Source of the DNA: Armatimonadota bacterium
GTDB taxonomy: Bacteria; Armatimonadota; UBA5829; DSUL01
Direction: 5' to 3'
DNA: 64,000 nucleotides
Assembly (NCBI GenBank): GCA_025998755.1
Contig: AP024674.1
Span: 1,664,162-1,728,161 of the forward strand
Positions 1 to 64,000 of the stretch are shown here, piece after piece. The position numbers were made by a program, and so were the translations under genes. The notes below the pieces were generated by a model, which made no database searches, was not told the DNA's origin, and saw only the letters and a list, made by a program, of their open reading frames with translations. How positions within the stretch are numbered: position 1 is the stretch's first letter; the number at the start of each line of letters is the position of its first letter.

Positions 1-47
1 CAGCGACGGCCGCGGCCGTCCTGACCGCGGCGGCCGGGGAGGCGAAG

Positions 48-965
48 GTGAGCATTGAGAAGATCCAGTACTACGGGCAGCCAAACTGCTATCTGCTGAC
101 AAACGGAAGGGTGGACGTCATCGTCACGACGGACGTCGGCCCCCGGATCATCGCCTACCGTTTTACCGGGGGGCAGAATATCCTTTCGGAGATGCCGTTC
201 GACGAGGTGGTGCGGACGGATTTGGGTGACTGGCGTCCTATGGGCGGACACCGTCTCTGGCACGCCCCCGAGGCGGTGCCGCGAAGCTACTCCCCGGACA
301 ACGATCCGGTGGAGGTGGAGGTCTCCGAGGACACCGTCACGCTGACGCAGAAGGTGGAGCCGGCGACGGGCATTCAGAAGCAGATCGCGGTGACGCTGGC
401 TCCGCAGGGCTCCCGCGTCACGGTTCGGCATACCCTGACAAACCGGGGGCTGTGGCCTGTGGAACTGGCTCCCTGGGCGTTGACCATCGTCCGTCCGGGC
501 GGAGAACAGGTGATCCCGCAGGAGCCGTTCATCTCTCACGACGAGAAGAAGCTGCCGGCCCGTCCGCTGGTACTCTGGCACTATACGGATCTCTCCGACA
601 GCAGGCTGAAGCTGGGAAAGCGCTTCATCCGGGTGACCACCGACCCGGCCAACGACAACCCCACGAAGCTGGGAGTGCTGAACACCCTGGGTTGGACGGC
701 CTATCAGGTGGACGGAGCCCTGTTCATCAAGCGCTATCCGTTCCAGGACGGAGCCCGCTACCCGGACATGGGCTGCAACTATGAGACTTTCACGAAGGGC
801 ACGTTCCTGGAGCTGGAGTCGCTGGGACCGCTGGCACGACTGGAGCCGGGAGAGAGCGCAACGCACGTGGAGCGATGGTATCTCTTCCCGGCCGTCCGAT
901 CCTCCGCCGAGGACGACGAACTGGCGGCAGCCCTCGCGCCCGTGATCGCGCAGACGGCGGACTGA
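48..965 (+). CDS. DUF4380-family (aldose-epimerase-like) protein
   Basis: A 305-residue protein whose N-terminus (NCYLLTNGRVDVIVTTDVGP, then RIIAYRF) matches the DUF4380 pattern of beta-sandwich proteins related to aldose epimerases. It presumably binds or modifies a carbohydrate, but no substrate can be read from the sequence. The chosen GTG start has a strong ribosome site (GGGGAGG, 5 nt upstream). The frame stays open to the window edge, and the upstream codons would read like a hydrophobic Ala-rich signal peptide (AAAVLTAAAGEA), so a longer secreted form starting outside the window is possible. The gene converges on the PhyH gene, with a hairpin between them. Confidence 0.75.
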   Translation: MSIEKIQYYGQPNCYLLTNGRVDVIVTTDVGPRIIAYRFTGGQNILSEMPFDEVVRTDLGDWRPMGGHRLWHAPEAVPRSYSPDNDPVEVEVSEDTVTLTQKVEPATGIQKQIAVTLAPQGSRVTVRHTLTNRGLWPVELAPWALTIVRPGGEQVIPQEPFISHDEKKLPARPLVLWHYTDLSDSRLKLGKRFIRVTTDPANDNPTKLGVLNTLGWTAYQVDGALFIKRYPFQDGARYPDMGCNYETFTKGTFLELESLGPLARLEPGESATHVERWYLFPAVRSSAEDDELAAALAPVIAQTAD

Positions 966-982
966 GGAACCCCACCCGACTT

Positions 983-1011
983 GCTGGCCTGACCCCAAAG
1001 GTCAGGCCAGC
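983..1011. terminator. Bidirectional hairpin terminator
   Basis: Perfect 12-bp inverted repeat (GCTGGCCTGACC / GGTCAGGCCAGC) with a 5-nt loop between two convergent genes. It overlaps the stop codon of the minus-strand PhyH gene. There is no long T-tract, so it may act as an mRNA 3'-end stabiliser as well as a terminator. Confidence 0.6.
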
Positions 1012-1790
1012 ACCGGAAACAGGTCTCCCTGGAGCGGCTCACCCGGCTTCAGACCCAGAGGATCCGTCACGCAGTGGGGCGCGCCGGTATAGATGGTACC
1101 ATCCTCCATATAGATGGTGATGAGGGCGCGCCTCGGCCGGTCCGTCTGGTTGGGCCCGGCGTAGTGGAACAGCAGCGAATCGTGAAAGGTGCAGCTGCCG
1201 GCCTTGAGTGGCTGCGGCACGGGCGTGAAATCCTTGCCTTCCGGCTCCGGCACCAGTGAGAAGATGTCCTGTGGATCCGTGAGGCTGATGGGCTCCAGCC
1301 ATCCCCAGCGGTGCGATCCGGGAACGAACCACATGCAGCCGTTCTCCTCCGTCACATCGTCCAGCGCCATCCAGCAGGAGAGCGAGCCGGACCGGTCGTG
1401 TGGCCAGTAGGGGAGATCCTGGTGCCAGGGTGAGGGCTTGCTGTCGCCGGGCATCTTGACCAACGCGTGATCATGCCACAGGCGCACCCGGCTGAAGCCG
1501 GAGAGTCTCTTTGCAATGGAGGCCAGCTTGGCGGACAGCACGCACGGCCGCAGGATATCGCTGGCTTGCCAGAGATTGACCATCTGGACAAAGACGCGAG
1601 CGTAATCGGAGTCCAGCAGGTTGCCCTTCGAGATCTCCTCGCGTAGGCGGACAGCCTCGTCCACTCCTCTACGGGCCGCCTCCAGCTCCTCAGGAGTGAA
1701 CACGTCCGGCAGACGGACATAGCCGTTCTGGCGGTAGAACTCGATCTGCTCCGCAGTCAGCGGATATTCAGCGGTCTCTGTGATGCCCAT
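1002..1790 (-). CDS. Phytanoyl-CoA dioxygenase (PhyH) family protein
   Basis: A 262-residue Fe(II)/2-oxoglutarate-dependent oxygenase of the PhyH family. The iron ligands are visible as HQD within WHQDLPYWP and the distal His within LLFHYAGPN, and an Arg a little further on (DRPRRAL) suits 2-oxoglutarate binding. The length is normal for the family. PhyH proteins hydroxylate many small molecules, so the substrate cannot be named. PhyH paralogs are often expanded in glycan-degrading bacteria such as Armatimonadota and Planctomycetota. It diverges from ricT across about 200 bp holding candidate promoters for both. Confidence 0.85.
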   Translation of the reverse strand: MGITETAEYPLTAEQIEFYRQNGYVRLPDVFTPEELEAARRGVDEAVRLREEISKGNLLDSDYARVFVQMVNLWQASDILRPCVLSAKLASIAKRLSGFSRVRLWHDHALVKMPGDSKPSPWHQDLPYWPHDRSGSLSCWMALDDVTEENGCMWFVPGSHRWGWLEPISLTDPQDIFSLVPEPEGKDFTPVPQPLKAGSCTFHDSLLFHYAGPNQTDRPRRALITIYMEDGTIYTGAPHCVTDPLGLKPGEPLQGDLFPVLA

Positions 1791-1823
1791 GGCAGCTCTC
1801 CGGCCAATGATGTTATTGCGGTT

Positions 1824-1853
1824 ATTCTACCTTATTGCGACCCAATCGCGCAA
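1824..1853 (-). promoter_or_regulatory. Candidate promoter of the PhyH gene
   Basis: On the minus strand TTGCGC (1853-1848) and TAGAAT (1829-1824) are 18 nt apart, about 33 nt before the PhyH start. TTATT-containing repeats at 1813, 1822 and 1832 overlap it and could be an operator. Confidence 0.3.
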
Positions 1854-1872
1854 CAACGAGCCCGCACGTGCG

Positions 1873-1901
1873 TTGAAAGCGGCCCGGCGGTATGATAGGA
1901 T
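1873..1901 (+). promoter_or_regulatory. Candidate promoter of ricT-metG
   Basis: TTGAAA (1873-1878) and TAGGAT (1896-1901) are separated by 17 nt, about 100 nt before ricT. An overlapping TATGAT at 1891 is an alternative -10. Confidence 0.35.
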
Positions 1902-1997
1902 AAGAGGTCAACAAGGTCTGTTCCGGCTGCGCAGAGCGGCCTTGAGCATAACAGCGGGCGACGCGGAGGCGCCGCGCCCGCGAGGTCAAAACGGCAA

Positions 1998-2909
1998 ATG
2001 ACAAACGTCGTCGGAGTGAGGTTCCGTTCCGGCGGTAAGATAATGGAGTGCGACCCAGGCGACCTGGAGCTTTCGGTCCGCCAGGCGGTGGTTGTGGAGA
2101 CCCAGAACGGGCAGATGCTCGGGGTGGTGGCCACGCCTTCCCGCGAGAAGACGGGGGGAAGAAGCGGCCACTTCCGTGGCCGTGTGGTCCGGCTGGCCAC
2201 GCCGGAGGACATCGAGCGGCACCACCAGAACGAGGCGCGCGAGGCCGAAGCGATGCGCGTGTGCGCGGATCGCGTGCGCAAGCGCGGACTCCCCATGAAG
2301 CTGATCTGCGCCGACTTCGCCCTGGACGGGTCGCAGGTCACCATCGAGTTCGCCTCCGAGACCCGCGTGGACTTCCGGGAGCTGGTGCGGGATGTGGCCA
2401 GCGCCATCCGTGCGCGGGTGATCTTCCATCAGGTGGGCGTCCGCGACCACGCCCGCGCGGTGGGGACGTTCGGCCACTGCGGACAGCCCCTGTGCTGCGC
2501 CCGGTTCCTGAACACTCTGGATCCCGTCTCCGTGAAGATGGCCAAAGACCAGAGTCTGGCCATCAATCCCAGCAAGTTCTCCGGTGTGTGCGGCAAGCTG
2601 ATGTGCTGCCTGCGATTCGAGCATGAGACGTACCTGGAGCTCCGGGAGGAGCTCCCCCACCCCGGTGACTTTCTGGAGAGCGAGTATGGACCGGTGCGGG
2701 TCATCGAGGTTAATCCCATCTCCGGGACGGTGACAGCCCGTACGGAAGACGGTGAGCTGGTGGAGATCCGGGCACACGGAGGAAACGGCTCGCACAGCGC
2801 CCAGGCACGCAAAGCCCCATACCTGGAACACGGCTGCCCCTGCTTTGAGACACCGAAGGACACAGAGAATCCCGCCTCCGGCGAGGCACTCTCCTCCGGC
2901 GAAGGCTAA
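1998..2909 (+). CDS. ricT: PSP1-domain protein, RicT (YaaT) homolog
   Basis: A 303-residue PSP1-domain protein. The conserved Cys-rich core is present as GHCGQPLCCARF and, further on, CGKLMCCLRFEH. In Bacillus RicT (YaaT) works with RicA and RicF in an Fe-S-containing complex that influences RNase Y-dependent mRNA maturation and developmental signalling. That role is known from Firmicutes and is only inferred here. The last 60 or so residues are low-complexity and poorly conserved. It lies 63 nt upstream of metG on the same strand. A RicT-like gene close to translation or DNA-replication genes (holB, metG) is a common arrangement. Confidence 0.88.
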   Translation: MTNVVGVRFRSGGKIMECDPGDLELSVRQAVVVETQNGQMLGVVATPSREKTGGRSGHFRGRVVRLATPEDIERHHQNEAREAEAMRVCADRVRKRGLPMKLICADFALDGSQVTIEFASETRVDFRELVRDVASAIRARVIFHQVGVRDHARAVGTFGHCGQPLCCARFLNTLDPVSVKMAKDQSLAINPSKFSGVCGKLMCCLRFEHETYLELREELPHPGDFLESEYGPVRVIEVNPISGTVTARTEDGELVEIRAHGGNGSHSAQARKAPYLEHGCPCFETPKDTENPASGEALSSGEG

Positions 2910-2972
2910 AGGGTTTCCGGCCCGTTCGCAATCGGCGTCCGATGCGGATATACTATCGCGCGGAGGACCGCT

Positions 2973-4931
2973 TTGTCTCGACAGTGCTTTTACATCACGA
3001 CCCCGATCTACTACGTCAACGCTGTCCCGCACATCGGGAACGCTTACACCACCATCCTCTGCGACGTCCTGGCCAGATATCATCGCCAGCGCGGTGAGAA
3101 GGTTCTCTTCGCCACCGGGACGGACGAACATGCCCTGAAGGTCAGGGAGGTGGCTGAGGCGGAAGGGGTGGACACCCGCGCCTACGTGGACGCCATGGAG
3201 CCCCGCTTCAAGGAACAGTGGCAGGCGCTGGAGATCGCCTACGATGACTACATCCGGACCGTGGAGCCCCGGCACGTGCGGGTGGTGCAGGAGGTGTTCC
3301 GCCGGCTGATGGAATCGGGGGACATCTATCTGGGCAGCTACGAGGGATGGTACTGTGTCTCGGACGAGACCTTCTTCGCCCCCTCCGAAGTGACCGACCA
3401 GACCTGCCCGAACCCCGAATGCCGCCGCCCGTTGAGCTGGGTGAAGGAGGACAACTACTTCTTCCGGCTCTCGAAATACCAGGACCGGCTGCTGGAGTAT
3501 ATGGAATCGCACCCGGGCTGGCTGCGGCCGGACTACCGGGCCAACGAGGTGATGGTGTTCACGCGGGCCGGCCTGAAGGACCAGTCCGTCAGCCGTATCA
3601 ACAACGGCTGGGGCATCCCGGTACCCGGTGACGAGAAGCACGTCATTTACGTCTGGTTCGACGCCCTGCTGAACTACCTGACCGTGGCGGGTTATCTGGA
3701 GGACGATGAGAAATTCCGCACGGTCTGGCCCCCGAGCGTCCAGATGATGGGCAAAGACATCTTCGTGCGGTTCCACTGCACCCTGTGGCCGGCCATGCTG
3801 ATGGCTCTCGGCGTGGAGCTCCCGGAGATGCTGGTGGGGCACGGATTCTGGACGGTGGAGGGAGAGAAGATCTCCAAGTCGCGGGGCAACGTGGTGTACG
3901 CCACGGAGCTGGTGAACGAGCTCTCATCCATGAGCGGCGCGGCTCCTGAACTGGCGGCCGACGCCGTGCGCTACTTCCTGCTGCGGGAGGTGCCCTTCGG
4001 AGCGGACGGTGACTTTTCGCGCTCCGCGCTGGTGACGCGATTCAACTCCGACCTGGCAAACGACCTTGGCAACCTGCTCAACCGGACGGTAGCCATGGCG
4101 CACCGCTGGTGCGGTGGGGTGGCGCCGGAAGGAGCCAGACCCGATCCGGCGCTCGCGGAGGCGGCCCGGAATGCGGCTGACGAGGCGCACTCCGCACTCT
4201 GCGACATCCAGTTCTCGAAAGCGCTGGAAGCCATCTGGACGCTGGTGAGCGCCGGGAACCGCTACGTGGAGCAGAGCGCGCCATGGAATTTGCAGAAGGA
4301 AGGCAAGACTGAAGAGCTCGGCAAGGTGCTGTATAACGCGCTGGAGACGGCGCGGGTGGTGGCCGTGATGGTGAACCCCTTCATGCCCGCCTGCGCGGCG
4401 AGGATGTGGGCGCAGCTGGGGCTGCCGGGGACGCCCGGAGACAGCGTATGGCAGGAGGCGGTGGAGTTCGGCCGGCTGCCGGGAGGCACCAAGCTGGCCG
4501 CGCCGGAACCAATCTTCCCGCGGATAGACACCGCCAAGATGAAGAGGCCTGCCGGGGCCGCTCCGGCAAAGAAAGAGCCGCCGGTGACCCAGGAGCGCGC
4601 GCTGGTGACTTATGACGAGTTCAAGAAGCTGGACATCCGCGTGGCAAAGATCCTCTCCGCGGAGCGTATCGAGGGAGCGACCAAGCTGCTGAAGCTGACC
4701 GTGGATGCCGGAGAAGAGCAGCCGCGGACAGTGGTGGCCGGTATCGCTGAGCACTACAAACCCGAGGAGCTTCCCGGCAGGAGCATCGTGCTGCTGGCCA
4801 ACCTGCAGCCCGCCAAGATCCGGGGGGTGGAATCGCAGGGGATGCTTCTGGCGGCGGATGTGGACGGAAGGGCCATCCTGCTGCAGCCGGATGCGCCTCA
4901 GGACGTGCCTGCCGGAGCGACCGTTCGCTGA
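2973..4931 (+). CDS. metG: Methionyl-tRNA synthetase
   Basis: A 652-residue class I aminoacyl-tRNA synthetase that charges tRNA-Met in the cytoplasm. It has the HIGH-type motif as PHIGN (residues 19-23), a Cys-containing connective domain (YCVSDE, TCPNPEC), the KMSKS-type loop (EKISKSRGN) and a C-terminal tRNA-binding OB-fold from about residue 543 (LDIRVAKILSAE). The start is TTG, chosen because CGGAGGA sits just upstream and the ITTPIYYVN start follows immediately. The length suits a MetRS with the fused C-terminal dimerisation and tRNA-binding domain. Downstream DUF2231 and propeller genes follow with gaps of 14 nt and -4 nt, so the four genes are probably co-transcribed. Confidence 0.97.
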   Translation: MSRQCFYITTPIYYVNAVPHIGNAYTTILCDVLARYHRQRGEKVLFATGTDEHALKVREVAEAEGVDTRAYVDAMEPRFKEQWQALEIAYDDYIRTVEPRHVRVVQEVFRRLMESGDIYLGSYEGWYCVSDETFFAPSEVTDQTCPNPECRRPLSWVKEDNYFFRLSKYQDRLLEYMESHPGWLRPDYRANEVMVFTRAGLKDQSVSRINNGWGIPVPGDEKHVIYVWFDALLNYLTVAGYLEDDEKFRTVWPPSVQMMGKDIFVRFHCTLWPAMLMALGVELPEMLVGHGFWTVEGEKISKSRGNVVYATELVNELSSMSGAAPELAADAVRYFLLREVPFGADGDFSRSALVTRFNSDLANDLGNLLNRTVAMAHRWCGGVAPEGARPDPALAEAARNAADEAHSALCDIQFSKALEAIWTLVSAGNRYVEQSAPWNLQKEGKTEELGKVLYNALETARVVAVMVNPFMPACAARMWAQLGLPGTPGDSVWQEAVEFGRLPGGTKLAAPEPIFPRIDTAKMKRPAGAAPAKKEPPVTQERALVTYDEFKKLDIRVAKILSAERIEGATKLLKLTVDAGEEQPRTVVAGIAEHYKPEELPGRSIVLLANLQPAKIRGVESQGMLLAADVDGRAILLQPDAPQDVPAGATVR

Positions 4932-4945
4932 AGAAAGGGCGGAGC

Positions 4946-5446
4946 TTGGACCTTCACCCTGCGACAGTCCATTTTCCGATCGCCCTGCTGGTGGCAAGCT
5001 TCCTGTTCGATCTGGTGGGCTTTGTGGCCAAGGACGAGACGTTCCGGCGCGCCGGGCTTTACTGCCTGCTGCTGGCGGCGATGGGAGCCGGCGCATCTTA
5101 CTGGACGGGCGTGCTGGCCGAACCGCGGGCGGCTCAGATCCCGCACATCGAGGACGCGCTCGCCCGGCACGAGCAGGCGGGCATCCTGACCCTGGTGTTC
5201 ATCGGAGCACTGGTCATCGGCAGGCTGATCCTGGAAGGACGTCCGCTGCTGCGCCGGGTCGGCAATCTGCTGTATCTGCTGGCGGCGCTGGTGGCGGTGG
5301 TGAATGTTCTGAGAACGGGCTACCTGGGATCGGAGCTGGTCCAGCGGTTCGGAGCAGGTGTGGAGCCCGTGATGCGCAGGCTGCAGAAGACGCCAGCGCC
5401 TCCCCCGCCACCACCGCCGCTGCCTCCATCCACGCCGGCGCAATGA
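4946..5446 (+). CDS. DUF2231-family membrane protein
   Basis: A 166-residue integral membrane protein with the DUF2231 opening LHPATVHFPIALL and about four transmembrane segments. DUF2231 proteins are of unknown function, and some are linked to haem or redox proteins. The C-terminus ends in a Pro-rich tail of about 20 residues. The TTG start lies 14 nt after metG. Its stop overlaps the start of the next gene (ATGA), which indicates translational coupling. Confidence 0.8.
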   Translation: MDLHPATVHFPIALLVASFLFDLVGFVAKDETFRRAGLYCLLLAAMGAGASYWTGVLAEPRAAQIPHIEDALARHEQAGILTLVFIGALVIGRLILEGRPLLRRVGNLLYLLAALVAVVNVLRTGYLGSELVQRFGAGVEPVMRRLQKTPAPPPPPPPLPPSTPAQ

Positions 5447-6336
5447 CCACCGGAAGCGGCCCCGCGGCGCACGGCATCTGGAAGGCCAGGCGGCTTCCCT
5501 GCAACCCCATCATCCATCCCGGGCTGGATGCAAGCATCGGAGAGAACATCAACGGACCCAGCCTGATCCGCGTCCCGGAGTGGGTGGACAAGCCGCTGGG
5601 GCGGTATTACCTTTACTTCGCGCATCACACAGGCAGGCATATCAGGCTGGCTTACGCCGACCGGCTCTGCGGCCCCTGGACCATTTACCGGCCGGGGGTG
5701 CTGAGCGTGGACGAAGCCTTTTGTGAGCACCATATCGCCTCCCCGGATGTCCACGTAGACGACGAACGCCGCCAGATCCGGATGTACTACCATGGACCCT
5801 CGCCGGAAGAGCAGCGGACGCATGTGGCGATCTCGCACGACGGGCTCACATTTCGCGCGCGGCCGGAAAACCTGGGCCCTTCCTACTTTCGCGTGTGGCA
5901 GTGGGACGGGTGGCACTATGCAATCGCGATGCCAGGCATCCTGCTGCGCTCGCGGGACGGTCTGACCGGCTTTGAGACCGGTCCCCGGGTCTTCACGCAT
6001 CACCTGATGCGCCACAGCGCGGTGCTTCTGGAAGGAAGCACTCTCTGGATCTTTTTCTCGAACATCGGCGACTGTCCGGAGCATATCGTGGTCTCGCGGA
6101 TGGAGCTTTCCGGGGACTGGGCGGACTGGACGCCCACTCCTTGGGAGAGCGTCCTGCTGCCGGAGGAGAACTATGAAGGGGCAGAACTTCCGCTGGAACC
6201 TTCCGTGATGGGCAGGGCTCCGGGGCCGGTGCGCCAGTTGCGCGATCCGGCCGTCTTCCAGGAAGACGGCCGGACCTGGCTGCTCTATAGCGTCGCCGGC
6301 GAAAGCGGCATCGCGATCGCCGAACTGGAGCGCTGA
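5443..6336 (+). CDS. Beta-propeller glycosidase-like protein
   Basis: A 297-residue protein with the repeated blade texture of five-bladed propeller glycosidases (GH43/GH32/GH130-like): NGPSLIRVP, RYYLYFAHHTG, YADRLCGPW, HIASPDVHVDD, RMYYHGPS, and RDPAVFQEDGRTWLLYSVAG near the end. The acidic residues in these strands could form the catalytic set, but I cannot assign nucleophile and acid with confidence. No signal peptide is seen, so it may act inside the cell on imported oligosaccharides. Its ATG overlaps the stop of the DUF2231 gene. The same frame stays open into metG, but there it only shadows that gene. Confidence 0.75.
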   Translation: MTTGSGPAAHGIWKARRLPCNPIIHPGLDASIGENINGPSLIRVPEWVDKPLGRYYLYFAHHTGRHIRLAYADRLCGPWTIYRPGVLSVDEAFCEHHIASPDVHVDDERRQIRMYYHGPSPEEQRTHVAISHDGLTFRARPENLGPSYFRVWQWDGWHYAIAMPGILLRSRDGLTGFETGPRVFTHHLMRHSAVLLEGSTLWIFFSNIGDCPEHIVVSRMELSGDWADWTPTPWESVLLPEENYEGAELPLEPSVMGRAPGPVRQLRDPAVFQEDGRTWLLYSVAGESGIAIAELER

Positions 6337-6340
6337 GGAT

Positions 6341-7621
6341 TCACTCCTTCCCCGTCGCGGCGTGGCCGGGCTCGACGTGCGGATGCCCGTCGTACACGAT
6401 GCGCACCGCGTCGCCGTTGGAGAGGATGGACATCCGGGCTGCTTCCATGACCAGCTCATTGACGCTGCTGTTGGCGGGCGTGGCGATGAGTCCCTTATCA
6501 TCCACCTCCGCCGCCATCTGACGCCGCCGCTCCAGCGCCTGGTCCTCAGGCAGCCCTTCCGTCTGCTGCTGGATACGATGGATGGTCCCCAGAATGGCCG
6601 AGACCGAGTCAGCCCCGTATCCGGCGGGCTTCAGCCCCTCTCCTTCCCAGGGGATATAGCGCATGAAGTCCGGGCTCACGAAGTTATGATGAGTCCCCCC
6701 GCAGCCGATGCCCTCCAGATAGCAATGCGTGACGCCGCGGAACTGATCGTCATGCTTGATGAGTCCGCTCTTGCCGTCCCCCTCGCAGAACATCTCCAAA
6801 CACTGCTCATTGCTGCCGGAGCCCATGTCCGGGTATCCCAGACCGTCCGTCACGGACAGGATGGCGCCGTTCTCGTAGCGCACACGGCCGTTGGCCCACA
6901 TATATCCCTCGTTGCCGTTCGGGAAGCGGCCGCGGATACCGGCAACGGAAAGCTCCACCGGACGTAGACCCGTTATGAAATACACCAGATCCACATAGTG
7001 GCACCCCACATACACGAACGGGTCCGTCGCGTCCACGGTGAACCAGTTCTGGAAATTGGAGAAGCGATAGAAATAGGGTTCTATCATCTTGGCCTCGCCG
7101 ATGACGAATTCCCCGAAATCGCCTCTCCTGTAATGCATCCGGGCCATCAGCGAGCGGCGGTCGAACCGTTTGTGGTACTCCACACCCACGAACAGCCCCC
7201 GCTCCCGCGCCAGGCGCTCTATCTCGACCGCGTGATCGTATTTCAGCACCAGAGGTTTGACACAGAGAACATGCTGATCGTGCTCGAGGGCGAACTTCAC
7301 CGCCTCATAGTGCATATGGTCCGGCAGAACTACAGCCACGGCCTGCCGGGGAGGCATGGCGGCGATCACCTCTTTGTAGATATCCGGGAATGTCCGCTCC
7401 GGCGGCTCGGACAGATCCGGACGCGCGATGAAGTCCTGTCCCGGAAACGCCGCGCGGATGTCCGGGTTTTCCTTCAGCGCGCGGAGAACACCGCTGGTCA
7501 GCGCGCAAACGGTGATCTGCCCCACCATCCCCGTCCGCTGGAGATGGTAGACCGTGGGGAGTACGACATCCGTCGTGAACATCCCTCCCCCAACAATGGT
7601 GACGTCAATAGTGCCTGCCAA
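6341..7621 (-). CDS. Gfo/Idh/MocA family oxidoreductase
   Basis: A 426-residue NAD(P)-dependent sugar-type dehydrogenase. The N-terminal Rossmann motif is VGGGMF (about residues 10-15). The family's EKP-type motif appears as CVKPL, with the conserved Lys kept. The C-terminal alpha/beta domain carries YVGCHYVDLVYFITGL, typical of the family. Substrates are usually sugars, inositols or amino sugars; none can be named here. The TTG start has AAAGGAGCC upstream. It follows the NagA-like gene by 17 nt on the same strand, suggesting a shared amino-sugar or sugar-acid pathway. It converges on the propeller gene with only 4 nt between stops. Confidence 0.87.
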   Translation of the reverse strand: MAGTIDVTIVGGGMFTTDVVLPTVYHLQRTGMVGQITVCALTSGVLRALKENPDIRAAFPGQDFIARPDLSEPPERTFPDIYKEVIAAMPPRQAVAVVLPDHMHYEAVKFALEHDQHVLCVKPLVLKYDHAVEIERLARERGLFVGVEYHKRFDRRSLMARMHYRRGDFGEFVIGEAKMIEPYFYRFSNFQNWFTVDATDPFVYVGCHYVDLVYFITGLRPVELSVAGIRGRFPNGNEGYMWANGRVRYENGAILSVTDGLGYPDMGSGSNEQCLEMFCEGDGKSGLIKHDDQFRGVTHCYLEGIGCGGTHHNFVSPDFMRYIPWEGEGLKPAGYGADSVSAILGTIHRIQQQTEGLPEDQALERRRQMAAEVDDKGLIATPANSSVNELVMEAARMSILSNGDAVRIVYDGHPHVEPGHAATGKE

Positions 7622-7638
7622 TGGTTTTCAGGCTCCTT

Positions 7639-8640
7639 TCATCCAGAGATTGTGACTTCCTTCAGCACGAACCGGCCCTCCTCCAACGATACACAGGGAC
7701 CGGGCAACCGGGACACATCTTCCTCACTCTTCCCCAGCAGCGCCAGGGCATTGGAGCGCCCCACCCTCCAGAGGTCCTCTCCAGCAAGCAATCCCAGCGA
7801 CGCCAGGTGATTCATGCACTCGAACATTGTGGAGGAGGAACCGGCCAGGTAGCCCGTGTCCCGAATGAACAGCCGGCCCGTGTCCGCCAGTTCAACCTCC
7901 GTTCCGAAGAAATCGTAGACGCCGGGAGGACAGCCCGCCAGCATCACCGCGTCGCTGATGATGATCGTGCGCTCCGGGGTCTTGGTGCGCAGGGCGGTTT
8001 TGATGAACGGAGCGGGCAGATGATGGCCGTCGGTGATGAAGCTGCAAAACAGCTCATCGCACGCCAGCTGCCACCATATGGGGTTGCTGTGGCGGTCTAT
8101 CTGAGCGGTGATGCCGTTTCCCACGTGCGTGGCCAACCGGGCGCCGGCCTCCACTGCGGCCTGAAGGGTACCCCCGTCCGCATAATGATGACCAAGCGCG
8201 ACAACGACCCCGCGGGACACCGCGTAGCGGATGAGATCCAGAGCGCCCGGCATCTCCGGCGCCAGCGTCAGGATGGCCACACGACCCCGGGCCCAGTCCA
8301 TCATCCTGTCGAAGAGCTCCATGGAAGGGGGGCGCACGAAGCGCTCCTGATGCGCCCCCCGGGGTCCAGGAACCGGCGAGATGAACGGCCCCTCAAGGTG
8401 GATGCCCGCGACGTGTCCGCCCAGCTCCGGGTCGTCCATCAGATCCGCGAGCACGGGCAGCACCCGGCTGTATGTCTCCTCGGACGCGGTGACCACCGTC
8501 GGGCAGAAAACCACCGTCCCCCTCCGGACCAGTTCGCGCGTGGCGCTCCGTGCGGCGTCCAAGGTCAGGTCGCCGTCTCCGAAATCCGTTCCCAGGATGC
8601 CGTTCACCTGGATGTCTACAAACCCGTTTCGCGTCAACAC
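7639..8640 (-). CDS. nagA: N-acetylglucosamine-6-phosphate deacetylase-like amidohydrolase
   Basis: A 333-residue metal-dependent amidohydrolase resembling NagA, which removes acetate from GlcNAc-6-phosphate. Visible motifs are GFVDIQVNG (the Q-x-N variant of the first metal loop, as in E. coli NagA), HLEGPFIS (metal Glu), GHHYADG and THVGNGI (metal His), and IISDA (catalytic Asp). It is shorter than usual because the N-terminal beta-sandwich strand is almost absent: the barrel motif begins at residue 6. The GTG start has an upstream GGAG. No nagB or PTS gene is nearby. Assignment to NagA rather than a related deacetylase is likely but not proven. Confidence 0.82.
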   Translation of the reverse strand: MLTRNGFVDIQVNGILGTDFGDGDLTLDAARSATRELVRRGTVVFCPTVVTASEETYSRVLPVLADLMDDPELGGHVAGIHLEGPFISPVPGPRGAHQERFVRPPSMELFDRMMDWARGRVAILTLAPEMPGALDLIRYAVSRGVVVALGHHYADGGTLQAAVEAGARLATHVGNGITAQIDRHSNPIWWQLACDELFCSFITDGHHLPAPFIKTALRTKTPERTIIISDAVMLAGCPPGVYDFFGTEVELADTGRLFIRDTGYLAGSSSTMFECMNHLASLGLLAGEDLWRVGRSNALALLGKSEEDVSRLPGPCVSLEEGRFVLKEVTISG

Positions 8641-8702
8641 TCCTGCTCCTTACCCTCCGGCCGCCTGCGCCCCGACTCCCGGACCCGCTTTTTGCAGTTC
8701 CA

Positions 8703-8897
8703 TCATATACCGCAAAGTTCCAGAAGCCCGCATTTGCGGGAGCGGATCCCTTCGAAGGCTATGCGCATCTCGAAGTGCCCGGCGAAGGGGCGATCCCGCC
8801 GGCGGCGCTGCATCTCGGCCAGGAAACGCCGGCGGCAGCTCGTCTCGTAGGCACCGGAAACGAGCGCATGATCTGGCGGCACGAATGAGAGGCACAT
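8703..8897 (-). CDS. Small hypothetical ORF
   Basis: A possible 64-residue protein whose ATG directly follows the stop of the disrupted membrane-protein gene (TGAATG). It is basic in the middle and has four Cys. I do not recognise it. It may be spurious, since the surrounding 250 bp has no other gene and no clear ribosome site of its own. Confidence 0.2.
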   Translation of the reverse strand: MCLSFVPPDHALVSGAYETSCRRRFLAEMQRRRRDRPFAGHFEMRIAFEGIRSRKCGLLELCGI

Positions 8898-10882
8898 TCA
8901 CGAAATGGGGATGGAAGGCGCGCGGACGCCGAACAGCGCCACCAGCGCCGACCAGAACAGGGCCGCAGCGAACTCCCCCAGAATCAGTCCCAGGAAAAAT
9001 GGGCGCCCCCGGGCATAGGCCCTGGCTCCTCCGTAGCGCAGTATGAGCGCCTTGGCGGCCCACCCCGTCATAAAGGCCGACCAGTAGACCATGCCCGGCC
9101 ACGCCGCGCCCATGGCATAGCCCAGAGGGTGGAACGGCCACCACCAGAAGCGGGTGCGCATGATGTAAAGGAAGGTGGTTCCGGCCGCCCCTACCGCGAA
9201 CCAGATCCCGGCCGAAGGATCGAACGGCCGTCCGCCCTTCAGTATGGATTCCGCCTCCGTGAAATACATCCGCGGGTTGTGCAGGAAGAACCAGGTGTTC
9301 AGAGAGATCCCACCGTAGCGGTAGATGATGCTCAGGTGGATGAGGCCGGCAGCCACCACACCCACCAGCACCGCTAAGGCAACCCCTAGAGCCACGCTCC
9401 TGCGGCGTGCTCCCACGAGATCCGCCGCTTTCATACTCTGGAAGAACTCCGGCATGACGTTGTGCGGATCCCGGTAGAAACCCGCATTGATGAAGGCCAG
9501 TACGGTAAGACTGGCCGGGCCAAGCGCGGCGGGTGGAGCGCCCAGCGCCCAGACGTCCATCGGACGGAAGATAGGCTGCAGGAACAGCAGGCCCACTTCC
9601 GCAACGCACCGGGAGAGCACCACCATGATGATAAAGACGAACACCAGCATCATCAGCGCCGCCACCGCCGGGTGGATGCCCGCCGCCGTGCACCATACGA
9701 CGATAAGGACGAAGCTGACGATCATCCCGATGAACGCGGCGCGATAGCCCATCATCTCGTCGGCGTCAATGTCCTCCCGGAGCCGGCCGGTGATGCGCTG
9801 CGCCACCATCCGCAAATGCGGACGCGCCAGCCAGAGGGTGGAAAGCGCGATGACGAAAAACGCCCCCGCAGACTGATACCCGACGTGAAAACGGGCCGGG
9901 TACAGAGGGATGTCCCGCGGAGGAAATCCCAGCGCGCCCGCTATGACATCCTGCGCGCGGAAGAACAGCAGAAAGAACCAGAAACTGAACGACACGTCCA
10001 GCGGCAGCAGATACGACACCCCCACCACCGAAAGAGCGATGACCACCGTAGTCCAGTGGAGCTGGCTCCAGGGAAGGGTCACCGCGTATTGATTGAGGTT
10101 GTACATCACGGGGATGTAGGGAACCTGCGGGAAGTTATTGTGCAGGCCGTTCAGCAGGTGCAGAAACGTGGGGATGGAGAACCCCAGCCACAGGGCCCGG
10201 CTCTTCAGGAAGGGCTTGCGCTCGCCGGAAGCCAGCTCCACCGGAAGTTGCACCAGCGGGAAGGAAAGGCGCTCGTTGTCCACCCACTGCCTGCGCAGCA
10301 GCGCCGCAATGCAGGCCATCAGGAAGAACATCAGCAGGGCCAGGGTGGTCCACGCCACCAGCGGTGCAAGCCACAGCTTCCACGGAATGGGCTCGCCGTG
10401 CCTCAGGCCCTTCGTAGAACCCACGGGACACCTCCTGCATCTCGGGACCGGACGGGTCCCAGGGCACCAGCCACGATGGGATGTGACGGTAGAACGTCTC
10501 GCGCCAGCCATTGGTCTGAGTGGCGAAGTAGTTCGGTGCCACCAGCGCAGGCAGGAGAACCGCCATCAGGCCGAATGATGAGATCAGGCGCGGCGCAGAC
10601 CATCATGAAGTAGATGGCGATGATCTCCGCGGGGGTCAGCCGCAGCCAGGGGGCGAAGCGGCGGAGGATGGCATTGCCGAACAACAGGACAAACAGACCG
10701 GCCATTGCCCCGGGAGGCAGATGGGTGGAGCCGAGCATGACGGCGTCTATGCTGCCGCCCCGGCTGGCCACCAGCTCCCCGTAGCCCACCAGCACACAGA
10801 CGCCCACCACACACAGGACGCCCAGTAGGTAGGCGCGCGGACGCACGCCGGCACGCTCAGAGATGGGGGAGGGTTCCTTCAT
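8898..10882 (-). pseudogene. DUF6785/DUF6784-like membrane protein gene with two frameshifts
   Basis: Three minus-strand frames join into one polytopic membrane protein of about 660 residues. Frame 1 runs from the ATG at 10882 (MKEPSPISERAG) through YLLGVLCVVGVCVLVGYG and AEIIAIYFMMVCAA to about 10590. Frame 2 continues with LISSFGLMAVLLPALVAPNY through EVSRGFYEGPEA to about 10405. Frame 3 continues with GEPIPWKLWLAPLVAW to the stop at 8898. Each junction is a +1 shift (one extra base or two missing), and removing two bases leaves exactly 661 codons. The protein resembles the large membrane proteins (DUF6785/DUF6784) common in Armatimonadota. It could be a true pseudogene or carry sequencing errors; both breaks lie in GC-rich stretches. 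Confidence 0.75.
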
Positions 10883-11110
10883 TGCAGGGCAGCTGGAACC
10901 TCCCCGCGCCCGCGGCGCGCAGAGAGAAACGCTTCCGGAGTTGACTGGCGGAGGAGACGAGGCACAGGAGTCACTTCTCCGTCCCGGGCACGGTATCCTT
11001 CCCGGAAAGGAACCGTGGCAGAAGGAATCCTGCTGCGTCCATAATGCCGCGACCCGGCCCAGGAAGCAAGGGAACCGGACAATGCCTGCGGAATCAAGGA
11101 GGCCCCGAAC

Positions 11111-13690
11111 ATGGCCACGGCGGAGAAAGGCCCCGTTTACGTCGTTCAGCACAATCACTTCGATCCCATCTGGCGGCGCTGCTGGGAGCGTCCGTTCGAC
11201 TACAGAGGGAAGCGATACCGCCCCTACTGCGAACTGGAGGAGTATTTCATCGAAATCTGGCTGGAAACGGCCCAAAAGGGCGCGGTCTTCTCCGAAGGAC
11301 AGGCGGAAGTGTTCCGCAAGTTCCTGGAGAATAACCCGGAACAGCTCACTGCCATGCGCAAGCTGGTGAAGGAGGGGGCCATTGAGCTCACCGCGGCGGG
11401 CCTGACCGTGCCAGACACCAACATGCCGTCCGGGGAGACGCTGGTCCGGAATCTGGCTGCCGGGCAGTGGTATTTCGAGGAAACCTTCGGAGTCATCCCC
11501 GATGTCGGCTGGCTGGAAGACGCTTTCGGCCAGAGCGCGCAGATCCCCCAGATCTACCGTGGATGCGGGTGCCGCAGCGTCCAAAAGCTAAGCTACAAGC
11601 GCGTGCCCGGCGACTACTGGAAGGGACTGGACGGCACCGTCATCTTCACGAAGGATCCCGAGCGTGTGACCTCGACAGGCGGAGGCATCAAGATCGCTCC
11701 CTGCCCGGCATGCGACGGGATGGGCTGCCCGAAGTGCGGATACCGCGGCCTTGCGAATACCAGCCACGCGACGGACGAGGAGATCATCCGGGCACTGGAA
11801 ACGCACGATGCATCCGGACCCTGGAGTCTGGTGCATATCGGCGGGGAGGAAGCCGTTCCTAACCCCCGGGTGGTGGAACTGGTGGAGCAGGCACGGCAGC
11901 AGCTTGGACTGGACATCCGTTTCGGCGGCTACACGCTCATGAACCGCTATCACGCGGAAGAGATCGCCCGGGCGGACGATCCGGGCCTGGAAGTGTCGGG
12001 CCAGGTGGAGGCCAATCCCGTCTCCACCGGCTGCTACGTCTCACGCATCAAGGTCAAGCAGCGCTTCCGCGACGTCGAGAACTTCCTCATCACTGCTGAA
12101 AAGTGGGCCACAGTGGGGCACCTTCTGGGTGAAGAGTACCCGGAGAGTCTGCTAGAGGAGGCCTGGCGGCAACTACTTTTCTGCGCGTTCCACGACGCCA
12201 TCACCGGGACTCACATAGACACGGCGTATCACGAGATCCACGAGATGCTGGATAACGCGGAGCGTCTTTCGCATGAGGCGCTGGCACCCACGCTGGACCT
12301 GATCGAAGAGCGCATAAAGGCGGACGAGGATGAAATCGGCCTGGTTCTCTACAATGCAGAGAGCTGGACACGCACGCACCCTGTGCGGATGGTGTTGTAT
12401 ACGGAGGGGAGCAACCCGTCCTTCCTGGACGCGGACGGAAACCCGGTCCGGGTGCTGGACATCCGTGCTACAGGCTCCCGGACAGAGTACACCATCTTGC
12501 CACCGCCATTGCCGCCGCTGGGATATGCGACCATTCTGCTCGCCCCTGAGGAGAAACCTGCTGATTCAGGCGTCTGGACAGATGGACCGGGAGTGTTCGA
12601 GACCGGCGTCTACCGCGTGACAGTCTCGGAGCGAGGAATCTCCTCGATCACGGATCTGCGCACGGGATACGAGATCAGCGACGCGCAGGGTTACTTGATC
12701 AACGAGTTGGTCCTTGAGGAGGACATCGGGCATCCGTGGGGCACCATGCAGCCGCCGTCCTTCGAGGAACGTCTGGGGAGCCATACCACCCGCGTGCGCA
12801 CGCGCCGGGGGGTCGGCTGCCACGAGGTCGCCGTGACAGGCGAGTACCGGGGCAGCGACACGAACACCCGCCAGCTCCTGTGGATACAGCGCGCGCTTTT
12901 CTACGATGGAGAAGAGCGCATAGACTTCGAGACCGAGATCGAATGGGACACGGCGCAGCGGCGAATCCGCATCGCATTTCCCACTGGCGCTCAGACGGAG
13001 GAGGCGACTTACTCCATCCCCTACGGCGCGCTGAAGCGCGGGCCGTACGAGCCGGATATGAGCGGCTACCCCTCTACCAACGGAGACTGGCCTGCGGTCT
13101 ACTGGGTGGACGTCCAGAACTCGGACAAAGACTGCGGGGTGGCGCTTATCAACCAGGGGACACCCTCCCACCGGGTACGGGACGGAGTGTTGTTCCTGTC
13201 CGTTCTGCGCAGCCCCACGGACAGCTGGTGTCTGAACGAGCCGGAGTTCTACGACTGCCCGGACTTCGACGGGGCGCGCGACGCAGGGGCTCACGAGTTC
13301 AGCTACTCACTGATCCTGCATCGCGGAGACTTCGCCGAGGCGGGTATCGAGCGCCGGGCGAGGGAGGTCAATTCCCCCGTGCTCATCCGCCCGCTGCTTC
13401 CGACCGGCACGCCCCGCAAGCAGGACCTGGGACTGACCGAGAGCTTCATGGATATCGAGGCCACGGACAATGTCATCCTCACCGCGCTGAAGAGAGCCGA
13501 GAAGGATGATTCGGTTATCATCCGGCTTGCGGAAACAGCGGGGAAGAGGGGAAGCGTCCGGCTGAGTCTGCGCGGCGCACGACCTGAGGCGCACCTGACC
13601 GACTACCTGGAGCGGAACCTCCGGCCCGTGGACGGAGCGGTGAGTGTTGGGCCGTGGAAGGTGCTGACCATCAGGCAGGACATCCAATGA
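11111..13690 (+). CDS. Alpha-mannosidase-like glycoside hydrolase, family 38
   Basis: An 859-residue GH38-type enzyme, expected to hydrolyse alpha-mannosides with a catalytic zinc. The N-terminal metal motif is HNHFD (residues 14-18). The probable nucleophile is Asp137 in GWLEDAFGQS. The middle and C-terminal domains are beta-rich, as in the family. Unusually, residues 198-209 hold a CPAC-DGMG-CPKC motif like a DnaJ-type zinc knuckle, inserted inside the catalytic domain. There is no signal peptide, so the enzyme is probably cytoplasmic. AAGGAGG lies 7-8 nt before the ATG. It diverges from the disrupted membrane-protein gene. Sequence alone does not prove mannose specificity. Confidence 0.87.
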   Translation: MATAEKGPVYVVQHNHFDPIWRRCWERPFDYRGKRYRPYCELEEYFIEIWLETAQKGAVFSEGQAEVFRKFLENNPEQLTAMRKLVKEGAIELTAAGLTVPDTNMPSGETLVRNLAAGQWYFEETFGVIPDVGWLEDAFGQSAQIPQIYRGCGCRSVQKLSYKRVPGDYWKGLDGTVIFTKDPERVTSTGGGIKIAPCPACDGMGCPKCGYRGLANTSHATDEEIIRALETHDASGPWSLVHIGGEEAVPNPRVVELVEQARQQLGLDIRFGGYTLMNRYHAEEIARADDPGLEVSGQVEANPVSTGCYVSRIKVKQRFRDVENFLITAEKWATVGHLLGEEYPESLLEEAWRQLLFCAFHDAITGTHIDTAYHEIHEMLDNAERLSHEALAPTLDLIEERIKADEDEIGLVLYNAESWTRTHPVRMVLYTEGSNPSFLDADGNPVRVLDIRATGSRTEYTILPPPLPPLGYATILLAPEEKPADSGVWTDGPGVFETGVYRVTVSERGISSITDLRTGYEISDAQGYLINELVLEEDIGHPWGTMQPPSFEERLGSHTTRVRTRRGVGCHEVAVTGEYRGSDTNTRQLLWIQRALFYDGEERIDFETEIEWDTAQRRIRIAFPTGAQTEEATYSIPYGALKRGPYEPDMSGYPSTNGDWPAVYWVDVQNSDKDCGVALINQGTPSHRVRDGVLFLSVLRSPTDSWCLNEPEFYDCPDFDGARDAGAHEFSYSLILHRGDFAEAGIERRAREVNSPVLIRPLLPTGTPRKQDLGLTESFMDIEATDNVILTALKRAEKDDSVIIRLAETAGKRGSVRLSLRGARPEAHLTDYLERNLRPVDGAVSVGPWKVLTIRQDIQ

Positions 13691-13799
13691 GCTCCATGGC
13701 GAATGGAATCCGGCGGACCTTCTCTGCTGCCTGAAGCGCTGGAAGGGCTGAGATCCGGGGCAAATAAGTGCCCGGAGGCATCGAGAAGGGAAGGATTCC

Positions 13800-14144
13800 G
13801 TGAAACGAAGACGGCTTACAACAGCCGCTTTGCCGCTCATCCTTGCAATCGTGGGAGTGGTCCCGCTTGCGGCGTCGCCCATTTCTGGCTGGGCTGTCGG
13901 AACCTTCCGGGGTCACGGTGGCTTGAACAACGCGGATATCGAGCCGGAGATCTCCGCGGATGCGAATGTCGTCACGCGCTCCTGGCGCCCCGGCGGCAAG
14001 CAGTCCGAATCGAAGGGAGACCTCCGCGACGGCAAGCTCGTGTTCAACGAAGAATCGTTCTACATAGTCAGGAGGGGGTTCCACACGATGCTCTCCCGGG
14101 TGGGCAACCCGACAGACCATTTGGACCTGGACCGCTGGAACTAG
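13800..14144 (+). CDS. Small secreted hypothetical protein
   Basis: A 114-residue protein with a clear signal peptide: RRR at residues 3-5, then a hydrophobic LPLILAIVGVVPLAAS stretch and probable cleavage near residue 25. The mature part is polar, contains no Cys, and includes GTFRGHGGLNNADIEPEIS. I do not recognise a family. The GTG start has GGAAGGATT upstream. It stands alone, about 110 nt after the mannosidase gene, and is followed by a strong hairpin. Confidence 0.6.
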   Translation: MKRRRLTTAALPLILAIVGVVPLAASPISGWAVGTFRGHGGLNNADIEPEISADANVVTRSWRPGGKQSESKGDLRDGKLVFNEESFYIVRRGFHTMLSRVGNPTDHLDLDRWN

Positions 14145-14171
14145 TCGGCGCAAGCAAGATAGAAAGGCTCT

Positions 14172-14195
14172 GGGCCCGGCCGGATGGCCGGGCCC
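14172..14195. terminator. GC-rich hairpin terminator
   Basis: Perfect 10-bp stem (GGGCCCGGCC / GGCCGGGCCC) with a GGAT loop, between the small secreted-protein gene and the convergent FAH gene. It lacks a T-run. Confidence 0.5.
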
Positions 14196-14250
14196 TATCC
14201 CTTGTGTGGCCAGGATTCCTCCCTTTCCCCGAGGGCAGTGCGGACCAGCT

Positions 14251-15033
14251 CTACTCCACGGTGTTCCGCAGGACGCCGACGGGCCCCACCTCGACCTCCA
14301 CCACATCGCCCGGGCGTAGGAAGACAGGAGGCTTTCGCGCAAAACCCACTCCCTCCGGAGTCCCCGTCAGGATGACCGTGCCCGGCAGAAGCGTCATGCA
14401 CTGAGAAAGATAGCTGACCAACCGGCGGCAGCCGAAGATCATGTCCGACGTGTTGGAACTCTGCATCACGCGTCCGTTTACGCGGGAGCAGATGGGCGCC
14501 GAATCCGGGTCCATCTCCGTCTCGATCCACGGCCCGATGGGGCAGAACGTATCGAACGACTTCGCGCGAGCCCACTGCACATCCAGGCGAAGCTGGCAGT
14601 CCCTGGCGCTGACATCGTTGCCGCACGTATAACCCAGAACGTAATCCAGCGCGCGCTCCTCGGGCACGTCCCGCGCCGTCTTTCCGATCACTATGACCAG
14701 TTCCGCCTCATAATCCACCTCATCCGGTGCCATCCGGGGCAGGCGGATGGGCGTGTCCGGACCGGTGACGGCGGTGGTGGGCTTCAGGAAGATGACCGGC
14801 CGTTCGGGCAGCTTCAAGTTGCTCTCCTCGGCGTGCCTCCGGTAGTTCAGGCCGATGCAGATGACGTTCGGCGGCTCCACCGGCGCGAGCAGACGGACAT
14901 TCTCCAGAGGGTAGCACGCCTCTCCAAGCGACCAATCGCCGAAGATGTCCCCGGCTATCTCGTGCAATGTCCCGTCCCGCAACACTCCGTGACGCGCCAA
15001 GCCGTCCCCGGCGTCAAATCGTGCGATCTTCAA
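14251..15033 (-). CDS. Fumarylacetoacetate hydrolase family protein
   Basis: A 260-residue FAH-fold enzyme. The signature is clear: VICIGLNYRRHAEE, FLKPTTAV, then DYEAELVIVIGK supplying metal-binding acidic residues, and GNDVSARD. Proteins of this size and layout are usually acylpyruvase or 2-keto-acid/2,4-diketo-sugar-acid hydrolases rather than true fumarylacetoacetase. The TTG start follows GGGAG by 5 nt. It lies 43 nt downstream of the GspF/PilC-like gene on the same strand, and the functional link is unclear. Confidence 0.9.
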   Translation of the reverse strand: MKIARFDAGDGLARHGVLRDGTLHEIAGDIFGDWSLGEACYPLENVRLLAPVEPPNVICIGLNYRRHAEESNLKLPERPVIFLKPTTAVTGPDTPIRLPRMAPDEVDYEAELVIVIGKTARDVPEERALDYVLGYTCGNDVSARDCQLRLDVQWARAKSFDTFCPIGPWIETEMDPDSAPICSRVNGRVMQSSNTSDMIFGCRRLVSYLSQCMTLLPGTVILTGTPEGVGFARKPPVFLRPGDVVEVEVGPVGVLRNTVE

Positions 15034-15076
15034 ATACTCTCCCGATCCTTTCTACGAAGTATATGGGGTCTGACAG

Positions 15077-16249
15077 CTAATCCGGCATCAGCCCGCTTCC
15101 GTAGCCGGAGTAGAACCCCAGCACTTTCATCAGCACGAATGCCGCAGCCACCAGCAGGCCCAGCACGCCTGCGGCAACTGCGGCGATTTTCAGATACGAA
15201 TGCGCCTCATCCTGAAAATACTGGGCCACCGTCTCCATCATCCCGTCCACATTGCCGGTCTGTTCGCCTGTCGCCAGCATCTGCAAAGCGCGGCGCGGCA
15301 ATGCTCCGGCGCGGGCCAGCGTGCCCGTCAGATCCTGTCCGGCCCGGATCTGTGGGGCGGCGGCCCGCAGCCTCCGCCCCAGTGCAGCGTTTCCGCACGA
15401 ATCCGCAGCCAGCTCCAGCGCCAGGGACGGTTCCAACCCCGCCCTGTAGGCGGCAGCCATCAGGCGGGACGCCTTTGCGGAGGCCAGTCGGGTCACGATG
15501 GCCCCGACGCCGGGCATCCGCAGCTTCAAGAAGTCCCACGCCTCTCCTGCAGCCGGCACAGCGGCCAGCAGGATCCTGAGACCAACGAAGGCGGTGGCGA
15601 TGATCAGAAAAGGCGGGACATATTTCTGACGGATGATGGCCACCGCTGCGCCTCCACCCTCCAGGATCAGCGCGGGCAAAAGCGGGATGAACAAGAGCGC
15701 CAGCAGAACCAGCAAAGGATAGGCAAGCTCCATCATGAAGGAACGGCGGACCTGGATTTCCCGCTCGTTCATATCCGCGATGGTTCCCGCCACCGCTTCC
15801 ACCGACCCGGAATACTCCCCCGCCCGCAGCAGCGCCACCTCCGCCGGCGGGAACGTTCCAGGATAGGCCCCAAGAGCCTGCGAAGCCGGCTCGCCGCGGG
15901 CTGTCCGCTCCGCCACGTCCAGCAGCACCCTTCGCAGATGCCCGGAGTTCAGAGTACCGATGCTGCGGAACGCCTCCGAGACCGACACCCCAGAGCGCAG
16001 CAGAGTATGCAGCTGACGCCAGAACGTCATCCGGCGGCTGAGACTGACGCGGGGGAAGGCGCGGGCCAGCACTCCCTCACGGAACGCACCTCGCATAGCC
16101 GCGCCGCTCCGGCCTGAAATTTGCAGACGGAGTACGAAGAGGCCCTGCTCCCTGAGAGAGCGCGCGGCTTCCGCCTCGCTTGCGGCCTCCAGGCGTCCGC
16201 AAACCTCACGGCCCGACCTGTCCTTTGCCTGGTAATCGAAGCTGGCCAT
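15077..16249 (-). CDS. Type II secretion/type IV pilus inner-membrane protein (GspF/PilC family)
   Basis: A 390-residue polytopic protein with the GspF/PilC layout. A short cytoplasmic start (FDYQAKDRSGREVCGRLEA) is followed by two homologous T2SSF domains, each of a helical cytoplasmic bundle and membrane segments; the first has FWRQLHTLLRSGVSVSEAF. Membrane segments lie near the middle (YPLLVLLALLFIPLLPALIL) and the end. GspF/PilC is the platform of the pseudopilus assembly machine. The gene starts directly after the stop of a second, divergent paralog (TAGATG), so the two are coupled. No assembly ATPase or secretin gene is in the window. Confidence 0.88.
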   Translation of the reverse strand: MASFDYQAKDRSGREVCGRLEAASEAEAARSLREQGLFVLRLQISGRSGAAMRGAFREGVLARAFPRVSLSRRMTFWRQLHTLLRSGVSVSEAFRSIGTLNSGHLRRVLLDVAERTARGEPASQALGAYPGTFPPAEVALLRAGEYSGSVEAVAGTIADMNEREIQVRRSFMMELAYPLLVLLALLFIPLLPALILEGGGAAVAIIRQKYVPPFLIIATAFVGLRILLAAVPAAGEAWDFLKLRMPGVGAIVTRLASAKASRLMAAAYRAGLEPSLALELAADSCGNAALGRRLRAAAPQIRAGQDLTGTLARAGALPRRALQMLATGEQTGNVDGMMETVAQYFQDEAHSYLKIAAVAAGVLGLLVAAAFVLMKVLGFYSGYGSGLMPD

Positions 16250-17539
16250 CTATGGAATCCAGCCTTTGAGAATGTCTCCGGCCAGCGAGGCATACCATCC
16301 TGCGAACCGGGCGAAGGCGTAGATCAAGACCGCGCTGTAGGCGAGAGCCATCAAACCTAGCAGCGAATACCGCACCACTCGAGAGATGGATTCCCACCGT
16401 GCCTCGTAATTCCGTTCCAGTTGAAACAGGGTTTCCGGGACCCGGCCGGTCTGGTCAGCAGTGGCCATAATCTGGATGTCATCGTGCGGAACCAGACCGC
16501 TTGCGCGAAGCGCACCCGCCATCCCGTGCCCCTGTGCGAGCTCTCCCCTCCCCCCCAGCAACGCATCCGTTACCGCCCGGTTTCCCACCGCCTGCGCAGC
16601 CGCCTCCCAGGACTGGATGGGCGCCACTCCCGCCGCCGTGAGGCGGCGTAGAAAGCGGTAGAAGCGCCCCATTGATCGCACGCGGTTGACCGTGCGGCAC
16701 AGCGGGAGCGCAAGCGCCAGCCTGTCGGCGACCGGCCGCAGCGGACCTCGCTCGAGCCAGGAAAGCACCAGCGGCCATCCCAGAAAGACCGCCAACAGCG
16801 CGGGCACCACAACGATTGTGAACTGCCGCAGCCAGAGCGCGCCCCCCTGCCTGAGGAAGTCCATCCACCCTTCCTCGCCGGCCTGCTCGATGATACCCCC
16901 AGAGCCCTGCGGAAAACTGGCAGCGCTGAGATAGTTGGTAAAGAAGACAATGGCGTGCAGGCAGATGAGCCCTCCGATAAGGCTGATGTAGCCGAAGATT
17001 CGGAACCAGCGGGCGCGCTCGCGGTGGCGCTTCTCGTCCTCGAAGGCACGAGCGAAGTCCTCGTAAACATCCGCCAGGAAACCGCCCAGCTCGCCTGCCA
17101 GCACGGCCATCCGGCAGTCTGTGCCAAAGACTGCGGCATTGGCGGCCATGGCGTCCGCGACAGATGCCCCCTGCTGAACCCTGAGCGCGACATCGCGAGC
17201 TGCAGAGCGCACCCGGGCATTGCGCGATCGGCCGGCAAGCGCAGCGAATGAATCGAAGGGAGAGAAGCCGGCGCGGGCCAGCTCCGCCAGCTGACGCCAG
17301 AGCAGCGCCTGCTCGCCCACGGGGAGCCTGGAGACCGCAAATGCGGAGGCCGGACGGGGAGGCGATGCCGCCCTGGATCCCGGAGCGGGCGGCGCGGAGC
17401 CCGGAGCCGGAACAACCGCAACGGGACGGAAGCCCATCCGCACCAGGCGATCCCGGACCTGCTGCTCGTCGGGGGCGTCCATCGCGCCCCGTCGCAAAGT
17501 CCCCTGCCGGTCCGCAGCTTCATACCGGAAGATAGGCAT
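16250..17539 (-). CDS. Second GspF/PilC-family protein
   Basis: A 429-residue T2SSF-domain protein, divergent from its downstream neighbour. It starts MPIFRYEAADRQGTLRRG. A Pro/Ala-rich linker of about 25 residues (around residues 44-66) replaces the usual compact connection before the first T2SSF bundle (LLWRQLAELARAGFSPFDSF). Hydrophobic segments (IFGYISLIGGLICLHAIVFF and FTIVVVPALLAVFLGWPLV) match the family's membrane spans. Two platform proteins in tandem may form a heteromeric platform or serve two substrates; this is inference. It sits 18 nt after folK. Confidence 0.85.
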   Translation of the reverse strand: MPIFRYEAADRQGTLRRGAMDAPDEQQVRDRLVRMGFRPVAVVPAPGSAPPAPGSRAASPPRPASAFAVSRLPVGEQALLWRQLAELARAGFSPFDSFAALAGRSRNARVRSAARDVALRVQQGASVADAMAANAAVFGTDCRMAVLAGELGGFLADVYEDFARAFEDEKRHRERARWFRIFGYISLIGGLICLHAIVFFTNYLSAASFPQGSGGIIEQAGEEGWMDFLRQGGALWLRQFTIVVVPALLAVFLGWPLVLSWLERGPLRPVADRLALALPLCRTVNRVRSMGRFYRFLRRLTAAGVAPIQSWEAAAQAVGNRAVTDALLGGRGELAQGHGMAGALRASGLVPHDDIQIMATADQTGRVPETLFQLERNYEARWESISRVVRYSLLGLMALAYSAVLIYAFARFAGWYASLAGDILKGWIP

Positions 17540-17557
17540 GTCCCGGAGTATGGCCTC

Positions 17558-18040
17558 CTATCCGGACGGATCGAGCCGTGGCGGTCCGCTCACCCGGCGG
17601 ACCAGCTCCCGGTGTTCAGACGGCACGGGCACGGCCTGGTGTTCCGCCACCTCCTCCAGCGGCACGGTGACGAATGCCCTCTCGCGAAGCCCCGGATGCG
17701 GCACCGTTAGGCCGGGCTGGGCGATCACCTGATCGCCATACAACAGGATGTCTATGTCAATGACACGCGGCCCCCACCGCGTCGTGCGCACGCGACCCAT
17801 CTCCGTTTCCACCCGCAGGCACACTTCCAGCAACTGCCGCGGTCCCAGGTCCGTCTCCACGCGAGTCACCAGGTTGAGAAAAGGAGGCTGGTCCGTCACC
17901 AGAATGGCGTCCGATTCGTAGACGCCGGAGACTCGCCGGATTGTGATGCCGGCTTCCTTCAGCCGCCGTAATGCTTCCCGGAGGCTGGCGGAGCGGTCTC
18001 CCAGATTCGATCCGAGACCCAGATAAGCCGTGACCGGCAC
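17558..18040 (-). CDS. folK: 2-amino-4-hydroxy-6-hydroxymethyldihydropteridine pyrophosphokinase
   Basis: A 160-residue HPPK, which transfers pyrophosphate from ATP to 6-hydroxymethyl-7,8-dihydropterin in folate synthesis. Diagnostic motifs are AYLGLGSNLGDR at the start, PPFLNLVTRVET, and RWGPRVIDIDILLYGD, whose DIDI Asp residues bind Mg-ATP. The length is typical. It lies 12 nt after lpdA and 18 nt before the tandem GspF/PilC genes. No folP or folB is in the window. Confidence 0.96.
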   Translation of the reverse strand: MPVTAYLGLGSNLGDRSASLREALRRLKEAGITIRRVSGVYESDAILVTDQPPFLNLVTRVETDLGPRQLLEVCLRVETEMGRVRTTRWGPRVIDIDILLYGDQVIAQPGLTVPHPGLRERAFVTVPLEEVAEHQAVPVPSEHRELVRRVSGPPRLDPSG

Positions 18041-18052
18041 TCGCAGCCTCTC

Positions 18053-19465
18053 TCACGCCCGGTGGACGCATCGGCCGCGAGCATCGTGGGCGGCCTCGAA
18101 CACCACCTCAGACAGTGTGGGATGCGCGTGGACGCTCGCGATCAGCTCATCAACAGTGATCTCGGAAGCGATGGCGGTTGCCAGCTCCGCAATCAGGTCG
18201 CTTGCGTGCGGCCCTACCACGAACGCGCCCAGAATCTCGCCGTGCTTCTGCGAGATGATGAGCTTGACGAAACCTTCCGTCTCGCGCTCACCCATAGCCC
18301 GGCCATTGATGGAAAACGGGAACTTGCCGACCGCCACGTCGGAATACTTCTCCCGCGCCTCCCGCTCGCTCATCCCCACCGATGCAAGTTCCGGATGCGT
18401 GTAAACCGCGGCAGGCATTGCGTGGTAGTTCACCTTCTCACGGTGTCCCATCACATTGGCGGCCGCAGCCTCGCCCTCCGCTGACGCCGCGTGCGCAAGG
18501 AGGGGTTCTCCAATGGCGTCACCGATGGCATAAACGCCCGGCACGGAGGTCTCGTAATACTCGTTGACCGCGATGGCACGCCGGTTCATCCTGATTCCCA
18601 GCGCCTCCAGACCCAGGCCTTCCGTCACCGGCACCCGGCCGACCGCAAGAAGGATGACATCCGCGTCCAGTTTCTCATCCTTGCCCGCAGAGCGCACGGT
18701 GACCTTACCACCATTACCGGACTTCTGGACTTTCACGACGGTGGAGCCGGTCCGGATGTCTATCCCCTGTTTCTTGAGATGCCTGGCCAGCTCCGCGGCG
18801 GCCTCCGTGTCGCAGGCGGGCAGGACCTGCGGCATCATCTCCACAAGCGTCACCTTCGATCCCAGACCGTTGAAGATGTAGGCGAACTCCAGCCCCACGG
18901 CACCACCGCCGATGACCACCAGCTTCTCCGGCACCCGGTCCGCGAATACCGCGTCATCGCTGGTCCATACGTTCGGAAAATCGTCAAGTCCCTCGATGGG
19001 CGGCCGTGCGGCCTGGGAACCGGTGGCGATGATGATATTCCGCGCGGTGACTTTTTTGCGGGTATCCCCCGTCACCACCACTGTATGCGGATCCTCCAGG
19101 GAACCGCTGCCTTTGATATGCACCACACCGTTTTTCTTCAGCAGGATTCCCACCCCATTGACCAGTTGCTTGACAACGGACTTCGCCCCTCCGACGATTC
19201 CTTCCAGATCGTAGCCCACTTTTTCAGCCTTCAGGCCGAAGGCAGAGGCGTTCTGCATCTGGCGCAGGAGGGCGACGCTGGAGATGACGGCCTTCGTGGG
19301 GATGCATCCCACATTGAGGCAGGTGCCGCCGAGGTCTTTCTTCTCCACGACGGCGGCTTTCGCGCCGAGCTGAGCGGCCCTGATGGCGGCAACGTAGCCC
19401 CCCGGCCCGCCGCCGATCACGACGACATCGTAGTCAAAACTATCCGCACGGGTCTGGTCGGCCAA
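18053..19465 (-). CDS. lpdA: Dihydrolipoyl dehydrogenase
   Basis: A 470-residue flavoprotein, the E3 component of 2-oxo-acid dehydrogenase and glycine-cleavage complexes; it reoxidises dihydrolipoamide with NAD. The FAD motif is VVIGGGPGGY, the redox disulfide is GGTCLNVGC (Cys49 and Cys54), the NAD motif is VVIGGGAVGLEF, and the His-Glu pair is in HPTLSE near residue 448. The TTG start was chosen because GGAGG lies 10 nt upstream. The frame stays open further upstream, but only by running across the tRNA-Leu gene. No E1 or E2 genes are adjacent. Confidence 0.95.
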   Translation of the reverse strand: MADQTRADSFDYDVVVIGGGPGGYVAAIRAAQLGAKAAVVEKKDLGGTCLNVGCIPTKAVISSVALLRQMQNASAFGLKAEKVGYDLEGIVGGAKSVVKQLVNGVGILLKKNGVVHIKGSGSLEDPHTVVVTGDTRKKVTARNIIIATGSQAARPPIEGLDDFPNVWTSDDAVFADRVPEKLVVIGGGAVGLEFAYIFNGLGSKVTLVEMMPQVLPACDTEAAAELARHLKKQGIDIRTGSTVVKVQKSGNGGKVTVRSAGKDEKLDADVILLAVGRVPVTEGLGLEALGIRMNRRAIAVNEYYETSVPGVYAIGDAIGEPLLAHAASAEGEAAAANVMGHREKVNYHAMPAAVYTHPELASVGMSEREAREKYSDVAVGKFPFSINGRAMGERETEGFVKLIISQKHGEILGAFVVGPHASDLIAELATAIASEITVDELIASVHAHPTLSEVVFEAAHDARGRCVHRA

Positions 19466-19553
19466 TGGATTATCTCCTCCAAGTCGCATCGAGTCCGGTG
19501 GGACGCTGCCGCCCGTGGCGGCGAGGGCGGACTTCAGCGGAAGGAGACGACAA

Positions 19554-19634
19554 TGGGCGGAGTGGGAGTCGAACCCACAAGGGTTGCCCCGGCAGATTTT
19601 AAGTCTGCTGCGTTTGCCGTTTCGCCATCCGCCC
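19554..19634 (-). tRNA. tRNA-Leu (anticodon TAA)
   Basis: A full class II tRNA cloverleaf on the minus strand. The acceptor stem is GGGCGGA/TCCGCCC, the anticodon arm is GCAGA-CTTAAAA-TCTGC with anticodon TAA, there is a variable arm (CGGGGCAACCC), and the T arm is GTGGG-TTCGACT-CCCAC. The 3' CCA is not encoded. Confidence 0.96.
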
Positions 19635-19651
19635 GCCGTCCCGCCGTCACA

Positions 19652-19680
19652 CTTTAACACTGCCCGGAAAACCGTGTCAA
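19652..19680 (-). promoter_or_regulatory. Promoter of tRNA-Leu (possibly also lpdA-folK)
   Basis: TTGACA (19680-19675) and TTAAAG (19657-19652) with a 17-nt spacer, about 18 nt upstream of the tRNA 5' end on the minus strand. Confidence 0.5.
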
Positions 19681-19846
19681 ACCTGGCCAACGGTCTTTTC
19701 TACACTCATAGACACCGGAAATTGTGCGGCCAGGGCCGTATCGTGGAAAAAGTTCATAGAAGAGGGCTCGTCCACGACCTCAAAACGGGCGACGCCCCAC
19801 CAAAATCAGGAAGAGCCGCCTTAGGCGCTGCCCGGAGCACCAGGAC

Positions 19847-20674
19847 TTGTCTTACCTTCCCCTGGCCAGCCTCTATTTGGCCGCCACAATCCTCATCGTT
19901 GACGCTGTCTACCGGGGAAGCCTTGCCTTGCGCGCCAGGCTGGTGGCCGCAGCGGCCGAACGTGAGGCGGCAAACATCAGCTATCTCCTGGGTCTGCTCC
20001 CTCCTCTGGCCGGGTTGCTTTCCGCGACGGCCTTCTCGCTGGCCATCCCCGCTCTGGCGATGACGGGATTCCTGGTGGCCGGAGAGGGCCTGCCGGATGT
20101 GCTGCTGGGAGCCGGAGTAGCGCTGTGCTGCGCAGCGCTGGCAGTGGCCCCCCTGCTTGCACAGGGATGGGTGGTGTTGCGGCCTGCTCCCGCAGCAGAG
20201 ATGAAAGCCCGGAGCGTGGTGCTGGCCCTGGTGGGGCTGGATCTGCTGCTCTCCGCCACCTTCGAAGAGGTGGTCTTCCGGGGTCAGCTTTTACAGGTGT
20301 TGCGCAACGGGATCGGGGACGCGGCAGCCGTGGCCGTCTCCGCAGGGGTGTTCGGAGCGGTTCACATCTGGAAACGCCGGGACGCTCCACCCATCTGGGC
20401 CATCAATACCGCCCTTTTCGGCATTCTGGCCGGTCTGCTGGTGCTCATGACGGGCGGCATTGCGGCATCCATCACACTTCACTTCGTATGGAACATGGTG
20501 CAGACTCCCCTCCTCGGATTGCCCGCGAACGGATCCTCGTATGAGCATGGTCTGTTGGTGGCCGAACTCCGCGGTCCGCACCTCTTCACAGGCGGGTCCT
20601 GGTCGCTTGATGCGGGGCTGGCCTCCACATTTGCTCTCCTGGTGGCAGCAGCGGGACTGGCGCTACTCGGCTGA
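19847..20674 (+). CDS. CPBP-family intramembrane metalloprotease
   Basis: A 275-residue membrane protein with about eight hydrophobic segments and the CPBP (CAAX protease/bacteriocin-processing, ABI) motifs: EEVVFR (Glu140, Glu141, Arg145), the second-motif His in AVHIW (His173), and HFVWN (His212, Asn216). These residues form the glutamate-dependent active site within the membrane. Substrates are unknown for most bacterial members. The TTG start has GGAG 10 nt upstream. It stands alone between tRNA-Leu and the prepilin-like gene. Confidence 0.85.
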   Translation: MSYLPLASLYLAATILIVDAVYRGSLALRARLVAAAAEREAANISYLLGLLPPLAGLLSATAFSLAIPALAMTGFLVAGEGLPDVLLGAGVALCCAALAVAPLLAQGWVVLRPAPAAEMKARSVVLALVGLDLLLSATFEEVVFRGQLLQVLRNGIGDAAAVAVSAGVFGAVHIWKRRDAPPIWAINTALFGILAGLLVLMTGGIAASITLHFVWNMVQTPLLGLPANGSSYEHGLLVAELRGPHLFTGGSWSLDAGLASTFALLVAAAGLALLG

Positions 20675-20745
20675 GCAGAAGCGACAAGCGTCCCCGGAAT
20701 CACGGGGTGCCTGCGTCATAAACCAAGCCAAGCCGCCTCGCGCGA

Positions 20746-20774
20746 TTGACAGAAACAGGCCGGAGACGTATTCT
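20746..20774 (+). promoter_or_regulatory. Promoter of the prepilin-like gene
   Basis: TTGACA (20746-20751) and TATTCT (20769-20774) with a 17-nt spacer, 33 nt before the ATG at 20808. Confidence 0.55.
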
Positions 20775-20807
20775 TAGCATGGAGTCTGTCGCAAAGCGAG
20801 GCAAGTC

Positions 20808-21521
20808 ATGGTTTGTTCTAACAAGTGTCGCGGTGGGTTCACGCTCATCGAGCTGCTGGTGGTGATCGCCATCATCGCCATCCTCGCCGCCATCCTCTTT
20901 CCGGTCTTTGCCGGAGCTCGCGAGCGTGCCCGATCCACAAAGTGCCTGAACAACCTGAAGCAGCTGGCGCTGGCCTGCTGCCAGTATGCTGACGACAACG
21001 GGGGCAAGCTTCCCGACGCCCGAATCTCCTACAATGCCAGGCAGTACAGCGACTGGGTGGGCACGCAGATGGTGGGCGGATGGGTGGATGTAACCCGCGG
21101 GCAGATCTGGCCCTACGTCAAGTCAGAGGAGATCTACCGGTGCCCCACCGACAAGCGCAAGCCCGCCACCCAGATCACATCCCTTCCCGCCGGGAAGACT
21201 CAGAAGGACTACCCTCTGAGCTACAGCATGAACTTCAAGTTCGATGACCTGGACAAATACCAGAAGCTGGACAGTATTGCAAACGACCCGACGCTTGTCC
21301 TCCTGCTGATCCATGAATCGCGGGAACGCATCAACGACGGCGATTTCCGCTGGGAGTCACCCCACGATATCCCGTCCGACGTGCACTATGAGGGCACCAA
21401 TGTGGCCTATCTGGATGGACACGCGGCCTACGGAAAGCAGTCGCGCCTGATAGAGGAGATGCGAAAGGGCAACTGGGATCCCGGCCACACGCCCGGGACT
21501 CCGTTCAACCCACCCTGGTGA
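20808..21521 (+). CDS. Prepilin-type N-cleavage/H-X9-DG domain protein
   Basis: A 237-residue protein with a type IV prepilin N-terminus. A short basic leader ends at Gly10, followed by [16 protein letters not shown] with Glu at position +5 of the mature chain, so a prepilin peptidase should cut between Gly10 and Phe11. The region after it ([17 protein letters not shown]) is the Armatimonadota-type continuation. The globular part ends in [14 protein letters not shown], preceded by His, fitting the H-X9-DG motif of DUF1559-like pseudopilins. Such proteins are highly multiplied in Armatimonadota and Planctomycetota and their function is unclear. The tandem GspF/PilC genes 3 kb away could belong to the same machinery. 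Confidence 0.88.
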
Positions 21522-21532
21522 CAGGGCGCCGC

Positions 21533-21553
21533 CCTGACGGAATAACCGTCAGG
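21533..21553. terminator. Hairpin after the prepilin-like gene
   Basis: Perfect 8-bp stem CCTGACGG / CCGTCAGG with loop AATAA, 11 nt past the stop and between convergent genes. A second small inverted repeat (AGGGCG/CGCCCT) abuts it. There is no T-run. Confidence 0.5.
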
Positions 21554-21599
21554 AAGCAAGGACGTCCGGCCTCAGTCGGCGAGGATCAACGCACGCTTT

Positions 21600-22703
21600 T
21601 CAGGCCAGCCCGGCCGCGTGGATGGCCTTAAGCGTTCCTTCGTGCACCACCTGCCGGTTGCGCGTTATCGTGGCGGCCCGGACAATGGGATCATCCAGAT
21701 TCAGCACTCCGCCGCGCGTCAGGTGCAGAACAAACCGGCAGATATTGCGCGCATAAAGCTGCGTGGAATGAACCGGGAGCCGGCCCGGCAGGTTCAGGAT
21801 GCCGACGATCGTGACACCATTGTGACGATAGATCTCACCTGGGCGGACAATCTCGCAGTTTCCGCCCTGATCCACCGAGACATCCACCACCACGCTATCC
21901 GGTCTCATCTTCTCCACCGCCGCGCGTGTTAGCAGGACCGGGGCGTGCTCGCCGAAAACGAGCGCTCCCAGAATGACCACGTCCGAGCCTGGAGCTTCGG
22001 AGTCCACCGTTCTCCGCACCGCCTCATCATCGTGACCGGGGACATACACCCCTGTGTAGCCGTCCTCCTCCGCTCTGCGGACGGCCTCGTCGCGGACGTC
22101 CACCACGGCGACTTCGGCACCCAACCCACGCGCCGTCGCGGCAGCCTGCCGCCCGACCACTCCGTAGCCGACGATGAGAACCCGCGAACCCCGAAGGCTA
22201 GCAACCGGCGTCTGGCAGCCCCCCATCATCTCAGGAAGCTGGTCGGCGGCGAGGATGACCGCTTTATACCCGGCGATCAGGCTCATGCTGGCCAGTGCGT
22301 CCATCTCGCGGGTCTCATCCCTGCGCGGGATACAATCCATCGAGATGGTGATGAGGCCACGGTCGCGGAAGCGGCAGATCATCTCGGGATGGTTGGCCGG
22401 ATGAAGGAAGCCCACCAGACAAGCGCCCGGCCGGAGCAGGTCCGACTCCAGGACGCCGAACGCGGGCGATTTCAAAGGCTCCTTCACCTTCATCACGATG
22501 TCGGACGCCTCCCATATAGCGCGGGCATCGGTGATCTCCGCGCCGGCTTCCTGATAGCTGCAGTCCGCGATATTGGAGCCTTCTCCGGCGCCTTTTTCCA
22601 CCCGGACCACGTGTCCTGCCCCCACCAGTTCCCGGACCGTCTCCGGGATGACTGCCACGCGGCGCTCCGCCGCCATAATTTCTCGCGGCACTCCGATCAC
22701 CAT
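21600..22703 (-). CDS. ald: Alanine dehydrogenase
   Basis: A 367-residue NAD-dependent enzyme interconverting L-alanine and pyruvate plus ammonia. It begins MVIGVPREIMAAERRVAVIP, with Lys-type substrate residues further on (VMKVKEP). The nucleotide-binding motif is VLIVGYGVVGRQAA, and the family's VDVSVDQGG signature is present. The length is typical. Candidate promoter TTGCCT-16-TATAAG lies about 70-95 nt upstream, directly after the terminator of the preceding PEP-CTERM gene. The aminotransferase at 50.6 kb may also act on alanine. Confidence 0.95.
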   Translation of the reverse strand: MVIGVPREIMAAERRVAVIPETVRELVGAGHVVRVEKGAGEGSNIADCSYQEAGAEITDARAIWEASDIVMKVKEPLKSPAFGVLESDLLRPGACLVGFLHPANHPEMICRFRDRGLITISMDCIPRRDETREMDALASMSLIAGYKAVILAADQLPEMMGGCQTPVASLRGSRVLIVGYGVVGRQAAATARGLGAEVAVVDVRDEAVRRAEEDGYTGVYVPGHDDEAVRRTVDSEAPGSDVVILGALVFGEHAPVLLTRAAVEKMRPDSVVVDVSVDQGGNCEIVRPGEIYRHNGVTIVGILNLPGRLPVHSTQLYARNICRFVLHLTRGGVLNLDDPIVRAATITRNRQVVHEGTLKAIHAAGLA

Positions 22704-22771
22704 CGTTGGATGTCCTTCACACTGAGTTCCGTGTCTTTCTACGCCTGCCGCTTGCTTCTCACCTTCTCCTG

Positions 22772-22799
22772 CTTATAGCCAGAAGCAGGAACCAGGCAA
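22772..22799 (-). promoter_or_regulatory. Candidate ald promoter
   Basis: TTGCCT (22799-22794) and TATAAG (22777-22772) with a 16-nt spacer on the minus strand, immediately downstream of the preceding terminator. Confidence 0.4.
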
Positions 22800-22800
22800 A

Positions 22801-22829
22801 GAAAAAGAGCTCTCCCGCGGGAGAGCTCT
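22801..22829 (-). terminator. Rho-independent terminator of the first PEP-CTERM gene
   Basis: A perfect 24-nt palindrome (22806-22829, arms AGAGCTCTCCCG/CGGGAGAGCTCT) followed on the minus strand by a TTTTTC run. This is the clearest intrinsic terminator in the window. Confidence 0.88.
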
Positions 22830-22853
22830 CCAGCCTGACAAGACGAAACCGCC

Positions 22854-23624
22854 TCACACCGTCCTGCGCCGCAGGACGACTGCGGCAAAACCGGCCAGGC
22901 CCGTGGCGAGCGCCGCCAGTCCACCCGGCTCGGGGATGACCACGAAAACGCCCGTCCCGCTCACCTGATCGTTTGCGGTGATGTTGAAGCTGAAGGCGGT
23001 CTGGATGGTGGTCACCGTCCCAACGACACTGCCATAACCCATCGATGGCATCGCATCGCTGGCCACCGCGGAAGCATATGGGGCAGCGGTCAGCGGCCCG
23101 GTGATCAGATTCGCATACACGCCCACGTTGCTGACCGCCTCGAAGAACTTCGTCCCCCCCGCGAAAAGGGGCGAGGCTACGGCTCCATTTCCATCGCTAT
23201 CCGTCACGGTTATGGCCGCGCTGGCCACCGCCGGAGGATTCACAAGCGGAGCGAAGCCGACGATCGCCGACGTGATGGTATAGCTGACAGTGGTGTTGGG
23301 AGCGATGATCGCAAACCCGATGGACACAACCGGGTCGGAGTTGACGTAAGCCGCCAGGTCGGCCACAGTGCCCAGCAGAACCTGAGAGGAATCGTCCGAG
23401 ATAATCTGCACCGGATCCTGAAGGTTCCAGTCGATCAGGGGCCCTGCTAAAGGATTGCGGTAGAACTCCAGCTTGCCGTAATGCTGACCGGCATCCCTTG
23501 CCTCGATTACGAACAACGCCGCAGAAATGGAGCCTCCGTCCGCTCTGGCCACGCCTCCTTGACAGGTGGCTGTGAACAGCAAGGCGGCCATAACCAGTAA
23601 AATCGGAAACCTGTGCGCTGTCAT
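22854..23624 (-). CDS. PEP-CTERM sorting-domain protein (paralog 1)
   Basis: A 256-residue secreted protein. The signal peptide (FPILLVMAALLFTATC) starts at the ATG at 23624, chosen for the strong GAAGGAGAGG upstream. The C-terminus is VIPEPGG, a hydrophobic segment and RRRTV, the PEP-CTERM signal expected to be cut by an exosortase. The mature part has a central ITVTDSDGNGA motif, a following NVGVYANLITG, and GTVTTIQTAFSFNIT, all shared with the next two genes. The Asp/Asn/Gly-rich motif resembles a calcium loop; this is inference. No exosortase gene is in the window. Function is unknown. Confidence 0.86.
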   Translation of the reverse strand: MTAHRFPILLVMAALLFTATCQGGVARADGGSISAALFVIEARDAGQHYGKLEFYRNPLAGPLIDWNLQDPVQIISDDSSQVLLGTVADLAAYVNSDPVVSIGFAIIAPNTTVSYTITSAIVGFAPLVNPPAVASAAITVTDSDGNGAVASPLFAGGTKFFEAVSNVGVYANLITGPLTAAPYASAVASDAMPSMGYGSVVGTVTTIQTAFSFNITANDQVSGTGVFVVIPEPGGLAALATGLAGFAAVVLRRRTV

Positions 23625-23680
23625 TTTCTCCTCTCCTTCTCGAAAGACAGACGTTCCGATACTCAACCTTGCCCTGGGTT

Positions 23681-23709
23681 ATTGTGCTCCTGCGGAACAC
23701 CCCTGTCAA
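23681..23709 (-). promoter_or_regulatory. Candidate promoter of PEP-CTERM paralog 1
   Basis: TTGACA (23709-23704) and CACAAT (23686-23681) with a 17-nt spacer, about 57 nt before the start codon. Confidence 0.4.
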
Positions 23710-23809
23710 GAGTACGGGCTAATCCCCTCCTCCAAATCCGGTATTTCTACCTGCGCTGCATTCGGCCACAGGGGATTCCCGAACTCGGGAGACCCCTGGC
23801 ATATGGAAA

Positions 23810-23842
23810 GGACCTTCCCGGTGTGAATACCCGGAAAGGTCC
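23810..23842 (-). terminator. Terminator of PEP-CTERM paralog 2
   Basis: A 12-bp stem with one wobble pair (GGACCTTTCCGG / CCGGGAAGGTCC) about 27 nt past the stop, followed on the minus strand by a short TTT. The genes of the trio are therefore probably transcribed separately. Confidence 0.6.
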
Positions 23843-23868
23843 CAAAAGATCCTGAAGCAGCCGATTTG

Positions 23869-24612
23869 TCAGGCTTTGCGGCGCACAACCAGCCCCGCGA
23901 ACCCAGCCAGAGCGCTTCCCAGAGCCAGAAGGCTGCCGGGCTCCGGAATAACGGTGAAGCTACTCGTTCCGCTCGCACCGTCAAACGGAGTCAGCGAGAA
24001 GCTGAACTGGCTGCTGATGCTGGACACTGTGCCGGAGATCGTCCCCGCCAGATTCTCGTTCGCGGTATTGGACTGGAACATACCAGCGCTAACGCCGTTC
24101 ACCAGCAGGGCGTAGTTCCCCAGGTTGGTGTCTGCGCTGTAGACCTTGCCACCGGCAAGAAGTCCGGTGAGCGTCGCCCCGTTGCCGGAATTGTCCGTGA
24201 CCGTGACCGCAGCCGTGGCGGTTGCCACCGGATTCACCAGCGGGGTGAAGACCACCGTACTGGACGTGAATGTGAAGGTGGTAATCGTGTTGCCCGCCGT
24301 CACGCTGAAGTTGAGCAGCACGACCGGGTCAACATCATAGAACACGTTGACGCTGTCCAGCGAGGCGATCAGATCGCCGTTGGATCTCAGTTCGATCACA
24401 CCCGGAGCTTTCCAGGATCCCTTCCCATTCACGAGCCCCGGGAACTGGTCCCAGCCAAGCTGCCACTGGGCAGACTTTCCAGCAGCAACCGCCGTGATGG
24501 TCAGCAGTGGCCCGGAAAGCGTGCCATCGATTCCCCCTCCGGCATATGCGGCGCTCGCAATTGTGGCTGCAGCCACAGCGATCGCGAATACAGCTTTCAT
24601 CCCGAATCTCAT
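23869..24612 (-). CDS. PEP-CTERM sorting-domain protein (paralog 2)
   Basis: A 247-residue secreted protein. The signal peptide is AVFAIAVAAATIASAAYA, and the C-terminal sorting signal is VIPEPGSLLALGSALAGFAG followed by VVRRKA. It shares with its neighbours the block VTVTDNSGNGATLTGLLAGG, NLGNYALLVNG and GTVSSISSQFSFSLTPFDGA. The ATG at 24612 follows AAAGGAGAG. Its promoter (TTGACA-18-GACAAT) and terminator are its own. Function is unknown; PEP-CTERM proteins are usually surface or matrix proteins of biofilm-forming bacteria. Confidence 0.87.
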   Translation of the reverse strand: MRFGMKAVFAIAVAAATIASAAYAGGGIDGTLSGPLLTITAVAAGKSAQWQLGWDQFPGLVNGKGSWKAPGVIELRSNGDLIASLDSVNVFYDVDPVVLLNFSVTAGNTITTFTFTSSTVVFTPLVNPVATATAAVTVTDNSGNGATLTGLLAGGKVYSADTNLGNYALLVNGVSAGMFQSNTANENLAGTISGTVSSISSQFSFSLTPFDGASGTSSFTVIPEPGSLLALGSALAGFAGLVVRRKA

Positions 24613-24683
24613 TTCTGCTCTCCTTTACCCGGCCGCCGTTCGAGGCTCGCGCGACGACCGCGCTCTTGCTCTCTCAGAACATC

Positions 24684-24713
24684 ATTGTCCGGCACAACAG
24701 CCCTTTCTGTCAA
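24684..24713 (-). promoter_or_regulatory. Candidate promoter of PEP-CTERM paralog 2
   Basis: TTGACA (24713-24708) and GACAAT (24689-24684) with an 18-nt spacer, about 72 nt before the start codon. Confidence 0.4.
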
Positions 24714-24767
24714 GGGGCAAACACCGCGCCGGCACAGCCTAACTTGTTGATAAACCCTCTTTGTGGA

Positions 24768-25559
24768 TTAGGCCCTGGCCTTTCGCCGCAGTCCTGCGAT
24801 GCCAGCCAGCCCCAGAGCGGCCAAGGTCATCGAAGCGGGCTCGGGAATCGGCGGTCCGACGTAGAAGACGCTCGAGCCGCTGGCCGCATCGTGGGCGCTC
24901 AGCAGGAACGTAAAGGACGTCTGCATGCTGTTGACCGTGCCCGGAAGGGTGTAGAAGCCGATTACCGGCAAGGTTTCGCTGGCAGTCGCCGACTGATTCG
25001 GCAGGGCCGTAATGTTCGGCACCAGGTGGGCATACACTCCCAGGTTCGTCTTGGCCTGATACGCCAACGAATTAGCGACATAGCCGCCGACGAGATAGGC
25101 TCCATCGCCGTTGGTGTCCGTGATGGTGATGCCCGCACTCGCCACTGCGTCAGGGAAGGCGATACCCGGGAAGCTGAGCGTCACGGACGAGATGGAGAAT
25201 ACCGTGTCAACGTCCAGTGCCTTTACGTTGAACGTGAACCCGATCACCGGATCCGGATTGATGGCCGTGGACAGGCTCTCGATGATGCCCAAGGCCTGGT
25301 TAGGGTTCTCGGCACTGTAGATGGCCACCGGCTGGGCAAGGCTCCAGGTCCCCCACCCTGCGTCGGGGTCGAAGACAAGTTCAGGCAGGAAGAAAGTGGA
25401 ACCGGAACCGGCTTGGCTAGTGGCGCTAACCTCGATGACAAGACCAAAGGGGTCGTCCAGGAGACCCGGACCTGCTGCGACGGAGCCGGCGGCCAAAGCA
25501 GCCACTAGGACTACCCCCGCCAGCACGGCTCCTATTCTCGATTTCAGACTGCTGCTCAT
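24768..25559 (-). CDS. PEP-CTERM sorting-domain protein (paralog 3)
   Basis: A 263-residue secreted protein. The signal peptide (RIGAVLAGVVLVAALAAGS) begins at the ATG at 25559, chosen for AAAGGATCC upstream. The sorting signal is PIPEPASMTLAALGLAGIAG followed by LRRKARA. The body shares ITITDTNGDGAYLVGGYV, NLGVYAHLVPN and GTVNSMQTSFTFLLSAHDAA with the other two, and a preceding DPVIGF block matched by DPVVSIGF in paralog 1 and DPVVLLNF in paralog 2. This is the first copy upstream of the trio and lies next to the rRNA operon. Function is unknown. Confidence 0.87.
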   Translation of the reverse strand: MSSSLKSRIGAVLAGVVLVAALAAGSVAAGPGLLDDPFGLVIEVSATSQAGSGSTFFLPELVFDPDAGWGTWSLAQPVAIYSAENPNQALGIIESLSTAINPDPVIGFTFNVKALDVDTVFSISSVTLSFPGIAFPDAVASAGITITDTNGDGAYLVGGYVANSLAYQAKTNLGVYAHLVPNITALPNQSATASETLPVIGFYTLPGTVNSMQTSFTFLLSAHDAASGSSVFYVGPPIPEPASMTLAALGLAGIAGLRRKARA

Positions 25560-25767
25560 GGATCCTTTACCTCTTCGACAGCCGTGGACGGCTGCTCGTT
25601 GTGATGGAGGGCGGTGGTGAAAAGCGCTCCCCACCCGCGTCCGCGAAAGTAGGTCTCGGACACCAACGGAGGCTCCCCACGGAAGAGGCAACAGCGCACA
25701 TCCTCACACAGACAGCTACCTGTCTGCGGATGAGGCTACGTATATCTGCCTTCCCCCTCTGGCCACT

Positions 25768-25797
25768 ATTTTCTCAGACCACCAACGCCCCCGTCAA
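25768..25797 (-). promoter_or_regulatory. Candidate promoter of PEP-CTERM paralog 3
   Basis: TTGACG (25797-25792) and GAAAAT (25773-25768) with an 18-nt spacer. The 320-bp gap between this gene and the rRNA terminator holds nothing else I can identify. Confidence 0.3.
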
Positions 25798-25879
25798 GTT
25801 GTCAGGGCAAATTCCGGTATTATTACGGGGTTCCCGGACCTCTGCGAACTGGTTGCATGATTGGTCCCTTACAGCAACA

Positions 25880-25906
25880 AGGCCCCCGGATGCTGTCCGG
25901 AGGCCT
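25880..25906 (-). terminator. rRNA operon terminator
   Basis: An 11-bp stem (AGGCCTCCGGA / TCCGGGGGCCT, one wobble) with loop CAGCA, 15 nt past the 5S gene, followed on the minus strand by TTGTTGCTG. Confidence 0.75.
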
Positions 25907-25920
25907 GTTCAGGAACAAAT

Positions 25921-26038
25921 TCCCGGCATCGACCTATTCTCCCACACCGTCGCCAGTGCAGTACCTTCGGCGCTGGAGGGCTTAACTACCGTGTTCGGGA
26001 TGGGAACGGGTGGATCCCCTCCGCCATGGACACCGGGA
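25921..26038 (-). rRNA. rrf: 5S ribosomal RNA
   Basis: About 118 nt. It contains the conserved 5S core CCGTTCCCATCCCGAACACG and GTTAAGCCC on the minus strand, and its ends pair as TCCCGGTG / GCCGGGA. Ends were set by this terminal helix. Confidence 0.95.
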
Positions 26039-26162
26039 AATCGCGATGTCAACAATCGGGAGCTTATCTCCCGTCCGGTGACGCTTGAAAACTGCACAGC
26101 GAGGGGAAAAGCGTCCGGCCCCCAAGGCCAAGCCGGCCGCGCTTTTGGATCTGCATAAGATT

Positions 26163-29170
<3,008 letters not shown>

Positions 29171-29485
29171 AACTCGGTGCCTTGAGTATCTGCAGATGCA
29201 GATCGGTTCCCGCTCGCTATGCAGTTTTCAAGGATCACGCAGGACGGGGTGGGTCGCGGAAGCTCAAGGCTCCGCGATCCAGCGCCCTCTGCATCCGCCG
29301 GGAAGCCGCGGCGCCTGTGCGCCGCGCCCGGCCCGGCGACCGGGCTTATGCCCGTCGCCACAAACTGTCATTCTATCACCGCGTGGACTGTCTGTCCACT
29401 CCCCGCGCCCACTCCAGCGCCGGGACTGTGCCCGGCCCGAAGGCCCGCCTTACGCGAACACACGAGCGCAGACGAAACTTTTCCA

Positions 29486-29558
29486 TGGAGGCTAGCGGGT
29501 TCGAACCGCTGACCTTCTGCGTGCAAAGCAGACGCTCTCCCAGCTGAGCTAAGCCCCC
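29486..29558 (-). tRNA. tRNA-Ala (anticodon TGC)
   Basis: A 73-nt cloverleaf in the 16S-23S spacer. The acceptor is GGGGGCT/AGCCTCC with one G-U pair, the anticodon arm is CTGCT-TTGCA-CGCAG with anticodon TGC, and the T loop is GTTCGAAC. CCA is not encoded. The 315 nt between this tRNA and the 23S gene hold nothing else identifiable. Confidence 0.97.
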
Positions 29559-29608
29559 TTCATCGGGCATCGCCTCCGCCTGGCGCAGCCGGCTTCAGAA
29601 CAGCAGAC

Positions 29609-29682
<74 letters not shown>

Positions 29683-30023
29683 ATACCCGGCCGGCCCGCA
29701 CACCCCTCGGCGGGTTCTGGCCGCCTCCAGGGCCCGGCGCCGGTCGCCAAGACTGAAACCGGCCCCACACGCAAAAGGGGAGACCCAAAGCCTCCCCCGG
29801 CGATCAGCGTCCGGGAGCGCCGACAATGCCCGAACCAAGTCCTGCACCCAGCAGGCCAGAAGCTGCCGGCGGTCCTCACATCGCGCTCGCCACGAGCGCT
29901 TTGTCCCGAAAGCCGAAAAGAGTGAGCGCGCAGAACAGAACTGCCTGAACGAGACCGACCTAAGAGCTCAGCCCGGCCATCCCCGCGATGCGCGCAGCAT
30001 CGTCGCGGACGCCGAACAAGGCT

Positions 30024-31556
<1,533 letters not shown>

Positions 31557-31818
31557 AAATCAAAAACGCATCCGAAGCACCCTTGGCGATTGGAGCTACC
31601 GAAGCAACCCGTCTCACGTTGGGCGCCACTGATGCGCCTGTTTACAACGGAAGTTTTCCTGTTCGCTTGGAGACCGCAACCGCGCCCCGAAGAGCCCGGC
31701 ACGGCTTCCGGTTGCATGTTGAAACTCGCTCAGACTGTCTGCTGCACGCTCACTCTCTTCGGTTTTCAAGGACCGACCGGCTTCACCCGGGACCCGATGG
31801 TCCCCGGAGCCAACCTCT

Positions 31819-31848
31819 TTTATACCACAGCGGATCCGGCGCTGTCAA
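31819..31848 (-). promoter_or_regulatory. rRNA operon promoter P2
   Basis: Consensus TTGACA (31848-31843) and TATAAA (31824-31819) with an 18-nt spacer, giving a leader of about 255 nt before 16S. An A-rich stretch lies just upstream. Confidence 0.7.
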
Positions 31849-31926
31849 CACTTTTTCAGCGGACTTTTTCTTCCGGATCTCTGCGGGCCGCCTCCGGGAG
31901 ACTTGCTCCCGCTCAGCGCGAGAGTA

Positions 31927-31955
31927 TATATACCCCGGCCTTGCCCGGGTGGCAA
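31927..31955 (-). promoter_or_regulatory. rRNA operon promoter P1
   Basis: TTGCCA (31955-31950) and TATATA (31932-31927) with a 17-nt spacer, about 108 nt upstream of P2. It is preceded by an A-tract (GAAAAAAAC on the minus strand) that could be an UP element. The tandem arrangement is like rrn P1/P2 of other bacteria. Confidence 0.5.
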
Positions 31956-32208
31956 TACCCTAGACAAAGTTTTTTTCAGAAATGTTCCCGCCGCTTCTCT
32001 ACCGCGTTACGAACAGCCCCGGGTTCTGCTGGCGGCAGTGGCTTTGCCCTGCCCGAATCCAGCAGCAGCCACGTCCATCCCTAAACAGTAACAGGGACCC
32101 TCCTGCCCGGCGGAGCCAAGTATCATGGATGAGTCTATAAGACCGGCAGGAGGGACGCCGTGCCGGCTCGAAAGAAGCGGAAAGCGTGAGAGACTAACGC
32201 CGGTTGCT

Positions 32209-32535
32209 ATGGACTTCTTACGGGCATCAACCTGGCCATGCTGGATCCACGAGATCCGGATGGCGCTCTCCATTCTGGTCACGGCCGCGTGCGGAGCGCA
32301 CGCCTGGCACAGTCTAAGAACAGGAAGCAGCGCCCCTTCGGCCCTGCAGTGGGCTTCGGCGATCTATGCCGTGGCCTTTTTCTTCGCGGCGTGGGCGAAC
32401 TCCGTCATGCTGCTGGTCACACTGCTGGCCGGCCGTTATCAGCAGGGACCGTACCATCTGGGAACATTCACGTTGCTGCTGGTGGTCACCTATGTTCTGA
32501 CGGCCGGTCTGAGCCGGCACGCCTCACCCGCGTAA
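32209..32535 (+). CDS. Small hypothetical membrane protein
   Basis: A 108-residue protein with about three hydrophobic segments (ALSILVTAACGAHAW, IYAVAFFFAAWANSVMLLVT and LGTFTLLLVVTYVLTAG). I do not recognise a family. The start is uncertain: the ATG at 32209 has no strong ribosome site, and an in-frame ATG at 32125 is preceded by CGGAG and would add 28 residues. It lies between the rRNA promoters and the PBP1A gene, whose own consensus promoter begins 34 nt after this stop. Confidence 0.5.
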   Translation: MDFLRASTWPCWIHEIRMALSILVTAACGAHAWHSLRTGSSAPSALQWASAIYAVAFFFAAWANSVMLLVTLLAGRYQQGPYHLGTFTLLLVVTYVLTAGLSRHASPA

Positions 32536-32568
32536 CCGGAGGGCCACCCCTCCCTTCACGCCACTGAT

Positions 32569-32597
32569 TGACAGGCCGGACGGCGCGAAACTATAAT
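32569..32597 (+). promoter_or_regulatory. Promoter of the PBP genes
   Basis: Perfect consensus TTGACA (32569-32574) and TATAAT (32592-32597) with a 17-nt spacer. The expected transcript starts about 20 nt before the ATG at 32624. Confidence 0.75.
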
Positions 32598-32623
32598 CCA
32601 GCCTGGCTCCTGGAACACCGGAT

Positions 32624-34939
32624 ATGCGTCCAAAGAACACAAACGGCCGGCCTCCTCGCCGCGTCCGGCGGGCGCTCCAGACGGCCCTGCGAATCTTCTC
32701 GGTCCTGTGCCTCATCGTGCTGGGGGCCACCATCGGGCTCTTCGGCGGCGTGTACTATAGCGTCTCCACACTGGTGCCCCAGAACCTGGGCTCGCTGGAA
32801 ACGCGGGTGGCCGATGCGACGCGCATCTACTCGTCGGATGGCGAGCTCCTGGCGCGTCTGTATGTACAGAACCGGGATGTGGTAAGTCTGGAAAAGATCC
32901 CGCTGGCCCTCCAGCAGGCCACCATCGCCATCGAAGACAAGCGCTTCCGCACCCACTACGGATTTGATCACTCCGCCATCATACGCGCCACTCTCGCCAA
33001 CCTGCGCAACCGCGGCTACGAACAGGGCGCGAGCACCATCACCCAGCAGCTAGCGCGCAACATCTACCTGACCAAGAAGAAAACGCTGGCGCGCAAGTTT
33101 CAGGAGCTGACGCTGGCCATCGCCCTGGAACGGCGCCACACGAAGGACCAGATCCTGGAGGCTTACCTGAACCACGTCTATTACGGCAGCGGAGCATACG
33201 GCGTGGAGGCGGCGGCGCAGACCTATTTCGGCAAGCACGTGCAGGATCTGACTCTGGCGGAGTGCGCGCTCATCGCCGGGCTCACTCAGCGCCCTTCGGG
33301 GTATTCGCCGTTCAACAACCCCCGCGCGGCGATCGGCCGCCGCAACCTGGTCCTCAGCCGCATGGTGGAAGACGGTTATATAACCGAGGCGGAGGCGGAG
33401 GAGGCCCGCTCCGCCGAACTGAAGCTCGCCCGGAAGCCCACAGAGCTGCGCTGGAAGGCGCCCTATTTTGTCTCCTACATCATCCAGCAGCTTTCGGATG
33501 AGTACGGGGAATCCACGCTCTATCAGTCGGGGTTGCGCGTCTACACGACGCTGGACTGGAAGATGCAGCAGGCCGCCGAGAATGCCGTGCGCAAAGGAGT
33601 GGAATCCAACAGGAGGCGGCGTGTGGGTCAGGGCGCTCTGGTCTCCATGGATCCCCGCACCGGATATGTCCGGGCCATGGTAGGCGGTACGGACTTCCGC
33701 AAGCGGCAGTTCAATGTCATCACGCAGGGCAACCCGCAGCCCGGTTCCACATTCAAGGTATTTGTCTACACAGCCGCGCTTGAGAACGGCTGGAAGCCTT
33801 CGGACACCGTGCGGGACGAGAAGGTGTGGCTGCGCGGCCGCGACAAGCCGCCCTGGCCACAGAACTACGACCGCCGCTATCACGGACGGGTGACCCTGAA
33901 GACCGCCGTGGCCCAGTCCTACAATGTGCCCGCCGTGCTGGTGGCCCGATCGGTGGGCCTGGACGAAGTCATCCGCTACGCCCGCGCCATGGGCATCACG
34001 GCGAACATCCCGGAGAACCTCTCCATCGCCCTGGGCTCCACCGGGGTTCGCCCCATCGAGATGAACACCGCCTACTGCGTCATCGCGAACGGCGGTTTCG
34101 AGGCCACTCCGGTGGCAGTCACCCGCGTCACGACGGCGGACGGTGGCGTCATCTACAACCATACTCCGCCGGTTCAGCCGCGGCGGGTCATCCGGGAGAC
34201 CACGGCGGAAGGCATGGACGAGATGCTGCGTGCAGTAGTCACCAGCGGGACGGGACGCAGCGTCGCCCGCAGAGTCGCGGACGCCCGGGGGAAGACCGGC
34301 ACCACAGACCAGGATCGCCACGCCTGGTTCATCGGCTACACCCCGGAGCTGGTCACCACGGTCTGGGTGGGAAACGACGTGCCCATTCCGATGGACAACG
34401 TCTGGGGGAGCAACGTCTGCGCTCCCATCTGGTGCGATTTCATGACGGTGGCGGTTCCCCGGCAGAGAGAATTCCTGCGCAAGAAGGCGGCCGAAAGCGC
34501 CGCTCAGGAGTCCACATCAAACGACCGGAACGGCGAAAGGGAGCGCCCCCGCAGCCACTCGCGCCGCGTGACGCTGACCATCTGCGACGAGTCGGGTCTG
34601 CTGGCCGGTCCCGGCTGTCCCAGCACACACCGCCAGACGTTCCGCCAGGAAGACGCACCCGCCGTCCAGTGCGACATCCACACCGGAGAAACTGCCCCAC
34701 CCGACTCCATCGTACCGGACGTGGAGCCGCAGCCCCCCGCGCCGGAGCCATCCGGCCAGGTGCAACCGGAACCGCCGACTGCGGATGTCCGCCCCCTGGC
34801 TTCCCGAGAAGCGGAATACAAGACGGTGCTGATCTGCGCCGATTCCGGGCAGCTTGCCTCCACAGCCTGCCCGCACGTGATCCGCAAACGCTTCCGCGCA
34901 GACCTGGCGCCAACCCGCGTCTGCCAGATGCGGCATTGA
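32624..34939 (+). CDS. PBP1A-family bifunctional penicillin-binding protein
   Basis: A 771-residue class A PBP that polymerises and cross-links peptidoglycan. It has an N-terminal membrane anchor (about residues 21-45), then a GT51 transglycosylase with EDKRF (catalytic Glu104) and GASTITQQLARN (135-146). The transpeptidase has STFK (Ser375), SYN, and KTGTT (Lys557). The C-terminus carries two repeats of a Cys motif (TICDESGLLAGPGCP and LICADSGQLASTACP, each followed by an FR segment and a final Cys) separated by a Pro-rich linker. It lies 27 nt upstream of the PBP2 gene, and both are probably on one transcript. Confidence 0.95.
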   Translation: MRPKNTNGRPPRRVRRALQTALRIFSVLCLIVLGATIGLFGGVYYSVSTLVPQNLGSLETRVADATRIYSSDGELLARLYVQNRDVVSLEKIPLALQQATIAIEDKRFRTHYGFDHSAIIRATLANLRNRGYEQGASTITQQLARNIYLTKKKTLARKFQELTLAIALERRHTKDQILEAYLNHVYYGSGAYGVEAAAQTYFGKHVQDLTLAECALIAGLTQRPSGYSPFNNPRAAIGRRNLVLSRMVEDGYITEAEAEEARSAELKLARKPTELRWKAPYFVSYIIQQLSDEYGESTLYQSGLRVYTTLDWKMQQAAENAVRKGVESNRRRRVGQGALVSMDPRTGYVRAMVGGTDFRKRQFNVITQGNPQPGSTFKVFVYTAALENGWKPSDTVRDEKVWLRGRDKPPWPQNYDRRYHGRVTLKTAVAQSYNVPAVLVARSVGLDEVIRYARAMGITANIPENLSIALGSTGVRPIEMNTAYCVIANGGFEATPVAVTRVTTADGGVIYNHTPPVQPRRVIRETTAEGMDEMLRAVVTSGTGRSVARRVADARGKTGTTDQDRHAWFIGYTPELVTTVWVGNDVPIPMDNVWGSNVCAPIWCDFMTVAVPRQREFLRKKAAESAAQESTSNDRNGERERPRSHSRRVTLTICDESGLLAGPGCPSTHRQTFRQEDAPAVQCDIHTGETAPPDSIVPDVEPQPPAPEPSGQVQPEPPTADVRPLASREAEYKTVLICADSGQLASTACPHVIRKRFRADLAPTRVCQMRH

Positions 34940-34966
34940 CACGGCGTAGAGCGCAAGGCTGAAACG

Positions 34967-36772
34967 ATGAGGCTCCACGACATTCCTGCGCCGCAGGCCC
35001 CTGAGGAGATCCACCGCGCGAGGCAGCGCGCGCGGCTGGCGCAACTGTTCGTGGCGGCCCTTTTTCTGGTGCTGCTCGGCCGTCTCTGGTATCTCCAGAT
35101 CGCTCAGGGAGAGGCGCTGCACCTGGCATCGGAGCAGAACCGCATCCGCAAAGACCGCCGTCCGGCGCCGCGGGGGGAGATCCTGGACAGGCGCGGGGCG
35201 GTGCTGGCCAGCACGCGTCCCAAGTTCGTCGTGACGGTGGACCCTGACGTATTCCGCGCCGAAGGCCCGGAAGCGAGGAGACTGGCGGAATGTCTGGGGA
35301 TGAGCATCGAAGAAGTCCGGGCGCGCATCAAGCCACCGGCGGAGGGCTACCGCCGCGTGCGGGTGGCGGTGGACATCCCCCGCGAGACCCTGAACCGTCT
35401 GATGGAGATGCGCCCATGGCTGCCGGGGGTCTCCGTGGACCTGGAGGAGCTGCGCTACTATCCACAGGGGAAGCTGGCCGGGCACCTGCTGGGATACATC
35501 GGGCCGATCCCCGAACGTCTGGCGGCGCAATACAAAGAGAAAGGGTATCCGCCGGACGCACGCATCGGAATCACCGGGCTGGAGAAGACTTACGAAGAGG
35601 AGCTGCGCGGGCGGGACGGGGGGCTGGTGGTGGAAGTGGACGCCATGGGCCGGCGCACGCGGCTGCTGCGGGAGGAGGAACCCTCTCCCGGAGCCGATCT
35701 GGTGACCACCATCAATGCGGCCGTTCAGCGGGCGGCGGAAGAGGGACTGACCGGCAAGGTGGGATCCGCTGTCGCACTGGACCCGCGCACGGGCGAAGTG
35801 CTGGCGCTGGCAAGCCGCCCCGGATACGACCCCAATCTTTTCGCCCGGGGCATCCGGGTGAAGGAGTGGGAGGCCATCCGCAACGACAAGAGGCTTCCGC
35901 TGCTCAACCGCGCAGTCCAGAGCGTCTATGCTCCGGGATCCACCTTCAAGACCATTTCAGCGCTAGCCGGGCTGGAGGGCGGCGTGATCACGCAACGCTC
36001 GGCCGTCTCGTGCGCGGGAGCATACTATCTGGGACGGAAGCGGTTCGGGTGCTGGAAGCGTCACGGCCACACGGACTTTTTCGATGCCCTTGCTGAGTCC
36101 TGCGACGTATTCTTTTATCAGATGTCCCGCAGGCTGGGCGTGGACCCCATCGCCGACCTGGCCCGCCGGCTGGGGCTGGGCGAAAGGACGGGTATTGACC
36201 TGCCTGGCGAGCGCAAGGGGACCGTTCCTTCCACCGCGTGGAAGCGCCAGGCGGTGCGCAGGGATCCGACCTGGCATCCGGGCGACACACTGAACACGGC
36301 GATCGGGCAGGGTTACCTGCAGACATCATCGCTCCAGATGGCCCTGGTCACCGGAGCCATTGCGACGAAAGGCAAGGTATATCGGCCCCACCTGGTCCGG
36401 GAGATCCGCAGCGGCGGGCGAGTCAAGCGAGTGGCGCCGGGGCTGATCCGCGAGGTCCGGCTGAACGGCCGGAACTATGACCTGGTTATAGAAGGAATGC
36501 GCCAGTGCGTGCTGCGGGGAACCGGACGCGCATCCGCTCTGCCGGGCATATCCGTGGGAGGAAAAACGGGCTCCGCCCAGAACCCGGCAGGCAAGGCGCA
36601 CGCCTGGTTCGTGGCGGTGGCGCCGCTGGAGGATCCTCAGATCGCCGTCTGCGTGATGGTTGAGCACGGAGGGCACGGTTCGACGGCAGCGGCCCCCGTG
36701 GCCCGCGCTATGCTGGCGGCGCACTTCGGTCTTTCGAGCGCGGGCGCGGCTCCGCGGGTGTCGGGCGACTGA
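34967..36772 (+). CDS. mrdA: Penicillin-binding protein 2 (class B transpeptidase)
   Basis: A 601-residue class B PBP, the elongation-type transpeptidase that cross-links peptidoglycan. It has one N-terminal membrane segment (LAQLFVAALFLVLLGRLW), then the dimerisation domain starting PRGEILDRRGAVLA, and the transpeptidase with STFK (Ser325), SCD and KTGSA (Lys533). The length and N-terminal layout fit PBP2 better than the PASTA-bearing PBP3 types; no PASTA domain is present. No mreB, mreC or rodA lies nearby, unlike the usual mrd arrangement. Confidence 0.9.
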   Translation: MRLHDIPAPQAPEEIHRARQRARLAQLFVAALFLVLLGRLWYLQIAQGEALHLASEQNRIRKDRRPAPRGEILDRRGAVLASTRPKFVVTVDPDVFRAEGPEARRLAECLGMSIEEVRARIKPPAEGYRRVRVAVDIPRETLNRLMEMRPWLPGVSVDLEELRYYPQGKLAGHLLGYIGPIPERLAAQYKEKGYPPDARIGITGLEKTYEEELRGRDGGLVVEVDAMGRRTRLLREEEPSPGADLVTTINAAVQRAAEEGLTGKVGSAVALDPRTGEVLALASRPGYDPNLFARGIRVKEWEAIRNDKRLPLLNRAVQSVYAPGSTFKTISALAGLEGGVITQRSAVSCAGAYYLGRKRFGCWKRHGHTDFFDALAESCDVFFYQMSRRLGVDPIADLARRLGLGERTGIDLPGERKGTVPSTAWKRQAVRRDPTWHPGDTLNTAIGQGYLQTSSLQMALVTGAIATKGKVYRPHLVREIRSGGRVKRVAPGLIREVRLNGRNYDLVIEGMRQCVLRGTGRASALPGISVGGKTGSAQNPAGKAHAWFVAVAPLEDPQIAVCVMVEHGGHGSTAAAPVARAMLAAHFGLSSAGAAPRVSGD

Positions 36773-36841
36773 AGCCGCCCGGGAACTGCCCGGAGCGCAG
36801 GTCGTGACCACGCCCGCGCCGGATTCGGCTCGTCCGACCGT

Positions 36842-36862
36842 GCCGGACGGCTCAACCACCGT
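36842..36862 (+). repeat. Dispersed repeat, copy 1
   Basis: A 21-nt unit beginning GCCGGACGGCTCAACCACC that recurs at 43982-44002 with two substitutions. Both copies are intergenic and lie beside small inverted repeats. Confidence 0.45.
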
Positions 36863-36927
36863 AGAGATGGTTCCGGAATGCCAGGAGGGATGAGGGTGCT
36901 CTTGCGGCATCACCGGCCCCTGTCGCG

Positions 36928-36957
36928 TTGACAGGCGCGGCGGGATGGTGGGATACT
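36928..36957 (+). promoter_or_regulatory. Promoter of tyrS
   Basis: TTGACA (36928-36933) and GATACT (36952-36957) with an 18-nt spacer, about 65 nt before tyrS. No T-box AGGGTGG-type element was seen in the leader. Confidence 0.5.
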
Positions 36958-37021
36958 CCTCTGGCGCCCTGCCCCGCAGGGCGGCGCGACCGATTTCCCA
37001 CAACAGGAGGCTGTCCAAAAG

Positions 37022-38260
37022 GTGAGCGACGTTCTGCAAACCCTTCTCGACCGCGGGTTCATCCAGCAATGCACGGACCCGGAGGCGCTTTCGCGCCTGC
37101 TGGCGCAAGAGAGGGTGGTCTTCTATTGCGGATTCGACGCCACCGCCACAAGCCTGCACTGTGGGAGCCTGATGCCCATTATGGCGATGGCGCATCTCCA
37201 GCGCGCGGGACATTTTCCCATCGCGCTCATCGGGGGGGGGACCACCATGGTGGGCGACCCCAGCGGCAAGACCGAGATGCGCAAGATGCTCACGCCGGAG
37301 GAGATCGAGCGCAACGGACGCGGCATCCTTTCCCAGCTCCAGAGGTTCCTCCAACTGGACGGGGAGCGCGGCCTGTTCCTGAACAATGCGGACTGGCTGC
37401 TGCCGCTAAACTACATCCAGTTCCTGCGCGATGTGGGACGGCATTTCCGTGTCAACGAGATGCTGAAATCCGAGGCGTACCGCTTGCGGATGGAGCGCGA
37501 GGACGGGCTCTCGTTCATCGAGTTCAACTACCAGATCCTTCAAGCCTACGATTTTATGGTGCTGGCTCGCGACCGGGACTGCCGGCTACAGATCGGCGGC
37601 GACGACCAGTGGGGGAACATCGTGGCCGGTGTGGACCTGACCCGCCGGATGCTGGGCAAGCAGGTCTTCGGAATGACATTCCCCCTGTTGACCACCGCGC
37701 GCGGCGAGAAGATGGGCAAGACCAATCGCGGAGCCATCTGGCTGGACGCAGAACGCACCCCGCCTTACGAGTTCTACCAGTACTGGATCAACTCGGACGA
37801 CCGCGACGTGGAGCGGTTCCTGGCGTTTTTCACCTTCCTGCCTATGGATGAGGTGCGCCGGCTAGGACGCCTGGAAGGCGCCGACATCCGCATCGCGAAG
37901 GAGACTCTGGCCTACGAGGTGACGAAACTGACGCACGGGCAGGAGGAAGCGGACCGCGCCCGGGAAGCCTCGCGGGCCGCGTTCGGCGGAGGCGGCGAGG
38001 ATCTTTCCGCTATGCCGGCCACCCCTGTGCCTGTTTCACGCCTGCAGGAAGGCATCCCCATCATTGACCTTCTCTGCGAGACCGGTCTGGCGAAATCGCG
38101 GAGCGACGCGCGGCGGCTGGTCCTTCAGGGCGGAGCATACGTCAACGACGAACAGGTGCCCGGCCTGGAGGTCACGGTGGGAGCCGCCGACGTGCGGGAC
38201 GGTGCCGTGTTGTTGCGGGCCGGCAAGAAGAAATACCACCGAGTGGTGGCCGAGGGCTGA
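37022..38260 (+). CDS. tyrS: Tyrosyl-tRNA synthetase
   Basis: A 412-residue class I synthetase that charges tRNA-Tyr. The signature FYCGFDATATSLHCGSL contains the HIGH-type motif as LHCGS. Tyrosine and ATP pocket residues appear in QIGGDDQWGNI, and the KMSKS loop is KMGKT. The C-terminal S4 RNA-binding domain is present (IPIIDLLCETGLAKSRSDAR). The GTG start follows AGGAGG by 11 nt. It stands alone and converges on uppP. Confidence 0.96.
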   Translation: MSDVLQTLLDRGFIQQCTDPEALSRLLAQERVVFYCGFDATATSLHCGSLMPIMAMAHLQRAGHFPIALIGGGTTMVGDPSGKTEMRKMLTPEEIERNGRGILSQLQRFLQLDGERGLFLNNADWLLPLNYIQFLRDVGRHFRVNEMLKSEAYRLRMEREDGLSFIEFNYQILQAYDFMVLARDRDCRLQIGGDDQWGNIVAGVDLTRRMLGKQVFGMTFPLLTTARGEKMGKTNRGAIWLDAERTPPYEFYQYWINSDDRDVERFLAFFTFLPMDEVRRLGRLEGADIRIAKETLAYEVTKLTHGQEEADRAREASRAAFGGGGEDLSAMPATPVPVSRLQEGIPIIDLLCETGLAKSRSDARRLVLQGGAYVNDEQVPGLEVTVGAADVRDGAVLLRAGKKKYHRVVAEG

Positions 38261-38272
38261 GGGAGCGAGCTT

Positions 38273-39097
38273 TCAGCCGCGCCAGTAGTATAGCGCCACA
38301 ATGAGCGCCGCCAGCCCCAGGCGATAATAGACAAAGACAGCCAGCCCCCGCTGTCGGAGGTAATCCAGCAGGAATCGGATGCACAGGTAGCCCACCACCC
38401 CGGCTGCTATGGCCGCCACAATGAACATTTGGAGTTCTTCCAGCGGGATGCCGGAGCGGAAATCCTTTCCAAGCTGCAGACCAGCCGCTCCGGCGATGAT
38501 GGGAGCGGAAAGAAGAAAGCTGCAACGCGCCGCGGCGTCCCGCTGAAGCCCCAGCGCCAGCCCCGCGCTGATGGTGATTCCGGAGCGAGAGATGCCGGGC
38601 ATCAGCGCGAGCGCCTGCGCCAGCCCGATGAGCACCCAGTCCCGCAGCCCGGCGCCGGCCCACCCGCGCTCCTTGCGGCCCAGCCGATCGGCCGCCAGCA
38701 TCACCAGGGCCACACCTCCCGTGGTGGCCGCGACGAACAGAGGATGGCGCAGCCGCTCCTCGACAATATCACCGAATGCCACTCCGGCCAGCGCGGCCGG
38801 AACGCATCCGGCGACGATGAAAAGGCCGATGAGTCCCGCCTGCCGCGTGGGGTCGTCGCATCTTCCCCGATTCAGCGCAAGACGCGCAAGCGAGGAGAGG
38901 ATGTGCACCCAGTCCCTCCAGAAGTACCAGAGCACGCCGGCAAGCGTCCCCACATGCGTCGCCAGATCGAAAGCCAGGCTGTTGGCGTTCCAACCCAGAA
39001 GCCAGGGGACGACGATCAGGTGCCCCGTGCTGGAGACGGGGATGAACTCTGTGGCGCCCTGCACGGCACCGAGGACAATGGCCTGAAAAACGGTCAC
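38273..39097 (-). CDS. uppP: Undecaprenyl-diphosphatase
   Basis: A 274-residue polytopic membrane phosphatase of the BacA/UppP family that recycles undecaprenyl diphosphate to the monophosphate carrier. The two active-site regions are clear: GATEFIPVSSTGHL near the N-terminus and LMPGISRSGITI past the middle. The length is typical. The GTG start follows AAAGGATTC. Neighbouring wecB and wecA-like genes use the same lipid carrier, and overproduction of this protein is known to give bacitracin resistance. Confidence 0.95.
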   Translation of the reverse strand: MTVFQAIVLGAVQGATEFIPVSSTGHLIVVPWLLGWNANSLAFDLATHVGTLAGVLWYFWRDWVHILSSLARLALNRGRCDDPTRQAGLIGLFIVAGCVPAALAGVAFGDIVEERLRHPLFVAATTGGVALVMLAADRLGRKERGWAGAGLRDWVLIGLAQALALMPGISRSGITISAGLALGLQRDAAARCSFLLSAPIIAGAAGLQLGKDFRSGIPLEELQMFIVAAIAAGVVGYLCIRFLLDYLRQRGLAVFVYYRLGLAALIVALYYWRG

Positions 39098-39181
39098 GGA
39101 ATCGCGAATCCTTTCGGAACTGTTGGGTCCGTCCGGGTGACTATGTAGCCCGAAGAGGAGCCATCCCGCAAACCGGGAGCC

Positions 39182-40330
39182 TCACGCGAGGGCGGGCGAT
39201 GCGCCAGGTACGGGCCTTTCCTGATCATCAACCACCTCCGCGGTTCCCCCCGGAGGACCGCCCTGCCCCGTCTGACCGTCCCGCCGCTGCAGATAGTATC
39301 TTGTGATCAGAGTCCGGGCCATCGCTGCGACGGGGGCCGCCAGGAACATCCCCAGTATGCCGAAGAACTCGTAGGCCGCCAGGATGCAGATCAGCAGCAC
39401 CGCCGGATGCAACTCCATCAGGTCCCCCAGCAGCAACGGCATGATCATCTTGCTCTCCACGAAGTGCAGCACGCTGAAGATGACCAGCACCGTCAGAGCC
39501 AGGCGGGGGTCGCTGGCAAGGATGATGACGAAGATCACCGCTCCGCTGAAAATTGGCCCCACGATGGGCACCGCCCGGGTGACACCCGCCAGCACTGCGA
39601 GCGTCACCGCGTATTTGACCTTCCAGTAAGCGAGCAGCAAACCCATCACCACGCCGGCAATCAGGCACAGGATGATCTGTCCGACGATATAGACGCGGAA
39701 CACCCGTCCCGCGTCTCGCACCAACCGCATGGCCTCGCGCCTGTGAACTGGCCGGATGAATGAGAGAACATACTTTTTGAGCGATCCCGAGTCTACGACA
39801 AAATAAAACGCCAGCACCGGAATGAGAAAGATCTCCAGGAGATGACTGAGCCACAGGGTAACCTGCCGTACCACCGTCTCCGCAACCCGACCCAGGCCCT
39901 CCGTCAGAGCCGTCTGATCGGGCCGGCCTACCAGCTGCCGGAAGAGAGGCGGCATCTCGTCATAGACCTTCTGGATGTCCTCCGCGAAACCGGTGAACGC
40001 TTGCCGCACAGCATCGGGATTCAGTTTGCGGAACTCCTCGCCGACTGGAGCCGCCAGCCAGGCCGCGCCGAACACACACAAGGCCAGGAACGCGACGAAC
40101 ACCACCACCGAAGCGGCCACGCGCTGGGTCTTCGGGTGCAGCAGGGGAATCCGCCAGCGCATCAGCAGATCCACAAGCGGCTCCAGCGCAGCCGCCAGCA
40201 CGGCGGCGATCAGGACAGTGACGATAATCTCCCGCGTGCGCCACAGGATGTAAGCGACAAGGGCGCCTGCGGCGATCCGCAGCGCCCATTTGAGCATATT
40301 GTTCGCGGGAGATTCGAACCTCGGATTCAT
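39182..40330 (-). CDS. AI-2E family transporter
   Basis: A 382-residue membrane protein of the AI-2E (UPF0118) family. It has paired N-terminal hydrophobic segments, an amphipathic middle region (RQAFTGFAEDIQKVYDEM), and a C-terminal set of spans with GVTRAVPIVGPIFSGAVI and LLGDLMELHPAVLLICILAAY. The family has been linked to autoinducer-2 export and to Na+/H+ antiport in different species; which applies here is unknown. Its ATG overlaps the wecB stop by 4 nt, so translation is coupled to that gene. Confidence 0.9.
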   Translation of the reverse strand: MNPRFESPANNMLKWALRIAAGALVAYILWRTREIIVTVLIAAVLAAALEPLVDLLMRWRIPLLHPKTQRVAASVVVFVAFLALCVFGAAWLAAPVGEEFRKLNPDAVRQAFTGFAEDIQKVYDEMPPLFRQLVGRPDQTALTEGLGRVAETVVRQVTLWLSHLLEIFLIPVLAFYFVVDSGSLKKYVLSFIRPVHRREAMRLVRDAGRVFRVYIVGQIILCLIAGVVMGLLLAYWKVKYAVTLAVLAGVTRAVPIVGPIFSGAVIFVIILASDPRLALTVLVIFSVLHFVESKMIMPLLLGDLMELHPAVLLICILAAYEFFGILGMFLAAPVAAMARTLITRYYLQRRDGQTGQGGPPGGTAEVVDDQERPVPGASPALA

Positions 40331-41463
40331 TCCACCAGACCGTAGCGGTCGAACAGGATGCGCCGGATGCGCTGCGACGCCTTGCCGTCTCCGTACGGGT
40401 TCGCAGCACGCGCCATCAAAACCCGCTTATTTGCATTTTCCATCAAACCGAGCGTTTCCGACACTATCCTGTCTTCATCCGCTCCCACAAGTCTGGCATT
40501 TCCCGCCTGCACCCCTTCCGGACGCTCTGTGGTGTTGCGCAACACCAGAACCGGGACACCCAGCGACGGAGCCTCCTCCTGCACCCCGCCTGAGTCGGTC
40601 AGGATGAGATACGAACGCTTCATCAGCCTGACGAATTCCAGATAATCCGGCGGCTCAATAAGGCGAACGCGGCTATGGCCGTCCAGCACGCGGTGGACCG
40701 TCTCGCGCACCACTGGGTTGCGGTGCATGGCAAACACCACGCGCGCATCCTCCACAGCATCCGCCACCCGCCGGATGGCGCGGCAGATGGCCTCCATAGG
40801 TGCCCCCCAGTTCTCGCGCCGGTGTGCTGTCACAAGGACCAACCTTGCCTGCCCCACCCACTCCTCGAGAGCGGCATCCTGCAAGGGCTCATCTCGCGCG
40901 GAGATCTCCTGCAGCGCGTCAATGACGGTGTTGCCAGTGAGATACACATCCTCCGCAGGTACCCCCTCCTGCAACAGGCGATCACGCGCCAGCTCCGTGG
41001 GAGCGAAATGAAGAGAGGCGCACAGAGACACCATCCGGCGGTTCATCTCTTCTGGGAACGGCTCCCAGCGGTTGTCCGAGCGCAGTCCGGCCTCGACGTG
41101 TCCGAAGTCAATCTTGCGGTAGAACGCGGCCAGAGATGCGACAAAGGTTGTGGTGGTATCCCCCTGCGCCAGCACGATCTCCGGGCTCTCCCGCTCCAGA
41201 AGTCCGTCCAGTCCCGACAGGCTGCGGCAGGTGATCTCGGCCAGAGTCTGCCCCGGACGCATGATGTCCAGATCATAATCCGGGACGATGCCAAACGCCT
41301 GCAGGATCTGGTCCAGCATCTCGCGGTGCTGGCCGGTGACGGCGACCGTCAGGCGGATCTGATCCGGGAAGCTCCGCAGCTCGCGCACCACGGGGGCCAT
41401 CTTCACGCCCTCCGGCCTGGTGCCGAAGACGGCCATCACCCGAAGCGGTTGCAAGCGCTCCAA
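40327..41463 (-). CDS. wecB: UDP-N-acetylglucosamine 2-epimerase (non-hydrolysing)
   Basis: A 378-residue GT-B-fold enzyme interconverting UDP-GlcNAc and UDP-ManNAc. Signatures are FGTRPEGVKMAPVV at the start, TGQHREML, QGDTTTTFV, HVEAGLRSDNRWEPFPEE, and LTDSGGVQEEAPSLGVPVL near the end. The length is typical. TTG start. It sits 3 nt after the WecA/TagO-like gene and overlaps the AI-2E gene, so the genes form an operon for a ManNAc-containing cell-surface polymer or a common lipid-linked precursor. Confidence 0.95.
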   Translation of the reverse strand: MERLQPLRVMAVFGTRPEGVKMAPVVRELRSFPDQIRLTVAVTGQHREMLDQILQAFGIVPDYDLDIMRPGQTLAEITCRSLSGLDGLLERESPEIVLAQGDTTTTFVASLAAFYRKIDFGHVEAGLRSDNRWEPFPEEMNRRMVSLCASLHFAPTELARDRLLQEGVPAEDVYLTGNTVIDALQEISARDEPLQDAALEEWVGQARLVLVTAHRRENWGAPMEAICRAIRRVADAVEDARVVFAMHRNPVVRETVHRVLDGHSRVRLIEPPDYLEFVRLMKRSYLILTDSGGVQEEAPSLGVPVLVLRNTTERPEGVQAGNARLVGADEDRIVSETLGLMENANKRVLMARAANPYGDGKASQRIRRILFDRYGLVE

Positions 41464-41466
41464 CGG

Positions 41467-42474
41467 CTATCTCACCATCGAGACGATGAAAAGAGCGCCT
41501 GCCGAGAGCACCACGGTGGCGCAGTAGATCACCAGGATGACTTGACTCTGGGTGAGTCCGGCATCCAGCAGTCGATGATGGATATGCCCGCGGTCCGGCA
41601 TATAGACAGGCTGGCCGTTGGCAGCGCGCCGGGCCACGGCGAAGACCGCATCGAACAGGGGCACCCCCAGCGCCAGGATCGGCACCAGCACTGCGAAGGC
41701 GGCGGCCACCTTGAACGCCCCGATCACCGCCGCTCCGGCGATGACAAATCCCATGAACTGGGCTCCCACCGTCCCCATGAAGATGCTGGCAGGAGGATAG
41801 TTATACCTCAGAAAGCCCAGGCTCGCGCCGGTGACCGCCGCACAGACGATGGCGACAGAATGGGTGTTCATCAAGATGGCAAGCACGGCCAGAGCGCAAG
41901 ACGCTATGGCGCACACTCCAGCGGCCAGCCCGTCCAGGCCGTCAATGAGGTCTATGGTCTTGGTCACGCCGAAGAGCCAGAGCACCGTGGCGGGCACCGC
42001 CGCCCATCCCAAATAGAACAATCCGCCCGCCGGGTTGGTGACATAGTTGATGCGCACTCCGAACTGGCTGACCACCAGCGCCACCGCGATCAGGCCAAGC
42101 GCCTGCCATTTGGCCGAAAGCTCCAGCCGGTCGTCCAACATCCCCAGCACCGCAACCGCGGAGGCTCCGATCAGCAGAGCGATAAGCTGGGGGGCCAGGA
42201 ACTTGTTGCCGGCCACCAGCCAGTCCCCGACCGCTGCAAGGGCCACACCCAGCACCACTCCTATCCAGATTGCGATGCCCCCCCAACGGGGCACAGGCCG
42301 GTCGTGAATGCGCCTTCCGCCAGGATGGTCCACCACTCCCATCCGGATCGCGAAATCGCGCACTCTCGGGGTCAGCCAGAGCGCGATCAGAAACGCAATA
42401 CCGAAAGCGAACAGAGCTGTTTTCACGGCCAGCAGGCTCCCTCGCTTGCGCCGGGGCACGCCGCCCCGGCTCAC
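41467..42474 (-). CDS. Undecaprenyl-phosphate GlcNAc-1-phosphate transferase-like (WecA/TagO family)
   Basis: A 335-residue polytopic MraY/WecA-family glycosyltransferase that transfers a sugar-1-phosphate from UDP-sugar to undecaprenyl phosphate. Diagnostic motifs are DHPGGRRIHDRPVPRWGGIA, TIDLIDGLDGLAAG (catalytic Asp residues), FLRYNYPPASIFMGTVGAQF, and HIHHRLLDAGLTQSQ near the end. The GTG start at 42474 has AAGGG upstream; a second GTG at 42426 is an alternative with GGGAG. It lies 9 nt after glyA and 3 nt before wecB, which supports GlcNAc as the sugar. Confidence 0.9.
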   Translation of the reverse strand: MSRGGVPRRKRGSLLAVKTALFAFGIAFLIALWLTPRVRDFAIRMGVVDHPGGRRIHDRPVPRWGGIAIWIGVVLGVALAAVGDWLVAGNKFLAPQLIALLIGASAVAVLGMLDDRLELSAKWQALGLIAVALVVSQFGVRINYVTNPAGGLFYLGWAAVPATVLWLFGVTKTIDLIDGLDGLAAGVCAIASCALAVLAILMNTHSVAIVCAAVTGASLGFLRYNYPPASIFMGTVGAQFMGFVIAGAAVIGAFKVAAAFAVLVPILALGVPLFDAVFAVARRAANGQPVYMPDRGHIHHRLLDAGLTQSQVILVIYCATVVLSAGALFIVSMVR

Positions 42475-42483
42475 TCTTGCCCT

Positions 42484-43755
42484 TCAGGCGAGCGGGAAGC
42501 GGGCGCAAAGCTCCCGCACTTCCTTACGCACGCCGTCAAGTACGGATTGATCCTCGGGCGCCGACAGCACCCGGTCTATCATTCCCGCGATCAGGTCCAT
42601 CTCATCCGGCCCCATCCCGCGGGAGGCCACGCAGGGGGTGCCAATGCGCACGCCGCTGGTGACGAAGGGCTTCTCAGGATCGTACGGGATGAGGTTCCTG
42701 TTCAGTGTAATTCCCACGGAATCCAGCACCGTCTGAGCGGCCTTGCCTGTGATGTTCCGGGAGCGCAGGTCCACCAGCATCAGATGATTATCCGTGCCAC
42801 CGCTCACCAGCCGGAAACCCCGCTTCTGAAGGGACTCCGCCAGTGCCGAGGCATCCCGCCGGATGAGTTTCTGATACTCCCGGAACTCCGGGGTCATCGC
42901 CTCGCCGAAACAGACCGCCTTCGCCGCAATGGTATGCATCAGCGGCCCGCCCTGCATTCCGGGGAAAACGGCCTTGTCTATCTTCTCCGCCAGATCCGCC
43001 GTGCACAGGATGAGGCCGGAGCGCGGCCCCCTGAGGGTCTTGTGCGTGGTGGTGGTGACGATGTGCGCGTGCGGCACGGGCGAAGGATGCTCACCCGCCG
43101 CCACCAGACCGGCAATATGCGCCATATCCACCAAGAGGTACGCGTCAACCGCGTCGGCGATCTGCCGGAGACGGGGGAAATCTATGATGCGCGGATAGGC
43201 CGAGGCTCCCGCCACGATCAGCTTCGGACGGTGCTCCCGCGCAAGGCTCTCGATCTCATCATAGTCCAGCATCTCCGTATCCTGGCGCACGCTGTAGTGC
43301 ACGGACCGGAAGAGCTTACCGGAAAAACTGACCGGCGCGCCGTGGGTAAGATGCCCCCCGTGAGCCAGGTTCATCGCCAGGAACGTGTCCCCGGGATCCA
43401 TCACAGCCAGATACGCTGCCATGTTCGCCTGCGACCCGGAGTGCGGCTGCACGTTGGCATGCTCGGCTCCGAAAAGCTGCTTTGCCCGCTCGATGGCCAG
43501 GTCTTCGACATCGTCCACGAACGCGCATCCGCCGTAGTAGCGTCTGTGGGGATACCCCTCTGCGTACTTATTGGTCATGACGCTGCCCTGAGCCGCAAGC
43601 ACGGCCGGACCGGCGTAGTTCTCGCTGGCGATCAGGACGATGGTCTCTTTGAGGCGGCGCTCCTCCGCTTCGATGATGCGGGCGACTTCCGGATCTCTTT
43701 CTCGCAGGATTTCGAGTCCGGGGGTCAGGTCGGCGGAAAGCTGCGTTGTGCTCAA
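42484..43755 (-). CDS. glyA: Serine hydroxymethyltransferase
   Basis: A 423-residue PLP enzyme that converts serine and tetrahydrofolate to glycine and methylene-tetrahydrofolate. Motifs are [34 protein letters not shown], the His-rich [21 protein letters not shown], and [15 protein letters not shown] with the PLP Lys. The TTG start follows GTGGAGGA by 10 nt and gives the normal length. A longer frame extends upstream without similarity. Candidate promoter TCGACT-18-CATAAT lies upstream. No glycine riboswitch was recognised. Confidence 0.96.
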
Positions 43756-43794
43756 GATGCGGGGTCCTCCACGATGACAGTTGCTCTCGGCCAT

Positions 43795-43824
43795 ATTATG
43801 GCATGTCGCGCGCCGGCGAGTCGA
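43795..43824 (-). promoter_or_regulatory. Candidate promoter of glyA-wecA-wecB
   Basis: TCGACT (43824-43819) and CATAAT (43800-43795) with an 18-nt spacer on the minus strand, about 40 nt before the glyA start. Confidence 0.3.
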
Positions 43825-43957
43825 GGGGGCAGGATGGGAGGGGAACAGGTTGGAGGCTGAAAGAGCAGGATTACAGGCTGCGCGTCCAAACTTCAGGCTA
43901 TCCGGCGGTCGAATAGCGCGCTGCGAGGCGCGCGTATCGAGACCAGACACTGCGATG

Positions 43958-44002
43958 GGTGGTTTCGACGCCTCCGGCTGCGCCGGACGACCCAACCACC
44001 GT
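43958..44002. repeat. Hairpin-forming dispersed repeat, copy 2
   Basis: Outer stem GGTGGTT/AACCACC enclosing inner stem TCCGGC/GCCGGA. Its right half (43982-44002) matches 36842-36862 at 19 of 21 positions. The 417-bp gap from glyA to the next gene holds this element, the terminator below and a candidate promoter, but no gene. Confidence 0.45.
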
Positions 44003-44034
44003 CGGGCGCAGCGGACGGGATGACGATTCCAAAA

Positions 44035-44068
44035 CAATCTCCCCGGTCAGCCTGGGCTGACCGGGGAG
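44035..44068 (-). terminator. Intrinsic terminator of the GHL10-type gene
   Basis: A 14-bp stem (CTCCCCGGTCAGCC / GGCTGACCGGGGAG) with a tiny loop, followed on the minus strand by ATTGTTTT. It lies about 105 nt past the stop. Confidence 0.72.
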
Positions 44069-44172
44069 CGAGAGAGAAGGAGGGTGGGAAGCTTTCTGTT
44101 TTCTAGACGATACATCGGCTCCCCGTGTTCCTTTCTGAAGGCCGGGCGGATGAAAATTTTAAACTTTTTTCA

Positions 44173-46146
44173 TCATCCTCTGTCCGGCAACTCCTCGACA
44201 GCCAGATGGTCGAACGGCGTAACCATCAGGCCGCTCTCCTTATCCACCACACCCCGCACGCGCACACGTTCGCCGGGAGTGGCGCTGAACCGGAAGTCGC
44301 GCTTCAAGAAGCGCCCGGAAACCTGCACCGTGCCGGAGCCGTCCCGCAGCACGAATCCCTCCGGTGTCAAGCGCTCGATGGTGCCCTCCACGCAGACAGG
44401 CCGCCCGGTGGGCCATTCGAGGCCGCGCATTTTTGCTGATGGTGTCACCGGCAGCTCCGGCCGGGGAAGCCTGCGTCCCCACTGGGCGCTGATGTCAATC
44501 AGGCGGATGATCGGCGGCAGTCCTCCTCCCGGATACGATACCGCCACGATGTCCCCGGCCTGGAAGGGCAATGGCGTGTCCGGCCTTACGGGAACCCTGC
44601 GGCCCTGACCGGTCTTGGCGTCCCAGAGATACACCACGCCGTCGCAGCGGTCATTGCCCGCTACCACCATCCACGGCTGCGAGAGGCTGCCTTTCCCGGG
44701 ACCGGGGAATGCGTGGTGGGTCACAACCTCGCCGTCCCGCGCGACAACAATTTGCGATGTCTGAGTCCGGAACGGCTTCGGGGAGATGGTCAGGGTGTAA
44801 CGTCCGGGCGGGACGTCAATGAACGCATAAAACCCGGTCACGTCCGTCACCGTCTGGCGGCGTTCACGGCCATCCCAGAGAGAGACCTCTGCCCGCACCA
44901 CGGGAGCCAGCCAGGGATCCGTCAGCACGAAGCCTTTGACGATGCCTCCCGACGGCGGTTTGAGCGGCGGAGCGTCTACCGGTACGGCGAACGGCGGATC
45001 GCCATACGCCCCGGGCTGCGAGAGGGCGCGATAGAGCTCCGGATTGTACTGCTGTTCACTTCCGTCTTCAGCACGATTGGTGCCGGCGTAGGAATAAAGC
45101 AGGATCCCATCCGCCCGGTTTCCATGTGCGGACGGAGCGCGCGAGTCCCGGATCTGCTGCAGAGTGTCCGCAATGCTGTTCAGCCAGATCCCCTGTCCGA
45201 TGACCAGCTGCCGCTCATACTTGTGGTCCTTGGCGAACTGGTTCCAGTTCAGCCAGAACTCGCGGAATCGCGTGTTGGAAAAGTAGAGCATCGGGCAGTT
45301 GATGTCCAGAATGCCTTCCCGCATCCAGCCGGCCCAGTCCTGATACACTCGGCTGTAGGGAGGGCTGGTCAAATACTCGTCGTAGCTTTTGGGACCGTTG
45401 CCCCACGCGATGGTCGCCGCCGAGACTGCCATCTCAGGGGCGATGGCCTTCGTATGGGCGTAGACTTTTCGCACCAGCGCCGTCACGGCGTCCCGTCTCC
45501 ACTGCTGGAATTCCGGGTCGTCCCACGCGGGCTTGCCGGTTCTTCCTGTGGCCTGGTTGAACAACGCAATGCTCACCGGGTTGAAGCCCCATCTCGGATG
45601 TCCGTAACGCACGAAGTCGAAATGGATCCCGTCCACCGGATAATGCCGCGCCACGTCCAGATACACCCGGAAAGTCCAATCGTTTGCTCCGGGGTGGGCG
45701 GGGTCTATCTTCATCGCCTCGTTGTCGAAAGCCACCCCTTCGTCGGAAATGCTGGTGTACTCCGGATGCTCCACCAGGATATGCCCCGGCCGCGTGTCGC
45801 CACCCACCGCGCAGGTATTGATCCAGGCGTGCACGTGAATTTTTGGAGACGCCGCGTGCGCCTTCTCCAGCAGATAGGCCAGAGCGTCGAAGTGCTGAGG
45901 ATTCTCCCTCGCCCAGATCTCGCATGTGGAGCGGTAGTGGGCGTCACCGCGCTTGCGGACCTGCTGCCAGAGTCCATTACAGTGCGCCTCCGTCAGGCGC
46001 TGGATCAACCGGTCTATCTGCTCGCGGGAGTGGATGCCCGCGTTGAATCCTTCCGCCCAGAAAGCGCGGTATTCTCTCTCTTGCTCTTGAGCCTGTGCCG
46101 TACAGCCCAGCAGCGCCGCCGCTGCGGCGAACCAGAAAGCGCGCAT
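44173..46146 (-). CDS. GHL10-type glycoside hydrolase with carboxypeptidase-regulatory-like and OB-fold domains
   Basis: A 657-residue secreted protein. The N-terminal signal ends near residue 20; the ALLGC sequence could be a lipobox. The catalytic part (REYRAFWAEGFNAGIHS, KIHVHAWINTCAVGG, PVDGIHFDFVRYGHP, INCPMLYFSN) matches GHL10 hydrolase-like proteins of the DUF187 group. It is followed by a carboxypeptidase-regulatory-like beta domain (VTGFYAFIDVPPGRYTLTI) and a C-terminal OB-fold-like part (CVEGTIERLTPEGFVLRDGS). Members cleave cell-wall or exopolysaccharide chains; no substrate is known here. The ATG at 46146 follows GGGAGGC by 9 nt. It diverges from the PfkB kinase gene. Confidence 0.8.
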   Translation of the reverse strand: MRAFWFAAAAALLGCTAQAQEQEREYRAFWAEGFNAGIHSREQIDRLIQRLTEAHCNGLWQQVRKRGDAHYRSTCEIWARENPQHFDALAYLLEKAHAASPKIHVHAWINTCAVGGDTRPGHILVEHPEYTSISDEGVAFDNEAMKIDPAHPGANDWTFRVYLDVARHYPVDGIHFDFVRYGHPRWGFNPVSIALFNQATGRTGKPAWDDPEFQQWRRDAVTALVRKVYAHTKAIAPEMAVSAATIAWGNGPKSYDEYLTSPPYSRVYQDWAGWMREGILDINCPMLYFSNTRFREFWLNWNQFAKDHKYERQLVIGQGIWLNSIADTLQQIRDSRAPSAHGNRADGILLYSYAGTNRAEDGSEQQYNPELYRALSQPGAYGDPPFAVPVDAPPLKPPSGGIVKGFVLTDPWLAPVVRAEVSLWDGRERRQTVTDVTGFYAFIDVPPGRYTLTISPKPFRTQTSQIVVARDGEVVTHHAFPGPGKGSLSQPWMVVAGNDRCDGVVYLWDAKTGQGRRVPVRPDTPLPFQAGDIVAVSYPGGGLPPIIRLIDISAQWGRRLPRPELPVTPSAKMRGLEWPTGRPVCVEGTIERLTPEGFVLRDGSGTVQVSGRFLKRDFRFSATPGERVRVRGVVDKESGLMVTPFDHLAVEELPDRG

Positions 46147-46288
46147 AGTTCGGATGCCTCCCGCCACATTGTGTCGATCGTCGGCCCCTTTGCCGCGCCG
46201 GGGTCTCTTCCCTCCCCTGCCACTTGAAGGAGCATGCGCTCCATGACAGCATGGGCGCGACACAACTTGCCAACAGGGAGTCTCCGGC

Positions 46289-47200
46289 TTGTACGACATT
46301 ATCTGCTATGGCACCATCTGTCAGGACCGCATCATCCGTATCCCGCGCTACCCCGAAGCGGGCGGTTCCGTCTGGATTGAAAGCGACGAGCTCCGACCGG
46401 GCGGTGAGGCGGTCAACTCGGCGATCGCCTGGGACCGCTGGGGCTTGAGCGTGCTGCTGCTGGGAACGGTTCTTGGCAGGGATGACCGGGCACAGTGGAT
46501 GCTGGAAGAGTTGGGGAACCTGGTCCACGTAGACGCCTCCCTGCTCACCGCGTCGCATCGCGCCGAGACGCCATATTGCCTGATCCTGGCGACGCCAGAC
46601 GCCGAGCGCACCATGTTCGGACGTCACTTCCGGGAGATGCAGGGCCAGCCAGTGGACCATCTGCCGAAGGCTCGCGTGTTCACTCTGGATCCCTACTGCG
46701 GAGAGAACGCCGCCCGTGCGGCCCGCGTGGCCCGGGAACAGGGGATGCGGGTGGTTGCGATGGACGCAGTAGACCGTCCCGATGTGGCCTCCTGCGCGGA
46801 TCTGGTGGTCACCAGCTACCAGGAGATCCTCAGCCTGGTTCCGGATGGCGATGTTCGCACCTTTGCGGCTCGTGCCGCGCGCGAGATGGGCCGGATGCTT
46901 GTGCTTACACTGGGGCCGGAAGGCTCTGAAGCGTACGACAGGGACGGTAAACTGGTCCACCGCCAGCCGGCTGTGGCCGTGCCGGAAGATCTGGTGGTGG
47001 ATGCCACCGGCTGTGGAGATGTCTACCGGGCCGGCCTGGTATGCGGTGAGGCCATGGGCTGGCCGCTTTCGCAATCCATGGCGTTCGCCTCGGCCGCGGC
47101 GGCCTGCAACCTGACAGCCGCTGGAGGAGGCGCGGGAGTGCGCTCCCTGGACGAGACGCTGGAGATCGCCGCACTGGGCCGTCTGGACGGGCCGGAGTGA
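46289..47200 (+). CDS. PfkB-family carbohydrate kinase
   Basis: A 303-residue ribokinase-like kinase. The N-terminal glycine signature is LRPGGEAVNSAIAW. The C-terminal signature is DATGCGDVYRAGLVCG, with the catalytic base Asp in GCGD; Cys replaces the usual Ala/Gly there. The substrate is a sugar or nucleoside and cannot be told. The TTG start has GGGAG 8 nt upstream. It diverges from the GHL10-type hydrolase across about 140 bp and could phosphorylate a sugar released by it; that is inference. Confidence 0.88.
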   Translation: MYDIICYGTICQDRIIRIPRYPEAGGSVWIESDELRPGGEAVNSAIAWDRWGLSVLLLGTVLGRDDRAQWMLEELGNLVHVDASLLTASHRAETPYCLILATPDAERTMFGRHFREMQGQPVDHLPKARVFTLDPYCGENAARAARVAREQGMRVVAMDAVDRPDVASCADLVVTSYQEILSLVPDGDVRTFAARAAREMGRMLVLTLGPEGSEAYDRDGKLVHRQPAVAVPEDLVVDATGCGDVYRAGLVCGEAMGWPLSQSMAFASAAAACNLTAAGGGAGVRSLDETLEIAALGRLDGPE

Positions 47201-47212
47201 GGTAAGAAGCTT

Positions 47213-50200
47213 CTATCTCCGGCCCGCCGGAGCGCTTTCCGCTTTCTCCAGAGTGATGGCCAGCACCTTGATGGACGGGTCGTCAGGCAGCTTCAGGGAC
47301 GAAAGAGGACGGCCCGCGTCCGCCTGCAGGATGACGTCATAAAGCCAGGCGCGCTGTGCTTCGAAAGAGGCTTGACGCATTCTTCCGGGCATCTCCCACG
47401 CCACCACGCCGCCGGGTGTCCGCTCGCTCCAGCTTCCAACGGTCGAACGGGCTGTCGCTGCTCCATCCGAGTATCCCAGCCCGAACACCGCTTCCTTCGG
47501 GCCGTCGGACGAGGCAGCCAGAACGTGCACCCGCGAGCAGTTGGCAGCCGGGAGGGCTACGCTCTGACCCTTCGCGGACATGGCGTTGGCCATTCCCGGA
47601 CCCTTGGGCGGATATTTGAAGCTGATCCAGCGCCAGGTGGGGTTGCCGGCGGGCGCGGGGCCTCCGGGCGGGTCACCACCGAACAGTCCCACGGCGAACC
47701 GGTCGGACGGGGAAGGGTTCGGTGTCACTAGCGGCGGCACAAGATGCGCAGCCAGCGCCGCACCGCCGGCATCGAAGCGGGCATCGTCCAGCGGGTCCGG
47801 GGAGGCGATTACATCCGTGTCGAAGACAGCAGAGAGGTCCACGAACTCCAGCGCCGGGCCGTCCACCGTGACGACGTGCGTGAAGACTCCGTCGCCTCGG
47901 AAGCGGTCGTCAGGCAAGCCTGTTCCGGCCAGTCCGCCTTCCACCTCCCAACGCAGAACATACTGACCGGGATAGGCCGGCGGTCGGAACTCCACCGGGA
48001 CGCTCACGCTCTCGCCCGGCCTTATCCCCCGCTTCAACTTGCCTTCCCCGGCCCCGGAGAGGAGCAACACGCCGTCCAGCGAGTACAGGCGCCCCACCAG
48101 CCGCGTCGGTTCCCGCCAGACCGCCGTCCCCGTATTCGTCACCTGGATGGCGAAGCGCACCGGCGTGCCGTAGGTGCACGTCAGGATGGGAACATCCGGC
48201 GGTTTCAGAGAGGCCCCGCGATAGGCCCGCACCAGCGGGATACAGGCAGAGGTCCTTGGGCCAACTTCCTGCCCGGAGCGCGTGACCGCCGCTTCCACCC
48301 GGGCTATCAGAATCTCTTCATCCGCCCCCGGCGCGATGGCGCGGCCGGAGTTGTCGCGCACGGGGAAGGTAACTGGCACATCCACGATCCTGCCGGGCTG
48401 GATCTCCACCGGAAGAGGAAGCGTGGCGCTGCCGAGCTTCGCCCCGTCGCCCGCGCGCGCCAGCAGTACGGAGATCTGGACATCGCCGCCAGGTTTCCAC
48501 GTGTCGGTCCCGTCATTGCGGAGCGTCAGTGTCACGGTTGCCATCTCGCCAGACATGAGAGCCGGGGGAAGCGACAGGTCGAGCGCTGTTCCGGCGAACG
48601 CCGGAGGGGCGCCGATCCGGACCGGCACTGCCAGCGGGCGCGCTCCCCGCGCGGAGAACGGACGGCCGTCCGGCCCCAGAAGGTCGAACACCAGCAACCA
48701 GTCGCCTTCCGGAAGCGGGTCTCTGTCGGAGTCTGCCGCCGCAACGCCAATGTTGAAGGAGGTCACGGATCCGATCCCCACGTCCCTCTGAAGCGGCACC
48801 GTAAAGAGCCCGCGGGAGTACAGCCGACCTCCCTGATACCACCGGTAAGAGAGCTGAATGCGCTCCGCCGCGCGCCACGACCGAGCTCCGCTGTTGCGTA
48901 CGGTAACGCGTGCCACGCTGACCGCGCCCGGAGCGATGACCGGCGCGACGGAGGCCGAAAGGAACGTCACGGCGAGCTCGGAGCCACCCCGGAAACGCAG
49001 CGCCTCGAGAGCATTGGCATCCGCGGCCAGATAACCGTATTCTGAGGTGGCGCAGATGGCGCTTCCATCGCTGAAGCCGTTGAACGTGCGCACCACCACC
49101 CAGTCTGGCTTTTGCGCGGCCAGCGCCGCCCATGCCTGCCGAAGCGTATCCTGTCCCCGATGGTCCAGATATCCTTCCGGGCGCACGAAGCCCGGTGTCA
49201 CCGAGCCGATGCGGATCCAACCCTCTCCCGCCGGCGCCTGCGCCCATCCGTCCGCGTTGAACGGATCCGGCAGGATCCCGTCAACCCCCCTGGAGCCGGG
49301 CCCGCCGATCCAGACCAGCCCGCGTCCGAACTCGCGCCTGGCATCCGCATCGCAGGCGTCCCGCTCTTCCGCCGTGATCTGCAATACGCCCCCCGCAAAC
49401 ACCGGCAGGCATGCGTGTCCTCCCCGCGATTCCGGCAAACGTACCTCCGCCCTCTGCGCGACCGGGATTTGCCGGTAAAGCGCCGCGGCTGCCTGCCACA
49501 GCTTTTCCGCTGGAGGAGTCTGGCCGTGTTCTGTCCTGATCAGCGGCGCGGCCCGCGGAGCTCCTTCCGCTCCGGACGCCTCCGCCAAGGCCAGCGCCAC
49601 AGCCGCCACCTCTGCAGCCGGCAGGCCCGCTTCAGCGGGGATCCTGATAAGCAGCGCGTCGATGCCGGCCCGCAACGCATCCCGCATCTGTTGCCTGTGC
49701 CAGGCGACGCTCAGTCCCGAAGTCCAAGGCCCCGTCCCCCCGAACGGCTTGCTGACAAGGCTGGCTGCGGGCCGCGTTCCGAGTGGGTCCGGGTCATACT
49801 CCGCGAATACCAGGGACTCCACCGGAATATCCCGGAACACGCGCACCGCCTGCGCAAGCGGCGGCTTCTCCAACTCCAGCACGCCCTTTTCCGGATATTC
49901 CCCCGGCGAGATCCGTCCGTCCACCACCGGCGGCCGGACAGCCACCCGGTTCGCCAGCACGCGCCCCTCGCTTCGCGCAAGAAGCGGCTGCACCGGACCC
50001 CGCAACCAGAGCTCCAGCCACAGAGAAGGGTCATCCAGGCTCCCGCCCCTGGCCGCCTCGGGCGATAAGCTCACGAACCCTCTGTGCTCACCGGCCAGCC
50101 AGATGGCGGCATTGAAGCGCAACGCCGTACCGACGTCCGCCTCGATTCCCAGTTCCTTCCAAGGGACGGCCACCTCCACGCTGTAGCCCACATCGTCGTC

Positions 50201-50599
50201 CTGATCGTCATTCAGGCTGCCGTTGCGCTGCACAGAGTATTTGAACGTGGTGATGGGCACCAGCTTCCAGGCGCCGTTCTGTCCTCTGGCGAACTCCGCT
50301 CCTCCCGCCGCGCTAACCACCATCCGGAAGGAGTGTTCGTCCAGGCCGGAGGGGTCCGCGCGGTCGGTGTGAAAGTAGACAGCCACCGCGTCATCGCCAT
50401 CCGCCACGGGGGCGTTGGGCGCGCGGGACGCGCCCTGAATGTCCGGGTCGTTGACGTCAAATGCTGCGTAGAAGAACGAGGAATCCCAGGTGGTGAAGAT
50501 GCGGACTCTGTCGGTCCGCGCGCGCCCGAGCACGGGGAGAGCCGCCGCCAGCAGGGCGATCGCCCAGAGAGCGGCGACGAGATACTTGCTTTGCTTCAT
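47213..50599 (-). CDS. Large secreted protein with CBM9-like domain and Ig-like repeats
   Basis: A 1128-residue secreted protein. The signal peptide is YLVAALWAIALLAAALPVLG. Residues about 30-205 resemble a family 9 carbohydrate-binding domain (WDSSFFYAAFDVNDPDI, YSVEVAVPWKELGIE). A central domain of unknown type (about 250-540) follows, then three Ig-like repeats with the NxGxxxW pattern (NSGARSW, NDGTDTW and NTGTAVW, about 560-890) and a C-terminal beta domain (WRWISFKYPPKGPG). I see no clear catalytic residues. It starts 10 nt after the aminotransferase gene on the same strand. It probably binds polysaccharide outside the cell. Confidence 0.7.
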   Translation of the reverse strand: MKQSKYLVAALWAIALLAAALPVLGRARTDRVRIFTTWDSSFFYAAFDVNDPDIQGASRAPNAPVADGDDAVAVYFHTDRADPSGLDEHSFRMVVSAAGGAEFARGQNGAWKLVPITTFKYSVQRNGSLNDDQDDDVGYSVEVAVPWKELGIEADVGTALRFNAAIWLAGEHRGFVSLSPEAARGGSLDDPSLWLELWLRGPVQPLLARSEGRVLANRVAVRPPVVDGRISPGEYPEKGVLELEKPPLAQAVRVFRDIPVESLVFAEYDPDPLGTRPAASLVSKPFGGTGPWTSGLSVAWHRQQMRDALRAGIDALLIRIPAEAGLPAAEVAAVALALAEASGAEGAPRAAPLIRTEHGQTPPAEKLWQAAAALYRQIPVAQRAEVRLPESRGGHACLPVFAGGVLQITAEERDACDADARREFGRGLVWIGGPGSRGVDGILPDPFNADGWAQAPAGEGWIRIGSVTPGFVRPEGYLDHRGQDTLRQAWAALAAQKPDWVVVRTFNGFSDGSAICATSEYGYLAADANALEALRFRGGSELAVTFLSASVAPVIAPGAVSVARVTVRNSGARSWRAAERIQLSYRWYQGGRLYSRGLFTVPLQRDVGIGSVTSFNIGVAAADSDRDPLPEGDWLLVFDLLGPDGRPFSARGARPLAVPVRIGAPPAFAGTALDLSLPPALMSGEMATVTLTLRNDGTDTWKPGGDVQISVLLARAGDGAKLGSATLPLPVEIQPGRIVDVPVTFPVRDNSGRAIAPGADEEILIARVEAAVTRSGQEVGPRTSACIPLVRAYRGASLKPPDVPILTCTYGTPVRFAIQVTNTGTAVWREPTRLVGRLYSLDGVLLLSGAGEGKLKRGIRPGESVSVPVEFRPPAYPGQYVLRWEVEGGLAGTGLPDDRFRGDGVFTHVVTVDGPALEFVDLSAVFDTDVIASPDPLDDARFDAGGAALAAHLVPPLVTPNPSPSDRFAVGLFGGDPPGGPAPAGNPTWRWISFKYPPKGPGMANAMSAKGQSVALPAANCSRVHVLAASSDGPKEAVFGLGYSDGAATARSTVGSWSERTPGGVVAWEMPGRMRQASFEAQRAWLYDVILQADAGRPLSSLKLPDDPSIKVLAITLEKAESAPAGRR

Positions 50600-50609
50600 T
50601 CCAGCCCCA

Positions 50610-51785
50610 TCATCCCACGGCCACAGCCCGTGGAAGCGACTTCACAAAATCGGCGATCCGGCTGGCGGCCTCTTCGATCCGGTCAATGGCGGTGGCGTAA
50701 GATGCCCGTACGTATCCTTCTCCGCATTCGCCGAATGCGCTTCCCGGCACTACCACCACCCGCTTTTCATACAGCAGCCGCTCCGCGAACTCCTCGGAGC
50801 TCAGCCCGAAATCTTTGACGGATGGAAACGCGTAAAAGGCGCCCCCCGGATCCATACACGGCATCCCGCAATCGTTGAAGCGCTTGACGATCAGCCGGCG
50901 GCGGCGGTTGTATTCGTCCCGCATCTCCCGGACGCTGTCCTCTCCGTCGCGAAGGGCTTCGATGGCCGCCTTCTGGGCGGTGATGGGCGCGCACAGGGTC
51001 ACATACTGATGGATCTTCATCATCGCTTCGATAACGTCCGGAGGTCCGGCCGCATACCCGATGCGCAGCCCCGTCATCGCATACGATTTACTGAATCCCC
51101 CCAGAAGGATGGTGCGGTCATAGGCTCCGTCCAGAGCCGCCACGCAGACGTGCGGGGCACGGTAGACCAGCCGATCGTAAATCTCATCCGAGACGACAAA
51201 GATATCCGCCTCCCGGGCGATGTCCACGATCTTTTGCAATGTCTCCCGGTCCGCCACAGCACCAGTGGGGTTTGACGGGAACGCCACCAACACCGCCTTC
51301 GTCCGTGGGGTGATGGCCGCGCGGAATTGCTCCGGGGTGGGAACGAAACCCTGTTCCACCGTCGTCGGCACGTGGACGGGAACGCCGTGGGAGAAGGAGA
51401 CGCACGGTCCGTAAGAAACGTAACACGGGTCGAAGATGACCACCTCGTCCCCCGGATCCAGAATGGCCCGGAACACCAGGTCCAGCGCCTCGCTCACCCC
51501 CACCGTCACCAGCACCTGATTCACCGGCGAGTAGCCCACGCCGTACAGGCGCTCCAGATGCTGGCAGATCAGCTCCCGCAGCTCCAGCATCCCCCAGTTG
51601 GAGGTGTAGTTCGTGTGCCCCTTCTCCAGCGACCAGATGCAAGCTTCCCGCATGTTCCAGGGGGTGGCGAAATCGGGCTCGCCGACTCCCAGCGAGATGA
51701 CATCCGTCATCTCGGCGACGATGTCGAAGAACTTGCGGATGCCCGATGCGCGGACACCCTGGACATGTTTGGCGACACTCAACAT
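50610..51785 (-). CDS. PLP-dependent aminotransferase (class I/II)
   Basis: A 391-residue fold-type I aminotransferase of the aspartate/alanine group. Motifs include ISLGVGEPDFATP, the N-terminal FPSNPTGAV, VVSDEIYDRLVY, and the PLP lysine in GGFSKSYAMTGLRIGY. It lies 63 nt downstream of the Lrp-type regulator. In Bacillus subtilis a similar pair (AlaR and the alanine transaminase AlaT) is known, so alanine is a plausible substrate; this is inference from context. The gene is followed 10 nt later by the large secreted protein. Confidence 0.92.
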   Translation of the reverse strand: MLSVAKHVQGVRASGIRKFFDIVAEMTDVISLGVGEPDFATPWNMREACIWSLEKGHTNYTSNWGMLELRELICQHLERLYGVGYSPVNQVLVTVGVSEALDLVFRAILDPGDEVVIFDPCYVSYGPCVSFSHGVPVHVPTTVEQGFVPTPEQFRAAITPRTKAVLVAFPSNPTGAVADRETLQKIVDIAREADIFVVSDEIYDRLVYRAPHVCVAALDGAYDRTILLGGFSKSYAMTGLRIGYAAGPPDVIEAMMKIHQYVTLCAPITAQKAAIEALRDGEDSVREMRDEYNRRRRLIVKRFNDCGMPCMDPGGAFYAFPSVKDFGLSSEEFAERLLYEKRVVVVPGSAFGECGEGYVRASYATAIDRIEEAASRIADFVKSLPRAVAVG

Positions 51786-51848
51786 GCGTGCGAAGCCCCG
51801 TCAGCAACCGGATGGGAATCCGGGAAGGCTTTCAGCGGAGATCCGGCG

Positions 51849-52337
51849 TCACAGCGTGACGGCCAGCCGATGGTCCTCCTCAGCCTCTGCGAAGATCTCC
51901 CGGTCCTCCTTATAGCGCCGCAGCACGAAATGCGTCGCTGTGGACTGGACGCGGTCTATGGTGGCCAGCTTGTCGTAGACGAAGTTCGCCACCTCCTGCA
52001 TCGTGGAACCCTGCACCATCACCCGCAGATCGTGGTCTCCGCTGACCAGATAAACGGCCGTGACTTCAGGAAACTTGTAGATGCGCTCGGCCACATCGTC
52101 GAAGCCGAAGCCTCGCGTTGGGGTGACCTTGACGTCAATGAACGCGAACACGCGCTCCTCGCCGGCCTTGTCCCAGTGCACCACAGCCTTGTAGCGGCGG
52201 ATGATTCCGTCCTGTTCAGCCTTGCGTATGACGGCTTCGATCTCTTCCACGGGACGGCCCAGCATGTCCGCCACCTGCGCCGCCGTCAGCCGTCCATCTT
52301 TTTCGAGGATTCTGAGGATCTCGTGAAGGTCTTTCAA
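51849..52337 (-). CDS. Lrp/AsnC-family transcriptional regulator
   Basis: A 162-residue regulator with an N-terminal winged helix-turn-helix (ILEKDGRLTAAQVADMLGRP) and a C-terminal RAM ligand-binding domain (AVYLVSGDHDLRVMVQG). Lrp-type proteins sense amino acids and form octamers on DNA. Its position before an aminotransferase gene suggests local control of amino-acid metabolism. TTG start. A consensus promoter (TTGACA-17-TATATT) precedes it and probably serves the downstream genes too. Confidence 0.92.
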   Translation of the reverse strand: MKDLHEILRILEKDGRLTAAQVADMLGRPVEEIEAVIRKAEQDGIIRRYKAVVHWDKAGEERVFAFIDVKVTPTRGFGFDDVAERIYKFPEVTAVYLVSGDHDLRVMVQGSTMQEVANFVYDKLATIDRVQSTATHFVLRRYKEDREIFAEAEEDHRLAVTL

Positions 52338-52375
52338 GTCCGGTCCGTGACTCTCCCCGGGGTGGTTTCGTGCTC

Positions 52376-52404
52376 AATATAGCTCACTGACCTCCCTCTG
52401 TCAA
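52376..52404 (-). promoter_or_regulatory. Promoter of the lrp-aminotransferase unit
   Basis: TTGACA (52404-52399) and TATATT (52381-52376) with a 17-nt spacer, about 39 nt before the lrp start. The dicarboxylate symporter gene ends 22 nt upstream. Confidence 0.7.
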
Positions 52405-52426
52405 ACCGGGCAACCTGCCCCCGGTT

Positions 52427-53980
52427 TCACAGACTCTCCTCCGCCTCGTCATCCTCTTCGGGGCGGATGGAGGGGTTCCAGGTCTGTACGACGCGGCAGG
52501 CGCTGGCGTCGCCGTATACGTTCACTGCTGTCCGAAGCATGTCCAGAGGGCGGTCAATGGCCAGCAACAGTCCTATGCCGGTCAGCGGCAGACCCACCGC
52601 CGCAAGAACCAGAGCCATGGTGACAAGTCCGGCGCTCGGAATGCCTGCCGCTCCCACCGCCGCGAGCATGGCGGTGAAGGCCACAATGACCTGCTGCCCG
52701 ACGCTCAGGTCCACGCCGAACGCCTGCGCGAAGAACAGGACGGCGCACGCCTCGTACAGCGCCGTGCCATCCATGTTGGCAGTGGCGCCCACCGGGATGA
52801 CGAAGCTGGAGATGCGCCGCGAGACGTTCATCTCGCCAACTGCTGAGAGAGTCACCGGAAGCGTTGCACTGGAGCTCGCCGTGCTGAACGCCGTTGTCAG
52901 GAACGGTGCGGAGCGTCGCAGGAACTCAAGGGGAGAATACCGTCCCGGCCACCAGACCAGCAGCGTCAGCACTCCCATGTGGATCAGCAGGCCCGCCGCC
53001 ACGCAGAAGGCGAATTTCCCCAGACTGCCCGCCAGTGTCACCAGATAGTCCGGCGTCTGGATGGCGATGAAATACCCCAGGAGGGCGCCAACGCCCATGG
53101 GCGCGAGCGACATCACCCACCCGATGAGCACGTATACGATGCCGTTCAATCCCTCAAAGAACCGTAGCACCGTGTGGGCCCGTTCCTGCCCCAGCTTCAG
53201 GATGGCCAGCGCGGTCAGAATGGTGAAGAACAGCATCCCCAACACATCGAAGCGCGCCATCGCCTCCACCGGGTTGGGAGGCACGATCCGAAGCAACAGG
53301 TCGGCCACCGTGGGGGGACTCTCGGCCAACCCGGCTTCTCCTGCCGCCGCGCGCAGATCCAGCCCGTCTCCCGGCCGGACAATGTTCACCAGCACCAGCC
53401 CAATGCAACACGCGATCAGCATCGTGACCACGTAGTAGGCCACCGTCTGCCCGCCGATGCGCCCCATCTTCTGCAAATCCCCCAGGCTGGCCACCCCGAT
53501 CAGCACGGTCGAGACAATCAGGGGGACGATGAGCATCTTCAGCATGCGCAAGAACAGCTCGCCAAGGATATACAAGACCCGCGTCGGGGTGGGCAGAAGG
53601 GTGACGCCGCGACGCTCATCCACGCGCAGATCTTGCACAGGCTTTCTCAGCGATTCGGAAAGGCGCGCCGCTCCTTCCTGAAGACTCAGCCCGGCCAGAT
53701 GCACCCGCTTTCCGTCCGGAAGTGACACGTCACCCACCGTCTGGCCCCGCTCCAGCCAGGCCGTTCCCTTTTCGCCGGATTGCGTGACCACATCTATGGT
53801 CTTCTCCGGCCGCGTGGCGTCGGCCACCTTTAGCCCGATGGTGGAGCCATCGGCAAGCCTTGGTGTCAGACGGTCGCCGGGCTGGATGCCCACGGGGAAG
53901 AATCGCATCAGCAGCAGACCGGCCACGCAGCCGACCAGCATTCCCAGAAGGATTCTGGTGGTCAGTCCTTTGGTGCTCAT
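52427..53980 (-). CDS. Dicarboxylate/amino acid:cation symporter with extra periplasmic domain
   Basis: A 517-residue DAACS-family transporter (GltP/DctA type). Family marks are the serine-rich FSTASSSATLPVTL loop, the NMDGTALYEA motif, and ALDI-type hairpin residues further on. Unusually, about 100 residues (31-130) are inserted between the first membrane span and LYILGELFLRMLKML; this stretch is soluble, beta-rich and without Cys, and should lie outside the membrane. Typical members have only a short loop there. The substrate is probably glutamate, aspartate or C4-dicarboxylates. No ligand can be read from the sequence. Confidence 0.9.
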   Translation of the reverse strand: MSTKGLTTRILLGMLVGCVAGLLLMRFFPVGIQPGDRLTPRLADGSTIGLKVADATRPEKTIDVVTQSGEKGTAWLERGQTVGDVSLPDGKRVHLAGLSLQEGAARLSESLRKPVQDLRVDERRGVTLLPTPTRVLYILGELFLRMLKMLIVPLIVSTVLIGVASLGDLQKMGRIGGQTVAYYVVTMLIACCIGLVLVNIVRPGDGLDLRAAAGEAGLAESPPTVADLLLRIVPPNPVEAMARFDVLGMLFFTILTALAILKLGQERAHTVLRFFEGLNGIVYVLIGWVMSLAPMGVGALLGYFIAIQTPDYLVTLAGSLGKFAFCVAAGLLIHMGVLTLLVWWPGRYSPLEFLRRSAPFLTTAFSTASSSATLPVTLSAVGEMNVSRRISSFVIPVGATANMDGTALYEACAVLFFAQAFGVDLSVGQQVIVAFTAMLAAVGAAGIPSAGLVTMALVLAAVGLPLTGIGLLLAIDRPLDMLRTAVNVYGDASACRVVQTWNPSIRPEEDDEAEESL

Positions 53981-54068
53981 AGGTTCAGAAGAAAGAGGGG
54001 GCGCTTACGGACCGCGACCGGCAGGCAGGGATGTGGGTAGACGCCGCCTTCTGCAAAGAAACCGCCAC

Positions 54069-54386
54069 TCAGTTGACCGCCAGCTCCGCCAGTATAACCC
54101 TTCGCGCGGTCTCCAGCAGGTCTTCCGGGACAAACAGCGCGGCCGTCGTGCTGAGCGGCTCCATCAGCAACGACATCCCTTCAACGCCAAGGGGAAGCTC
54201 CAGCCTCCAGGGGATCCCCGAGAGTTCCAGCCGGGCGGCCAGCATCCGCATCCACTGGGCGTCAGCGGATTCCGCCAGCAGCGCGTCGCGGACGCACTGC
54301 CGGCTGGCATCCTGTCCAGATTCGCACCCGCAGCATCCATCCCGATAACCTGCGGGAAGCCCACCGCACACGGAACAGGTTCGCAT
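54069..54386 (-). CDS. Small Cys-rich DUF2007-like protein
   Basis: A 105-residue protein. The start has CSVCGG and a CCGC pair, a possible zinc site (Cys-x2-Cys...Cys-Cys-x-Cys). The C-terminal half (LLMEPLSTTAALFVPEDLLE) resembles the small DUF2007-type domain. I cannot name a function. The ATG at 54386 is preceded by GGGAGG. It lies 59 nt after nrdR on the same strand and 88 nt before the symporter gene. Confidence 0.55.
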   Translation of the reverse strand: MRTCSVCGGLPAGYRDGCCGCESGQDASRQCVRDALLAESADAQWMRMLAARLELSGIPWRLELPLGVEGMSLLMEPLSTTAALFVPEDLLETARRVILAELAVN

Positions 54387-54445
54387 CTCATCCTCCCTGA
54401 TGAAGCCTTCCAGCCTGCCCTTCCCTCCATCCGGGCGGGCCCGCG

Positions 54446-54991
54446 TCATGCGCCGGGTACCGGAGAATGCCGGTCCCTGCTGGATGGTTCTTCGTCCGTG
54501 TCCTGTTCGCCTTCCTCCGTCGCTCTGCGAGACCGTGACCGCCTGCTCGATAGAGCGTTGACCACTTCCTTGAACTGCTCCACGTCCTCGAACTCCCAGT
54601 ATACGGACGCGAAGCGGACAAAGGCCACCTGGTCCAGCTCGCGCAGTTTCTCGATGACCAGCTCGCCGATCTCCCGGGAGCTCACCTCCCGCGTCGGCCG
54701 GCTGCGGAAAACCATCTCGATCTCATCCACGGCGCGCTCAAGGTCTTCCGTGCTGACCGGCCTCTTCTCGCAAGCGGTGCTCATCCCTCTAAGGATCTTG
54801 CGGCGGTCGAAGGGCTCGCGGCCTTGGTCCTTCTTGATGACCACCAACTGCCGCTCTTCGATCTCCTCGAAGGTGTTGAACCGTCCTTGGCAACGGAGGC
54901 ATTCGCGGCGGCGTTTGATGGATTCGCCGTCCTTGACGGTCCGCGAGTCCAGTACGCGGTCTTCCTGGTGCCCGCAGTAGGGGCATTTCAT
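54446..54991 (-). CDS. nrdR: Transcriptional repressor NrdR
   Basis: A 181-residue repressor of ribonucleotide reductase genes. The N-terminal zinc ribbon is CPYCGHQEDRVLDSRTVKDG with the second Cys pair in RRECLRCQGRF. The ATP-cone follows (VIKKDQGREPFDRRKILRGM). The C-terminus has an extra charged Ser/Arg/Glu tail (about residues 148-181) beyond the usual length of about 150. No ribonucleotide reductase gene is in the window. Its own promoter contains a perfect 10-bp palindrome. Confidence 0.96.
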   Translation of the reverse strand: MKCPYCGHQEDRVLDSRTVKDGESIKRRRECLRCQGRFNTFEEIEERQLVVIKKDQGREPFDRRKILRGMSTACEKRPVSTEDLERAVDEIEMVFRSRPTREVSSREIGELVIEKLRELDQVAFVRFASVYWEFEDVEQFKEVVNALSSRRSRSRRATEEGEQDTDEEPSSRDRHSPVPGA

Positions 54992-55037
54992 CGTGGCATC
55001 GCCCTTCGTCCTGAATGGCCTGCGGCAGTATCACGGT

Positions 55038-55067
55038 ACCGTAACACGCACACCCGCTCCCTGTCAA
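55038..55067 (-). promoter_or_regulatory. Candidate nrdR promoter with palindrome
   Basis: TTGACA (55067-55062) and TACGGT (55043-55038) with an 18-nt spacer. The -10 overlaps the palindrome ACGGTACCGT (55033-55042), a possible operator. It does not look like a standard NrdR box. The 234-bp gap here has no gene. Confidence 0.35.
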
Positions 55068-55225
55068 CAGCGCGTCCACCCATTGCCCAGTCTGCCGCGT
55101 TGATGGAGCGGCGCGTCTGCTCCGCCACCGTGGGAGGTGTGACGGGAAGAGGTTCCCGGAGCATCGGATCCGTCACCCTCTCGCCAGATGACCCAGCCAG
55201 TGCAGATTGCACACAGCCCGATGCC

Positions 55226-56146
55226 TTACCAGACATCCGCTCCCAACCAGGTTTCAAGGATCTGAGACGGGCGCGGGGGATGCAGCAGCATGGCCCGTTC
55301 CTCATCCTCCGAGAGATGTCTCCTGCTAACCACGCCGATCAGCTCGGATTCCCTCACCGGTACGCCTCTTCTGCGGGCGGCACGCTCGATGAAGTCGAAC
55401 ACCTGCCGGGGACGGCAGCGGTCCGGGCGGGTAATATTGGTGGAGACCTGGGCAACCCCGCGCGAGTGCAACAGAAAGCCCAAGGCCTTCACACCTTCGA
55501 AGTCCTCTCCCAGATCCCGCCGCCTCCGCAGTTCCGCCGCGATGTCCCTAGCCGCACGAATATCCGGCACGGCAAGGTTTACATTGAAGGCCACCAACGG
55601 TCCCCGGGCACCGACCGCCACCGCTCCCGCAGACGGATGGAAGCGCCGCGGGCCGAAATCCGGCGAAAGCTCCCCCTCAAGCAGATCACCCAGTCCAGAG
55701 CGGCCGATGCGCCGCACGGCAGCCAGATCCCGTCGCTCCGGCGCGGTTGCGCTCTCCTCGTACAGGTAGACCGGCAGACCCAGACCCTCCGCCAGCCTGG
55801 CTGCCAGATCGCGGCTCAGCGCAACGGCGCGATCCATGCGCATTCCGCGCAGAGGCACCAGGGGGCAGACGTCCATCGCCCCGAAACGAGGGTGCTCCCC
55901 GGCATGGCTTCGCAGGTCTATCCGGCGCACCGCGGCCTCCGCCGCGCTGACAAGCGATCGCAGCACAGCCTCCGGCGAGCCGAACAGGGCGATCACGGCG
56001 CGGTTGTGATCCGGGTCCATGGACGCATCCATCACCGTGGCGCCACTCCTGGACGCTGCATCCGCGATCTCACGAAGGACGTCTTCGTCTCGTCCCTCGC
56101 TGAAGTTCGGAACCGCCAGCAACAACTCTCCTGCAGGGAGACTCAT
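55226..56146 (-). CDS. ftcD: Glutamate formimidoyltransferase
   Basis: A 306-residue enzyme moving the formimino group from formiminoglutamate to tetrahydrofolate, in histidine breakdown. It begins LLAVPNFSEGRDEDVL, with MDPDHNRAVIALFG, RSHAGEHPRFGAMDVCPLVP and GPLVAFNVNL following, all typical. It has only the transferase domain: the cyclodeaminase part of bifunctional FtcD is absent. The ATG at 56146 follows GGAGGAGCG. No other hut genes lie nearby, so it may serve folate one-carbon metabolism more broadly. Confidence 0.92.
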   Translation of the reverse strand: MSLPAGELLLAVPNFSEGRDEDVLREIADAASRSGATVMDASMDPDHNRAVIALFGSPEAVLRSLVSAAEAAVRRIDLRSHAGEHPRFGAMDVCPLVPLRGMRMDRAVALSRDLAARLAEGLGLPVYLYEESATAPERRDLAAVRRIGRSGLGDLLEGELSPDFGPRRFHPSAGAVAVGARGPLVAFNVNLAVPDIRAARDIAAELRRRRDLGEDFEGVKALGFLLHSRGVAQVSTNITRPDRCRPRQVFDFIERAARRRGVPVRESELIGVVSRRHLSEDEERAMLLHPPRPSQILETWLGADVW

Positions 56147-56233
56147 CGTCGTGGAACGCTCCTCCGTACACCAACAGGGCAGCCGCTCCTGCCGGAGCCG
56201 GCTGCCCGTCAATCCGTCCGCGGATCTGCCCCT

Positions 56234-58162
56234 TCAGGCCACGCCCGGCTCCAGCCGGGGAGCAGCCTCCGGCGCGGGGCGCGGCTCCTCCTGAGCGGCC
56301 GGTTGACCACCTCCCGCATCGCCCGGTCCCTGGGGCTGAACCAGTCTCTTGGTGCTCAGACCCGCCATCAACCTCTCGAACTCCTCACGCTCGATGGTCT
56401 CACGCTCGAGAAGCAGTTCAGAGATCTCATCCATCTTCGCGCGGTGCTCGGTCAGAATGCTCATCGCCCGGTCATAGCACGACTCGATGATGCGGCGGAC
56501 TTCCGCATCGATCTTCTCCGCCACCTCCTCGGAGTAGTTGCGATCCTCCATGATGTCGCGCCCCAGAAACGGATTTCCGTGGCGCCGCCCCAGCGTAATG
56601 GGCCCAAGCTCCTCGCTCATTCCATACTCACAGACCATCCTCCGGGCGATGTCCGTGGCGCGGTCCAGGTCGTTGTTGGCTCCCGTAGTCATCTGGTTGA
56701 ACACAATCTGCTCCGCCGCGCGACCGCCCAGCAGCCCCGTGATGTCATCCAGGAGCTCATCGCGGGTGGTCAGATATTTGTCCTCGCCCGGCAGAGCCAT
56801 GGTGTAGCCCAGCGCCAGACCCCTGGGCAATATGGAGACTTTGTGCACAGGGTCTCCGTTCGGCAGCAGCTCCATAACCAGGGCATGTCCCACCTCGTGA
56901 TAGGCGACGACCCGTTTCTCCTTCTCACTGATGAGGCGGCTGCGGCGCTCCGGTCCGGCGATGACACGGTCCACGGATGCTTCGAACTCGTCCATGGTGA
57001 TCTTGGTCTTGTCGCGGCGAGCGGCAAGCAGGGCTGCCTCATTCACCAGATTGGCAAGATCCGCCCCCGAGAACCCCGGTGTGCGGCGCGCCAGCGAATC
57101 CAGGTTCACGTCATCCGCCAGCGGCTTTCCGCGGGTGTGCACCTGCAGGATAGCCTTGCGCCCTTCGGCATCCGGATTATCCACCACCACCCGGCGGTCG
57201 AACCGCCCCGGTCGCAGCAGAGCGGGATCCAGCACATCGGGACGGTTCGTGGCTGCGATGAGGATGACGCCGGAATTCGGGTCAAAGCCATCCATTTCGA
57301 CCAGCAGCTGATTCAGGGTCTGCTCCCTCTCATCGTGGCCGCCACCCAGACCGGCGCCCCGCTGGCGGCCCACCGCGTCAATCTCGTCAATGAAGACCAG
57401 GCTGGGCCGGTTCGCCTTGGCGGTGTCGAACAGATCGCGCACGCGGGATGCTCCGACGCCCACAAACATTTCCACGAAGTCCGACCCGCTGATATGGAAG
57501 AAAGGCACGCCGGCCTCTCCGGCCACGGCGCGTGCGAGCAGGGTCTTGCCGCTTCCCGGCGGTCCCAGCAGCAGCACCCCCCGCGGGATCTTCGCGCCCA
57601 GGGCCTGGAACTTGCGCGGGTTCTTCAGGAACTCCACAACCTCCTGCAGCTCCTGCTTGGCCTCGTTGACTCCGGCCACGTCGTCGAACGTGACCTTCGG
57701 AACGTTCTCCGTGACGCGTTTGGCGCGGCTGCGCCCGAATGCCATCGCCTGATTGCCTCCCTGCTGCGCTTGCCGCAGGAAGAACATCCACAGCGCGACG
57801 ATCACGATTATGGGCAGGAATGCCAGAAGCAGGTTCTGGATGCTGTCCGAAAGGAGAGGAGGCCGGATCTCAAACTTGACCCCGCTCTTCTTCAGGGTAG
57901 CGTACAGGTCGGCACGATCTCCGGGATCGGGGATGCGGGTGCGATAACGGTTTCCCTTATTATCCTCGAAAAAGAAGGTGTCTTTCTGGATGTAGCCCGA
58001 GTTCACTTCCGGCTGCGGCTTTTCCAGCATGGCCCACAGCTCGCTCAGGCTCTTCTCGGTGCGCTCGGGGCCGGACCCGTTCATGCCCCCGCCCCTGGAG
58101 ATGAACACCACCGCCAGGACCAGACTCAGCACCAGTAGAAGGTTCCGCGTAAACCGGTTCAA
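56234..58162 (-). CDS. ftsH: ATP-dependent zinc metalloprotease FtsH
   Basis: A 642-residue membrane AAA+ protease that degrades membrane and regulatory proteins. It has two membrane spans (about 7-22 and 109-129) around a periplasmic region, the Walker A GPPGSGKT (200-207; Ser replaces the usual Thr), Walker B VFIDEID (256-262), the second region of homology [17 protein letters not shown], and the zinc site HEVGH (422-426). The C-terminus has a Pro/Ala/Glu-rich tail. The TTG start follows GGAGG by 10 nt. It stands alone; ftcD follows 87 nt downstream. Confidence 0.97.
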
Positions 58163-58205
58163 GAGCGATTATCCTCCGAGAGCGCCGCCCGGCCCCCCGT
58201 AATGG

Positions 58206-58211
58206 ATTATA
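58206..58211 (-). promoter_or_regulatory. Candidate ftsH -10 element
   Basis: A perfect TATAAT on the minus strand, 43 nt before the ftsH start. A weak -35 (TTAGTG, 18 nt upstream) would pair with it. Confidence 0.35.
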
Positions 58212-58231
58212 TCACCCGCAACAGGATGCCA

Positions 58232-59449
58232 CTAACGCAGGCCTGGGACGGCGGGAACGCTATCACCAACGTCCGGAAGGTGCTCTCCGGTTCCCGGCAG
58301 CAGGTCCTCCGGCGCGAACAGGCTCCGCTGAGGCAGGGCCTCACCACCCGGACCAGCATCGCTCAACAGCCCGTCCCGGTCCACCACATAGAGATACTCC
58401 CGGTTCCGCAGATGGCTCACGCGCCCCACCTTCCGGCCTTCCGGGTTGTAAATACCGATCTGCGCGCCCACATAGCGCTTGTAGTCCTGCTCCACCACCC
58501 GGATATTTGCCTCCCGCCCGAAGACATCCGTAAGAAGCGCCTCCATCCCGGCGCGGCTGACGAACCCTTCATTGTTGAACGAGATGATGACCACGCGGGC
58601 TCTTACCTCTTTCAGCACCGAACGGAAAGCCGGAAGGAAGTTCTTGCGGGAGTTGAACGGACTCTTGCGATCACGGCAGTCCACCCGCTTGCAGGCCACT
58701 CCATAGACCTCCGGGCGGTCCCAGCGCACCAGAGTCTCCCAGATGTGATAGTTGGAAAGATAGGAGTGCTGGTTGTATGGCGGGTCCAGATACGCAACGT
58801 CTCCCTCCAACTGCTGCGCCGCTTCCTGAGCATCCAGCATAAAGGCTTGTCCCTTGCCTGCCCTCGCGCGCGGAAGCACGTTCGGCACGCGCAGGCACAG
58901 GTCGTTCAAAGCGCGCGGAGCCCAATCTTTCAGATAGGCCATCTGAAGTCCCGTGGTGGAGTCCACCCGATCGGCGGCCTCCATCAACGAGACCAGCAGG
59001 ACCGCCTCCAATTCCTCCGGCAGGCACTTCGCGGCGATGGCCTCCCGGATGGCATCGATTCTTTCACCGTTCTTCGGGTGAAAGAAGCGCGACCGTATGC
59101 AGTAGGTCTCGGTGAAGTAGCCTGGTCTCCCCGGCAGAGCGTTCAGCTCGCGGATGAGTCTGATGGCGTCCTCCAGCACGTCTTCGCGATCAGCCTGAAC
59201 GTAGCATCGGGCAAGCGTGGCCGCGTAGGCGTTGTGGTCGTTCGCCATCACCCGCCAGCCCAGGCCCTTCATGGCGTGCCCCACGCGGGAAGTCCCGGAG
59301 AACAGATCCAGGAACGTGCCAAGGCGAGGGGCGGCCCTCACCGTCCGGATGATGGCATCCAGCAGAGCCCGTTTGGAACCGATGTATTTGACCATTGTCC
59401 GGGTCCGACTCTGCGCAGAGGATAGCCGACGCCGCGGGCTGCGCGCCAT
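58232..59449 (-). CDS. Solitary DNA adenine methyltransferase (D12 class)
   Basis: A 405-residue N6-adenine DNA methyltransferase. It has YIGSKRALL (about 22-30), the AdoMet site DLFSGTSRVG (48-57), and the catalytic DPPY (222-225). The C-terminal half is a variable target-recognition region. No restriction endonuclease gene is adjacent, so it may act in gene regulation or genome maintenance rather than restriction. The start at 59449 is chosen for GGAG 8 nt upstream. An ATG at 59395 would begin closer to the conserved part. It diverges from the GH99-like gene with overlapping promoters. Confidence 0.85.
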   Translation of the reverse strand: MARSPRRRLSSAQSRTRTMVKYIGSKRALLDAIIRTVRAAPRLGTFLDLFSGTSRVGHAMKGLGWRVMANDHNAYAATLARCYVQADREDVLEDAIRLIRELNALPGRPGYFTETYCIRSRFFHPKNGERIDAIREAIAAKCLPEELEAVLLVSLMEAADRVDSTTGLQMAYLKDWAPRALNDLCLRVPNVLPRARAGKGQAFMLDAQEAAQQLEGDVAYLDPPYNQHSYLSNYHIWETLVRWDRPEVYGVACKRVDCRDRKSPFNSRKNFLPAFRSVLKEVRARVVIISFNNEGFVSRAGMEALLTDVFGREANIRVVEQDYKRYVGAQIGIYNPEGRKVGRVSHLRNREYLYVVDRDGLLSDAGPGGEALPQRSLFAPEDLLPGTGEHLPDVGDSVPAVPGLR

Positions 59450-59454
59450 GGGTT

Positions 59455-59484
59455 TTGACTCCGGCAGGCGTGGAGCGGTATACT
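59455..59484 (+). promoter_or_regulatory. Promoter of the GH99-like gene, overlapping a divergent one
   Basis: TTGACT (59455-59460) and TATACT (59479-59484) with an 18-nt spacer. Transcription should start near 59491, only 3 nt before the ATG at 59494, so the mRNA may be nearly leaderless. The minus-strand TATACC (59482-59477) shares the same core and could be the -10 of the methyltransferase gene. Confidence 0.55.
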
Positions 59485-59493
59485 CGCTGCGCC

Positions 59494-62256
59494 ATGAGAG
59501 TTGCGCTCACCTTTCCGGTGCTTGTGTTACTGCTCGTCGGACAGGCATCCTGCCAGGAGGCGATGCGGGAATGGGTCTTCGCGGGGGCTTCCTCGATGCA
59601 GGGATGGTCTCCGAACGCCGCAGCAGAAGGCGCGCGCCTTACGCCGGAGGGGCTACAGGCGGGGCCGAGCGAGTTCGACCCGTTCTTGATTGTCAGCGGC
59701 CTGTCCATTCCCGGTCATCCTGCGATGCGGGTGGAGGTGGAAGCAGGATGCGACCGGGACGGTGAGTGGCAGCTTTTCTGGGCGGTGGATGAGGAGGGCC
59801 CGTTCGGCGGCTTTTCCGAGCAGAGGTCGGCGCGGTTCTTTGTGAGGGCCGGCCAGATCCGCCCCTACGTGGTCTTCCCGGGGTGGCAGACCGGTGAGCG
59901 CATCCTGAAGCTCAGGCTGGATGCCCCCGACTACAGCACTTTCACAGTGCGGGCGATCCGGCTGACGAGACCGGTGACGGACCCATCCGAAGAGAAAGTG
60001 TCTGCCGTGGCGGAGTGGACATTCCCGACCGATGCCAGCCAGTGGAGCGTTTTTCCGTCGGGCAGGCCGGCGATCGCCGGGGCTGGTCCAGAGGGATGGA
60101 AGCTCGAGGGCGGGAGCGGAACGATTGCTATGTCCCCGGTGCTGCAGCTGGACGCGGACCAGAACACTTGGGTGACGATCGCCGCGCGCTCCACGCGGGA
60201 GACGCGAATTGCGCTGCGATGGCTCTGTTCGCAAAAGGGCGGCCTGCACAGCCTCACTGTCCCCCTCCAAAGGAGCGAGAAGGCGCGGTTCTACAATGTG
60301 GACCTATCCGGGAACAACGACTGGCAGGGACGCATCACGATGATCGGGGTGGAAGCTCCGGAAGAGGACAGGGCGGATGTTTATCTGGTATCCCTGAAAG
60401 CGGGACCAGAGCGCGGCGGCCCGGCGCAGTTGGAGGTGGCGCTGGCTGATTTCGCAGCTCCGTTTGTGCGTCAGGGGTGGGACGCCAGCTTCGAGGCGCG
60501 CATCTTGAACACCGGAGGCGCGCCCTCCCCGCCTGCCAAGGTGACTCTGACGCCCCTCGGGGCGCTGAGCCTTGCCCCGGGGCAGCCCGCGACCCAAGTG
60601 CTGGCGGCGCTGGCTCCCGGAGAGACCCGGACGATCAACTGGAGGGTGAAAGCATCGGAGGGCAACAGTCACGGGGTGGAGTTGAAACTGCAGGCGGGCG
60701 AGTCCGAGCAGACGCGGACTGTCTCCCTGACATGCCATCCGGCCCTGCCGGAACGCCTGACCCGGAAGGCAGCCTACGTCCCCCTTCCCGAACCTGCCTC
60801 CACAGGCGATTACCTTGTGGGCGCTTACTATTTTCCCGGCTGGCAGACCTACAGCCGCTGGTCCTGCCTGGACGACTTCCCGGAGCGGCACCCTGTGCTG
60901 GGATACTACCGGGAAGGCGATCCAGAGGTTGCCGACTGGCACATCAAGTGGGCGCTGGAACACGGGATCAGCTTCTTAATCTACGATTGGTACTGGTCCG
61001 CGGGCAACCGCTGGCTGGAGCACGCCTTACACGACGGCTACTTCCGTGCACGCTATCGAGACCGGCTGAAGTTCTGCCTGCTGTGGGCCAACCACAATCC
61101 GAAAGGCACCTCCTCATTGAAGGACCTGGAGGCCGTCACGCGACACTGGATAGAACACTACTTCCGGCGGCCGGAGTATCTCAGGGTGGACGGCAAACCG
61201 GTGATCGTGATCTTCAGCCCCCACCGCTTCCGGGAGGACATGGGTGTCGAGGGGACGCGCCGAGCCCTCGAGCGCTCCCGTGAGATTTGCCGCGAAGCCG
61301 GGTTGCCGGGCATCTACTTCGTGGCCTGCACCTACCCCGGAGAGGGAAACATCCGCCTGCTGGAGCAGGAGGGATATGACGCGCTCTCCGGCTATAACTA
61401 CCCCTCCGCGGGAGATGGCGGCCGCAAGGTGGCACCGTATGACGATATGGTCCGGGGCTACAAGGAGTTCTGGGAGGCCATTGACGCGGCAGCCACCATA
61501 CCCTACATCCCTGTCACCGAACCAGGTTGGGACTCGCGTCCCTGGCACGGCTTGGACGCAAGGGTGCGCACCGGCAAGCATCCGGACAAGTTCCGAAATA
61601 TGCTCGCCAACGCGCGGGAATTTTTGGACAGCGCCGGCCGCAGGCTGCCCGGCGGGCAGAAGATCGTCTTTGTGGAGGCGTGGAACGAGTTCGGAGAGGG
61701 CGACTACATCGAGCCGCACCGGGAGTTCGGATTCGGCTACCTGGACGCCATTCGAGACGTTTTCTCCACGGCGCCCGACCAGCATTACGATGTGGTCCCT
61801 GAGGACGTCGGGCTGGGCCCGTACACCTTGCCAAAACCGGAAGACGCCTCCGGGTGGGATTTCCGCGGCAAGCGCCACGATGTCTTCTTCCAGAATCTAA
61901 AGGAAGAGTCGAGCGATGCGGCGGGTCTCCGGATGATCTCGACGGGCGACGACGCGGCCCTGTATCTGCCGGGAACCCGGCTGAATGCGGAGCGGTTCCG
62001 GTGCATCGAGATCCGTATGAGCGTGACGGCGGGCAGACAGGCCCAGCTGTTCTGGACGTCGGGCGACGGGTTCAAGGAGGTCTGGAGTCAGAGGTTCAAC
62101 ATCGTGCCCGACGGGGCGATGCGCACCTACCATCTGGATCTTTCCGGCAAGCCCCGATGGCGGGGAACCATCCGGCAACTGCGCCTGGACCCGTGCGAGG
62201 TGCAAGGCGCGAAGGTGACTCTGGAATCACTCCGGCTGCTGGAGAGCTGTCCCTGA
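59494..62256 (+). CDS. Secreted GH99-like (WbsX-type) glycan-active protein
   Basis: A 920-residue protein with a signal peptide (LTFPVLVLLLVGQASC). Two beta domains (about 25-190 and 200-330) and a CARDB-like stretch lead to the GH99/WbsX-like domain (about 435-750): YYFPGWQTYSRWSC, WALEHGISFLIYDWYWS, KPVIVIFSPH, and FVEAWNEFGEGDYIEPH. A further beta domain ends the protein. The repeated beta domains look like CBM-type modules. It probably degrades or modifies an extracellular polysaccharide. Its last 30 nt overlap the end of pyrF on the other strand. No Shine-Dalgarno site is seen. Confidence 0.82.
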   Translation: MRVALTFPVLVLLLVGQASCQEAMREWVFAGASSMQGWSPNAAAEGARLTPEGLQAGPSEFDPFLIVSGLSIPGHPAMRVEVEAGCDRDGEWQLFWAVDEEGPFGGFSEQRSARFFVRAGQIRPYVVFPGWQTGERILKLRLDAPDYSTFTVRAIRLTRPVTDPSEEKVSAVAEWTFPTDASQWSVFPSGRPAIAGAGPEGWKLEGGSGTIAMSPVLQLDADQNTWVTIAARSTRETRIALRWLCSQKGGLHSLTVPLQRSEKARFYNVDLSGNNDWQGRITMIGVEAPEEDRADVYLVSLKAGPERGGPAQLEVALADFAAPFVRQGWDASFEARILNTGGAPSPPAKVTLTPLGALSLAPGQPATQVLAALAPGETRTINWRVKASEGNSHGVELKLQAGESEQTRTVSLTCHPALPERLTRKAAYVPLPEPASTGDYLVGAYYFPGWQTYSRWSCLDDFPERHPVLGYYREGDPEVADWHIKWALEHGISFLIYDWYWSAGNRWLEHALHDGYFRARYRDRLKFCLLWANHNPKGTSSLKDLEAVTRHWIEHYFRRPEYLRVDGKPVIVIFSPHRFREDMGVEGTRRALERSREICREAGLPGIYFVACTYPGEGNIRLLEQEGYDALSGYNYPSAGDGGRKVAPYDDMVRGYKEFWEAIDAAATIPYIPVTEPGWDSRPWHGLDARVRTGKHPDKFRNMLANAREFLDSAGRRLPGGQKIVFVEAWNEFGEGDYIEPHREFGFGYLDAIRDVFSTAPDQHYDVVPEDVGLGPYTLPKPEDASGWDFRGKRHDVFFQNLKEESSDAAGLRMISTGDDAALYLPGTRLNAERFRCIEIRMSVTAGRQAQLFWTSGDGFKEVWSQRFNIVPDGAMRTYHLDLSGKPRWRGTIRQLRLDPCEVQGAKVTLESLRLLESCP

Positions 62257-62979
62257 CGCAGCGGCGATCTCTTCCAGGATGGCGTGGCAGGCGGCCAGCG
62301 GGTCCGCAGCCTGGGTGATGGGCCGGCCTACTACCAGATAGTCCGACCCGGCCCGGATGGCCTGTTGCGGCGTATTCACCCTGACCTGATCCTGAACGTC
62401 CGACCCGGCCGGGCGGATGCCCGGCGTCACGATGCAGAAACCCGGTCCGCAAGCCCGACGGATGGCCGCCGCATCGGGACCGGGAGCCACAACCCCGTCC
62501 AGTCCCGAGTCTCTGGCGAGACGAGCCAGGCGCAGCACGTGCGTTTCGATCGCCCCGGGAACGCCAAGCTCGTCGCCCAACGTTTCCGGCCCGATGCTGG
62601 TCAGGACGGTGACTGCGATCAGGAGCGGCGGGTCCACTCCCGCTTCATTGGCGGCGGCGCGCGCGGCCTGCGCCGCGCGCCTCATCGCCTCGCTCCCAGC
62701 GGAGGCGTGGAGATTCATCATCCACACACCTGCGCGGGCGGCCGAAGCCACCGCTCCCGCAACTGTGTTGGGGATATCGTGAAACTTCAGGTCCAGAAAG
62801 ATGCGACGCGCACCCGCGTTCTTCAAACGCTCCAGAAGGGCCGGCCCCTCTGCCACGAAGAGCTCCAGCCCCACCTTGAACGCCACTCCCGACGGCGCCA
62901 GAAGCGCCGTCATCCGCTCCGCGGACGCTGCGTCCGGGAAATCCAGAGCGATGATCAGCCTTCGCGCGGGATCTGTCAC
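62227..62979 (-). CDS. pyrF: Orotidine 5'-phosphate decarboxylase
   Basis: A 250-residue enzyme catalysing the last step of UMP synthesis. It has LIIALDF near the start, FKVGLELF, and the catalytic FLDLKFHDIPNTV (Asp63, Lys65, Asp68), with TPGIRPAG and DYLVVGRPI near the end. The length is normal. The GTG start overlaps the pyrD stop by 4 nt (GTGA), showing translational coupling. The end of the gene overlaps the 3' end of the convergent GH99-like gene by 30 nt. Confidence 0.95.
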   Translation of the reverse strand: MTDPARRLIIALDFPDAASAERMTALLAPSGVAFKVGLELFVAEGPALLERLKNAGARRIFLDLKFHDIPNTVAGAVASAARAGVWMMNLHASAGSEAMRRAAQAARAAANEAGVDPPLLIAVTVLTSIGPETLGDELGVPGAIETHVLRLARLARDSGLDGVVAPGPDAAAIRRACGPGFCIVTPGIRPAGSDVQDQVRVNTPQQAIRAGSDYLVVGRPITQAADPLAACHAILEEIAAASGTALQQPE

Positions 62980-63923
62980 GTCGCTGGCTCCTGCATTCGG
63001 GTGACCGTCCCAACGATCTCCGAGGGGCTGGAGAACCCGTTCGAGGCCAGATACTCGCGGATGCCCTCGATGATGGAAAGCGGCGCGAGCGGGTCCACGA
63101 AGTTCACCGTGCCCACCTGAACACAGCTTGCGCCGGCCAGCAGGAATTCGATGGCATCCTCTGCTGTGGCGATCCCACCGATGCCCATCACCGGGATGCT
63201 CACCGCCTGCGCAGCCTGATACACCATCCGCAGGGCCACTGGCTTGATGCACGGGCCGGAAAGCCCTCCCGTGACATTAGCCAGCCGAAAAGTGCGCGTC
63301 TTGATATCGATGGCCGTGCCGACCAGCGTGTTGATGAGCGAAATGCCGTCCGCCCCCGCCTCCTCACACGCCCGCGCGAAGGGGCGGATGTCCGTGACGT
63401 TCGGCGAGAGCTTGGGGATGACCGGCAGCCGGGTGCGCTCACGGACGGCGCTGACCACCCGATGCGTCATGGCCGGGTCTGCCGCGAACTCCTCGTGACC
63501 GTGCTCCACGTTCGGGCAACTGATGTTGATCTCGAGCGCATGGACCCCTTCCACATCGTCCAGACGGGCCGCGAGCTCGGCATAGTCTTCCACCCGGTTG
63601 CCCACGATGTTTACCACAACCTTGGTATCGAACTGGCGGAGGAAGGGCAGCTTATCCGCGACGAAGGACTCCACCCCGTCGTTCTGAAGGCCGATGGCGT
63701 TCAGCATTCCGGAGGGGGTCTCAAGGATGCGGGGCGGAGGGTTACCTTTGCGCGGCTCCAGCGAGGTGCCCTTCACGCAGATGCCGCCGAGCAGCGAAAG
63801 GTCGTAGATGCGGGCGAACTCCCGGCCGAACCCGAACGTCCCGGATGCCACCAGCACCGGATTCTTGAAGCGCACCCCGGCGAAATTCACTGCCAGGCTG
63901 ACGCGATCCGGGCTCAGTCCCAT
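62976..63923 (-). CDS. pyrD: Dihydroorotate dehydrogenase, catalytic subunit (type 1B)
   Basis: A 315-residue FMN enzyme oxidising dihydroorotate to orotate. Marks are NPVLVASGTFGFG, NAIGLQNDGV, the catalytic cysteine in NISCPN (Cys136), and PVMGIGGIATAEDAIEFLLAG. It belongs to the NAD-linked type 1B because the tail of a PyrK electron-transfer subunit ends just upstream. The ATG overlaps the pyrK stop by 10 nt and the stop overlaps pyrF, so pyrK-pyrD-pyrF are one operon. Confidence 0.96.
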   Translation of the reverse strand: MGLSPDRVSLAVNFAGVRFKNPVLVASGTFGFGREFARIYDLSLLGGICVKGTSLEPRKGNPPPRILETPSGMLNAIGLQNDGVESFVADKLPFLRQFDTKVVVNIVGNRVEDYAELAARLDDVEGVHALEINISCPNVEHGHEEFAADPAMTHRVVSAVRERTRLPVIPKLSPNVTDIRPFARACEEAGADGISLINTLVGTAIDIKTRTFRLANVTGGLSGPCIKPVALRMVYQAAQAVSIPVMGIGGIATAEDAIEFLLAGASCVQVGTVNFVDPLAPLSIIEGIREYLASNGFSSPSEIVGTVTRMQEPAT

Positions 63924-64000
63924 ATCAGCCTCGCCGCATCCACCACAGGGCCTTCCACGCAGGCGCGCTGGAACTCGAAGTCCTCAGGGCCGTCGCCGGT
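63914..64000 (-). CDS. pyrK: PyrK, dihydroorotate dehydrogenase electron-transfer subunit (3' end)
   Basis: The last 28 codons of a gene continuing beyond the window. The residues RACVEGPVVDAARLIWD match the conserved C-terminus of PyrK, which binds FAD and a [2Fe-2S] cluster and passes electrons from PyrD to NAD. It overlaps the pyrD start by 10 nt. The call rests on this tail and on the neighbouring type 1B pyrD. Confidence 0.8.
   Translation of the reverse strand, partial: TGDGPEDFEFQRACVEGPVVDAARLIWD

Follow-up and report, generated by a model that had tools for sequence, protein, structure and literature searches.

PEP-CTERM genes of Proteobacteria are associated with a sigma54 promoter connected to PrsK/PrsR and with a 17-nt motif whose last letters are TTTACA (PMC1569441). 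One PEP-CTERM gene has been shown to depend on sigma54 (PMC9850573), and a PrsR-type regulator has been shown to bind PEP-CTERM targets (PMC3333781). Haft et al. (2006) found a PEP-CTERM control element in Proteobacteria only and stated that others were still to be discovered (PMC1569441); our literature search returned no such element for the phylum studied here. The 64,000-nucleotide (64-kb) stretch of Armatimonadota DNA that we analysed, hereafter the window, carries three tandem genes, A, B and C. Their products resemble proteins of the PEP-CTERM/exosortase sorting system (PF07589, TIGR02595; PF09721/TIGR02602) in a signal-peptide-like start, a PEP motif, a hydrophobic stretch and a basic end, and the genome encodes exosortases, but their mature core belongs to no named family. 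We think it likely that these genes encode exosortase-sorted, beta-rich surface proteins within a second PEP-CTERM regulon, one of sigma70 type that is governed by a putative activator. The cis element on which this proposal turns, an operator box common to A and C, was missed in the earlier note on this DNA, and we regard it as the most interesting part of the locus.

That note had described three minus-strand genes for secreted PEP-CTERM paralogs, and the open reading frames and Smith-Waterman comparisons bear it out:

25559-24768, minus strand: gene A, secreted PEP-CTERM protein of 263 aa (open reading frame, signal-peptide-like start)
24612-23869, minus strand: gene B, paralog of 247 aa (open reading frame)
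23624-22854, minus strand: gene C, paralog of 256 aa (open reading frame)
24780..24851, minus strand: PEP-CTERM tail of A, residues 237-260 (PF07589 match)
23878..23949, minus strand: PEP-CTERM tail of B, residues 222-245 (PF07589 match)
22866..22937, minus strand: PEP-CTERM tail of C, residues 230-253 (PF07589/TIGR02595 match)

Each gene has an ATG start and a Shine-Dalgarno sequence, and the N-termini, judged by eye and by a crude rule, are basic and hydrophobic. Pairwise identity is about 36-37 %, and core-only Smith-Waterman scores of 230-289 stand against shuffled means of 42-43 (maximum 77 in 300 shuffles), which is 5-7 times the shuffled mean; the ordered sequence blocks reported previously recur in all three proteins. 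Curated cut-offs for the tails are passed by A and B with PF07589 (28.0 and 21.2 bits, cut-off 20.7) and by B and C with TIGR02595 (17.0 bits for C, cut-off 16), the PF07589 score of C (16.1 bits) being under the cut-off. The triplet sits behind an rRNA operon, the 5S gene of which lies at 25921-26037, and a prepilin-like protein is encoded nearby on the plus strand (20808-21521).

The window holds no exosortase, as had been noted, and a search of the whole genome located three outside it (PF09721 matches at 406496, 700144 and 1801264, 178-198 bits). All three pass the general TIGR02602 cut-off and none passes a subtype cut-off, and they adjoin Wza/Wzc-like EPS export genes, identified by reading translations. 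About 43 PEP-CTERM tails in the genome score above the Pfam cut-off. As judged directly from the sequence, then, A, B and C are true paralogs with PEP-CTERM tails in a genome that possesses exosortases. They would be exported, beta-rich proteins with a C-terminal sorting signal, and one of the three exosortases most likely cuts them and sorts them to the surface or to an exopolysaccharide matrix, where they may have a role.

The view that these proteins form a small surface-protein family without a known name gained support, since no Pfam, NCBIfam or PDB name emerged once the tails were removed. The tail-less cores of A, B and C returned zero matches in NCBIfam, and the core of C returned zero in a PDB sequence search. 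Full-length proteins match solely the tail models and some weak families below cut-off: Big_9 (PF17963, cut-off 23.6 bits) is matched by B only, partially and at 17.3 bits, and EDSAP-1 (NF041538, curated score 100 bits) at 28.6 bits with the tail and not at all without it. The full-length proteins bear a weak likeness to the EDSAP-1 and THxN (NF038125) PEP-CTERM families, but at scores far under the cut-offs, and the tail-less cores match neither. A core profile search of the phylum, proposed in the earlier note, yielded 14 members in 8 of 291 genomes, and a second round with a wider alignment gave the identical set. Distant homologs were absent from plasmids and viral contigs, and a scan of named genomes returned the sister species alone. 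Columns conserved in the family include DPxV, TD, a phenylalanine of the last core strand and, ahead of the tail, a D-x-x-SGT block; beyond the sister species, no conserved gene neighbours accompany them. In two genomes (G231, L073 789-3548; G232, L074 3071-7404), the members adjoin phage-like genes, including one for a terminase-like protein, as read from translations.

The sister species (G218; public contig CALCJH010000099.1) carries the triplet in identical order behind its rRNA operon, plus a fourth copy. Orthologs are 92 % (A), 92 % (B) and 86 % (C) identical, and the ortholog pairs have dN of about 0.05-0.09 and dS of about 0.46-0.64 (dN/dS about 0.1), values that indicate purifying selection. 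Local duplication had been suggested as the origin of the triplet. A recent event of this kind is uncertain: with orthologs 85-92 % identical and paralogs about 36 %, the triplication is older than the species split, and the family tree does not resolve A, B and C as an exclusive group.

The resemblance of the core to a calcium loop, also raised previously, is a more delicate matter. The loops in question are as follows, from sequence and alignments:

25101..25118, minus strand: DTNGDG loop of A, DxDxDG-like
24178..24195, minus strand: DNSGNG loop of B
23184..23201, minus strand: DSDGNG loop of C

The pattern D-x-[DNS]-x-[DN]-G occupies the same column in A, B, C, the fourth paralog and two further members (G108 and G137b), and its retention among close members makes calcium binding possible. 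However, the pattern is broken in the distant members G137a, G225 and G240 and only partly kept in G231/G232, loop position 12 lacks an acidic residue, and the structure models are too weak for placing calcium-loop side chains. AlphaFold2, given a shallow alignment of six rows, modelled C at pLDDT 36; when the same sequences were led by B, one of five models was usable, an all-beta fold with pLDDT 68 and pTM 0.71. Because Foldseek returned no match to this B-led model at E <= 0.001, with only scattered hits to carbohydrate-binding-module-like and viral beta folds (TM about 0.24), no fold is claimed for the core. That the core is a calcium-binding module with a DxDxDG loop, and that folding or matrix adhesion depends on calcium, is a conceivable but rather doubtful reading, and it is compatible with our favored explanation of the locus.

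The signals that delimit transcription in and around the triplet are these:

25876..25909, minus strand: rRNA-operon hairpin resembling a terminator, immediately before A (kept in the sister genome)
25768..25797, minus strand: sigma70-type promoter of A, TTGACG-N18-GAAAAT (kept in the sister genome)
24684..24713, minus strand: weak candidate promoter of B, TTGACA-N18-GACAAT, box-free (not kept in the sister genome)
23809..23843, minus strand: terminator after B, a hairpin (-27.1 kcal/mol for the folded 66 nt, z -3.35)
23681..23709, minus strand: sigma70-type promoter of C, TTGACA-N17-CACAAT (kept in the sister genome)
22804..22831, minus strand: terminator after C, a 12-pair stem and T-run (present in the sister genome)

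The earlier note had assigned each gene its own promoter and two of them a terminator, and had taken the three to be independently expressed. The terminators after B and C are indeed real hairpins, the one after B being kept in the sister genome with paired changes, and consensus promoter hexamers do precede every gene. Nevertheless, conservation extends to the promoters of A and C only. That of B decays in the sister species (TTGACA to TCGACG, GACAAT to GACAAA) and was not found there by a promoter scan, and the gap between A and B contains no terminator. Since, in addition, A and C have a common upstream element that is kept in the sister species, independent expression is unsupported, and we judge it quite unlikely that the three genes run from promoters of their own with no common control. 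The simplest reading would be two transcription units, C and a probably co-transcribed A-B.

The common element emerged when upstream DNA was aligned with that of the sister species, where GTAnnAATACCGGA is kept before A and C just upstream of the conserved TTGAC promoter. It is an imperfect palindrome, CnGGTA-N4-TACCnG, with a T-tract on the promoter side, and it does not occur before B:

25810..25829, minus strand: operator box of A, CCCGTAATAATACCGGAATT (leave-out matrix 26.4 bits; kept in the sister genome)
23734..23753, minus strand: operator box of C, CAGGTAGAAATACCGGATTT (leave-out matrix 23.5 bits; kept in the sister genome)

Searched for as an exact pattern, the element occurs three times in the whole genome: before A, before C and before one other PEP-CTERM gene. 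As the third match also preceded a PEP-CTERM gene, 47 such genes were collected for EM. With the last 30 nt of upstream DNA masked (unmasked runs returned the ribosome-binding site), EM recovered CCGGTA..atTACCGGaTTt at a log-likelihood of 181, compared with 69-83 for six dinucleotide-shuffled sets. A leave-out matrix, trained without the window's two sites and scanned over the 64 kb, ranked the boxes of A and C first and second; if the opposite-strand reading of box A is set aside, the best remaining match scored 12.2 bits. Approximately 20 of the 47 PEP-CTERM genes are preceded by the box, and about half, B included, have no clear one.

Across this genome there are about 27 distinct box sites, most of them before PEP-CTERM genes. 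The sites that had no part in training include two of particular interest. One, with a promoter at 24-bp spacing, precedes a PEP-CTERM gene (3222775) that had been left unmodelled, and the other stands at the start of one exosortase operon (698574), hinting that the sorting enzyme also belongs to the PEP-CTERM regulon; at the latter site, no phased promoter was recognised. This second box (G000:C1:698574-698595, L136) opens an operon for a sugar transferase, an exosortase and EPS export. Three sites are without a sensible target (2705204, 212933, which is inside a gene, and 2912658).

Phased spacing between site and promoter is a mark of class I activators, a familiar example being E. coli CRP at -61.5/-71.5/-82.5. 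The box described here likewise is palindromic and lies upstream of -35 in steps of one helical turn, but it has a recognition sequence other than that of CRP. Measured from the palindrome centre to -35, distances peak at 24 bp (19 cases), 34-35 (7), 45-46 (4), 57 (2) and 67-68 (2), a period of 10.75-11 bp (P < 1/5000 against uniform spacing). In this genome, a promoter occurs at offset 10-14 in 7 of 20 genes compared with 0.04 in shuffles. The spacings are 24 bp for A and 36 bp for C, and both are kept in the sister species. Among sites in minus orientation, with the T-tract away from the promoter, distances to -35 have their maxima at 8, 18 and 29 bp, shifted from the main series by about half a helical turn (loci among L143-L232).

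A short palindrome followed by T's resembles a weak terminator, and one site (3109805) does lie behind a gene end, so the box could in principle be no operator but a short hairpin that acts as an intrinsic terminator or attenuator for the transcript from upstream. Its arms, however, show no compensatory pairing in 18 sites of this genome or 30 foreign sites, pairing no better than independent columns, which marks it as a DNA site and led us to reject the RNA hairpin. Moreover, folding of many 16-mers yields -3 kcal/mol or weaker, B and C have real terminators that are much stronger and stand apart from the boxes, and a terminator would have no need of 10.75-11 bp phasing to -35. We find such a terminator very hard to credit. 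A repressor operator common to surface-protein genes could also be palindromic, and the minus-orientation sites at other offsets could be taken in its favor. Most sites, however, keep a constant helical phase upstream of -35 and stay clear of the promoter itself, an arrangement typical of class I activation, and repression consequently appears unlikely.

We thus return to activation. A putative activator, probably dimeric, would bind the CnGGTA-N4-TACCnG box and switch on each unit, A-B and C, from a site that lies one helical turn or several upstream of a sigma70-type -35, which is class I geometry. The DNA itself shows the box and how it is enriched, conserved and phased, and from these observations both dimer binding and activation rather than repression appear probable. 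The identical box would serve an extensive PEP-CTERM regulon, both here and in related organisms, and the triplet would by this token belong to a programme that co-ordinates the surface or matrix, so that three tandem proteins with a nameless core would become members of a defined surface programme. The box also offers a testable handle, both as a 20-bp bait for the activator and as the source of a target-gene list across many genomes.

Like the proteobacterial motif, the box is a cis element common to many single-gene units with long upstream regions. It differs from the 17-nt motif, as compared with the described 3' end TTTACA, and a sigma70-type -35 follows it at about 24, 35 or 46 bp, unlike the proteobacterial element with its sigma54 -24/-12 promoter. 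The sigma54 arrangement is nonetheless present in the genome: a perfect -24/-12 element (TGGCAC-N5-TTGCA) precedes four PEP-CTERM genes that carry no strong palindromic box (tails at G000:C1 2269585, 2419100, 2559407 and 2996208), and a PrsR-like NtrC regulator is encoded at 937590-938735 (404 bits, under the 502.6 cut-off). No -24(GG)/-12(GC) promoter matches upstream of A, B or C, and the box genes, one weak overlap excepted, lack the element. With sigma54 elements at four genes and, apart from that overlap, none at the box genes, the two circuits appear to coexist. On balance, we favor the view that PEP-CTERM proteins of this phylum are under two circuits, the sigma54 one and a new one with a class I box and putative activator that covers dozens of proteins and probably one exosortase operon.

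The box model, trained on this genome only, was then applied to eight relatives, where it found 140 sites. At least 30 of these are upstream of listed PEP-CTERM genes (0.41 expected), with eight contributed by the sister genome. When 104 unique sites were re-read with their neighbours, 44 proved to lie before PEP-CTERM genes and a further 43 before starts that a crude rule classed as signal-peptide-like; for these counts, gene starts and signal peptides were called heuristically. A box stands before PEP-CTERM genes in this genome (G000) and in G218, G219, G220, G225, G229, G231, G232, G241 and G150. The box precedes the fourth paralog of the sister species and the family member of G225; at the family members of G231, G232, G108, G137 and G240, a strong box is missing. 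One genome (G150) has four distinct sites, three of them before PEP-CTERM genes, and two genomes that have at most one PEP-CTERM match contain zero or one site. G108, G137 and G060 possess PEP-CTERM genes and gave no box match at the threshold. Most sites of G225 and G229 do not precede any of the listed PF07589 genes, and the regulon there may extend to a broader secretome programme, or the tails may be of an unmodelled kind; the box could reveal sorted surface proteins that tail models miss. Many of the boxes in these two genomes (loci among L143-L232) stand before genes for secreted proteins in which no PEP-CTERM tail was recognised.
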